A stretch of 33,396 nt of DNA from a virus, in IMG/VR virus record IMGVR_UViG_3300037961_000180, positions 1 to 33,396 of that record; one strand, 5' to 3'. Positions 1 through 33,396 of the stretch are shown here, one piece after another; position 1 is the first letter of the stretch; each line of letters starts with the position of its first letter. The translations under genes and the position numbers were made by a program. The notes under the pieces are model-generated. The model was not told the DNA's origin and searched no databases. It saw nothing but the letters and a program-made list of their open reading frames with translations.

Positions 1-129
1 ATCATCAATTGAGTTTAATTTGTCGGCAAACGTTAGCAACGGTTTTATTTGGCTATCACCATGCGGATAAACTTTCGCTTTGCCCTCATTTATTTTTGTC
101 TGCAAACTCTTAGAAAAATTTTTTTTCAT
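1..129 (-). CDS. Unknown protein, N-terminal part (cut by window edge)
   Basis: An ATG at 129 on the minus strand opens a frame that stays open for all 43 codons to the window edge. The product begins MKKNFSKSLQTKINEGKAKV and continues YPHGDSQIKPLL; it is Lys-rich and hydrophilic, with no signal peptide or membrane segment. I do not recognise the family. It lies downstream of the primase-helicase in the same orientation and may be the next replication-block gene. There is no clear Shine-Dalgarno site; the bases before the ATG are A-rich and an inverted repeat starts 18 bases upstream, so the exact start is uncertain. The plus-strand frame over the same bases is AT-rich, low in complexity and less convincing. 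Confidence 0.45.
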   Translation of the reverse strand, partial: MKKNFSKSLQTKINEGKAKVYPHGDSQIKPLLTFADKLNSIDD

Positions 130-146
130 TTTTTCGCTAATATTTA

Positions 147-235
147 TACTACTAATACTAAACCTAGGGTGTTTAGTATAGTAGTAGTCATTAATATTTA
201 TATTCATTATTACTACTATTATATACTAAAACTAC
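147..235. repeat. AT-rich inverted and direct repeats (possible operator, promoter or origin)
   Basis: In the AT-rich non-coding stretch 130-286, TACTACTAATACTAAAC (147-163) is followed by its near-perfect reverse complement at 171-186 around a 7-base loop. The centre contains the palindrome CCTAGG. The arms differ by one extra A. A third copy, direct with respect to the first but with a 5-base insertion, lies at 211-232. On the minus strand the third copy contains TATAAT. The region separates the primase-helicase stop from the truncated gene at the left edge, so it could be a promoter or operator for that gene, or an iteron-like origin element. Nothing else was seen in 130-286. Confidence 0.45.
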
Positions 236-286
236 TTTTTTCATACCGTAACCCTTTGTTTTTATTACATTTGCATTTTAGTATGT

Positions 287-2176
287 CTAAAACGCTTCCT
301 TTGCTCTGCCGTCTTTATCAGTAAACCAGATTTTACCCTCATTTATGGCAATATGACCGCCACCTAGCAGCCCATCCACAGCCTGCTTATATGTTTGTGA
401 AGGATTAGCCACGCCTGCCAATTTGCCTTTAAAGTGATCTTTGATTGTTTCTTCATCTATGCACCAATACTTGCCGCTTGTCGGCCACCCTGCGCCGCTT
501 GGGTTTGGTTTGCCTATATTTTCGCCGCGCAACTGGTAGAACACCTCTTTAAACAGCTTTTGATTTTTGCCAGTTATGCGAGATTTAACGTTTTCTTCCA
601 TTTCTTCTGGTGTCGCTTCACGAATAACGCATGTTGTAACCTGATCGCCGTCTGCGTCTTCTCCAAGCTCAATCACTTGCAGAATAAAATTAATTTCTGC
701 GCCTGTTTCTATGTCACGTTGTTTTGTAGCTCTTGCGGTTCTAATGCGCGTTTCATCGTCGAATGAAAGCTCAATTTCAGTATCGCAGGCGGCGCGTAAA
801 GAGCTTGCCCCGCGAGCGCCGCGAGATGTGTCTTTGCCTGAGTGGTGAACAAGCATAATGTGAATACCTGTTTTTTCTCTAATTAGGTCTAGTCCTGCGA
901 TTAGTTTTGACATTGCTGAATTGTCATTTTCGTCCATGTTACCCAGAGCCGTTGCCCTGGATAGTGTGTCAATCACCATCATAGACACTTGACCACGTTT
1001 CTTGCTTATTTCTTTGATGATAGCTTCGACTTTTGCAATGTCTTCCTCTGCATCATATAGATTAATTGGGCTTGGTCTGACTGCTAAATCAACGTCTGTA
1101 TAATCTGGATATTTTTCTCGCAGTGCTACCATTCTATTTTGAAACGCTGCGCCGCCTTCAGTAGCGAGATATAACACACTGCCTTTGTTGATTCTGTTGC
1201 CCATCCATTCCCTGCCTGCGGCTATGTGATAGGCTAAACTCATGCAGAAAAATGATTTACCTACGTTAGATGGTCCAAACACCACGCTAATTGAGTTTTC
1301 TGCAAGCCAACCTTTAGCAATGTATTTGTTATCTAGTTGCGGCTTGGCTTGATCTGGAAAGATAACTTCGTCCAATAGATTGCGCGGTTTAAGTGCTTTA
1401 CGAGTAAACTCGATGCCACGAGCAAGCCAGACATCATTCCAGTCATAGCCTTCTGTGTCTGGTAATATGCTTTCAACGCCATGATCTGTGAAAGCTTTTT
1501 GACAAGCTGCCCTACCTGCTTCGTCGTTATCGCCTGCTATGATTAATGTGACTTCTGGTTTTACTTCTTTTATTTCTTGAATAACGTTTGTGATATTGCT
1601 GGCGTTAAGTGCATGAATAACGGGTTTACCTGTTGCTTCTGTGCATACGCAAGCATTTGCCCAACCTTCAGTTATGTAGGCAAAGTCTTTAATTGGTCCA
1701 TTTACGACTGAAAAACAACCTTTGTATTGCAGACCAAAATTAAATTTTTTTCCGCCGTCTTCATCAATAAACTGACTGCCTTGTCTTTTGCCTGTTTTAT
1801 CTATGATGGGTATGACTAGATCACCTTCATCTATTTCTGCATTATGTTGTTTGATTTTTTTTCGCGTTAGATATGGGTGAAGCTCTTCCTGTTCTGGAAA
1901 GTGTACCACTGTTGCTGCCTCTGTTTTGTCTGGGTAAATTTTCATATCTCTAAGTATTTCAATTATTCTTTTCCAATCACCGCATTTTCTGCAATTGACC
2001 TTGAGTAACCCTTGATACTCGCTCAACCAAAACCGATCAACACCGCCACAGTTTGGGCAAGCTCCTTTATATTCGTTGCCATGCCGTTTTAAATTGAGTG
2101 AGCTTATGACTTGCGGCGCGTATTCACTATATATGGGGTCTGGATACTTGCCTTTATCAATACTTTGCGTTACCAT
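287..2176 (-). CDS. Primase-helicase fusion (zinc-finger/TOPRIM primase plus RecA-like ATPase)
   Basis: This 629-residue protein should unwind DNA and make primers at the phage fork. Visible parts, in order: a zinc-binding motif with C40, C43, C62 and C65 (CPNC, CRKC); a TOPRIM domain with ITEGWANA (E170) and AGDNDEAG (D216, D218); a RecA/RepA-like ATPase with Walker A GPSNVGKS (301-308), Walker B MMVIDTL (D403) and an HH-containing LVHHSGK segment at 442-448; and a 150-residue C-terminal part with no recognised motif. The fold order resembles T7 gp4 but the ATPase looks like the AAA_25/RepA group, as in many podovirus and satellite replicases. It follows the SSB gene with an 82-base gap holding a hairpin. 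The start is chosen from an AAGGGA-type site upstream of ATG 2176. Confidence 0.93.
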   Translation of the reverse strand: MVTQSIDKGKYPDPIYSEYAPQVISSLNLKRHGNEYKGACPNCGGVDRFWLSEYQGLLKVNCRKCGDWKRIIEILRDMKIYPDKTEAATVVHFPEQEELHPYLTRKKIKQHNAEIDEGDLVIPIIDKTGKRQGSQFIDEDGGKKFNFGLQYKGCFSVVNGPIKDFAYITEGWANACVCTEATGKPVIHALNASNITNVIQEIKEVKPEVTLIIAGDNDEAGRAACQKAFTDHGVESILPDTEGYDWNDVWLARGIEFTRKALKPRNLLDEVIFPDQAKPQLDNKYIAKGWLAENSISVVFGPSNVGKSFFCMSLAYHIAAGREWMGNRINKGSVLYLATEGGAAFQNRMVALREKYPDYTDVDLAVRPSPINLYDAEEDIAKVEAIIKEISKKRGQVSMMVIDTLSRATALGNMDENDNSAMSKLIAGLDLIREKTGIHIMLVHHSGKDTSRGARGASSLRAACDTEIELSFDDETRIRTARATKQRDIETGAEINFILQVIELGEDADGDQVTTCVIREATPEEMEENVKSRITGKNQKLFKEVFYQLRGENIGKPNPSGAGWPTSGKYWCIDEETIKDHFKGKLAGVANPSQTYKQAVDGLLGGGHIAINEGKIWFTDKDGRAKEAF

Positions 2177-2210
2177 TGCTCATGTATTCCCTTGTTTGAA
2201 TATGTTATGT

Positions 2211-2223
2211 TTTGTCTAATTAA
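2211..2223 (-). promoter_or_regulatory. Conserved TTAATTAGACAAA element in the gene leader
   Basis: The minus-strand 13-mer TTAATTAGACAAA lies in the leader of the primase-helicase gene and occurs again exactly at 2903-2915 in the leader of the SSB gene. At 2903-2915 it partly overlaps the upstream nuclease stop codon and leads directly into the SSB ribosome-binding site. It could be part of a processing site, a promoter or a shared translation enhancer. Only the repetition is directly seen. Confidence 0.35.
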
Positions 2224-2226
2224 GAC

Positions 2227-2256
2227 TGCCCCAGATTTAGGTCTGGGGCATTTTTT
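2227..2256 (+). terminator. Rho-independent-type terminator hairpin
   Basis: A perfect 9-bp stem TGCCCCAGA / TCTGGGGCA (2227-2235 and 2242-2250) with a 6-base loop is followed on the plus strand by six T. The T tract places it as a terminator for plus-strand (antisense) transcripts. In the minus direction, that of the flanking SSB and primase genes, the hairpin forms but is followed by GTCTTAATT, so it would be at most a weak attenuator. It fills most of the 82-base gap between those genes. Confidence 0.7.
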
Positions 2257-2258
2257 AT

Positions 2259-2891
2259 TTAAAATGGTATCTCGTCATCAAAGAAATCATTATTTGATTC
2301 GGACTTTGCAGGTGCAGCATCTTGTTTTGCAGGTGCAGCATCAGCAGCTTTATATCCGTCTGTGCTTTCGAATGGATCATTTTCTACACGATCTGCAAGT
2401 TCTTTGACCTGAACACCTTTAAGGCGCAATCCAACGCCAGACACAGCGCCCGTATTATATGCAAACAGTTGGCCCCAAACATTAACCTTACTGCCTGTTG
2501 TAAGCTCAAAGTCTTCAGGCAGTTTATTGCTGTCTGCATCTTTCTGCACAGGTGGCCTTGTTTTTTCGCCTGAGTACGCACCTTTTAGCTTTGCTTTACC
2601 TTGCGGCACACCGTCTATTTCTTTGTATGGTGTGTAGGTTGGTTCTGGTTTCCATTTGCGTTTGGTGTCAGCCTTTGCAGCTTCTTTGTAAACTTCTTTG
2701 ATTTTATCGAGAAACTCTTGAGCGTCTTGATTGCTCATTTCAAAGTCTAGCGTGTAAGCTGCGCCGTCATCTAGTGGGCTACATGGTGTAGTTTTGTTTT
2801 CCATTGTGTCAAACTTGTAAGTTTGATTTAGCCTTGGATATTTTGCCGTAACGTTTTCAAATACGACTTGATTTGTATTAAGCATTTTCAT
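2259..2891 (-). CDS. Single-stranded DNA-binding protein, T7 gp2.5-like
   Basis: A 210-residue protein, close to the 232 residues of T7 gp2.5. It probably coats single-stranded DNA at the fork and recruits partners through its tail. The middle (about 100-165) has OB-fold-like content, including KLKGAYSGEKTRPPV and GSKVNVWGQLFAYNTG. The end is a low-complexity Ala/Lys/Ser linker followed by an acidic tail closing in DDEIPF, with the terminal aromatic residue typical of this group. It sits between the exonuclease and the primase-helicase. The ATG at 2891 follows an AAGGAG-type site at good spacing. A second Met two codons on is an alternative start. Confidence 0.9.
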   Translation of the reverse strand: MKMLNTNQVVFENVTAKYPRLNQTYKFDTMENKTTPCSPLDDGAAYTLDFEMSNQDAQEFLDKIKEVYKEAAKADTKRKWKPEPTYTPYKEIDGVPQGKAKLKGAYSGEKTRPPVQKDADSNKLPEDFELTTGSKVNVWGQLFAYNTGAVSGVGLRLKGVQVKELADRVENDPFESTDGYKAADAAPAKQDAAPAKSESNNDFFDDEIPF

Positions 2892-2911
2892 TGTTATACT
2901 CCTTTGTCTAA

Positions 2912-3742
2912 TTAAAATGCTGCATCTTCCATGTCATCTTCTAGCCATGCAGGAAGATGTACTTGGTTGATTTCGGGCCAACCTGTAGAAAAGTCTTGAG
3001 ATGATTCAGCATGCTTCATCTTTTCTAAAGTTTGGATCATTCTTTTTTCTGCGTGCTTAATATATATTTCTGAAAGCACATGAACGCCTACCGCATAGGG
3101 CGGCGTTTTTTCTATTGCGACTAGGTACATCTCTGAGCATGGCAAGTTAGCACAGCGCATAGTGTGCAAGTAGAATGCTATTTGCAGATCATAGTTATAC
3201 TTGCGTAGCTCTCGCTGAAAGCCATTAGGCGAAGCATCATGCGTTGTTTTAATGTCAAGTATTTCGCCTTTGCCTTTGTCATCTTTCGGAACAAGTAAAC
3301 CATCTGGTCTACACTTAATAAGCATTCCTGTCTTTTTGCAGCGCGTAAATATACTAGCTTCTGATATAAAATTTTTGTTGCTGATTTTGCTGCGTAAAAA
3401 CTCTGAGTTAAACAGTGCGCTTTCTGCTATTTCCAAAGCTGTGTCATAGTCGCGCTCTGTTAATAATATTTTGCCTTGCTGCTCTGCTTGCTGCTTGGCT
3501 TCCTTCCATTTATTGCCGCGCCTATCTGATGGACCACGCACAACGGCTTGCTTTTCGTATTCTAGGATTAGCGAATGCACAGCCTTACCCATCTCCAGGG
3601 TTGGGCTTTCTTTATATTCTTGACCTACCCAGTGTAGCAGGGATTTGCCGTAGACTGTTTTGACATCACTGCTTGAGATGTGCGGATGCTTTTTCTTATC
3701 GTGATACTCGTAGTCAGGCATCTCGTAATCAATGTTTGTCAT
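2912..3742 (-). CDS. PD-(D/E)XK exonuclease, RecB/RecE-like
   Basis: A 276-residue nuclease, probably degrading double-stranded DNA for recombination or host DNA breakdown. With the start at 3742, the RecB-type motifs are GKAVHSLILE (52-61, with H56), RPDGL (D147), GEILDIKTT (D163, K165) and LQIAFYL (Gln and Tyr of the QxxxY motif). This arrangement matches the phage DUF3799-type PD-(D/E)XK group. The frame extends to 3802, but MTNIDYE at 3742 has AAGGGA eight bases upstream and overlaps the previous gene by only 14 bases. ATG 3763 is a second possibility. The neighbouring SSB and resolvase-like genes support a recombination role. No annealing protein was recognised beside it. Confidence 0.88.
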   Translation of the reverse strand: MTNIDYEMPDYEYHDKKKHPHISSSDVKTVYGKSLLHWVGQEYKESPTLEMGKAVHSLILEYEKQAVVRGPSDRRGNKWKEAKQQAEQQGKILLTERDYDTALEIAESALFNSEFLRSKISNKNFISEASIFTRCKKTGMLIKCRPDGLLVPKDDKGKGEILDIKTTHDASPNGFQRELRKYNYDLQIAFYLHTMRCANLPCSEMYLVAIEKTPPYAVGVHVLSEIYIKHAEKRMIQTLEKMKHAESSQDFSTGWPEINQVHLPAWLEDDMEDAAF

Positions 3743-4133
3743 TCCAGTGTTCCCTTGCGACATAGACGAAGCCTTCCCAGTCCATCCTAATTTTTTCATC
3801 ATGTAAAGCGCCGTCTTTCATTAAATGCTCCAGACGCATAACAACTGTTATGGGTTGTCTGTCGTACTTATAGATAAGCACTGGCTCTTTACTTGCTGCG
3901 TTTGCAGCTTTCTCTACTTGATCCCACCAAGCTTTTTGATAGGTGTGACCTTTGCCTGCATAGCGTTTGCATTCGATAACATAAGGCCAACTTTCGTCGC
4001 TTACCACTATGTCTCCATGATCTGCTGCACGATATTGCTCTATATCGCGTTTTGCTTTTATGCCTAGATCAAGTTCCAATGCTCTACAAATATCTCGCTC
4101 GAAGCCTGCCCCTTTGTTACGACTGTTGACCAT
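3729..4133 (-). CDS. PD-(D/E)XK endonuclease, Holliday-junction-resolvase-like
   Basis: A 134-residue protein starting MVNSRNKGAGFERDICRAL. The basic N-terminal box followed by an E12-containing helix, then GDIVV (D41) and YVIECKRYA (E54, K56), is the catalytic order of Hjc-like and other small PD-(D/E)XK resolvases. It probably cuts branched DNA during replication or before packaging. The frame runs up to a TTG at 4169; ATG 4148 and ATG 4133 are both possible. I chose 4133 because related proteins usually start just before the NSR(x)KG box. It overlaps the upstream ribbon-helix-helix gene by 17 bases and the exonuclease by 14, so the three are one operon. The exact substrate cannot be read from the sequence. 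Confidence 0.75.
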   Translation of the reverse strand: MVNSRNKGAGFERDICRALELDLGIKAKRDIEQYRAADHGDIVVSDESWPYVIECKRYAGKGHTYQKAWWDQVEKAANAASKEPVLIYKYDRQPITVVMRLEHLMKDGALHDEKIRMDWEGFVYVAREHWNDKH

Positions 4134-4284
4134 CAACACGTTCGCCATGTTCTTGCAGATGTAAAACAATCGCGTCTTCTATTGCTTTTGATTTGCTCAG
4201 TCGATTCGCCTTTGCAAAATCTTTAATCGCCTCGTTAACATCATCTCGCAGATGTATCAGAACGGGCTTTATTTCATTAGTCAT
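4117..4284 (-). CDS. Ribbon-helix-helix (CopG/Arc-like) small DNA-binding protein
   Basis: A 55-codon gene with ATG at 4284 and a very good GGAG ribosome-binding site six bases upstream. The product reads KPVLIHL (strand), DDVNEAIKDFAKANRL (helix 1), then SKSKAIEDAIVLHLQEHG (turn and helix 2). This is the beta-alpha-alpha pattern and length of ribbon-helix-helix repressors. Such proteins act as dimers, putting paired strands into the major groove at short repeated sites. It is the first gene of the minus-strand block and starts about 20 bases from the divergent promoter, where AATATC occurs three times, so autoregulation and control of the plus-strand operon are reasonable inferences. A nuclease-associated role is the alternative, since it overlaps the resolvase-like gene. 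Confidence 0.75.
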   Translation of the reverse strand: MTNEIKPVLIHLRDDVNEAIKDFAKANRLSKSKAIEDAIVLHLQEHGERVDGQQS

Positions 4285-4305
4285 TTTGTTCTCCGTAAAA
4301 ATAGT

Positions 4306-4338
4306 TTGACAATATCTAGCTAATATAATATCAATATC
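4306..4338 (+). promoter_or_regulatory. Divergent early promoter region with AATATC repeats
   Basis: A consensus -35 TTGACA lies at 4306-4311. TATAAT at 4324-4329 leaves a 12-base spacer, which is short; TATCAA at 4329-4334 gives 17. The hexamer AATATC occurs at 4311-4316, 4327-4332 and 4333-4338, overlapping these elements. This is a plausible operator for the ribbon-helix-helix protein encoded immediately to the left. The only intergenic space between the divergent operons is 4285-4362, so the minus-strand promoter must be here too, though I could not fix its hexamers. Confidence 0.5.
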
Positions 4339-4362
4339 GTGTCAATAGCAATGGGAGTTATT

Positions 4363-4545
4363 ATGACAAAACTAGAAAAATACTCAAAGGCGTATTATTG
4401 CGCCGCTTCGAATGCGGAGGCGCTTCGTGCTTTTGCAGAAACTTTTGGATCGAAAAACCCTGCACTTCTACATGTTGTGGAGGATGTTTGTAGATCAATA
4501 GACTTAATGGACAAATACATAATGGAGAATAGAAATGGCTATTAA
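4363..4545 (+). CDS. Small unknown protein, first gene of plus-strand operon
   Basis: A 60-residue protein beginning MTKLEKYSKAYYCAASNAEA. It is predicted largely helical, with a Tyr/Ala-rich N-terminal part and a C-terminal amphipathic stretch around VVEDVCRSIDLMDKYI. The frame is open back to a GTG at 4339, but the ATG at 4363 has GGGAG at good spacing and leaves room for the promoter. It overlaps the next gene by 11 bases, so the two are translationally linked. No family recognised. As the leading gene of an early operon it could be a host-takeover protein, but nothing in the sequence shows that. Confidence 0.65.
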   Translation: MTKLEKYSKAYYCAASNAEALRAFAETFGSKNPALLHVVEDVCRSIDLMDKYIMENRNGY

Positions 4546-5317
4546 AAAAGCACCATCAGCAACTACACTAGAAATTCAACCACTTAAGCAAGGTCGCGTT
4601 AAATTACGCATGATGGGTACAACCCCATTGTATTTTAACAGCATGAGCAGCAAAGCCATGCGTGACTTGTTGGTTGGTGCAGGCAAAAAGACGGCTGCAC
4701 AAAAGAAAGAGATTAAACACAATCCAGAACAAGAGTTTCGTGAGAGTGTTTATAAAAAGCAACATGGCGAGACATTGCTATGCTTTCCTGCACCTGGGGT
4801 AAAAGGTGCAATGGCAACAGCAGCATTAGAGACAGACGGTATTACTAAGTCTAGTGTGCAACGTCTTATCTTTTTGCCAGAAACACACATTCAGATTTGG
4901 GGTAAGCCTCAGTTAAAGATTGATGTTGTTAGGTCTGCTGACATGAACAAGACGCCAGACATGCGTACAAGAGCATACTTGCCGCGCTGGTGTGCAGAGG
5001 TAGATATAGCCTTTGTGCAGCCCACGTTGTCTGTATATTCTATTGCGTCACTGTTAACCAATGCAGGATCAGTGGTTGGCATAGGTGACTTTAGACAAGA
5101 GAAGGGTCGTGGTTCATTTGGTTGTTTTCATGTTTTGACAGAAGACAGTATGGGCGACTACCAAGAGGATTGGGATAGTCTGATGCTTGAAGCTCGTGAT
5201 GTCCAACAAGAGGCATTAGACAATCCTGAGTGCGCTGATCCAGACACAGAAAGTCTAATGCAGTTTATGCAGGAAGAGCGTGCAAGGCGTGACATTACAC
5301 TTGTTGCGGCAGAATAA
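4535..5317 (+). CDS. Conserved phage protein, possible RAMP-like fold
   Basis: A 260-residue protein. After a basic N-terminus come MMGTTPLYFNSM (26-37), an acidic/basic linker, LLCFPAPGVKGAMATAAL (81-98), and a long central section ending in a Gly-rich loop, AGSVVGIGDFRQEKGRGSFG (177-196), before a variable acidic tail. From memory, proteins of this pattern (TPL box, F-P-x-x-G-x-K-x-A box, GxGxxRxxKGxGxFG loop) recur in many proteobacterial phages without an assigned role. The Pro-Gly-x-Lys-Gly-Ala box plus the late Gly-rich loop is reminiscent of RAMP (Cas5/6/7-type) RNA-binding folds. That is inference from motif shape only; a single-strand annealing or other nucleic-acid-binding role is equally possible. 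It is followed directly by a hairpin and the pentamer array. Confidence 0.7.
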   Translation: MAIKKAPSATTLEIQPLKQGRVKLRMMGTTPLYFNSMSSKAMRDLLVGAGKKTAAQKKEIKHNPEQEFRESVYKKQHGETLLCFPAPGVKGAMATAALETDGITKSSVQRLIFLPETHIQIWGKPQLKIDVVRSADMNKTPDMRTRAYLPRWCAEVDIAFVQPTLSVYSIASLLTNAGSVVGIGDFRQEKGRGSFGCFHVLTEDSMGDYQEDWDSLMLEARDVQQEALDNPECADPDTESLMQFMQEERARRDITLVAAE

Positions 5318-5321
5318 AGAG

Positions 5322-5339
5322 TGGGGCAGCAATGCCCCA
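5322..5339 (+). terminator. GNRA-loop hairpin after the possible RAMP-like gene
   Basis: TGGGGCA / TGCCCCA form a 7-bp stem (5322-5328 and 5333-5339) closed by a GCAA tetraloop, a very stable GNRA type. It starts four bases after the upstream stop codon. The downstream bases ATTCATTTGG are only partly T-rich, so it may be a weak terminator, an mRNA 3'-end stabiliser or an upstream border of the pentamer array. The stem core GGGGCA is shared with the hairpins at 2227 and 9893. Confidence 0.55.
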
Positions 5340-5345
5340 TTCATT

Positions 5346-5745
5346 TGGTCAAGGTTAGTCGGTCATGTCGGGGTATGGTCCAGGTGAGTCGGGGTGAGCT
5401 TTGGTAAGTTTGGGCGGTCGAGTCATGTTAAGTTCGGGTTTGCTTAGTTGCGTTCGGTTAAGGCGGTCAAGTCGGGGCGGGGTGATGTACGGTACGGCGT
5501 GTTACGTTAAGTCGGGTTCAGGCGGTCATGGTGATGAACGGTTTGGCATTGCGTGGCGCTTTATGGTCAAGTCGGTCAAGTCGGGGTGTCGTTAGTTATG
5601 TTATGTTACGTTAGCTTAAGGCGGTCATGTCGGGGTTCGGTAGGGTACGTTTCGGTCAGTTATGGTCTGGCGGTTTAGGTGCGGCTGGTCACGTTACGTC
5701 TTTGTGCGGTCCGTTACGTTTTGGCTGGGCGCGGCAGGGCGGTCA
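5346..5745 (+). repeat. Non-coding array of degenerate G/T-rich pentamers
   Basis: This 400-base gap between two conserved early genes holds no convincing gene. It shows a 5-base rhythm in which G followed by T or G recurs at each step while the other positions vary. Consecutive units near 5590 read GTTAT GTTAT GTTAC GTTAG; near 5410-5460 they fit NNGTT. The phase slips a few times, so about 80 units are present. Within it the 13-mer GGTCA(A/T)GTCGGGG occurs at 5361, 5465, 5574 and 5623, with a truncated copy at 5565. In bases 5401-5460, 45 of 60 are G or T. Possible roles: replication start through an R-loop or G-rich strand, a structured leader RNA, or a nucleoprotein binding platform. Confidence 0.75.
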
Positions 5746-5764
5746 AATTAAAAGGAGTAAAATT

Positions 5765-6262
5765 ATGGCTGGATTTAAAAAGAAAGATAGACAGAGAATA
5801 ATAGATGAATACTTAGCGGCAACGGGTAAAAACATGTTTCACCCTGCTGAGTTTGTAGACTGGTTAAAAGACAAGCCAGAGCATGAAGCGTATGATTTGT
5901 TTTATTCTATGAACGATGAAGACGCAGCTAGGCAATGGCGTGTGCAAATGGCAAGGCAAATGGCAAGCGGTTTGCGTATTGTTGTGAATCATTCTGATCC
6001 AGATCAAAAGACTGTTAACATAACGGTACGAGAGTATCCTGCATTTGTTAGTCCTGCGAAAGATCGTAGGCAGGGCGGTGGTTATCATGCTTTTGATCCA
6101 GATGATGAAATATTGCAGCAAGAGTTGCGTAGACAAGCTGCGGTAGGATTGGCATCATGGCTAAACCGATACCGTGGTTGCGCTGAAAATATTGGCTTGG
6201 ATATGCAGCCAATTGAAAGTATTGCAGAGGTCTTACGAGGTGTAGAAGAAGACGCCGCTTAA
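5765..6262 (+). CDS. Conserved phage protein of unknown function
   Basis: A 165-residue soluble protein beginning MAGFKKKDRQRIIDEYLA. It contains EFVDWLKDKPEHEAYDLF (about 34-51), a helix rich in Arg (ARQWRVQMARQMASG), the strand segment VNITVREYPAFVSP, then RRQGGGYHAFDPDDEILQQELRRQAAVGLASWLNRYRG. I recall similar proteins in other phages near homologues of the 4535-5317 protein, but no function is known to me. The frame is open upstream through the pentamer array. The ATG at 5765 is chosen because AAAAGGAG lies just before it and the upstream translation is low-complexity. Its position immediately after the array makes it the best candidate, with the 4535-5317 protein, for acting on the array. 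Confidence 0.8.
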   Translation: MAGFKKKDRQRIIDEYLAATGKNMFHPAEFVDWLKDKPEHEAYDLFYSMNDEDAARQWRVQMARQMASGLRIVVNHSDPDQKTVNITVREYPAFVSPAKDRRQGGGYHAFDPDDEILQQELRRQAAVGLASWLNRYRGCAENIGLDMQPIESIAEVLRGVEEDAA

Positions 6263-6276
6263 ATAGGTATTATGTA

Positions 6277-6480
6277 ATGAAGTGCAAAACGTGTAATAAT
6301 AAAAAATATATTGAGGTAGAAGTAACGTATCCAGTGTCGTTCTTACCAGGGGTTGGTTACGTTTCTAAGGAAAGACAACCATGTAAGGAGTGTAGTAATG
6401 GCAGAGATTACTCCAGCAGATCAAGCAATGCTGAAGCACCTACGTCAGATGGTGGATCGATTGCAGGACGAAGAGTTTAG
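6277..6480 (+). CDS. Small zinc-ribbon-like protein
   Basis: A 67-residue protein with CKTC (3-6) and CKEC (36-39), the two CxxC knuckles of a zinc ribbon, separated by about 30 residues rich in hydrophobic strand formers (YIEVEVTYPVSFLPGVGYV). The last 27 residues are Ser/Gly/Arg-rich and overlap the next gene, so they are probably a disordered tail under constraint from the other frame. The ATG at 6277 follows a weak TAGGT site. Such proteins may bind nucleic acid or act as structural zinc sites; nothing more specific is visible. Confidence 0.65.
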   Translation: MKCKTCNNKKYIEVEVTYPVSFLPGVGYVSKERQPCKECSNGRDYSSRSSNAEAPTSDGGSIAGRRV

Positions 6481-6580
6481 ACTAGACGCGCATCCAAACG
6501 TAAAACAGGATTTGTTTAGAGCGCGACAAGAACTTAAAGAATTTACCTCTGAGCTAAGACAAAAAGGTGTAAACATATGA
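6398..6580 (+). CDS. Small helical unknown protein
   Basis: A 60-residue protein beginning MAEITPADQAMLKHLRQMVD. It is almost entirely charged helix with heptad-like spacing (LKHLRQMVDRL, LFRARQELKEFTSELRQ), so it may form a helical hairpin or coiled coil. The frame extends back to 6353, but ATG 6398 has a perfect AAGGAG seven bases upstream. It lies within the last 83 bases of the zinc-ribbon gene in another frame and shares ATGA with the next gene. Family not recognised. Confidence 0.65.
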   Translation: MAEITPADQAMLKHLRQMVDRLQDEEFRLDAHPNVKQDLFRARQELKEFTSELRQKGVNI

Positions 6581-6822
6581 GTACGCACACGCTTAAGGCA
6601 AAGCGCAGGCATCCAGACGTTATGCGTCAGCATATACAGGTTGGACACATAACCTTTGAGTTTTGCAGAAAAAACAAAACCTTTGCTTTGATTGCAGGTG
6701 ATGCAGAGCAAGCAAAAGATAGACGCCCGTTGTTCACAGGCTTTATAGAGCAGGGCATGGACGTAGAGCTAAGACGGCTTGCGTCTGTTTTTAAACAAAT
6801 ATTGGAGCAAGATAATGACTGA
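6577..6822 (+). CDS. Small unknown protein
   Basis: An 81-residue protein with a basic start (MSTHTLKAKRRHPDVMRQHI), a strand-like VGHITFEFCRKNKTFALIAGD, then a helical C-terminus (VELRRLASVFKQILEQ). This looks like a small alpha/beta domain. It starts at an ATGA overlap with the previous gene and its stop lies within the start of the next one, so translation is coupled along this operon. No family or catalytic motif recognised. Confidence 0.65.
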   Translation: MSTHTLKAKRRHPDVMRQHIQVGHITFEFCRKNKTFALIAGDAEQAKDRRPLFTGFIEQGMDVELRRLASVFKQILEQDND

Positions 6823-6976
6823 AGAAGAGATAGCAAAAATCTGGAAAGACATGGTTAAGGATGAGAAAGACAAACATCGCAAAGCTTTGCATGGCTCTGC
6901 AAAGAGTATCACTCAGGAGAATAAGTTTAAGCTATTGAAAAACAATGGAAAAAGAGATCGTGAGGAAGCTCAGTAA
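6815..6976 (+). CDS. Small charged unknown protein
   Basis: A 53-residue, very hydrophilic protein beginning MTEEEIAKIWKDMVKDEKDK, predicted helical at the N-terminus and Lys/Arg-rich at the end. The ATG at 6815 has GGAG eight bases upstream and overlaps the previous gene by 8 bases. A longer frame from 6779 has no ribosome-binding site. No function can be read from it. Confidence 0.6.
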   Translation: MTEEEIAKIWKDMVKDEKDKHRKALHGSAKSITQENKFKLLKNNGKRDREEAQ

Positions 6977-7059
6977 CAAAAACTTATTATGAGAGCAGGA
7001 AAAGTATAACGCTAAAGGCTTCCTCTGCAAACATAATAACATATTAAGGAGTACAGGCA

Positions 7060-7266
7060 ATCGAATTTTATAGTTTATTAACGGTGGTTTATCCACTTAT
7101 GGGGCATACATGGGAGTTTAGCATTTGGTTTCCCAGTGAAGACGAATGCTGGAGCGTGTTAACAAATGTTAATACGATATATGACAAGGTTAAGGCCACA
7201 GAAGGTTACTGTCAGGTAACTGAGGTTGCGTCTAAGATAGTTAAACCAATGATTAGGCCTTGGTGA
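7060..7266 (+). CDS. Small unknown protein with an apparent ATC start
   Basis: The frame ends at 7266 and is open upstream. A perfect AAGGAG at 7045-7050 sits before ATC at 7060, which would give a natural N-terminus of (M)EFYSLLTVVYPLMGHTWEF and a 68-residue protein. The next in-frame starts, GTG 7084 and ATG 7099, have no ribosome-binding site and would cut into what looks like the first hydrophobic strand or helix. The rest, WFPSEDECWSVLTNV and so on, looks like a small compact domain with two Cys. It is the last gene of the plus-strand operon and abuts the endolysin stop codon. The ATC could be a true rare start, a mutation of ATG or a sequence error. Confidence 0.6.
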   Translation: MEFYSLLTVVYPLMGHTWEFSIWFPSEDECWSVLTNVNTIYDKVKATEGYCQVTEVASKIVKPMIRPW

Positions 7267-7719
7267 TTAAACCATTAACTCAAAGTGTGGAGCATCAATG
7301 AATGGACGCCTATTTTGTGAACGTCTAGTATCTATGTAATCGTTCATAGCGCTTTCCATATCACCTTCCCAGTGAGCAATATTAGGCACTGTCCATGCTG
7401 CTCCCCATCTAATTGGAACGTCACATACTCTAGCTGCTTCTGCCATTGCGTCAGCTATTTCATCATATAGATTTAGCTCCCAACGCCCACCATTTACATA
7501 GGCCATTAGATCAACAGCGTGTCCGTCAATGTGTTTGCTTTTCATAGTTTGTGATGCGCCTTTTGCCACCAAAGCTTTCTGTTCTTCAATAGTTCTAAGC
7601 CCACATATTACTGAAAAGTCTTGCTTACTCACACCTATAGCGTAGCGCACAACAGCATCCATACGCTCATCTATACCTTCTAGCTTTGCTAAACTACTTT
7701 TACCTAACTTGTAGCTCAT
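7267..7719 (-). CDS. Endolysin, M15 family L-alanyl-D-glutamate (or D-Ala-D-Ala) peptidase
   Basis: A 150-residue enzyme that should cut the peptide stems of peptidoglycan at the end of infection. The zinc-site motif SxHxxGxAxD is at 61-70 (H63, D70) and the third ligand is in PHFEL (H145). An N-terminal substrate-fold motif, CGLRTIEEQ (39-47), matches the VanY/T5-endolysin group. Length is typical for a single-domain M15 endolysin. It has no signal peptide, so it needs the holin encoded just upstream, whose stop it overlaps (ATGA). It is the last gene of the late block, and its stop touches the stop of the convergent plus-strand gene with no bases between. Confidence 0.93.
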   Translation of the reverse strand: MSYKLGKSSLAKLEGIDERMDAVVRYAIGVSKQDFSVICGLRTIEEQKALVAKGASQTMKSKHIDGHAVDLMAYVNGGRWELNLYDEIADAMAEAARVCDVPIRWGAAWTVPNIAHWEGDMESAMNDYIDTRRSQNRRPFIDAPHFELMV

Positions 7720-8057
7720 TTTTTTAATCCCTTCATTGTTCTAATTCCAAAAGAGGCCGCTATACTGGCGTACATTGCCCAGCTAAACCATTGTGGCGCA
7801 GCCTGTAAATTCTCAAAGCCCTGCTTCATGTAAGGCTGTAGCCAAGGCACGAAGCTACCTAGCACAATTGCAATAAAACATAACGTCCACGCCTCGTCTT
7901 TCCAGCTATCTGCGCTGGCCTCTATTGCAGCTTGCTCCCAAGATATTTCACCTGTTGCAATCTTCATTTTGGTTTCGGCTTCAGCAGCTTTTACCTTTGC
8001 CTTGCTGTCAATGTAAGTTGTAGCTAAACCTGCTACACTTTGTAATATTCCTATCAT
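7716..8057 (-). CDS. Holin, GTA-type three-transmembrane family
   Basis: A 113-residue membrane protein. The N-terminal amphipathic part (GILQSVAGLATTYIDSKAKVKAAEAETKMKI) and DSWKDEAWTLCFIAIVLGSFVPWL, followed by a second hydrophobic segment WFSWAMYASIAASFGI, match the 3TM holin of alphaproteobacterial gene transfer agents and related phages. It should make the inner-membrane hole that releases the endolysin. It overlaps both neighbours by 4 bases. The short basic C-terminus (KGLKK) is typical of holins. Confidence 0.85.
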   Translation of the reverse strand: MIGILQSVAGLATTYIDSKAKVKAAEAETKMKIATGEISWEQAAIEASADSWKDEAWTLCFIAIVLGSFVPWLQPYMKQGFENLQAAPQWFSWAMYASIAASFGIRTMKGLKK

Positions 8058-8359
8058 TGCTCTTTACCCATGTTTGTAAATCCATAATAAGCAGCGACTA
8101 TAGCAGCAATACTTACATAATATATATTGCTCATGCTGCTTAACATTTCTGACGCTCTAGGTAGCTCCATCCACTCTGTAAAAACTACGCCAAACGGAAA
8201 CAAAAGCATACCAGTAAGGCTAAACCATGCCATGCGCCTTTGTGCATCTCTTTTGGCATCAGCATCAATCATGATTCTTTTTCTGTCTTCAAGCATAATT
8301 GCACGTTCATCTGGATCAATTTTGCCGTTATCGTTTAAATCATATTTTGCTTTGGGCAT
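8054..8359 (-). CDS. Membrane protein with N-terminal EF-hand calcium-binding loop
   Basis: A 101-residue protein. Residues 7-18 form a canonical EF-hand loop, with D7, N9, N11, G12, I14, D15 and E18 at loop positions 1, 3, 5, 6, 8, 9 and 12. A charged helix with many Asp/Arg follows, then two membrane segments (MAWFSLTGMLLFPFGVVF, and a second around IYYVSIAAIVAAYYGF). The loop would bind calcium; its side of the membrane cannot be decided from sequence alone. It sits directly before the holin with an ATGA-type overlap, so a role in lysis (timing, antiholin, or a second holin) is likely. A single EF-hand suggests it works as a dimer or in an oligomer. Confidence 0.75.
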   Translation of the reverse strand: MPKAKYDLNDNGKIDPDERAIMLEDRKRIMIDADAKRDAQRRMAWFSLTGMLLFPFGVVFTEWMELPRASEMLSSMSNIYYVSIAAIVAAYYGFTNMGKEQ

Positions 8360-8462
8360 TTAAAAAACTCCTTGCAACTTTTAGGTCACTCGTCTGCACA
8401 ACAACCTTACCATTTTCTGCATACACGACAAACCTATTTCTCTTAACTTCAACAAGTCTCAC
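8340..8462 (-). CDS. Small unknown protein with GTG start
   Basis: A 40-codon frame starting with GTG at 8462, which overlaps the previous gene's TGA stop (GTGA), and ending 20 bases inside the next gene. The product reads MRLVEVKRNRFVVYAENGKV and continues VVQTSDLKVARSFLNAQSKI. It has alternating basic and hydrophobic strands followed by a short helix, looks like a genuine small domain, and fills what would otherwise be a 99-base gap in a block with almost no gaps. The ribosome-binding site is weak, so coupling to the upstream gene is the likely way it is translated. Family not recognised. Confidence 0.6.
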   Translation of the reverse strand: MRLVEVKRNRFVVYAENGKVVVQTSDLKVARSFLNAQSKI

Positions 8463-8914
8463 CTGAACCAATCGCGTACATCAATCCAATCCATATAATG
8501 CAAATACGCCGCAGCGCCTACAGCAGAGAACAGAAGAAGCACAACGATCCCAGCTATGGTAATCATCATTTCCTGACGTTCTATAGCCTCACGCCTCGCC
8601 TGCGCCTCTGCCTCGCGTTTTTCTTGCAATACTTCGCGTCGTATCTTGAGAAGTTCCAACCATTTTGATCTGCCATAGGTTTGCGTAATCCACTCTTGAA
8701 GTTCACGCTCACTATCAGCAGCCGCTCTCAAAGATGCCCAACGATCCATTGCGGTAGCGTTTACGCTTTTTTCGGATACACCTTTTTTTTGTAACTGCTT
8801 TTTGGCTGCGTCTGTTGCGTCAAAGAAGTTGCCAATTTCTTTGCTTAGACCAGCGATAGTTTTGCCAGCCGCCATTCCTGTTTTGATGCCAGCGAGAATT
8901 GTTATCGGGTCCAT
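8459..8914 (-). CDS. Coiled-coil protein with C-terminal membrane segment
   Basis: A 151-residue protein. The N-terminal third is Gly/Ala/Lys-rich (ITILAGIKTGMAAGKTIAGL), the middle is a long charged helix (LKIRREVLQEKREAEAQARREAIERQ), and one strong membrane segment lies near the C-terminus (MMITIAGIVVLLLFSAVGAAAYL), followed by a short tail. The topology suits a tail-anchored inner-membrane protein. Its place among lysis genes suggests a spanin-like or lysis-timing function, but there is no lipobox or partner pair that would prove this. Confidence 0.7.
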   Translation of the reverse strand: MDPITILAGIKTGMAAGKTIAGLSKEIGNFFDATDAAKKQLQKKGVSEKSVNATAMDRWASLRAAADSERELQEWITQTYGRSKWLELLKIRREVLQEKREAEAQARREAIERQEMMITIAGIVVLLLFSAVGAAAYLHYMDWIDVRDWFR

Positions 8915-8916
8915 CG

Positions 8917-9318
8917 CTACATTCCATCGTTTTTAGTAAACTGTAACGTTTTTTCTATCACGGCTATGCGTGATTGTAGCTTGATAATCTCCATCATATG
9001 AGCAGCCATACCGCCCAAATCTTCGTTGATCATCTCAACATCTTCCCAAAGCTCATCGTCAGCCTCTTCCATATCATCATAGAACTCTGCAAGAATGTCG
9101 ATTATTTCTTGTAAATCTTCTTGGTTTTTCTGCACATCCCTAATTAAATTAGTTCTGTCAGTTGCATTGTTCTCGATGGTAAGAACATTTACTTGCTCTG
9201 TTAAACTTTCAATCACAGATGCTTGTTGAGAAGCATACCAAATACCACCGCCCACGGTACTGACTATCGCCACTACTGCACTTGCAGCAACGGCTATATT
9301 TACCTTGGGCAAGTCCAT
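8917..9318 (-). CDS. Membrane-anchored coiled-coil protein, i-spanin-like topology
   Basis: A 133-residue protein with one N-terminal membrane segment (VNIAVAASAVVAIVSTVGGGIWYA) and a long acidic coiled coil (VIESLTEQVNVLTIENN, QEDLQEIIDILAEFYDDMEE, LQSRIAVIEKTLQF). The signal-anchor plus coiled coil is the layout of an inner-membrane spanin subunit, but no outer-membrane lipoprotein partner is visible overlapping it. A structural or host-membrane role is the alternative. It lies two bases from its neighbour on each side. Confidence 0.65.
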   Translation of the reverse strand: MDLPKVNIAVAASAVVAIVSTVGGGIWYASQQASVIESLTEQVNVLTIENNATDRTNLIRDVQKNQEDLQEIIDILAEFYDDMEEADDELWEDVEMINEDLGGMAAHMMEIIKLQSRIAVIEKTLQFTKNDGM

Positions 9319-9319
9319 G

Positions 9320-9622
9320 CTAGTAACTTCCTTCCCAAACTCTAAGCTTGTTAAACTCGTTACTCATTAACTTACGTTTTAACACATCTTTGACTGCTTG
9401 GGTATCCGTCCACTGTACGCCAGCTTCTTTTAGCCACACGTTGAGCAATGCCATATCGACGTTGCCAACGTGCTTATAATCTGAACCAAAACCATTGCCA
9501 GTTACTTCTCTTGCCTGCTCTGCATCTTTTAACATATGCGTTGCGTCAAAAGTATTCTTGATGATCATCTTGTCATCATCAAAGGTAACTGTCTCTTTGA
9601 TTTTAGTAGAGTGACTAGGCAT
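9320..9622 (-). CDS. Small unknown protein between head and lysis genes
   Basis: A 100-residue protein beginning MPSHSTKIKETVTFDDDKMI. It has an N-terminal strand-rich segment, then VGNVDMALLNVWLKEAGVQW and VKDVLKRKLMSNEFNKLRVWEGSY. The frame extends to 9658, but ATG 9622 lies inside the last codons of the previous gene with GGGAAG/GAGG upstream, so I use that. No family I can name. The position after the coat gene suggests a minor structural or regulatory role. Confidence 0.65.
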   Translation of the reverse strand: MPSHSTKIKETVTFDDDKMIIKNTFDATHMLKDAEQAREVTGNGFGSDYKHVGNVDMALLNVWLKEAGVQWTDTQAVKDVLKRKLMSNEFNKLRVWEGSY

Positions 9623-9875
9623 CTTCCCAAGCCTCATTCTCTGGCGTGCTAGGATCATCCGCTTTTAGAGTGCCGTCTTTATTTCTTGCTCTCTTTTTTT
9701 TTGCGGTGGTTTTCTTAGCAGGCTTTGGCTTGGTTTCTGCTTTTAATATTTCAAATGCAGATGGCTTCATAACCATGATCTTTTTAACTTCTGCATCTGG
9801 CAACTCAACCTCATCACCATTTCTAAAGATACCTTGAGATGTTGAGATGCTTCTATCTTTTACTAAAACTTTCAT
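9615..9875 (-). CDS. Small protein after the coat gene, Lys-rich middle and acidic end
   Basis: An 86-residue protein. The N-terminal half (MKVLVKDRSISTSQGIFRNG and DEVELPDAEVKKIMVM) looks like a small beta barrel. The centre is a Lys/Pro/Ala-rich disordered linker, and the end (ARNKDGTLKADDPSTPENEAWEDA) is an acidic tail seen in many marine podovirus head-region proteins. It may decorate the capsid or assist tail attachment; neither is proved. AGGAG eight bases before ATG 9875 gives a strong start. A hairpin separates it from the coat gene. Confidence 0.7.
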   Translation of the reverse strand: MKVLVKDRSISTSQGIFRNGDEVELPDAEVKKIMVMKPSAFEILKAETKPKPAKKTTAKKKRARNKDGTLKADDPSTPENEAWEDA

Positions 9876-9892
9876 TTTAATCTCCTGTTAAA

Positions 9893-9914
9893 GTAGGGGC
9901 AAAACTGCCCCTAC
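9893..9914 (-). terminator. Hairpin after the coat protein gene
   Basis: A perfect 9-bp stem, GTAGGGGCA / TGCCCCTAC (9893-9901 and 9906-9914), with a 4-base loop (GTTT on the transcript). It lies 11 bases after the coat gene stop and is followed on the minus strand by TTTAAC, a short U tract. It probably acts as a partial terminator that keeps coat mRNA high relative to the downstream lysis genes, or protects the coat mRNA 3' end. Confidence 0.7.
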
Positions 9915-9925
9915 CTACTATCTTA

Positions 9926-10882
9926 TTATGAAGTTGTATTATCAGCAATAATACCGTTTGCTTTCTCATTTTTAGCGCAAAGTGTAAGCTCTGTTACGAC
10001 TTGACGCTTGCTTGAGTCGCCAGTTTTGGCAAGTTCTACGTTCTTAGTTGGACGTAGCACAGCAACTTCCCACATATCATCTTGCATGATGAACACGTCA
10101 CGCGATCTGTTCTCGCGGCTTGGTACGAACTCTACAGTTCCCCAAGGTGTAACATATACTGCAAGTGACTTGATGACACGCTCATCGCCGCCTTGTACGT
10201 TTGAACGCTGGTTGTTGTTACCAGTAAACGCCAATGCTTTGTTCATCTGAAATGCAGATAGATACACTGTGTCTGGGTTTCCACCATTTTCCCAAATGCT
10301 TTGCATTACAGTATCAAACTTAGTTTGTGAGAATGCTGTTGGAGTACCATCGTCTGTACGAGCGTCAGTACCGTCACCAGTTGGGTTAGCACCAGAGTTA
10401 CCTGATTGGAAGTCTACGTTTGTAATCATCCAAGAAGGCGCACCAGCTAGTTCACGCGCAGCAGAAGCCGAGCCTGTTACTTTTGCGTTGTTGTCAAACA
10501 AAGCTTTTTCGATGTCTAATTTTTGCTCTTTTGCAATCTTTAGCACCTGGTAAGCCATCTCACGTTGACGACCTGCTTTATCAAGACCTTCATCCGTATC
10601 TGGAACAGTCACAGCATTTTTGAAAATCTGTGTTCTGTTGTTTAGACGGCTTGTTGCAGTCATTGCGTTAGCAGTAGTTTCGTCACCTTCGATGTGAGCA
10701 TTTGCTGCGCTTGAACGTAACGCATCTGTTTGCCATTCTACCAAAGTGTTCCTTGCAGTAGTCTTGCGACACTTTGTGTGGAAGGGTGTTTCTTCTGGCG
10801 AAACGTTTGTGATAATATCAGAAAGATCCTCTCTGATCCCGACAGCATCATAGCTGTCAAATGTATTGGTTGGTTGTGCCAT
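9926..10882 (-). CDS. Major capsid protein, SU10/DUF5309-like
   Basis: A 318-residue coat protein. The start MAQPTNTFDSYDAVGIREDL and then SDIITNVSPEETPFHTKCRK (the N-terminal arm and the ETPF box), the middle RTQIFKNAVTVPDTDEGLDKA, and the C-terminal part (AVYVTPWGTVEFVPSRENRSRDVFIMQ, then LRPTKNVELAKTGDSSKRQVVTELTL) match the SU10 major head protein family (DUF5309), which has the HK97 fold. It builds the icosahedral shell. It follows the scaffold gene by 30 bases with a GGAAAG-type ribosome-binding site, the usual order. A strong hairpin follows. Confidence 0.9.
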   Translation of the reverse strand: MAQPTNTFDSYDAVGIREDLSDIITNVSPEETPFHTKCRKTTARNTLVEWQTDALRSSAANAHIEGDETTANAMTATSRLNNRTQIFKNAVTVPDTDEGLDKAGRQREMAYQVLKIAKEQKLDIEKALFDNNAKVTGSASAARELAGAPSWMITNVDFQSGNSGANPTGDGTDARTDDGTPTAFSQTKFDTVMQSIWENGGNPDTVYLSAFQMNKALAFTGNNNQRSNVQGGDERVIKSLAVYVTPWGTVEFVPSRENRSRDVFIMQDDMWEVAVLRPTKNVELAKTGDSSKRQVVTELTLCAKNEKANGIIADNTTS

Positions 10883-10912
10883 TTCTCTTTCCTTTTCAAC
10901 GGCTTACAAGGA

Positions 10913-11893
10913 TTATCCTTGTGGGTTCATAATTAAGTCGATTGCATCTTCAATACGACCACTCTTTTGCAACCTTTGTTGCTGCTTTCGGCGAGCAGAA
11001 CCTACAGGATCGGCAACCTTCTTTGCGCCAGCCTTGACAACAGGTTTAGCTTTCTTGCTCTTAGCTTCTGCTTTTTTCCTGTTTGCCACAATACGCTTAT
11101 ACTTCATCGCATCATTAGCCATTTCTATGTAGCGTGCATCTGCGGTGGCAGCGATTTCTTCATCACTAAAACCATACTCACGCCCAACGCCCATCAACGC
11201 ATCCCAGTGAGCTTTGCTCTTGCTAGTGTCTGCGAGTTCAGGGATTTTGGCTTTGATTATCTCAGCTTGCTCTGCAAGATATACCCGATGTTCTTCATCG
11301 GCCTGCTTTTGCTTCTGCGCTTGCAATTGCTGCATTTGGTATTGTTGTTGTTGGTACTGTTGCAAATCGGCGTCGTACTTAGCTCTTTGCTCCATATAAG
11401 CTATAGGGTCACTCTCAGCCAAAGTGTGGTCTGGCATTTTGGGTGGTGCCGCAAAACCTTGCTGGGCTTGAGCGTACATTTGTGCGATCTGTTGTTCTCT
11501 CTGTGCTATCTCGGCCTGTTTCTCTTCCAGTTGCTTACGTGTCTGGGCGATCTCCTGAAACCGATTGTTAATTGCACCTTGGCCTGCCGCAGATTGCTTA
11601 AGCTGATCTAGTGTCCAATGCTCTTCTTTGCCGTCAATTTTTACGGGGATGAGATTGTTTTCCTCAGTAGCCTCTACTTCGTCCTCGGTCTCTATATCCA
11701 CATCTTCGTAATCTTCTTCAGATGCTTCTAGTTCATCTAACGTATCGCCTTCATCAATTACCTCGTCATCAGTTTCTTCAACCTCTGGCTCAATAATTTC
11801 TTCAACTGCTTCTGTTAGATTTTCTTCGCCTGTTTCTTCTTGCGCTGGCGCTATGAGTTTTTCTACTGCGCTGTGTAGGTCAGTCGCTTCCAC
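10913..11893 (-). CDS. Capsid scaffolding protein
   Basis: A 326-residue protein of the scaffold type. The first 80 residues are strongly acidic (Glu/Asp runs). The short VKIDGKEEHWTLDQLKQSA segment is shared by many podovirus scaffolds. Then follows a long Gln/Ala coiled coil (EIAQTRKQLEEKQAEIAQREQQ, QQYQQQQYQMQQLQAQ) and a Lys-rich C-terminus that would contact the coat. It guides procapsid assembly and leaves the mature head. It begins with GTG at 11893 behind a perfect AAGGAG. Its place between portal and coat supports the call. Confidence 0.88.
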   Translation of the reverse strand: MEATDLHSAVEKLIAPAQEETGEENLTEAVEEIIEPEVEETDDEVIDEGDTLDELEASEEDYEDVDIETEDEVEATEENNLIPVKIDGKEEHWTLDQLKQSAAGQGAINNRFQEIAQTRKQLEEKQAEIAQREQQIAQMYAQAQQGFAAPPKMPDHTLAESDPIAYMEQRAKYDADLQQYQQQQYQMQQLQAQKQKQADEEHRVYLAEQAEIIKAKIPELADTSKSKAHWDALMGVGREYGFSDEEIAATADARYIEMANDAMKYKRIVANRKKAEAKSKKAKPVVKAGAKKVADPVGSARRKQQQRLQKSGRIEDAIDLIMNPQG

Positions 11894-11904
11894 GGTACTG
11901 CTCC

Positions 11905-12141
11905 TTATTGTTTACGATCTAAAAGTGTCTCTGCCATTATAGCGGCGTCAAGTTCCACTTCGATCTTGGTTAATGCACGCAATATTGCGTGCGCCTCTTC
12001 GCGTTGCTCAATGTCTTGAGCGCCGCTAGTCGTAAAAAGCCTGATTTGCTCATTACGAACGTCCTGTATGAAATCGCTAAAAGCGGTATCACTTTTTAAC
12101 CGCTTTGCGTCTTCTGCCTTTATTCTTGTTTCTACTGTCAA
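11905..12141 (-). CDS. Small helical protein between portal and scaffold
   Basis: A 78-residue, helical, charged protein beginning MTVETRIKAEDAKRLKSDTA. It starts with TTG overlapping the portal stop (TTGA), so it is translated by coupling. The size and position, right after the portal, are those of small helper or head-tail proteins in other podoviruses, but no specific family is evident. The repeated Glu/Lys pattern suggests a short coiled coil or helical bundle. Confidence 0.65.
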   Translation of the reverse strand: MTVETRIKAEDAKRLKSDTAFSDFIQDVRNEQIRLFTTSGAQDIEQREEAHAILRALTKIEVELDAAIMAETLLDRKQ

Positions 12142-14237
12142 ATGCCTGCCATTCTCATCATAGATTCATTATGCATACGTTCTTTATCTTGCTCTGCTTT
12201 TATCTTAGCTAAATCAACAGCTTGCCCATACTGACCTGCAAGTGTTGCTGCATCTACATATAGGTCTTGCGCCATCTGATCTCTAGCTAGGTCATCTTTC
12301 ATCGCCATCTCATGCATTTTACGTTGATTTTCCATCTGAGCTTTAGTCATATCAACTTGTGCTTTTGTTTGCGCTTTCATTGCTTCTGCCTGCACCATAG
12401 CTTGCGCTGGGTCAGATGGTTGCTGACCTGCTAATGCCGCTTGTTGCTGCTGTTGCATCTGCAAGAGTTGCATCTCTATCTCTGGTGTAATTGGCGCGAA
12501 ATAACGATCTGCATTTCTAATCCCGCTCGATGCTAATATGTCTGCAAGAGTGTTGCGGATGTTTGTAAGCGATACTAAGCCATTCATAGGGCCGTATGTC
12601 TGATAGACCATAGTTTGCTGTTGCAATGCCATAGCCAGAGCATTTGTTTTTTCCTCTTCTCTACCAGTGCCTAGACCTACGTTAATGCTAACGTCCATGT
12701 CTATGTCAAAAGCTTTTGGATCGACAGGTTGGAAACGCCCATTCATACGCATCATTGCGCCGTTTTCCATGTTCTTTTGTAGCAATCTTAGCATTAAGCC
12801 AAACAAGTCTCTTGCGCCATCTGCTAGGTTACGCACCATCACCTCTACCTGCCCTGCTGCGGCCTGCACAGTGGCTTGTACAGCAGCCTTAGTTGTAGAC
12901 TGCATTGCATCAGGGTCTAGCCCCATAGACGCTCTTGTAACGCCTGTCTTGCCCTCTACAAGCTGATCTAGGTACGTAAGTGCGCTTAGTGTTTGCCCTG
13001 CGGTAAATGGCACAGCTAAATCCTGTACTGCTCCAGGTTGCCTCATACGCACAATCGCGCCAATCTCATTATTTAGCACATCGTCTATGTTAACTGAGCC
13101 ATCAACTATACCAACGCGAGGATTGTTTGTCATAGCTACGTTATCGAGTATGCCACGCAGTATGCTTGTTGCTGCGTCTTGGTCATCAATCACAATGTCT
13201 GCAATGCTTCTGCCATAAAAGGTGTGCGGCTCTGGATCAACTTCAAATTTTGCAAAAGGTATTTCGTCTGCGAGTTCGTAATCTAGCAGTCTGTACTTTG
13301 TCCCGCCGCACAAGAACTTGTGTAACACAGCTACGCCTGTGCCGTCCACATCCATACGCATGTATGCTTCTGTTACAGTAACCTGACGCATAGATGGGTC
13401 AGAGCTTGTTTCGTTAAAATCATCTTCATAACCTTGACGCTCAATACGCTCCGCCTCAGTCATTTCTGTGCCTGCGTCAAAGCTGTCTAGGTCAAGAATT
13501 GTTTCTGGGTCAAAACCCATCGCAATCAAATCACCTGCACGCATCTCTGTGCGGTGAGCAATAACATGAGCATCTTCTAGCGTTCTACAGTTTCTATCTA
13601 CAAAGAACTCTTCTGGCGGCACGCTTTCTATACGCAGCCTGCCTGTAGTTTCTCTGCGCGATACTTTGGCAGAATGAACAGGCGTTTGCACCTCAACGCC
13701 TTGTTCATCCATGCTCATTTCCTGCTCTACTGTATGCTCAAGAACCGTTACATCATCGTCCTGCACCAAAAACGTATACTCATCATCGTCTAGGTTAGTG
13801 TAGGTATATATCTCTGCGGTAGGCATTTCTTCCCAATATGCTTTTACTATGCCTTGCTTTTTAATTAGCGCATCGTGGAAAGCATCGTTTAGCACTCTGT
13901 AGCCGTTGCTTCTCTGAAACTCATAATGCACATAATCTGTGGCTTGCTCTGCCATATTCACATCTTCTGGGCCATGCGGCATAAACTCTACAGGCTTTGC
14001 AGTGCTTAGAAATACACGCATCAATGATGGTTTAATCGCACGCACCGTATCTCGAACCTTAGTAGCGACTACTTTGCTTCGACCATCCTCGTAGCCTATA
14101 TCTACCTCACCATCGTAGTAACGTTGCGATCTAATGCGATCTTCTGATATTTCGCTTTCTACAAAGTCTACCGCATCGTCTATAGCGTTCTGAACAATAG
14201 TCTCTATCTCGCGTTCTGTTTTTGCTTTTAGTTCCAT
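12138..14237 (-). CDS. Portal protein, P22-type
   Basis: A 699-residue protein forming the dodecameric ring at the capsid vertex through which DNA enters and leaves. P22 gp1 is 725 residues. The N-terminal region has RYYDGEVDIGYEDGRSKVVA and RDTVRAIKPSLMRVF; the stem and crown follow, with YGRSIADIVIDDQDAATSILRGILDN and GVTRASMGLDPDAMQ. The last 120 residues are a Gln/Ala/Met-rich helix that would make a barrel-like C-terminus. It starts directly after the stop of the putative ejection protein gene (TAGATG) and lies near scaffold and coat, as expected. Confidence 0.9.
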   Translation of the reverse strand: MELKAKTEREIETIVQNAIDDAVDFVESEISEDRIRSQRYYDGEVDIGYEDGRSKVVATKVRDTVRAIKPSLMRVFLSTAKPVEFMPHGPEDVNMAEQATDYVHYEFQRSNGYRVLNDAFHDALIKKQGIVKAYWEEMPTAEIYTYTNLDDDEYTFLVQDDDVTVLEHTVEQEMSMDEQGVEVQTPVHSAKVSRRETTGRLRIESVPPEEFFVDRNCRTLEDAHVIAHRTEMRAGDLIAMGFDPETILDLDSFDAGTEMTEAERIERQGYEDDFNETSSDPSMRQVTVTEAYMRMDVDGTGVAVLHKFLCGGTKYRLLDYELADEIPFAKFEVDPEPHTFYGRSIADIVIDDQDAATSILRGILDNVAMTNNPRVGIVDGSVNIDDVLNNEIGAIVRMRQPGAVQDLAVPFTAGQTLSALTYLDQLVEGKTGVTRASMGLDPDAMQSTTKAAVQATVQAAAGQVEVMVRNLADGARDLFGLMLRLLQKNMENGAMMRMNGRFQPVDPKAFDIDMDVSINVGLGTGREEEKTNALAMALQQQTMVYQTYGPMNGLVSLTNIRNTLADILASSGIRNADRYFAPITPEIEMQLLQMQQQQQAALAGQQPSDPAQAMVQAEAMKAQTKAQVDMTKAQMENQRKMHEMAMKDDLARDQMAQDLYVDAATLAGQYGQAVDLAKIKAEQDKERMHNESMMRMAGI

Positions 14238-15851
14238 CTATTGCCCCTGAAAATATTGCATTAATTGATTAGATATTGCTGGCTCAAGTTGACTAGACAC
14301 TGCTGGCGCACCTGCCCTAGCAGCTACATTTGGAAGAGATATTACATTAGCAGTAAATCTTGGCACTCCATAACCTAATGCAGTTCCCGCAACTCCAGTT
14401 GCCATTGCAGCGCCAGTTCTAAGAGGTTGCTTAAAAAGCCTATCTAGAAAATACATAAAACCAAGTCTTCCTGCTGACCCACTGTCTGGAATAGTTTTAC
14501 CCATAACATCTTGCGCCTGTTGAGCAAATTCTTGCTGTATTCCTTGCCCTCTAGCTGTAGCAAGTTTTCTTCTAGTATTATCAACAGCTTTTGATGCAGA
14601 TAATAATTGCGCTGGAGTAAATACGCCGCCCGTTCTTGTAGCGTTAGCTACTGCTTTTTCTACTGGAAGTAATGTTTTGAAAGCTTTTTGAACTCTATTA
14701 TAATCAGCCATTACATCTTTATTTGCACTTTTTAGGCTATCTCGTAAAAGTGCTTGAAAATCAAACAAAGCATCTCCAACCTGTCTTTCAACGGCTAAAT
14801 TGCTTTTTCTAAAAGTTGTAGCTGCTAATCCTAAATCGCCATCAACGCTTTTTAACACATCACCAGTTCTATTTTGTGCCAACCTTGAAAACTGCTCTGT
14901 TAATATGCCATCCATAACTTTAACATATTCGTCTGGTAACTTAGCTGATCTATCGCGAAATATTTTTTGAATACCATTAATAAATTTATCATCTACATTT
15001 ATTGAAAGTTTTGGGATTACTTCATCATAAGCAGCCCTAATTGCGTCATCTGCAATCGTAAAAGCCTCATTGCCAGAAACACCTGATGGTATTTTTACTT
15101 GCTTTTTAGGATTTTTACCCATGATAAAACTAAAAGCAGCCTTTATTTTGCCTTTATTTTTATTTTGATTCAAAACGTCTATGGCTTCATTCATAGTAGC
15201 CCTACCAAAACTTTCTAAGTTCTGCGCTTCTTTTTTCTTTATAAAATCACCAATTATTGGAATAGATGCTGCGGCCTCTTCTGCCATTCTCATTCTGCCG
15301 CCAAGAGCCTGGCCTGGAGTAAGGTTTACCCCCTTCTTCATAAGATCACTTGCTGCTCTAGAAACATTTGGTAAAATTACATCTCCAGCTTTTCCTAAAG
15401 CTGCACTTGTTAATCCTGTTGTTGCAGCAGCTTTTGCTCTATCAAGAGCATCCCCTTCAGCAGAGCCAGCGCCATATGCCGCGCCCTCAATACCAGCAAC
15501 TTTAAGCGCACCTTTTACGCCAAGCCTAGCAAGCCCAGCACCGCCTGCGATAGCTGTAGGTAATGATCCAGCAATCTCTAAACCTAACGCTGTTTTTGGG
15601 TTTTCTTTAGCAAACTGTTTTATTTCGTTTCTAATTTCTTTTACGTTTTCAGCATATGTCTGATCACCCATCAAAGCTCTAAAAGCAGCTTCAGCTTCAT
15701 CAGCAGTTCCAAAAGACAAGCCTTGCAAAACAGCCCTAGCCATACCGCCTATTTTGCTTTTCTTATCATCAGACTTTGGCTCAGATTCTTCTTTTTGCTT
15801 GTCTTGAGCTTGCTTTAGTAGTGCCTGCCTTAATAATTCTTCTTTGGTCAT
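14238..15851 (-). CDS. Putative internal virion or DNA-ejection protein
   Basis: A 537-residue protein. After a charged leader come GLSFGTADEAEAAFRALMGD (about 45-64), a helix, then a Gly/Ala-rich amphipathic stretch (ALGLEIAGSLPTAIAGGAGLARL and KAAATTGLTSAALGKAGDVIL). This pattern is common in phage internal proteins injected with the DNA to bridge the cell envelope. The C-terminal part is a long helical region with a Gly/Ala-rich end (TGAAMATGVAGTALGYGVPRF) that could insert into membrane. It lies next to three more candidate ejection proteins and the portal, as in P22 (gp7, gp20, gp16). No enzymatic motif was found. Confidence 0.7.
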   Translation of the reverse strand: MTKEELLRQALLKQAQDKQKEESEPKSDDKKSKIGGMARAVLQGLSFGTADEAEAAFRALMGDQTYAENVKEIRNEIKQFAKENPKTALGLEIAGSLPTAIAGGAGLARLGVKGALKVAGIEGAAYGAGSAEGDALDRAKAAATTGLTSAALGKAGDVILPNVSRAASDLMKKGVNLTPGQALGGRMRMAEEAAASIPIIGDFIKKKEAQNLESFGRATMNEAIDVLNQNKNKGKIKAAFSFIMGKNPKKQVKIPSGVSGNEAFTIADDAIRAAYDEVIPKLSINVDDKFINGIQKIFRDRSAKLPDEYVKVMDGILTEQFSRLAQNRTGDVLKSVDGDLGLAATTFRKSNLAVERQVGDALFDFQALLRDSLKSANKDVMADYNRVQKAFKTLLPVEKAVANATRTGGVFTPAQLLSASKAVDNTRRKLATARGQGIQQEFAQQAQDVMGKTIPDSGSAGRLGFMYFLDRLFKQPLRTGAAMATGVAGTALGYGVPRFTANVISLPNVAARAGAPAVSSQLEPAISNQLMQYFQGQ

Positions 15852-15855
15852 ATAA

Positions 15856-17175
15856 TTAGTCCGCTGGCTGTGAAATCATTTCCGATAATATTTCTTGGTA
15901 TCTTACTAAATCTGGCCCAAATACGTTTGACAAATCTGCCGCCGATCCAGATTGCATCGCAGTTGTTATTATTGCCCTTAACTCGTCATCACTAAGCTTT
16001 CTATCTCCGCCAGTTGGTGGAGGGTCTTTAGGTTTTAAAACAGACCTGTCTGGCGTAAATATAGATTTATCAATTTCAAATGGCTCTATTTGTTCATACC
16101 CAGACTCACTGTAAACTTGTTTTACAGCATTGTTGTGTAGCTTTGTTTTTCTATTTAAAGAATTAGCTTTATCCTCGTAAAGACTAGCAAGCTGTTGTGC
16201 TACAATTTCTTTATTTTGTAATAAATTAACATCGCCACCAAGGTTAGCTATAATTCTCAATGCGTCCTGCTCGGTCATTACACCGCCGCCAACAGTTTCT
16301 ATTCTAAACCTACCAATTAAACCTTGAAGTCTACCTTCAGCTAACCTGTTATTTATTTCAGTTTTACTCAATGTAGTAAAATCATCTATGTTAAAAGCTC
16401 TTTTTAAAAACCCTCCAAGTAAAGTTTTTGCAGTTGCAGAAAATTGATCTGCTAATCTTAACAAGCCTTCATTAGTATTATTAACCGTAGACATATATTC
16501 TGCTAAACGGCGCATACTTGCCCTGTCTGTATTTAGTTCATCAAAATTCTTAGTAAATTGAGCAAAGTTAGGAATAGTTTTCGCAAACGTTGCATCAGTT
16601 ACAGGACTATGCGCTGTTATATCAATATAATTTTTTTGCTGAGTAATAGGGTCGTACTGAAAATACTTCCCATCATACGGGTCAAAATTAACCTCACCAA
16701 TAATTTCACCTGTTTCTCTATTTTTATAAACACCCTTACTTTGTATTGAAACTTTATTTCTCATATACTGATCAAAAGTAAGGTTTGGATTTTCTAATTT
16801 TAACGCTTGATAATTTTTATAATCTGATGTGTCAAAGTCTGTTCCTTTTAAGCTGTCTAACCCAGCCTCAAAAAGCGCAAGCTCTTTATCTCTCTCAAAC
16901 TTAGCATCTGCTTGTCTCATTTGCATTTGCTGCTGAAGTATTGTTGACAAGCCTTGATCTGCTTTTAATGCACCAGTTTCAATCATGTCTGCCATTTGTA
17001 AAGCATCTGGCGTTCCAAGTTCACGCAAATACTCAATAGTTTTATTTTTCGCTCTTTTAGCAGTTCTTTGCTGCCTTATTGTTTGTAGCCGAGTATCTAA
17101 TCCAGGGTCTGGCCTTAACCTCATTTGGTTAAAACCTGATGCTAATTCAGCAGCTACATCACGAAAATCTACCAT
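15856..17175 (-). CDS. Putative internal virion or ejection protein
   Basis: A 439-residue, mostly helical protein beginning MVDFRDVAAELASGFNQMRL. The N-terminal third is coiled-coil (QTIRQQRTAKRAKNKTIEYLRELGTPDALQMADMIETG), then a small strand-rich module (YKNRETGEIIGEVNFDPYDGKYFQYDP), then long helices. No catalytic motif. The likely role is a component of the ejection apparatus, from its place between the Gln/Ala-rich proteins and the portal and from its composition; the precise partner is unknown. Only four bases separate it from the next gene. Confidence 0.65.
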   Translation of the reverse strand: MVDFRDVAAELASGFNQMRLRPDPGLDTRLQTIRQQRTAKRAKNKTIEYLRELGTPDALQMADMIETGALKADQGLSTILQQQMQMRQADAKFERDKELALFEAGLDSLKGTDFDTSDYKNYQALKLENPNLTFDQYMRNKVSIQSKGVYKNRETGEIIGEVNFDPYDGKYFQYDPITQQKNYIDITAHSPVTDATFAKTIPNFAQFTKNFDELNTDRASMRRLAEYMSTVNNTNEGLLRLADQFSATAKTLLGGFLKRAFNIDDFTTLSKTEINNRLAEGRLQGLIGRFRIETVGGGVMTEQDALRIIANLGGDVNLLQNKEIVAQQLASLYEDKANSLNRKTKLHNNAVKQVYSESGYEQIEPFEIDKSIFTPDRSVLKPKDPPPTGGDRKLSDDELRAIITTAMQSGSAADLSNVFGPDLVRYQEILSEMISQPAD

Positions 17176-17183
17176 TTAATGCC

Positions 17184-17819
17184 TCACATAAATCTTGCCG
17201 CAGCAGATGCAGCAGTTGTTAAGTAATCAAACAATCCAGGCTGATATGACTCCGACTCACCTTGAGTTCCCCTTGTTAAGTTTGCACCACCAAACATCGT
17301 TGCTAAACCTGCTGCTGGAGATGCAGCATAACCTTGATATTGCTTTCTTGCCGCATCAATTAAACTCTGCATGGCGGCTTGCTGCATTGCGCCTTGTTGC
17401 ATCTGCTGTCGGTTTACAGCTTGCCCCATGCCAAATGCTTGCTGCCCTACGCCTTGCAATCCCTGTGCCGCCGTAAAAGCATTATTCATAGCTTGGTTGT
17501 AACCTGCTTGCCTCATACGAGCAGATTGATCTGCCATTTGCTGAGTAAAGTTTTTAGCCATCTCTGCTTCAGCTATGCCATGCCTTGAGCCACCGTAAGC
17601 GCCTGCTTGCTGTGCCTGTGCGCCCAACACGTTTTGCGCTTTTAACGCTTGCTGGCCCACATCCCTCATAGTTGCTTGAACAACTTGATTTTCGTATGGA
17701 TTCATAAGATTAGCCGCAGCCGCAGCAGGGTTTGCAAAAGTTTGCATTGCCCCCATGTTTGCCATTGAGGCACGTTGAAATGGATTTGCCACCATATTTG
17801 GATTTGCTGAAGCACCCAT
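17184..17819 (-). CDS. Gln/Ala/Met-rich putative internal virion protein
   Basis: A 211-residue protein with very biased content. The central part is Ala/Gln/Met-rich (QQALKAQNVLGAQAQQAGAY and MGQAVNRQQMQQGAMQQAAM), interrupted by GGSRHGIAEAEMA, and it ends in Gly-rich and aromatic residues. The SRHGIAEAE box recurs in marine podovirus proteins of this position. Such helical, flexible proteins are probably packed inside the head and ejected. It starts one base after the previous gene's stop region, so translation is likely coupled. Confidence 0.6.
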   Translation of the reverse strand: MGASANPNMVANPFQRASMANMGAMQTFANPAAAAANLMNPYENQVVQATMRDVGQQALKAQNVLGAQAQQAGAYGGSRHGIAEAEMAKNFTQQMADQSARMRQAGYNQAMNNAFTAAQGLQGVGQQAFGMGQAVNRQQMQQGAMQQAAMQSLIDAARKQYQGYAASPAAGLATMFGGANLTRGTQGESESYQPGLFDYLTTAASAAARFM

Positions 17820-17820
17820 G

Positions 17821-18267
17821 TTACTTACCCCTTCTTCCGCCTTGCATTTCTAATGCTACTGGTTGGTTTCCTGCTGCTCTTGATCCAAGCTGTCCTGTTA
17901 CTGGATCTACAGTAAAACTATCTATGTAACTTGCCTGTCCAGGTCGTTCAGCAGCAAGTTGATCTTGCGCTTGTTCAAAAGCAGGCGCAGATGAATAGCC
18001 CTGTATACCACTATCAAATGTTTGGGCTTCAGGCATATATTGCTGACCGCTTGCGGTTGGCATGCCAAATGCTTGCGCCATTTGATTAGTTCCCTCAAAT
18101 GCCGCTTGTTGCTGTGGAGAGAACGCCGCTACATCTGGCCCATAATATGGAACATAACCAGTCGCAGATACATCTTCTGCCATTCCAATGCCTTGCTGCA
18201 AAGCTGTTTCTGCAAACTTTGGCATTGTTACTTCATTGTTTCGGCGTCCACCTTTGCCACCACTCAT
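17821..18267 (-). CDS. Small Gln/Ala/Gly-rich virion-associated protein
   Basis: A 148-residue protein starting MSGGKGGRRNNEVTMPKFAE. It contains the aromatic segment TGYVPYYGPDVAAFSPQQQAAFEGTNQMAQAFG and a Gln/Ala-rich run, and ends with Gly/Arg residues (GGRRGK). The same start-type (Gly/Lys-rich) is frequent in marine podovirus internal-protein clusters. The frame is open to 18312, but AAGGAG lies before ATG 18267. It is probably a partner of the following Gln/Ala-rich protein; function unproved. Confidence 0.65.
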   Translation of the reverse strand: MSGGKGGRRNNEVTMPKFAETALQQGIGMAEDVSATGYVPYYGPDVAAFSPQQQAAFEGTNQMAQAFGMPTASGQQYMPEAQTFDSGIQGYSSAPAFEQAQDQLAAERPGQASYIDSFTVDPVTGQLGSRAAGNQPVALEMQGGRRGK

Positions 18268-18268
18268 T

Positions 18269-18643
18269 TTATATCTCCTTTTGAAATGAAGCGTGCAGTG
18301 GTTCCCAACCATGCGCCTTCAAAGGTTTCTTCCATCCAAAACGACCTGTAATCGTCAAAGCCTCACATCCATAGCTCTTTGCCCAATCTGTAACATCACT
18401 ATGCATATCTAACAACTGATCTAGTTCTCCGCCGCCTAAAAACACATTTAGCGTCTTTTTTTTAGGATATACCACAATTTCTGTGACAATGCACCCCCTT
18501 GGACTAGGCCATAGCTGCATACGGCCTTCAACAATACCTTTTGCCACATCTTCAAAAATATGTGTACCACCTGAATACTCCAAAGCCGCCTCTATCCAAG
18601 GGCGGCATCTTTCTAATTCATTTACTTGTGTGTCTTTAGGCAT
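18269..18643 (-). CDS. Conserved phage protein, GNAT-like appearance
   Basis: A 124-residue protein with the pattern CRPWIEAALEYSGGTHIFEDV, then QLWPSPRGCIVTEIVVYPKKKTLNVFLGGGE, and finally YGCEALTITGRFGWKKPLKAHGWEPLH. The same set (QLWP, GC-V-TEI, GCxxLxxxGRxGW, HGW) is found in many tailed phages with P22-type portals, always near tail or ejection genes. The C-terminal pattern resembles a GNAT acetyltransferase fold, but the CoA-binding signature is not clear, so acetylation is only a guess. Confidence 0.7.
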   Translation of the reverse strand: MPKDTQVNELERCRPWIEAALEYSGGTHIFEDVAKGIVEGRMQLWPSPRGCIVTEIVVYPKKKTLNVFLGGGELDQLLDMHSDVTDWAKSYGCEALTITGRFGWKKPLKAHGWEPLHASFQKEI

Positions 18644-18991
18644 CTAGTATGTAGACAATGCTACCCTCTTCCAAATTGCTGTGCTGCCATCGTGTGTAGC
18701 CGTACAAATATAAATATAATTAGTATCCCAAGCTATCATGCCAGCATCATCACCAGCCGCACCGACACTCGAACTAGGTGTTGTCTGTTTCATAGCAACT
18801 TGCTTAAAAGCGTTCTGTGCTGACACAACAGGGTAATTCTTGTTTTCATCCCATAAAAATATACCATTTTCGCTAGGATTATCCTCTGTTGTCTTATGAT
18901 ATAGCTTACCTAAATTTCGTGTAAGAAACAGATTTAGCTGTCTGCCCCACTGCCTTATGTCTTCGCCAAGAATAGGTGGTGTAACTGGCAT
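18644..18991 (-). CDS. Small tail or fibre-associated protein
   Basis: A 115-residue protein with an N-terminal helix (DIRQWGRQLNLFLTRNLGKLYHK) and a C-terminal strand-rich module (GAAGDDAGMIAWDTNYIYICTATHDGSTAIWKRVAL). That C-terminal pattern is common as a small beta-fold in marine phage tail proteins. The start overlaps the previous stop by one base (TAATG), coupling it to the large nozzle protein. Confidence 0.65.
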   Translation of the reverse strand: MPVTPPILGEDIRQWGRQLNLFLTRNLGKLYHKTTEDNPSENGIFLWDENKNYPVVSAQNAFKQVAMKQTTPSSSVGAAGDDAGMIAWDTNYIYICTATHDGSTAIWKRVALSTY

Positions 18992-21900
18992 TAGCGCCTA
19001 CCCCCTGCCTTAACGTCTAATCTCATAACGCCTACACGCCAATCTGTAGCCTGATCACCTTCAACGCGCATTTTAACCTGTCTGCCAGTAAATCTTACTG
19101 ACGTTGGGTTAGAAGGGTTAAATGGGCCAAAAGTACGTTCTGTATCGTTAGGATGAAATCGTGTCTTAAATTTTAAATCTACGTCACCTTGAGTTTTTTC
19201 ATCCGTTATAACTTCAGTAACTTTTGCAACCTGATCACCGTTAACAATGCTTACTGGCCCTGTTTCGCAGAAAATAGACGAACCCTCGTAGTTAAAACCT
19301 ATTTCATGGTTCATAATATCCGTCTTTGCACCGTGTTTAGCCATGAATGGATATGCAAAAACACCGCGACTTACGCCTGACGTTCTTGATAAATTACCTA
19401 TTAGCCAGTGATTATCTTTGAAATCATAAGCTACATAACGATCTATTTCTGTAGATCCAGACGAACAGTAAAACCACCAAATTTCGTTGTTTGCACCATT
19501 GACCATACCCCACACTTTGGACTGTTGTGCCTGGTTAAAGTCATTAAATACATAATCATGAACATCACAGTTTAGTGTTTGTACGCTGTTACCATCGAAG
19601 TAATGAAAGTTTTCCTGACCGTACCAAAATGCACCTTGGTCAGTTGCTACCGCACTAAGCCTAGATACAGCACCACAATTTGTTCCTACACGCTGAAATG
19701 AATACACATACGGTGGAGCAATGTATTGCGCCATGTGAGCATCAGTATCAGTAATAATTAACGTAACGCCTCTTGTTCTAACGCCGCACATAATCTGACC
19801 GCTTGTGGCAAGCTCTATATCTCCTGCCTCATTTGTTGCGGCTGGCGTCCACTGTGTATTGTTTTCTTTATCGCACCACTGAACTTTACGACTATTACCG
19901 CCAGCACCTAATGCAAAGATAAAGCGTTCTTCTGTTACAACTAATCCTTTATTGTTAATAGGTGCGTTTGCTATTGGTTCTGCAACAGTCTTTTTCTTTA
20001 ATGAGATATTATCAATATCAAAATTTGGTGTGTTATAAGCTTGCGGTATTATCTCTATTTTTACCGCCGTATCATCTGCACCAAATCTAAAGATATTTGA
20101 CCCAACAGCTAGAGTTTCGTGAACATGAACCGTTGTGCTAGTTGTGCCAGTTACCTTGATTTTGACGTTAGGAACAGTGCTTGCGTCACTATCATCATTA
20201 GGGTCTATCAAATCAACGGTAACATCGTAGCTGTCTTGTATGTCAGGCGTAACAACTAGACCGCTTACTGTTTGATCTAAATTACCAAAGTTAAGTCTTT
20301 GCAGTTGATGCGTAGAGCCAATGTCTTGCCTAATTACATGGCTTGACCCAATGTCTAAATCAAAAGAATGATTAGTGCCTAATGATCCTGCAGGAGCCGT
20401 AAGGTTGATTGCAGAGCCGCCAGACGTTGCTGCTAGTTGAAATGTGTCCGTTGTTGCCCCTACAACAAAATAATTTGTTCCTGTTGTTAAGCCACCTATG
20501 TTTGTGCCGCCACCATTAGAATAAGTAACCTCGTTTCCGTTAGCTAAACCATGACCAGCAATTGTAATTGTTTCTGTATTGTAATCTATAGGAGCAACCG
20601 CAGATGCAGCGACAGTAGTAATAGTATTACCCATCCCTGCACCATGAACCGAACAAACGTAGGCCAAACCACTAGCAGGAGCATTTGCTGGAACAGCGAA
20701 GGTAACACTTGCGCCAGACGTTCCTGCCGTTCCTGTTGTTGTAACTCCTGTGGTATAACTTGCACCACCATTTTGAAAAACTAACGGATGTCCACTATTA
20801 GAAGCATCGGACATATCAAAAGTATATGTTGTACCTCTAATTAATGTTAAAACTGGCGCTGTTACGCCATTAAAATGAAACCTGTTAGCACCACCTACAT
20901 TAGCCACTGTTACTGTATTAGTTGTTGGGCTAACCGAAGCGCCGTTTGGATCAAAAGAAACATTTAGATCAGCCGTAAGATCTATAGCTGCACCGCCAGA
21001 CGTTGCTGCTAACTGAAACTCTGTTCCAGAAGCGTTAATAATAAAATAGTTAGTATTATTAACCAGACCGCCTATGTCTGTTCCAGATCCGTTAGAATAA
21101 GTAACTTTGTCACCATTAGAAAATGTGTTGGACGTTACTATTTTATTATTTGTTACATCTTTTACAGCATTATCATCAGCGTCAAAAGTAACTTGCTTGT
21201 TTGCTAACAAATTAATAGCAGAGCCACCGCTTGTTGCAGCAAGCTTAAACGTGTTTGCAGTTGCAGAAACTATGAAATAATTTGTGCCGTTAGTCAGGCC
21301 ATCTATAGCAGTTTGACCAGTTGGCACGACATAAGTAACCTCGTCACCATCTGCAAAGTCATGTCCTGTTATTGTAATTGTGTCGTTTGCCACATCAACA
21401 ATGGCTGTATCATCTGCATCGAACAATGGCTTGTATTGTGCATATGCAGCAACACCGCCAGAAATTGACCAGTTAGTACCCTTATTCCAACTAGCATCGG
21501 TTGCGTAATCACCATTAGTCACTAACTCAGCGCCAACCGTTGTTGTCAAATCCCATTCCCAAAGACGCCCATCATCGTTATGAAGACCAACCAAGTTTTC
21601 GCCAAAGTTATCTAATTGCCATGTTGTAGCTTCTTGAGGCACACTATCGCTTGTCACCGCCGCAGGTTGACCATAATAACCTATGCCGTAAAATCCAAAC
21701 CCGTAACCAGTATTGACCGCCGCATCTTCACGACCAGCCGCTAAATCGTCAGGCGTAATATCGTAGCAAATTCCTGCACCTGTCATTCCCACTAACTGAT
21801 CATGTGAGCCACCAGCCACCCATGCAGTACCATCGTTAGATTGCCAAGAATGCATACCCCTGACAGGGTTATTAGCAAACGCTGCCTTGCGTGTTGTCCA

Positions 21901-22029
21901 ACCTTTGATTGGCTTTAAACTACCGTCTAACCACCGCACCAAGCTTCCATCACGCCACCGATTTGACGCCTCGAACTCTGTGCCGTTTCTATAAAATCCA
22001 GCGGGTAATTTTAAGGGTACTAAAGGCAT
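18991..22029 (-). CDS. P22 gp10-like tail nozzle protein with large nested insert
   Basis: A 1012-residue tail protein. Residues 1-165 and 680-1012 form the conserved part (KGWTTRKAAF; KVQWCDKENNTQW; QRVGTNCGAVSRLSAVATDQ; WWFYCSSGST), about 500 residues, close to P22 gp10 (472), which closes the portal channel and leads to the needle. The middle is an insert. ELVTNGDYATDASWNKGTNW (168-187) starts, and FDIDNISL (670-677) ends, a carbohydrate-binding-module-like domain. Within this are three ~70-residue tandem repeats (203-273, 281-353, 480-548), each with a FIVSATANTFKLAATSGGSA-type core, and a cupredoxin-like domain (370-475). Coupled by TAATG on both sides. Confidence 0.8.
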   Translation of the reverse strand: MPLVPLKLPAGFYRNGTEFEASNRWRDGSLVRWLDGSLKPIKGWTTRKAAFANNPVRGMHSWQSNDGTAWVAGGSHDQLVGMTGAGICYDITPDDLAAGREDAAVNTGYGFGFYGIGYYGQPAAVTSDSVPQEATTWQLDNFGENLVGLHNDDGRLWEWDLTTTVGAELVTNGDYATDASWNKGTNWSISGGVAAYAQYKPLFDADDTAIVDVANDTITITGHDFADGDEVTYVVPTGQTAIDGLTNGTNYFIVSATANTFKLAATSGGSAINLLANKQVTFDADDNAVKDVTNNKIVTSNTFSNGDKVTYSNGSGTDIGGLVNNTNYFIINASGTEFQLAATSGGAAIDLTADLNVSFDPNGASVSPTTNTVTVANVGGANRFHFNGVTAPVLTLIRGTTYTFDMSDASNSGHPLVFQNGGASYTTGVTTTGTAGTSGASVTFAVPANAPASGLAYVCSVHGAGMGNTITTVAASAVAPIDYNTETITIAGHGLANGNEVTYSNGGGTNIGGLTTGTNYFVVGATTDTFQLAATSGGSAINLTAPAGSLGTNHSFDLDIGSSHVIRQDIGSTHQLQRLNFGNLDQTVSGLVVTPDIQDSYDVTVDLIDPNDDSDASTVPNVKIKVTGTTSTTVHVHETLAVGSNIFRFGADDTAVKIEIIPQAYNTPNFDIDNISLKKKTVAEPIANAPINNKGLVVTEERFIFALGAGGNSRKVQWCDKENNTQWTPAATNEAGDIELATSGQIMCGVRTRGVTLIITDTDAHMAQYIAPPYVYSFQRVGTNCGAVSRLSAVATDQGAFWYGQENFHYFDGNSVQTLNCDVHDYVFNDFNQAQQSKVWGMVNGANNEIWWFYCSSGSTEIDRYVAYDFKDNHWLIGNLSRTSGVSRGVFAYPFMAKHGAKTDIMNHEIGFNYEGSSIFCETGPVSIVNGDQVAKVTEVITDEKTQGDVDLKFKTRFHPNDTERTFGPFNPSNPTSVRFTGRQVKMRVEGDQATDWRVGVMRLDVKAGGRR
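20605..20922 (-). other. Cupredoxin-like domain inside the nozzle protein
   Basis: Residues about 370-475 of the nozzle protein. The strand pattern TLIRGTTYTFDMSDASNSGHP, VTFAVPANAP and AYVCSVHGAGMGNTI resembles a small blue-copper (plastocyanin-like) domain. Candidate ligands are H414, C459, H462 and M466, giving C-x2-H-x3-M near the end, close to the C-x2-H-x4-M of plastocyanin. It sits between the second and third copies of the ~70-residue repeats. Similar C-x-x-H-x-x-x-M segments occur in marine phage fibre proteins, so this may be a structural fold, metal-bound or not. Confidence 0.6.
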
Positions 22030-23159
22030 TATGTTGTAGCTCCGTAAATTGTACCGTTGTTAGTTATACTATAGCTATATCCGTTGTCCTCGATTGCTTT
22101 GCCACCAGCGCCACCGCTTGCACCTCTACCAGAACCACCAGAAGCTCCCCAGCCGCCGCCGCCACCGCCGCCATTATATAATCCGCCAGCGTATTGACCT
22201 GCGGTTATTCCTGCGCCGTTACCAGCGTTTCCAGCACTACCCCCTGCACCACCAGACGCAGAGTTACCCGTAGCCCCAGTATGACCATTAGTATTACCTG
22301 ACCAGTTTTGGCTGCTATCTGTAGCATGAAAGTAAGAATAATAACCACCAATTCCAGGTAAAATTCTACCACCACCACCGCCTGGAGCGCCACCATTTTG
22401 AGCATTTGAGTGTCCGTGACCGCCGCCACCGCCTGAACCACCGCCCCAAGCTGCGGCTTGATTGCTACCATAGTAACTATTTGTAATACTTCCACCTGAG
22501 GCGTTGAGAACACCACCGTTAGATGTGCTGTTGCCTCCTCCACTGCCACCGCCAGCGCCGCCCCCACCGCCAGCTACTTTTACATTGTTAGTGTCTGCAA
22601 AATAGCGACCACCGCCACCACCGCCGCCTCCACCAGCTATGTAAGCGCCAGAGTTTAGAATGATGCTTACGCCTGATGATGTTATGCTAATTGCATTACC
22701 ACCGTTTTGACCGTTTGTAGCAGATCCACTATTTACTGCGTCACTTCCTGTGTACCATCCACCATTTCCACCTCTACCAATAACTTTGCCACTTATATTA
22801 ACAGTGCAAGGTATGTCTACAATCAAAGCAGGAGTGGAAATACTATCTGACCATACCCAAAGATTAGAAGGTACATTAAGAGTACCGCCAGATGAAATGT
22901 ATGTAGATGCAGTAATTTGTTTTAATTGAGCCTGCCCATTAATGGTGCTTCCGCTTGTAGGCAGATCAACTTCAGATGCAGCGCCGTAATAATCTGCAAA
23001 ATCTGTCTCGCTTCCTAAAGTAGAATTAATTGTTCTTCCTGCGGCTGCTTGCAAGCCTCTAATATCAGTGTCATTCATACTGGCTGTAGTACCAGAAGTG
23101 CCTCCTGCCTCTACATGGATGTCGTTAAGACTTATAGCACCGCTAGTTTGAAGAGCCAT
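22029..23159 (-). CDS. Glycine-rich tail fibre/adhesin
   Basis: A 376-residue protein. The N-terminal 60 residues (SLNDIHVEAGGTSGTTASMN, then DIRGLQ, FADYYGA) are a small attachment module used by many marine phage fibres. Residues about 60-150 are a strand-rich shaft. The remainder is extremely Gly-rich (runs of GG and GGGG with Asn/Ser), a pattern of polyglycine-II sandwich adhesins such as the S16 gp38 tip. It should bind a cell-surface receptor, and the Gly-rich loops would be variable. It shares TAATG with both neighbours. Confidence 0.75.
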   Translation of the reverse strand: MALQTSGAISLNDIHVEAGGTSGTTASMNDTDIRGLQAAAGRTINSTLGSETDFADYYGAASEVDLPTSGSTINGQAQLKQITASTYISSGGTLNVPSNLWVWSDSISTPALIVDIPCTVNISGKVIGRGGNGGWYTGSDAVNSGSATNGQNGGNAISITSSGVSIILNSGAYIAGGGGGGGGGRYFADTNNVKVAGGGGGAGGGSGGGNSTSNGGVLNASGGSITNSYYGSNQAAAWGGGSGGGGGHGHSNAQNGGAPGGGGGRILPGIGGYYSYFHATDSSQNWSGNTNGHTGATGNSASGGAGGSAGNAGNGAGITAGQYAGGLYNGGGGGGGWGASGGSGRGASGGAGGKAIEDNGYSYSITNNGTIYGATT

Positions 23160-23635
23160 TAGACACTACCGTAAGCTGTTACGTTTCCTGTGACCGTTAA
23201 ATTACCACTAGCATCTAGCTTCATTTTATTTGTGCCACCTGTTGCAAAATATAAAACACCGCCGCTTTCTGTTATTTTCCAGTTACCAAAAACAACACCG
23301 CCAGAACTATCATATACGACAGCTTTATTATTGACGACTGTTCCCGCCGCAGCGCCATCGAGTAAATCAAATTCCGTAGATGAAACGCCTGTCGCTCTTA
23401 AATCTTTTGCATAATTTAAATCGTCATGCGTACCAGTAAAACCATTTATTTTATTTAGCTCTGCCGCCGTTGTCGTAACAGTAGTGCCGTTTATTTTTAA
23501 TGCGCTTAAATCAGGCGATACAGTGCCAGACGTACCATTAACTGTATCTTGTACAGCCGTTAGCGCCGTATTGATTGTCTGACCCCATGTGTCCTGACTA
23601 CCACCCACTGTTGGAAGTGTTAAATTTAAAGCCAT
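23159..23635 (-). CDS. Tail fibre protein with TAAELN-type module
   Basis: A 158-residue fibre. The N-terminus (LPTVGGSQDTWGQTINTALTAVQ) is the common trimerising start of marine phage fibres, followed by TTAAELNKINGFTGT and EFDLLDGA repeats typical of phage shaft regions, and a strand end (KMKLDASGNLTVTGNVTAYG). AGGAG before ATG 23635 gives the start. It lies next to the Gly-rich adhesin and is probably its base or partner. Confidence 0.7.
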   Translation of the reverse strand: MALNLTLPTVGGSQDTWGQTINTALTAVQDTVNGTSGTVSPDLSALKINGTTVTTTAAELNKINGFTGTHDDLNYAKDLRATGVSSTEFDLLDGAAAGTVVNNKAVVYDSSGGVVFGNWKITESGGVLYFATGGTNKMKLDASGNLTVTGNVTAYGSV

Positions 23636-23666
23636 TATAATCTCCTATTTATTAACACATATCATG

Positions 23667-24308
23667 TTATGCCGCTTCCGTCCATGTCTCAGATGGTGTG
23701 TCGGTTGTTTCTGTCCATATTTCTGCACCAACAGAAATTTCTGTGTAAATTTCGTCTGGCACACTAATTTCAGAAAATGGAAAACGTGCCGTTCCTATAT
23801 CTACTAGCCCTGCACTTACTGGATTTGCTGAGAAAACAATAGTTAGCGTAAGTGTGCCTGTTCCTATCGTCGGATTGCCAGTGTCAACAGTTGCCGCTAC
23901 TAAATTGTGCGTCTGCGTTATTGTTGGGCTGCCAACAGTTGGGTTTTGCGTAGCTACGTTAGTGCCGACTAAATTGTAACTTACGCTTGCTGTTGGGCTT
24001 GCTATGGAAACTGCGCCGCTATCTACGTTTGTTCCTACAAGCTGATAATCATGGCTAAATGTAGCTGTCGCTATGTCTACCGCACCAGTATTTACTGCGG
24101 CAGGAGCAAAATATAATCCATAAAGTAAGGCGGCTGCATCTATTCGTACAGAACCAGATATAACGTCTGGTGGATCAAAGCTTTCAATCTCCACCATAAC
24201 GGCATTTGGTACTGTAGGTGCGTTTGCCGTGTAAACAGGGGTTAGGCTGTATTTAACAATGCCTACGTCTGCAATAGACGCTCCTGCTATAGGGGCAAAA
24301 CCTAGCAT
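23667..24308 (-). CDS. Tail protein with five 23-residue repeats
   Basis: A 213-residue protein. The N-terminus MLGFAPIAGASIADV resembles the start of a common marine phage tail protein group. Residues 65-179 are five tandem repeats of 23 residues, with starts at 65, 88, 111, 134 and 157; each carries a V-x-x-G-x-V/P-x-I-type core. The end is Thr/Glu-rich with Trp (EIYTEISVGAEIWTETTDTP, then SETWTEAA). The repeats should build a regular beta solenoid or a row of beta hairpins in a fibre shaft. No receptor-binding domain was recognised. Confidence 0.65.
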   Translation of the reverse strand: MLGFAPIAGASIADVGIVKYSLTPVYTANAPTVPNAVMVEIESFDPPDVISGSVRIDAAALLYGLYFAPAAVNTGAVDIATATFSHDYQLVGTNVDSGAVSIASPTASVSYNLVGTNVATQNPTVGSPTITQTHNLVAATVDTGNPTIGTGTLTLTIVFSANPVSAGLVDIGTARFPFSEISVPDEIYTEISVGAEIWTETTDTPSETWTEAA

Positions 24309-24491
24309 CTAGTCGGCCTCTGCTATGGTGTTACCCTCTGCCACCCATTCTTGTATTGATTTCCAATGACGGTTGCCCTCAACACCTACTGGTATGTAAA
24401 CAGTGCCTTCACCTTCAATCTCCGCTTTTACAACAGCATTAACGTCTGGCATTTCTGGATTACAAATATATTTAGCTGAAGTAAAATTCAT
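24309..24491 (-). CDS. Small tail-region protein
   Basis: A 60-residue protein beginning MNFTSAKYICNPEMPDVNAV. It contains KAEIEGEGTVYIPVGVEGNRHWKSIQEWVAEGNTIAEAD; short proteins with this YIPVDPxNRHYxxIQEWVAEGN pattern occur in many marine phages beside fibre genes. It probably assists fibre assembly or caps a fibre. It is coupled to the next gene with no gap. Confidence 0.65.
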   Translation of the reverse strand: MNFTSAKYICNPEMPDVNAVVKAEIEGEGTVYIPVGVEGNRHWKSIQEWVAEGNTIAEAD

Positions 24492-25523
24492 TTAAAACTC
24501 CGCATCTGCATTTATCGAACAATTTTGACCAAAATATAAACCAACAGAAATGCCATTACTGGTAAAAGAGCTATGTGGATAAGTGTTTATTCTTATGCTT
24601 TGAGTGCTAGACGCACTTGTTCCACCATACTGAGTTCCATTACCACTGCTCGTGCCTAGCCATGTATTATGATTGTACAGACTAAAAGTATCATTTGTTA
24701 CAGCATCATTAGTACCTGTGTTATTAGTTCCTGTAAAAGTTACGGAAGGTACTGTTCTCATTTTTTCTGGCAAACTAAAATGCGTGCTTGTCACATTACT
24801 ATAACTCCAACACGCATAACCATGAACTGGTCCTTCTATTTTGGCATAATACCTTTGACACTTGGATAGGGTGGTTGTTATATTTTCATACTCGAATGGC
24901 GAAGCCTGTGACCCAACTTCTAGCATCAATCCTGTTATATCAAGCTGCCAAGCATTTGTGCTTGTATCAGCATTAGGCTGTAATATAGCAATATCATATC
25001 TTGCATTAACTGAAGTTAGAGAAACGCTACTAGCGGTAGCAGTATCAAACGTTATTGCATACTTTGCCCAACTAGAAGTTATTGTTAAACTCTCTGACGC
25101 TCCATCATCTTGATTTGAACCGTCATACCAATAATGTGGAACTACAAAAGACCCTCCAGCTGGATTTGTACCCTTTGCCCAAAAAGATAATGTTAGTTTT
25201 TTACCTTGAGCGTGAAGAATGTCAGCGGCTTCTACATTATAATAAAGTCCAGCATTATTGTTTCCTGCACTTAAATCTAATCTTAAATATTTATCAAAAC
25301 CTGTTGTCGATCTATCAGAAGCCGACATAGTTTGTTGGCTCATTGTTCCTGTTCCACCAGATAAAGCAAAACGCATACGGTCAACCGAACCTATTGCAGG
25401 GTTTGCATTTGATTGCGAAGTGCCACGCTGTGCTACCTCCATAGCCCCATTTATAATAAGGTTCCTGTTCCCAAGCTGTCCTTCGCTAGGAAGATTGTCG
25501 GCAAGTTTTCGTGCGTTGCTCAT
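24492..25523 (-). CDS. Tail fibre protein with a carbohydrate-binding-like domain
   Basis: A 343-residue fibre. Residues 1-35 carry the widespread segment EGQLGNRNLIINGAMEVAQRG. Residues about 36-215 look like a jelly-roll carbohydrate-binding domain (YYNVEAADILHAQGKKLTLSFWAKGT, WQLDITGLMLEVGSQASPFEY), common in marine phage receptor-binding proteins. The C-terminal part after YYAKIEG is strand-rich and variable. It likely recognises cell-surface sugars. It starts 9 bases after the C1q-like fibre gene. Confidence 0.75.
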   Translation of the reverse strand: MSNARKLADNLPSEGQLGNRNLIINGAMEVAQRGTSQSNANPAIGSVDRMRFALSGGTGTMSQQTMSASDRSTTGFDKYLRLDLSAGNNNAGLYYNVEAADILHAQGKKLTLSFWAKGTNPAGGSFVVPHYWYDGSNQDDGASESLTITSSWAKYAITFDTATASSVSLTSVNARYDIAILQPNADTSTNAWQLDITGLMLEVGSQASPFEYENITTTLSKCQRYYAKIEGPVHGYACWSYSNVTSTHFSLPEKMRTVPSVTFTGTNNTGTNDAVTNDTFSLYNHNTWLGTSSGNGTQYGGTSASSTQSIRINTYPHSSFTSNGISVGLYFGQNCSINADAEF

Positions 25524-25532
25524 GTGTTCCTC

Positions 25533-26468
25533 CTAACCTAGTAAATATCCACCAAAAAAAGTGTATGCGCTTGATCCATAATAACCGCCTTGTTTATTTT
25601 CTACCCGAACTGCATCATTTGCTGACAAAGAAGCTATTGCTGTTATTGAGGTTGAACGATAGGTACTAGATGTATTTGGCCAACTTTCTTCTGTAACTGC
25701 GTATCTTGTACCGTTAATTTTCATATCTGCTCCTACATTCACTCCTGCTGCACTAAGCACAGTTGTAAACAAAAGATATTTACCTGCGATGGGGGCGGTA
25801 AAATTACCTGTGCTTGTACTATAGTGATTGCCCACATTTACATCTGCTGTATCAAAAACAATAGTTCCAGTAGTGCCGTGACCTCCAGTCCTTCTAGCAT
25901 GAAAACAAGGCTGATTAGGCATTGTCACACGGCCTGATGCATCAATCCTAAATCTTTCAGCCCCAGCGGTTCCATCATAAACAGTAAATGAACTATTTGC
26001 CCCTCCAATATCAACACCAGCATAATACGTTCTGTTTGCACTTTGGAAGTTCGTGCTTACGCTATTAGAGGCACTGCTTGTCTGCAATGTCATAGAGGAG
26101 TTACCAGAAGTTGATATTGACAAGACGCCACTCATAGTATCGCCAGTAGTGTTAACGTATCTTGTGTCGGCTGCACTTTTTGTATAGTGATCTGCGCTTT
26201 CAAAAGTTAGAAAAGCGGTGATAGTAACCTCATCTCCTACGGCTGCACCAGATCCAAGCGTTACCGTAGTTGTCGTCGCGGTATAGTCACTCTCTTCGAG
26301 CTTAATACCGTTCATATGAACCATAATATCTGACGGTGAACAGGCAAGCGTATTACCGTTTGCATCAGCGCCAGTGAAAGCTGTCTGATTAGCCGTGGCT
26401 GTATATGTAAAAATGTTAGCGGATTGTCTGCTAACTACCTTTGTTGGGCTACTACCGATATAAGCCAT
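25533..26468 (-). CDS. Tail fibre with N-terminal fibre module and C1q-like tip
   Basis: A 311-residue fibre with three parts: an N-terminal module (FTYTATANQTAFTGADANGN, MVHMNGIKLEESDYTATTTTV); a shaft start (RYVNTTGDTMSGVLSIS); and from about 185 a C1q/TNF-like jelly roll (FHARRTGGHG, NFTAPIAGKYLLFTTVL, YTFFGGYLLG). C1q-like tips are frequent receptor binders in phages. The N-terminal part matches the 28730-29197 gene product and the shaft plus tip match the 29207-29905 gene product, so this one protein carries both. Confidence 0.8.
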   Translation of the reverse strand: MAYIGSSPTKVVSRQSANIFTYTATANQTAFTGADANGNTLACSPSDIMVHMNGIKLEESDYTATTTTVTLGSGAAVGDEVTITAFLTFESADHYTKSAADTRYVNTTGDTMSGVLSISTSGNSSMTLQTSSASNSVSTNFQSANRTYYAGVDIGGANSSFTVYDGTAGAERFRIDASGRVTMPNQPCFHARRTGGHGTTGTIVFDTADVNVGNHYSTSTGNFTAPIAGKYLLFTTVLSAAGVNVGADMKINGTRYAVTEESWPNTSSTYRSTSITAIASLSANDAVRVENKQGGYYGSSAYTFFGGYLLG

Positions 26469-26477
26469 TTTAGTTCC

Positions 26478-26744
26478 TTACTCTGGTGGTGTGGCCTCTG
26501 CATTTGTTTCGGCGGCTGTTTGCACAACTCCTAAATCAAACGCTTGCGTTACTTGAGCATCTTCTCCAACAGCCAAAGCCACATTGTTAGCGTTGCAGTG
26601 AGCCACAAGCGCCGCAATAATTTCATCTTTAGCTATTCTAGCTCGATTGGTTAACGCATTGTCTGCCCAATCTTGCACACTAGCGGATGCATATTCTAAA
26701 CACTTATTTTCTGTGTCTGTTAAACTTACTGTAATATCTGGCAT
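26478..26744 (-). CDS. Small tail-assembly-associated protein
   Basis: An 88-residue, mostly helical protein: LTDTENKCLEYASASVQDWADNALTNRARIAKDEIIAALVAHCN. The N-terminal pattern (hydrophobic strand, then DWxxNAxTNRARIA helix) recurs in small phage proteins beside fibre genes. It is probably an assembly chaperone partner of the next gene product. The end is acidic and Thr/Pro-rich. Confidence 0.65.
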   Translation of the reverse strand: MPDITVSLTDTENKCLEYASASVQDWADNALTNRARIAKDEIIAALVAHCNANNVALAVGEDAQVTQAFDLGVVQTAAETNAEATPPE

Positions 26745-26753
26745 TTTAATCTC

Positions 26754-27140
26754 CTATGATGGTTTTGTAGGCCAAGTCACATCATCTAAAGATGTTGCAC
26801 TATCTGTTATGTCTCGAAGCGACTGACGGTAGGTTGTACGCTCAGAACTCATGGTGAGGTCACTAGACGCCCACCAATCTGTTTCTGCTAAACGTCTATT
26901 ACGTTCTTCACGAAGTAAGCGCATTGGCTCCGCATTGACTAACTCAGTTTTTTTAGCTGATACCGCCGACCAGGTTGTGCCAAAGTCATCAGGATTGTCA
27001 CTTTCTATAGCAGAACCGTTGCTATCTGCGCCTGTGACTTTGCGAAACATTTCGTTAAATTCTGCTTCTGAAGTGGGTTCGCCACGCAAAACCCATTCTG
27101 TTACGCCTAGTTCTGTTAATGCTGTTGCTATATCTGTCAT
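26754..27140 (-). CDS. Tail fibre assembly chaperone-like protein
   Basis: A 128-residue protein. The C-terminal half LREERNRRLAETDWWASSDL and YRQSLRDIT is the classic phage tail-assembly chaperone pattern (Phage_tail_APC type), as found in many fibre-assembly proteins. The N-terminal half has GVTEWVLRGEPTSEAEFNEMF. It probably helps the nearby fibres to trimerise and may be left off the virion. It lies 9 bases before the next helical protein gene. Confidence 0.75.
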   Translation of the reverse strand: MTDIATALTELGVTEWVLRGEPTSEAEFNEMFRKVTGADSNGSAIESDNPDDFGTTWSAVSAKKTELVNAEPMRLLREERNRRLAETDWWASSDLTMSSERTTYRQSLRDITDSATSLDDVTWPTKPS

Positions 27141-27142
27141 TT

Positions 27143-27661
27143 TTACTGTCCTATTTCATAAACTAACATTTGTGATGGTGCGCCATATTGATTTACTCTA
27201 GCTACTGCGTTGCCATTTGTTGTGGTTGAACAAAAAGATATATTATACGTTCTAGCAGATGTGCTTGATGCGCTTTCTATATAAGCTATGGTAGATTTTC
27301 CTATTCTTTGAGTAGAATCATTACTCATGTAAAGTTCATACTGACTGTCATATAAAAAGGTTGTTCCAGAAGCACCGCCATAAACTCCAAGACGTAAACC
27401 TCTGTCTGCGTGTGACCCATAGGTTTCTCCTGCAATTATACCCTGAATAAGAATTTTACTTGTTGCTAACTTAGGCGTCATTGTTATCGACAAACCAGTT
27501 ATATTTGCATGACTATTAGTATTATTGGTTTGTGCAGTTGAAGAGCTAGTTGCGTAATATGCTGCAATAATAGTGTTTGCTGTACTAAAACCTATGTCAC
27601 TTAAATTAGGAGACGCCCCTGCGGTGGTCTGTATCGTATCAACTTTAAGAATAGAACTCAT
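27143..27661 (-). CDS. Tail fibre protein (VDTI type, short N-module)
   Basis: A 172-residue fibre beginning MSSILKVDTIQTTAGASPNL. It is one of three consecutive paralogues; this copy lacks the IPSGQTLD segment of the others. The C-terminal part is a strand-rich jelly-roll-like tip (GLSITMTPKLATSKILIQGIIAG). ATGA overlap with the preceding gene. Probably a receptor-binding or accessory fibre. Confidence 0.7.
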   Translation of the reverse strand: MSSILKVDTIQTTAGASPNLSDIGFSTANTIIAAYYATSSSTAQTNNTNSHANITGLSITMTPKLATSKILIQGIIAGETYGSHADRGLRLGVYGGASGTTFLYDSQYELYMSNDSTQRIGKSTIAYIESASSTSARTYNISFCSTTTNGNAVARVNQYGAPSQMLVYEIGQ

Positions 27662-28215
27662 TGTTTAATCTCCAGCAATTCCATTAAGCTATGGTAATCA
27701 CCACCATTATAATCACCTATTCTCCACTCTACCTGACTACCATTATATAATCTTCCTTGTAACTTATAAGTTGTTGCAGATGTCGTATTAGGCGTATCTA
27801 TATATTGCGTAATAAAAGGTGGGTAGTGATCAGTAGTAGCCCAATTACTATTAAAATAGTTTTGCCATTTAGCATGATAGATTTGTGTGCCATCCCTTAA
27901 TATTCTATGATCTTGTGCAGAATTACCACTTTGACCACCTATTGTATTGTTTTGGCGTGTTTTAGAGAAAATACGAATGAGTATTTTTGAATTACTATAT
28001 TTTGGTGTGATACTTAAACTAAAACCACCACCATCAGTATAAGTTCCAGAATTAAAAGTTGTTGCAGCCGTTGGTTGAGTAAATAAATGCTGCACAACTT
28101 GACTTGCACTTGGCACAAGCGTTCCAGCACTTACGTCAAGCGTCTGACCACTAGGTATAACCACCCCATTGCCACTAGTCTTTTCGTTGATGGTGTCTAC
28201 CTTTAAGATGCTCAT
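27658..28215 (-). CDS. Tail fibre protein (VDTI type)
   Basis: A 185-residue fibre beginning MSILKVDTINEKTSGNGVVI and then PSGQTLDVSAGTLVPSASQVVQ, followed by a strand-rich tip (FSLSITPKYSNSKILIRIFS, ending HSLMELLEIKQ). The shared frame SGQTLD-ASxGxLxPA, then SITPKxSxSKILI, marks it as a paralogue of the genes on both sides. It shares TAATG with the upstream gene. Confidence 0.72.
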   Translation of the reverse strand: MSILKVDTINEKTSGNGVVIPSGQTLDVSAGTLVPSASQVVQHLFTQPTAATTFNSGTYTDGGGFSLSITPKYSNSKILIRIFSKTRQNNTIGGQSGNSAQDHRILRDGTQIYHAKWQNYFNSNWATTDHYPPFITQYIDTPNTTSATTYKLQGRLYNGSQVEWRIGDYNGGDYHSLMELLEIKQ

Positions 28216-28733
28216 TACGCTATCTCCATCAGGGTAAGATGACTTTGTGTATTATCTCCGTTGATATATACAGTGTTACCGTTACTAGATTTAAACCGTA
28301 TTTTATATTCAGTAGCAGAGGTTGTACTTGGTGAGTCAGTATACTGAATTTGAACATTTTCATACTCATTAGCTGCAGTATACATTAGAGTTGCGCCTTG
28401 ATGGTCACCTATTATCGTTCCCCCTCTACTAATAGCAAACATGGGAGAAGTCTGAGTTGCTCCCTTATAAACTTCATACATATTTGCAAAAATAAGTATT
28501 TTGCTAGAAGTTGATGCTGGAGTAATTGTTAAAGCCAAACCAGTATCAACTAAAGAAGTTGATGTTATGCCAAAAGAAGTATCGGTTGTCGTTGATAATA
28601 CCTGAATAACATGACCAGCTGGTGTGATTAATCCATTACTAGCATCAAGCGTCTGACCAGATGGGATAATAACTTTATTAGCATTACTGCCACTGCTAAG
28701 ACCTTTTAGGTTTTCTACATGTAACGTACTCAT
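28215..28733 (-). CDS. Tail fibre protein (VENL type)
   Basis: A 172-residue fibre. Begins MSTLHVENLKGLSSGSNANK and continues VIIPSGQTLDASNGLITPAGHVIQV, then a strand-rich tip ending SHLTLMEIA. It is clearly related to the next two genes through SGQTLDAS, ALTITPASTSSKILI and the LMEI end. The start overlaps the preceding stop by four bases (ATGA). Confidence 0.72.
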   Translation of the reverse strand: MSTLHVENLKGLSSGSNANKVIIPSGQTLDASNGLITPAGHVIQVLSTTTDTSFGITSTSLVDTGLALTITPASTSSKILIFANMYEVYKGATQTSPMFAISRGGTIIGDHQGATLMYTAANEYENVQIQYTDSPSTTSATEYKIRFKSSNGNTVYINGDNTQSHLTLMEIA

Positions 28734-29197
28734 ATAATTACCAAGTTTCCATTTACTGTAAGCGTAATATTAGACGCTATTGTTAAAGGCCCATTACAAC
28801 TAGCATTTTCAGTGCTTGCTATGGTTGTGTCTGTGGACATTGTTTGATCATTTGTTTGAAACAAAGCAGTCTTCATTGTGTTTTGCGTTGTGTCAAAAAG
28901 TGTAGCTCTAATGCTGCTTTGAAACGTGCCGCCTTGCGACAGGCTAGGGGCATCTGCAACGCTGAAAGTATTATGGCAAGTTATGGTTATTTCGTCATTT
29001 AGCGCAGCCGCAGTGCCTAGAACAACGGTAGTACCTGTTGAAGCTGTGTAATCCGCAGGCTGTAGCAAAATTCCGTTTTGATGGACTTCGACTTGCCCCA
29101 CATTATATACCGCATTGAACGTGCTTTGGGATGCAGTTGCCGTATAGGTGTAAACCCTTCTTGTGCCTTCAGTAAGTGTTTGTCCTATGTATGCCAT
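28730..29197 (-). CDS. Tail fibre N-terminal-type protein
   Basis: A 155-residue protein made mostly of the fibre N-module: RRVYTYTATASQSTFNAVYN, VEVHQNGILLQPADYTASTG and DEITITCHNTFSVADAPSL. The C-terminal 50 residues are a small strand-rich segment (TMSTDTTIASTENASCNGPL). Its N-module is the same as residues 15-90 of the 25533-26468 protein. It may be the proximal part of a fibre whose tip comes from a neighbouring gene. Confidence 0.7.
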   Translation of the reverse strand: MAYIGQTLTEGTRRVYTYTATASQSTFNAVYNVGQVEVHQNGILLQPADYTASTGTTVVLGTAAALNDEITITCHNTFSVADAPSLSQGGTFQSSIRATLFDTTQNTMKTALFQTNDQTMSTDTTIASTENASCNGPLTIASNITLTVNGNLVII

Positions 29198-29206
29198 GTG
29201 CTTATC

Positions 29207-29905
29207 CTAACCTAGTAAACGTCCACTAAAATGATTTTCGTGAGCATACATACTGAAACTACCAGTGTTTCTATCAGTTGCTACTAATTTAAAAGTGTCA
29301 TTGGCACTTAAATAGACAACTTCGGTATAATCTATTTGTGTATGACCGCCATCGTTACCTGTCTGTTCATACCTGTTTCTTATAGAGCTGTTTACATAGC
29401 TGTATAAATCTAAATATTCACCTGTTCTAAAGTCATAAAACAAAGATTTAAAAGTAAATATGTATTGACCTGCGACTGGTGCAGTGAAAATTCCGTTTGA
29501 GCTGTTGTATGAATTAGACTGGTTACTTCTTACTTCATTAAAAACTAATGTAACAGTGCCAGAGATTGATTGGCTAGAAGTTCTTTTTGCATTAAAGGCT
29601 GGCTGGTAAGGATTTGTTACATAGCCTGCATTATCTATCTTCATGCGCTCTGTGCCAGCAGTTTGAAATGACATTTTAGCATATACGCCACTAGCTTCAG
29701 TGTCTTGTGCGTTTAATATTACAGTACCGTCATTTTGACCATCTGGGTTTGATGTAGATATTTTAAGACCACGATTTGCTGATCCTGATAAAGTTAAATG
29801 TGCGCTATTTGCTCCACCACTAACGCTCAATGCGCCTGTCATGCTATCGCCAGAGGTATTTACAAACCGTGTTTCACCAGTTGCTAAATCTTTCGACCTA
29901 CCCAT
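29207..29905 (-). CDS. C1q-like tail fibre protein
   Basis: A 232-residue fibre. The start ETRFVNTSGDSMTGALSVSG is the shaft start that lies in the middle of the 25533-26468 protein. Residues about 110-232 are a C1q-like jelly roll (FNAKRTSSQS, GIFTAPVAGQYIFTFKSL, ENHFSGRLLG). It therefore equals that protein without its N-module. It probably binds the receptor. One base separates it from the upstream gene. Confidence 0.75.
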   Translation of the reverse strand: MGRSKDLATGETRFVNTSGDSMTGALSVSGGANSAHLTLSGSANRGLKISTSNPDGQNDGTVILNAQDTEASGVYAKMSFQTAGTERMKIDNAGYVTNPYQPAFNAKRTSSQSISGTVTLVFNEVRSNQSNSYNSSNGIFTAPVAGQYIFTFKSLFYDFRTGEYLDLYSYVNSSIRNRYEQTGNDGGHTQIDYTEVVYLSANDTFKLVATDRNTGSFSMYAHENHFSGRLLG

Positions 29906-30238
29906 CTAGGTAATCTCCAAAATGCTCATAATGACATCACAAGATGACGCTGCGCTGGACGTAACTTTGACACTATCACCAGTTTCCATAACTACTTTTT
30001 GATCACCACCAACTACGACCAAGGAACCACCACTAGGCACTGTTGCAGTCTTAACCATAAAGTGATCATTAGAACCATCATTTAGCGCCACATCTACTGT
30101 AATGGCTGTTGTCGTACTGTTAGAACAAGTAAGGCCAATGATGGTTGTTTGCGTAGAAGCTGCCACCGTGTAACTACCTACAGTAGCCGCAGATGTTCCT
30201 ATGTTTCTGCTTAGTTTTCTTTTAAACGTGTTTGCCAT
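29906..30238 (-). CDS. Small tail or neck-region protein
   Basis: A 110-residue protein beginning MANTFKRKLSRNIGTSAATV. The pattern KRKLSRNIG, then STQTTIIGLTCSNST and DHFMVKTATVPSGGSLVVVGGDQKVVMETGD, is a small beta-sandwich present in many marine phage tail clusters. AGGATAG before ATG 30238. Likely a structural tail component; the exact place in the virion is unknown. Confidence 0.7.
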   Translation of the reverse strand: MANTFKRKLSRNIGTSAATVGSYTVAASTQTTIIGLTCSNSTTTAITVDVALNDGSNDHFMVKTATVPSGGSLVVVGGDQKVVMETGDSVKVTSSAASSCDVIMSILEIT

Positions 30239-30241
30239 TTT

Positions 30242-30580
30242 CTATCCTAACGCAATCGCCATAGCTACTGGAACCGCCGCACGAGCATCGAAGTCATCCG
30301 CCGCCAAAGTAATAAAAACCGTTGATGTACCAGAAAGATTTAACAAAGAACCAGTTGAGCTAGACGTTAAAGTTCTGCTTAGAGTTGTGCCACTATGCGT
30401 ATATGTGCCAGTGCCTATCTCATAGTCGTTTCCGCTCTCGATAACGTAACGCACACTGTCACCATCACTTACACCGCCATTTGCAAAAGTCCTAAAACCA
30501 GTAACAGCATTGCCCAACGTAATCGTGCCTGTGCCTGTCGTAGTCGTTGTGACCTTTACTCTGTCTGCTACTTTAACCAT
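30242..30580 (-). CDS. Small beta-rich tail protein
   Basis: A 112-residue protein beginning [62 protein letters not shown], then [26 protein letters not shown], is a recurring phage domain at fibre bases. Small, Thr/Gly-rich, strand-forming. It follows the preceding gene with TAGATG-type spacing and likely forms part of the tail hub or fibre-attachment ring. Confidence 0.72.
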
Positions 30581-30583
30581 CTA

Positions 30584-30955
30584 CTAGCTCGGATCTGGTA
30601 TGCCTATATCTAACGCAGATATATCAAATAAGTTACCACTGTTAACAGATTGAGAAGCGTTCAATGCGCCTGTCACCAACAATCTACTGTTTGACGTATC
30701 TGTAATTGCAAAATGTGTTGCCGTTCCTGTGCCTGTCACAGAAGCATCGCTGATTGCCGCTAAAGTGACTTTACGGCCTCCGCCCGTCCTGTCGGCTGGT
30801 GAACCTATGCTAATGCTGGTTGTATTGCCTAAAGTATAGGTTGATGTAGCCTCTGCATATGTTGTTGCTTCTTGGCTTGTAATGTCAAATCTGTTGGCCT
30901 CTGTGTCCAAAACCGTCAGCCCGTTATCAAGCACTCTGTCTGCTATACTTGCCAT
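30584..30955 (-). CDS. Small beta-rich tail protein
   Basis: A 123-residue protein beginning MASIADRVLDNGLTVLDTEA. Contains TTYAEATSTYTLGNTTSISI, then GRKVTLAAISDASVTGTGTATHFAITDTSNSRLL. Strand-rich with many Thr/Ser; this type regularly lies beside the adaptor gene in marine podoviruses. It starts by a TAATG overlap with the adaptor gene. Probable tail structural protein; no activity predicted. Confidence 0.72.
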   Translation of the reverse strand: MASIADRVLDNGLTVLDTEANRFDITSQEATTYAEATSTYTLGNTTSISIGSPADRTGGGRKVTLAAISDASVTGTGTATHFAITDTSNSRLLVTGALNASQSVNSGNLFDISALDIGIPDPS

Positions 30956-31575
30956 TAGTAACTCCTTATCTTCATTCTGCGACCAGAGCCGCTAGTTTTT
31001 GACCGTTCGCTTTCTAAATTAATATCATTAATTGCCTTTTGATACAACGCCGCCCATGTGTTTGCACGAGTATCATCTTGCAAATATGGCGCAGAATGTA
31101 TCAATGACCCATATAAATAAGCATCTGGAAAATTAGTTAACACCCAGTTTGATGCTGTTTGTGCATTAAGTGGGTCAATAGTTTCATAATAAAGCATCTC
31201 TAATGTATAAGTTCCATCAGGCGATGGAAACACCTCAATACTACCATCAAGAATAGCAAAATTTATTGGTCTACCAGTTGTATTAAGGTTTTGCGCTCTA
31301 AGATTAGATATTTGAAAAGCATTAACCATTTCTAAAGTATTCGTATCAGCCGTGTTTAAAGACATACGAATAGGCTCTAAAAAATCACTAGGTAAAGCCG
31401 TATATTGTGAGTCAAGCTGTGCTGTAGCACGCTTTTCCATACGCCAATGCCGAACTTCTCTATTCATACCAGTTTCAGCAAGTTTAATAAAATCAGGTAT
31501 TACTGACGTTAAATCATCTCTGTTCAAAAAGTCAGCTATACTAGCTTTTAGTTCGTCATAAGTTGATAACGCCAT
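30955..31575 (-). CDS. Head-tail adaptor protein, SU10-type
   Basis: A 206-residue protein. The start STYDELKASIADFLNRDDLT, then IPDFIKLAETGMNREVRHWRME and TALPSDFLEPIRM, with DGTYTLEMLYYETIDPL later, matches the SU10-type adaptor family. It should form the ring under the portal to which the tail attaches. Position between terminase-linked small genes and tail genes supports this. The upstream stop and its start are adjacent (TAGATG). Confidence 0.85.
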   Translation of the reverse strand: MALSTYDELKASIADFLNRDDLTSVIPDFIKLAETGMNREVRHWRMEKRATAQLDSQYTALPSDFLEPIRMSLNTADTNTLEMVNAFQISNLRAQNLNTTGRPINFAILDGSIEVFPSPDGTYTLEMLYYETIDPLNAQTASNWVLTNFPDAYLYGSLIHSAPYLQDDTRANTWAALYQKAINDINLESERSKTSGSGRRMKIRSY

Positions 31576-31842
31576 CTAACAATTCCATCTTCTACGAGCA
31601 GCTTTGCCGCGTTCACCTGTCCAGCCTCTTGACCTAGCGCAAAAAGACTTCTTACGAGCCTTCTCTTTTGCAGTTAAATTTTTCTTTTTTGTTACAGCCG
31701 TCTTAAGCTTTGATCCAGGGTTAGCACGCCTATGCGCCGCTACACCCTTTGCAGTCATACCAGCACCCTCTTTTACAGAGCGGTAATTACGACCCTTGCC
31801 TTTGGTCGTCTTCCGTATAGCTTTCTCAGGCTTTCGTGGCAT
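31576..31842 (-). CDS. DUF6321-type small basic protein
   Basis: An 88-residue, very basic protein. GAGMTAKGVAAHRRANPGSK, LKTAVTKKKNLTAKEKARKK and SFCARSRGWTGERGKAARRRWNC are the pattern of the DUF6321 family, widespread in marine phages. The strong basic charge with conserved Cys and Trp suggests nucleic-acid contact, possibly packed with the genome, but the function is unknown. It is linked to the 31842-32648 gene by TAATG. Confidence 0.82.
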   Translation of the reverse strand: MPRKPEKAIRKTTKGKGRNYRSVKEGAGMTAKGVAAHRRANPGSKLKTAVTKKKNLTAKEKARKKSFCARSRGWTGERGKAARRRWNC

Positions 31843-32648
31843 TAATACATTTCTATTTGATAACGTGCAAAATTTTCATCTGTTTTGGGAATACCTGCCG
31901 CATCAGCATATCTATAAAAAGAAGCAACAGCTTGTCGCGCCGCGTCACTTTTACCAAAATCAAGTAAACTAAATACATTCTGAAACTGTGAAGGTCTTGT
32001 TACGTTACTCATGCTAGGATCAACAGGTCTTGGCATAGGCATATCATAAGTTGGCCCAGCAAATGGGTTTGGAGTGTTATTAAAAGGCACTCCACTAACT
32101 TCATCTGGCATAACTGGTGGCGTATTGTTAAATGGAACTCCGCTTACTTCATCTGGCACAGATAGTGGCGTATTATTAAATGGAACACCGCTTAACTCAT
32201 CTGGCATGGTTTGCTCTGGTCTAATTCTTGGCCTTGGTATTGCACCAGAAACAGCTTGCTGAATAGGTGATGTTGTGGGGCTAACATAAGCACGCTCACG
32301 CTGAGAGCCGTATGGCTTAACACCTATGTTGTTTAATATTTCGCTTAATGGGCCACCTTTAAATGTATCGCCGCGAGTATCACTGCCACCACCGTCCATA
32401 GCGTCAATAAAAGCAGGAACGTAACGCTTGTTTACCTCATCAAAATAACCAAACTTACCGTCAGAATTAGCCTTTGCACGATCTTCCGCAGATGTACTTT
32501 CATATCGAGCCGCACCTTTGTTAGACCCAAGACCACCTTTTCTCTCTCCAGCCCTAGCTTGTGCAGAATGAACAGCTTTAAACGGGTTAGGCTTGCCAAT
32601 TATATCAAAATGTCGCTGTATCTTTTCAGCGTGTGTCATCTCAGCCAT
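31842..32648 (-). CDS. Unknown protein with three 16-residue repeats
   Basis: A 268-residue, Pro/Gly/Asn-rich protein. Residues 1-70 are charged (MTHAEKIQRHFDIIGKPNPF). Residues 148-195 are three copies of a 16-residue unit with core PDE-SGVPFNNTP, differing at only a few positions. The C-terminal part is helical (DAARQAVASFYRYADAAGIP). It looks mostly disordered, and the repeats may be short linear binding motifs for another virion protein. Coupled by TAATG to both neighbours. Confidence 0.65.
   Translation of the reverse strand: MAEMTHAEKIQRHFDIIGKPNPFKAVHSAQARAGERKGGLGSNKGAARYESTSAEDRAKANSDGKFGYFDEVNKRYVPAFIDAMDGGGSDTRGDTFKGGPLSEILNNIGVKPYGSQRERAYVSPTTSPIQQAVSGAIPRPRIRPEQTMPDELSGVPFNNTPLSVPDEVSGVPFNNTPPVMPDEVSGVPFNNTPNPFAGPTYDMPMPRPVDPSMSNVTRPSQFQNVFSLLDFGKSDAARQAVASFYRYADAAGIPKTDENFARYQIEMY
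32064..32207 (-). repeat. Three tandem 48-bp coding repeats
   Basis: The three copies of the 16-residue repeat are 48 bp each. On the plus strand they share versions of TTAAATGGAACTCCGCTTAC. The copies differ mostly at third positions, so the protein motif is being kept. Expansion or loss by slippage between phages is likely. Confidence 0.7.
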
Positions 32649-32767
32649 TACTTCTTACCCTTCTTTTTTCTGCTCAGTTTTCTTAAATCTGCACCTGTGA
32701 TCTTCTTACGCGGCGGAGCTACGGCTGCAAGCTTTTTCTGCTTTGGGCTATATTTTTTATACGGCAT
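32648..32767 (-). CDS. Tiny basic protein (MPYKKYSPKQ type)
   Basis: A 39-residue protein MPYKKYSPKQKKLAAVAPPR followed by KKITGADLRKLSRKKKGKK. The start MPYKKYSPKQ and the PPRxKITGADL segment recur in marine podoviruses. Start and stop are both TAATG overlaps. About 16 of 39 residues are Lys or Arg. It may condense or bind the packaged DNA; role unknown. Confidence 0.72.
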   Translation of the reverse strand: MPYKKYSPKQKKLAAVAPPRKKITGADLRKLSRKKKGKK

Positions 32768-32925
32768 TACTTTTTCTTCTTTTTTGCTGTCTTTGCCGCT
32801 TGCCTAAAGTTTTTAGCCGTTGGCGCACCCTTACTACCAGGTTTTCTCATCTTTTCGCCACTACCACCCTTGATACGCTTCCTCTTGGCATGAATATTGG
32901 CATACAATCCAGGTCTTTTAGCCAT
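32767..32925 (-). CDS. Tiny basic protein (MAKRPGLYANIHAKR type)
   Basis: A 52-residue basic protein MAKRPGLYANIHAKRKRIKG followed by GSGEKMRKPGSKGAPTAKNF and RQAAKTAKKKKK. The GLYANIHAKRKRI and GSGEKMRKPGSKGAPTAxxF segments are a widely conserved phage family of unknown function, usually near terminase and portal genes. It overlaps each neighbour by a single base (TAATG). Confidence 0.78.
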   Translation of the reverse strand: MAKRPGLYANIHAKRKRIKGGSGEKMRKPGSKGAPTAKNFRQAAKTAKKKKK

Positions 32926-33017
32926 TACTTATACTTCGCTCCTTGACACTTTCCTGCTCTTTTGCACGCAGCTTTTGTCGGGCAACCAGAACAGGGCTTA
33001 AACTTACTACCATGCAT
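32925..33017 (-). CDS. Tiny four-cysteine protein
   Basis: A 30-residue protein MHGSKFKPCSGCPTKAACKR followed by AGKCQGAKYK. C9, C12, C18 and C24 (C-x2-C-x5-C-x5-C) could bind one zinc ion or an iron-sulphur cluster, and the remainder is basic. Starts and stops are TAATG overlaps with its neighbours, which strongly supports that it is translated. No family name known to me. Confidence 0.68.
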   Translation of the reverse strand: MHGSKFKPCSGCPTKAACKRAGKCQGAKYK

Positions 33018-33055
33018 TACTTCTTCTTCCCGCCTTTTTTCTTACCATAGCCCAT
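33017..33055 (-). CDS. 12-residue Lys/Gly micropeptide
   Basis: MGYGKKKGGKKK, 12 codons, preceded by a strong AAGGAG seven bases before its ATG. It is the first gene after the terminase stop (32 bases away). The perfect ribosome-binding site serves the whole chain of TAATG-coupled genes downstream, so it may be a translated leader peptide that initiates ribosome re-use rather than a functional protein. The same MGYGKKK-type start is seen in marine phages. Confidence 0.6.
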   Translation of the reverse strand: MGYGKKKGGKKK

Positions 33056-33086
33056 GACTATCTCCTTTTTTATGCAACGTAACACA

Positions 33087-33396
33087 TTATGCGATCCCAC
33101 GCAAATTGCGTTTTATCTCTCCTCGCCAACTATTAAACGCACCAGATAACGCCGTTGCAGCGTCACTTGCCATCGTTAAACACAAAGCATCAGCTAAGTC
33201 TGGCGACTGCAAACCACGCTTACGCATCTCATCCTTACTCTCAGCCTTCATCTTGCCTGACGATGTAAAACTATACCGAATACCCGTTAACTCAGCCAGC
33301 AACTGATCATCTTTCGGCAACTTACACGCACGATCTTCAAACCAAGCTTTCGTCTTAAACCACAACTCACTCCGCAAATTTAAATATGTGCCACCC
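33087..33396 (-). CDS. Terminase large subunit, C-terminal end (cut by window edge)
   Basis: The last 102 codons of the terminase. YLNLRSELWFKTKAWFEDRA, the LLAELTGIRYSFTSSGKMKA segment and ESKDEMRKRGLQSPDLADALCL are the C-terminal nuclease-domain pattern of TerL in many P22/T7-like phages; the D-A-L motif near the end carries a nuclease residue. The frame is open to the edge, so the N-terminal ATPase lies outside the window. It is the first of the late genes here. The full protein should cut and pump DNA into the procapsid. Confidence 0.88.
   Translation of the reverse strand, partial: GGTYLNLRSELWFKTKAWFEDRACKLPKDDQLLAELTGIRYSFTSSGKMKAESKDEMRKRGLQSPDLADALCLTMASDAATALSGAFNSWRGEIKRNLRGIA

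Follow-up and report, generated by a model that had tools for sequence, protein, structure and literature searches.

The locus and its genes

The stretch analysed (the window) comprises 33,396 nucleotides, positions 1 to 33,396 of the IMG/VR virus record IMGVR_UViG_3300037961_000180. As the sequence-only reading had stated, the array studied here lies between two conserved genes. The features of the locus are as follows:

4535 to 5317, + strand: vipr candidate, predicted to encode a 260-aa RAMP (Cas7-like) protein (phrog_4652), assigned because its AlphaFold model matches Csm3/Cas7 subunits and because profile and blastp searches lead to SUSP1 Vipr
5323 to 5338, + strand: leader hairpin GGGGCA-GCAA-TGCCCC with a GNRA-type loop, between vipr and the array
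5347 to 5361, + strand: array leader GGTCAAGGTTA with the first 4-base punctuation, GTCG (5358-5361); the GGTCAAGG leader recurs in most relatives
5362 to 5412, + strand: module 1 from the unit parse, 10 units (one of 6 nt), then GGCG (5413-5416)
5417 to 5461, + strand: module 2, NN = GA AT AA CG TT TA GC CG AA, then GGCG (5462-5465)
5466 to 5520, + strand: module 3, NN = AA GG GG GA AC AC GT AC AA GG CA, then GGCG (5521-5524)
5525 to 5570, + strand: module 4 (one 6-nt unit), NN = AT GA AC TT AT GT GC AT CA, then GTCG (5571-5574)
5575 to 5619, + strand: module 5, NN = AA GG GT TA AT AT AC AG AA, then GGCG (5620-5623)
5624 to 5668, + strand: module 6, NN = AT GG TC AG AC TC CA AT CT, then GGCG (5669-5672)
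5673 to 5737, + strand: module 7, 13 pentamers, NN = TA GC TG AC AC TT GC CC AC TT TG GC AG
5738 to 5746, + strand: closing punctuation GGCG and GTCAA, end of the array
5765 to 6262, + strand: gene B, 165 aa, a candidate Vipr-accessory (vap) gene, conserved beside vipr among relatives with identities as low as 34%

Automatic gene calling would begin gene B at the ATG at 5627, within the array; homology favours 5765.

VIPR (Viral Interference Programmable Repeat) systems are the subject of a 2026 preprint (PMC13142463). According to its description, a phage RAMP protein works with guides made up of 9-16 GGY/NN pentamers; the NN dinucleotides recognise DNA, and one target base is skipped at each step. 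The experiments reported there concern an enterobacterial phage (SUSP1) and a Pseudomonas prophage, and the effect of the SUSP1 system in them was transcriptional repression (PMC13142463).

By its predicted fold, the product of 4535-5317 is a Cas7-like RAMP protein. Its AlphaFold model is of moderate confidence (pLDDT 72), and a Foldseek search with this model returned almost only chains of Csm3, type VII Cas7, Cmr and Cas7-11 (best E 9e-5). A profile of 15 family members gave a single significant match among the PDB sequences, SUSP1 Vipr (36pp_D, E 1.6e-4), in the G-loop region, and blastp of the 260-aa protein against the SUSP1 protein gave an E value of 8e-7. An ancestral RAMP with an RRM core and a G-loop is expected of VIPR, and the Foldseek, profile and blastp results, the latter two over the G-loop region, agree with it. 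Gene B, the conserved neighbour, gave neither a family match nor a fold match and may be an accessory (vap) gene.

The array consists of GKYNN units in seven modules

The intergenic stretch had been read as a five-base rhythm with a constraint on spacing rather than on exact sequence, and this was borne out. From 5347 to 5746, about 80 units follow the pattern G-[G/T]-[T/C]-N-N (consensus GKYNN). The lag-5 identity autocorrelation reached 0.433 compared to 0.294 in dinucleotide-preserving shuffles (z 5.8), and it was likewise above the shuffles at lags 10, 15, 20 and 25. Parsing the array region into units gave 73 pentamers, in which position 1 is G in 65, position 2 is T or G in 71, and position 3 is T or C in 70, whereas positions 4 and 5 are free. 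The 13-mer GGTCA(A/T)GTCGGGG, claimed to occur four times, was found at 5361, 5465, 5574 and 5623, and the reported GNRA hairpin upstream of the array was confirmed as well. The "few phase slips" noted earlier do exist, but they are not mere slips: mostly they are a single 4-base unit GGCG, sometimes GTCG, which closes each module. The seven modules of 9-13 units each are arranged head to tail. The register is perfect in modules 2, 3, 5, 6 and 7, and modules 1 and 4 each contain one 6-nt unit.

No long open reading frame spans the array, in agreement with its description as non-coding. It had also been described as neither a tandem duplicate nor a CRISPR array, and we found no long identical repeats with unique spacers. 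A CRISPR-Cas array was rejected on this ground and because a Pfam scan of ten neighbouring genes revealed no other cas family.

One of the roles suggested for the array was that of a structured leader RNA. In a wider form, a leader or decoy RNA would regulate gene B or, in a TRAP-like manner, use its repeated GKY triplets to sponge a host RNA-binding protein. The position of the hairpin 5' of the array fits this explanation, as does the period of 5, which resembles that of known ring-protein sites. But folding of the array RNA was hardly above that of shuffles (z -1.5), a sponge would not require the NN bases to vary and to decode to phage genes (see below), and the array lies elsewhere relative to gene B in some relatives. 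We therefore regard a leader or decoy function as very improbable. An Rfam search of the array returned no family.

Arrays accompany vipr homologues in related phages and plasmids

A search of IMG/VR with the upstream (vipr) protein yielded 75 loci. In 52 of them both genes are present and apart, with 285 to 981 nt between them, and these intergenic stretches show a period of 5 with z about 4 to 11, so that the arrays expected at the same locus in relatives were indeed found there. At the hairpin position, a stem is predicted in nearly all array-bearing relatives; the sequences differ, yet they still pair. In nine more distant relatives (marine), vipr and the second gene abut and the array is located 3' of the second gene. 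Gordonia phages Ecliptus and UmaThurman as well as Mycobacterium phage James carry a pentamer array with the unit GGCNN beside a vipr homologue. Because arrays accompany the homologues even where the array position differs, the array travels with the vipr gene family. The host genomes and plasmids with close vipr homologues are nearly all alphaproteobacterial.

Some of these loci deserve separate mention. In Gordonia phage UmaThurman (L078, 4628-4951), the annotated gene 40 lies within the pentamer array and is probably no protein gene. The GGCNN array of Mycobacterium phage James (L079, 3560-3950) is situated just 5' of gene 52, whose start is annotated within the array (3803) but is more likely the ATG at 3950. 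A Pararhodobacter marinus contig (L082) has two arrays (6771-6990 and 7481-7690), apparently flanking the second gene on both sides. At about 4231-4400 of L041, two leader hairpins stand in tandem, with a fresh array start after the second, as if the array had been duplicated. An additional stretch between hairpin and array at 4783-5000 of L007, common to several relatives (also L012 and L017), had no Rfam match. A plasmid of Paracoccus liaowanqingii (L127, 2767-4201) carries vipr, an array and the following gene near replication and parA genes, and a VIPR-type locus therefore occurs on plasmids, too. Finally, a 46-kb circular Sulfitobacter record (L126, 16001-17551) combines phage structural genes with a vipr (71% identical) and an array, and represents a phage-plasmid that lends itself to experiments. 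Sulfitobacter sp. LC.270.F.C4 (plasmid NZ_CP136687) is a host in which this clade occurs.

Modules are exchanged as whole units

Across the relatives, sites of the GGCGGTY type are spaced 4 modulo 5 in 320 of 473 intervals, the commonest spacings being 49, 54, 59 and 64 nt. Since the spacing is mostly 4 modulo 5, each module corresponds to consecutive pentamers together with a single 4-base unit. The relatives' modules mostly comprise 8-12 units, compared to 9-13 in the window. Altogether, the module set contained 279 unique sequences. They formed 205 clusters, and 49 clusters comprised two or more variants. The sister phage L001, whose vipr is 99% identical, has module 3 exactly and module 2 slightly changed, and other modules are replaced outright. 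Judging from this comparison, near-identical phages swap modules whole.

Whole-module exchange is also what recombination would produce, and this bears on a further explanation, in which a G-rich non-template array, comparable to the pentamers of immunoglobulin switch regions, would give rise to an R-loop and thus prime replication or recombination. The coding strand of the array is indeed G-rich in the direction of transcription; beyond this G-richness, nothing spoke for the R-loop or origin role as the sequence-only reading had listed it. Moreover, such a role leaves unexplained the fixed 4-base unit of each module, the tie to the RAMP gene where the array moves, and the agreement of the NN bases with other phages under no more than a single skip rule. 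We consider it extremely improbable.

The modules of relatives decode with a 1-nt skip to genes of other phages

The decoding rule was tested by reading the NN dinucleotides of the modules as NN-x-NN-x (1-nt skip) and comparing this with skips of 0, 2 and 3 and with shuffles. Searched against IMG/VR as a 19-base pattern, the commonest module identified two contigs (L087 and L088), both at the GDPY(I/L)AFAIQ motif of a family-A DNA polymerase. As both had been found by the skip-1 pattern, only the other modules matching these contigs provide an independent comparison of skips. With skip 1, other, unrelated modules matched L088 as well: 3 matches were exact, 7 had no more than one mismatch and 8 no more than two (module variants counted apart), whereas skips 0, 2 and 3 and five shuffles gave no matches with two or fewer mismatches.

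Prophages encoding this polymerase were collected by a protein search of 395 host-family genomes. Exact 9-pair matches to these target prophages numbered 27 for skip 1, which include low-complexity or repeat sites and come down to about 6-7 distinct modules once those with GG in most NN positions are dropped, compared to 1, 0 and 0 for skips 0, 2 and 3. The single skip-0 match is within chance (about 0.1 expected, an estimate). For the relatives' modules, the skip-1 reading thus far exceeds skips 0, 2 and 3 as well as the shuffles.

The targets are the polymerase, the gene directly 3' of it, and a 124-aa HGG-STGP gene, which is matched by three modules from three phages. A module of the sister phage L001 agrees with a P4-type integrase in 26/26 bases, about 16 of which were fixed by the search pattern while the remaining 10 were free. 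The terminase is a probable target; the pattern used here combined several variants of a module, 21/22 was the best agreement of any natural module, and the 13 contigs represent one homologous site. At the target sites examined, the skipped base is codon position 3 (wobble). No targets were found among the vipr loci themselves, where shuffles behaved alike. Taken together, the guides of the relatives appear to be aimed at genes of competing phages.

The modules of the window

The integrase guide of L001 has its counterpart in module 7. The antisense reading of module 7, LAH(K/N)VGA(K/N)VV(Q/H)AY, is the active-site motif of P4-type integrases. Five sites in the 395 host-family genomes agree with module 7 in all but 3 of 26 bases (23/26). 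All five lie in integrases at the active-site motif, compared to 0 sites for the reversed-pattern control. An exact target was found for none of the seven modules and a convincing one for none of modules 1-6; module 6 had no match in the target search. For module 3, two matches with 3-4 mismatches over the full guide were rejected, the host genomes giving 1 match versus 1 in the control. The single match of module 2 (L128) lies out of the wobble frame of the main gene at about chance level and was also rejected. None of the seven modules closely matches the phage that carries them.

Modules without an exact target and two modules with a 6-base unit would also be expected of a decayed VIPR locus, kept by chance and aimed at nothing current, which would be a sub-case of the VIPR reading and could share its origin. 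But both vipr and gene B have stayed intact and are conserved, the register of modules 2, 3, 5, 6 and 7 is still perfect, and module 7 continues to read the integrase motif. Moreover, missing targets are to be expected because the sampling of marine phages is thin. Decay is therefore unlikely in our view.

A probable tail-less VIPR guide array

What lies at 5347-5746 is almost certainly a VIPR guide array, accompanied by its own vipr gene, in a marine phage whose relatives live in alphaproteobacteria. According to this model, the seven modules of GKYNN pentamers would be seven guides separated by one 4-base unit. The array would be transcribed and cut at these units, and each guide would be bound by the neighbouring RAMP protein (Vipr). 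In this complex, the G-K-Y triplets would form the scaffold, and the NN dinucleotides would be turned towards the target and pair with double-stranded DNA as NN-x-NN-x, one target base being skipped per step. In the relatives, the genes matched by the guides belong to other phages and to prophages of Rhodobacterales hosts, and the match follows the codon register, so that the skipped base is at the wobble position. By analogy with the SUSP1 experiments as the preprint describes them (PMC13142463), the likely effect would be transcriptional repression of competitors; gene B may assist as an accessory. The platform for a protein contacting every fifth base that had been imagined earlier comes close to this mechanism, in which a RAMP protein would sit on an RNA of pentamer repeats, but it missed the information in the free NN bases, which form a gapped guide code, and the division into modules.

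The system resembles the VIPR of Escherichia phage SUSP1 (KT454805), as characterised in PMC13142463, in several respects: the RAMP protein has detectable sequence similarity, the guides consist of pentamers with NN dinucleotides (9-16 units per guide in SUSP1, 9-13 in the window), a 1-nt skip code with wobble at the skipped base applies, as shown here for the relatives, and the system is phage-encoded with targets in other mobile elements. It differs in that the SUSP1 guides are described as individual RNAs, each about 100 nt long and bearing a structured 3' tail (PMC13142463), whereas the window's guides are contiguous and tail-less; the tail of the SUSP1 clade is absent, and the modules abut through the 4-base separator GGCG. 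In addition, the scaffold is GKY, with GTY nearly as common as GGY, instead of the GGY of SUSP1, the array comes after a hairpin, unlike the SUSP1 guides, and the Vipr protein has 260 aa compared to 195-202 aa. The missing 3' tail is no bar to VIPR membership, because array architecture varies among the seven types that the preprint distinguishes (PMC13142463); the present array may correspond to the one it calls 'staggered'.

With class 1 CRISPR-Cas systems (type III Csm/Cmr, type VII Cas7), the locus shares the RAMP fold, variable guides with a short shared boundary, and phage targets. Unlike these systems, it has neither repeats and spacers nor other cas genes, and pairing in the window and in VIPR would be gapped with a 5-base step, while that of class 1 CRISPR-Cas is continuous with a 6-base step.

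It is conceivable, if somewhat doubtful, that in the tail-less array the one-base register break (GGCG, GGCA or GTCG, then GTY or GGC) is the only guide boundary and that guides are turned over as whole cassettes in the codon register of the target. Vipr or a partner would then have to locate the guide ends by phase, not by a structured tail. Cassettes pre-written in target codon register would imply some way of converting target sequence into the interleaved GKYNN form.

With the array described here, a new member is recognised among the VIPR systems, which were first described in 2026 (PMC13142463). It adds a VIPR clade in alphaproteobacterial phages, plasmids and one phage-plasmid, with 279 unique guide modules. 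The 1-nt skip code was re-tested on independent data, and named target genes are now available: the polymerase, the integrase, the HGG-STGP protein and probably the terminase. Two questions thereby become testable: by what means guides without tails are delimited, and in what way a phage converts its target into interleaved form.
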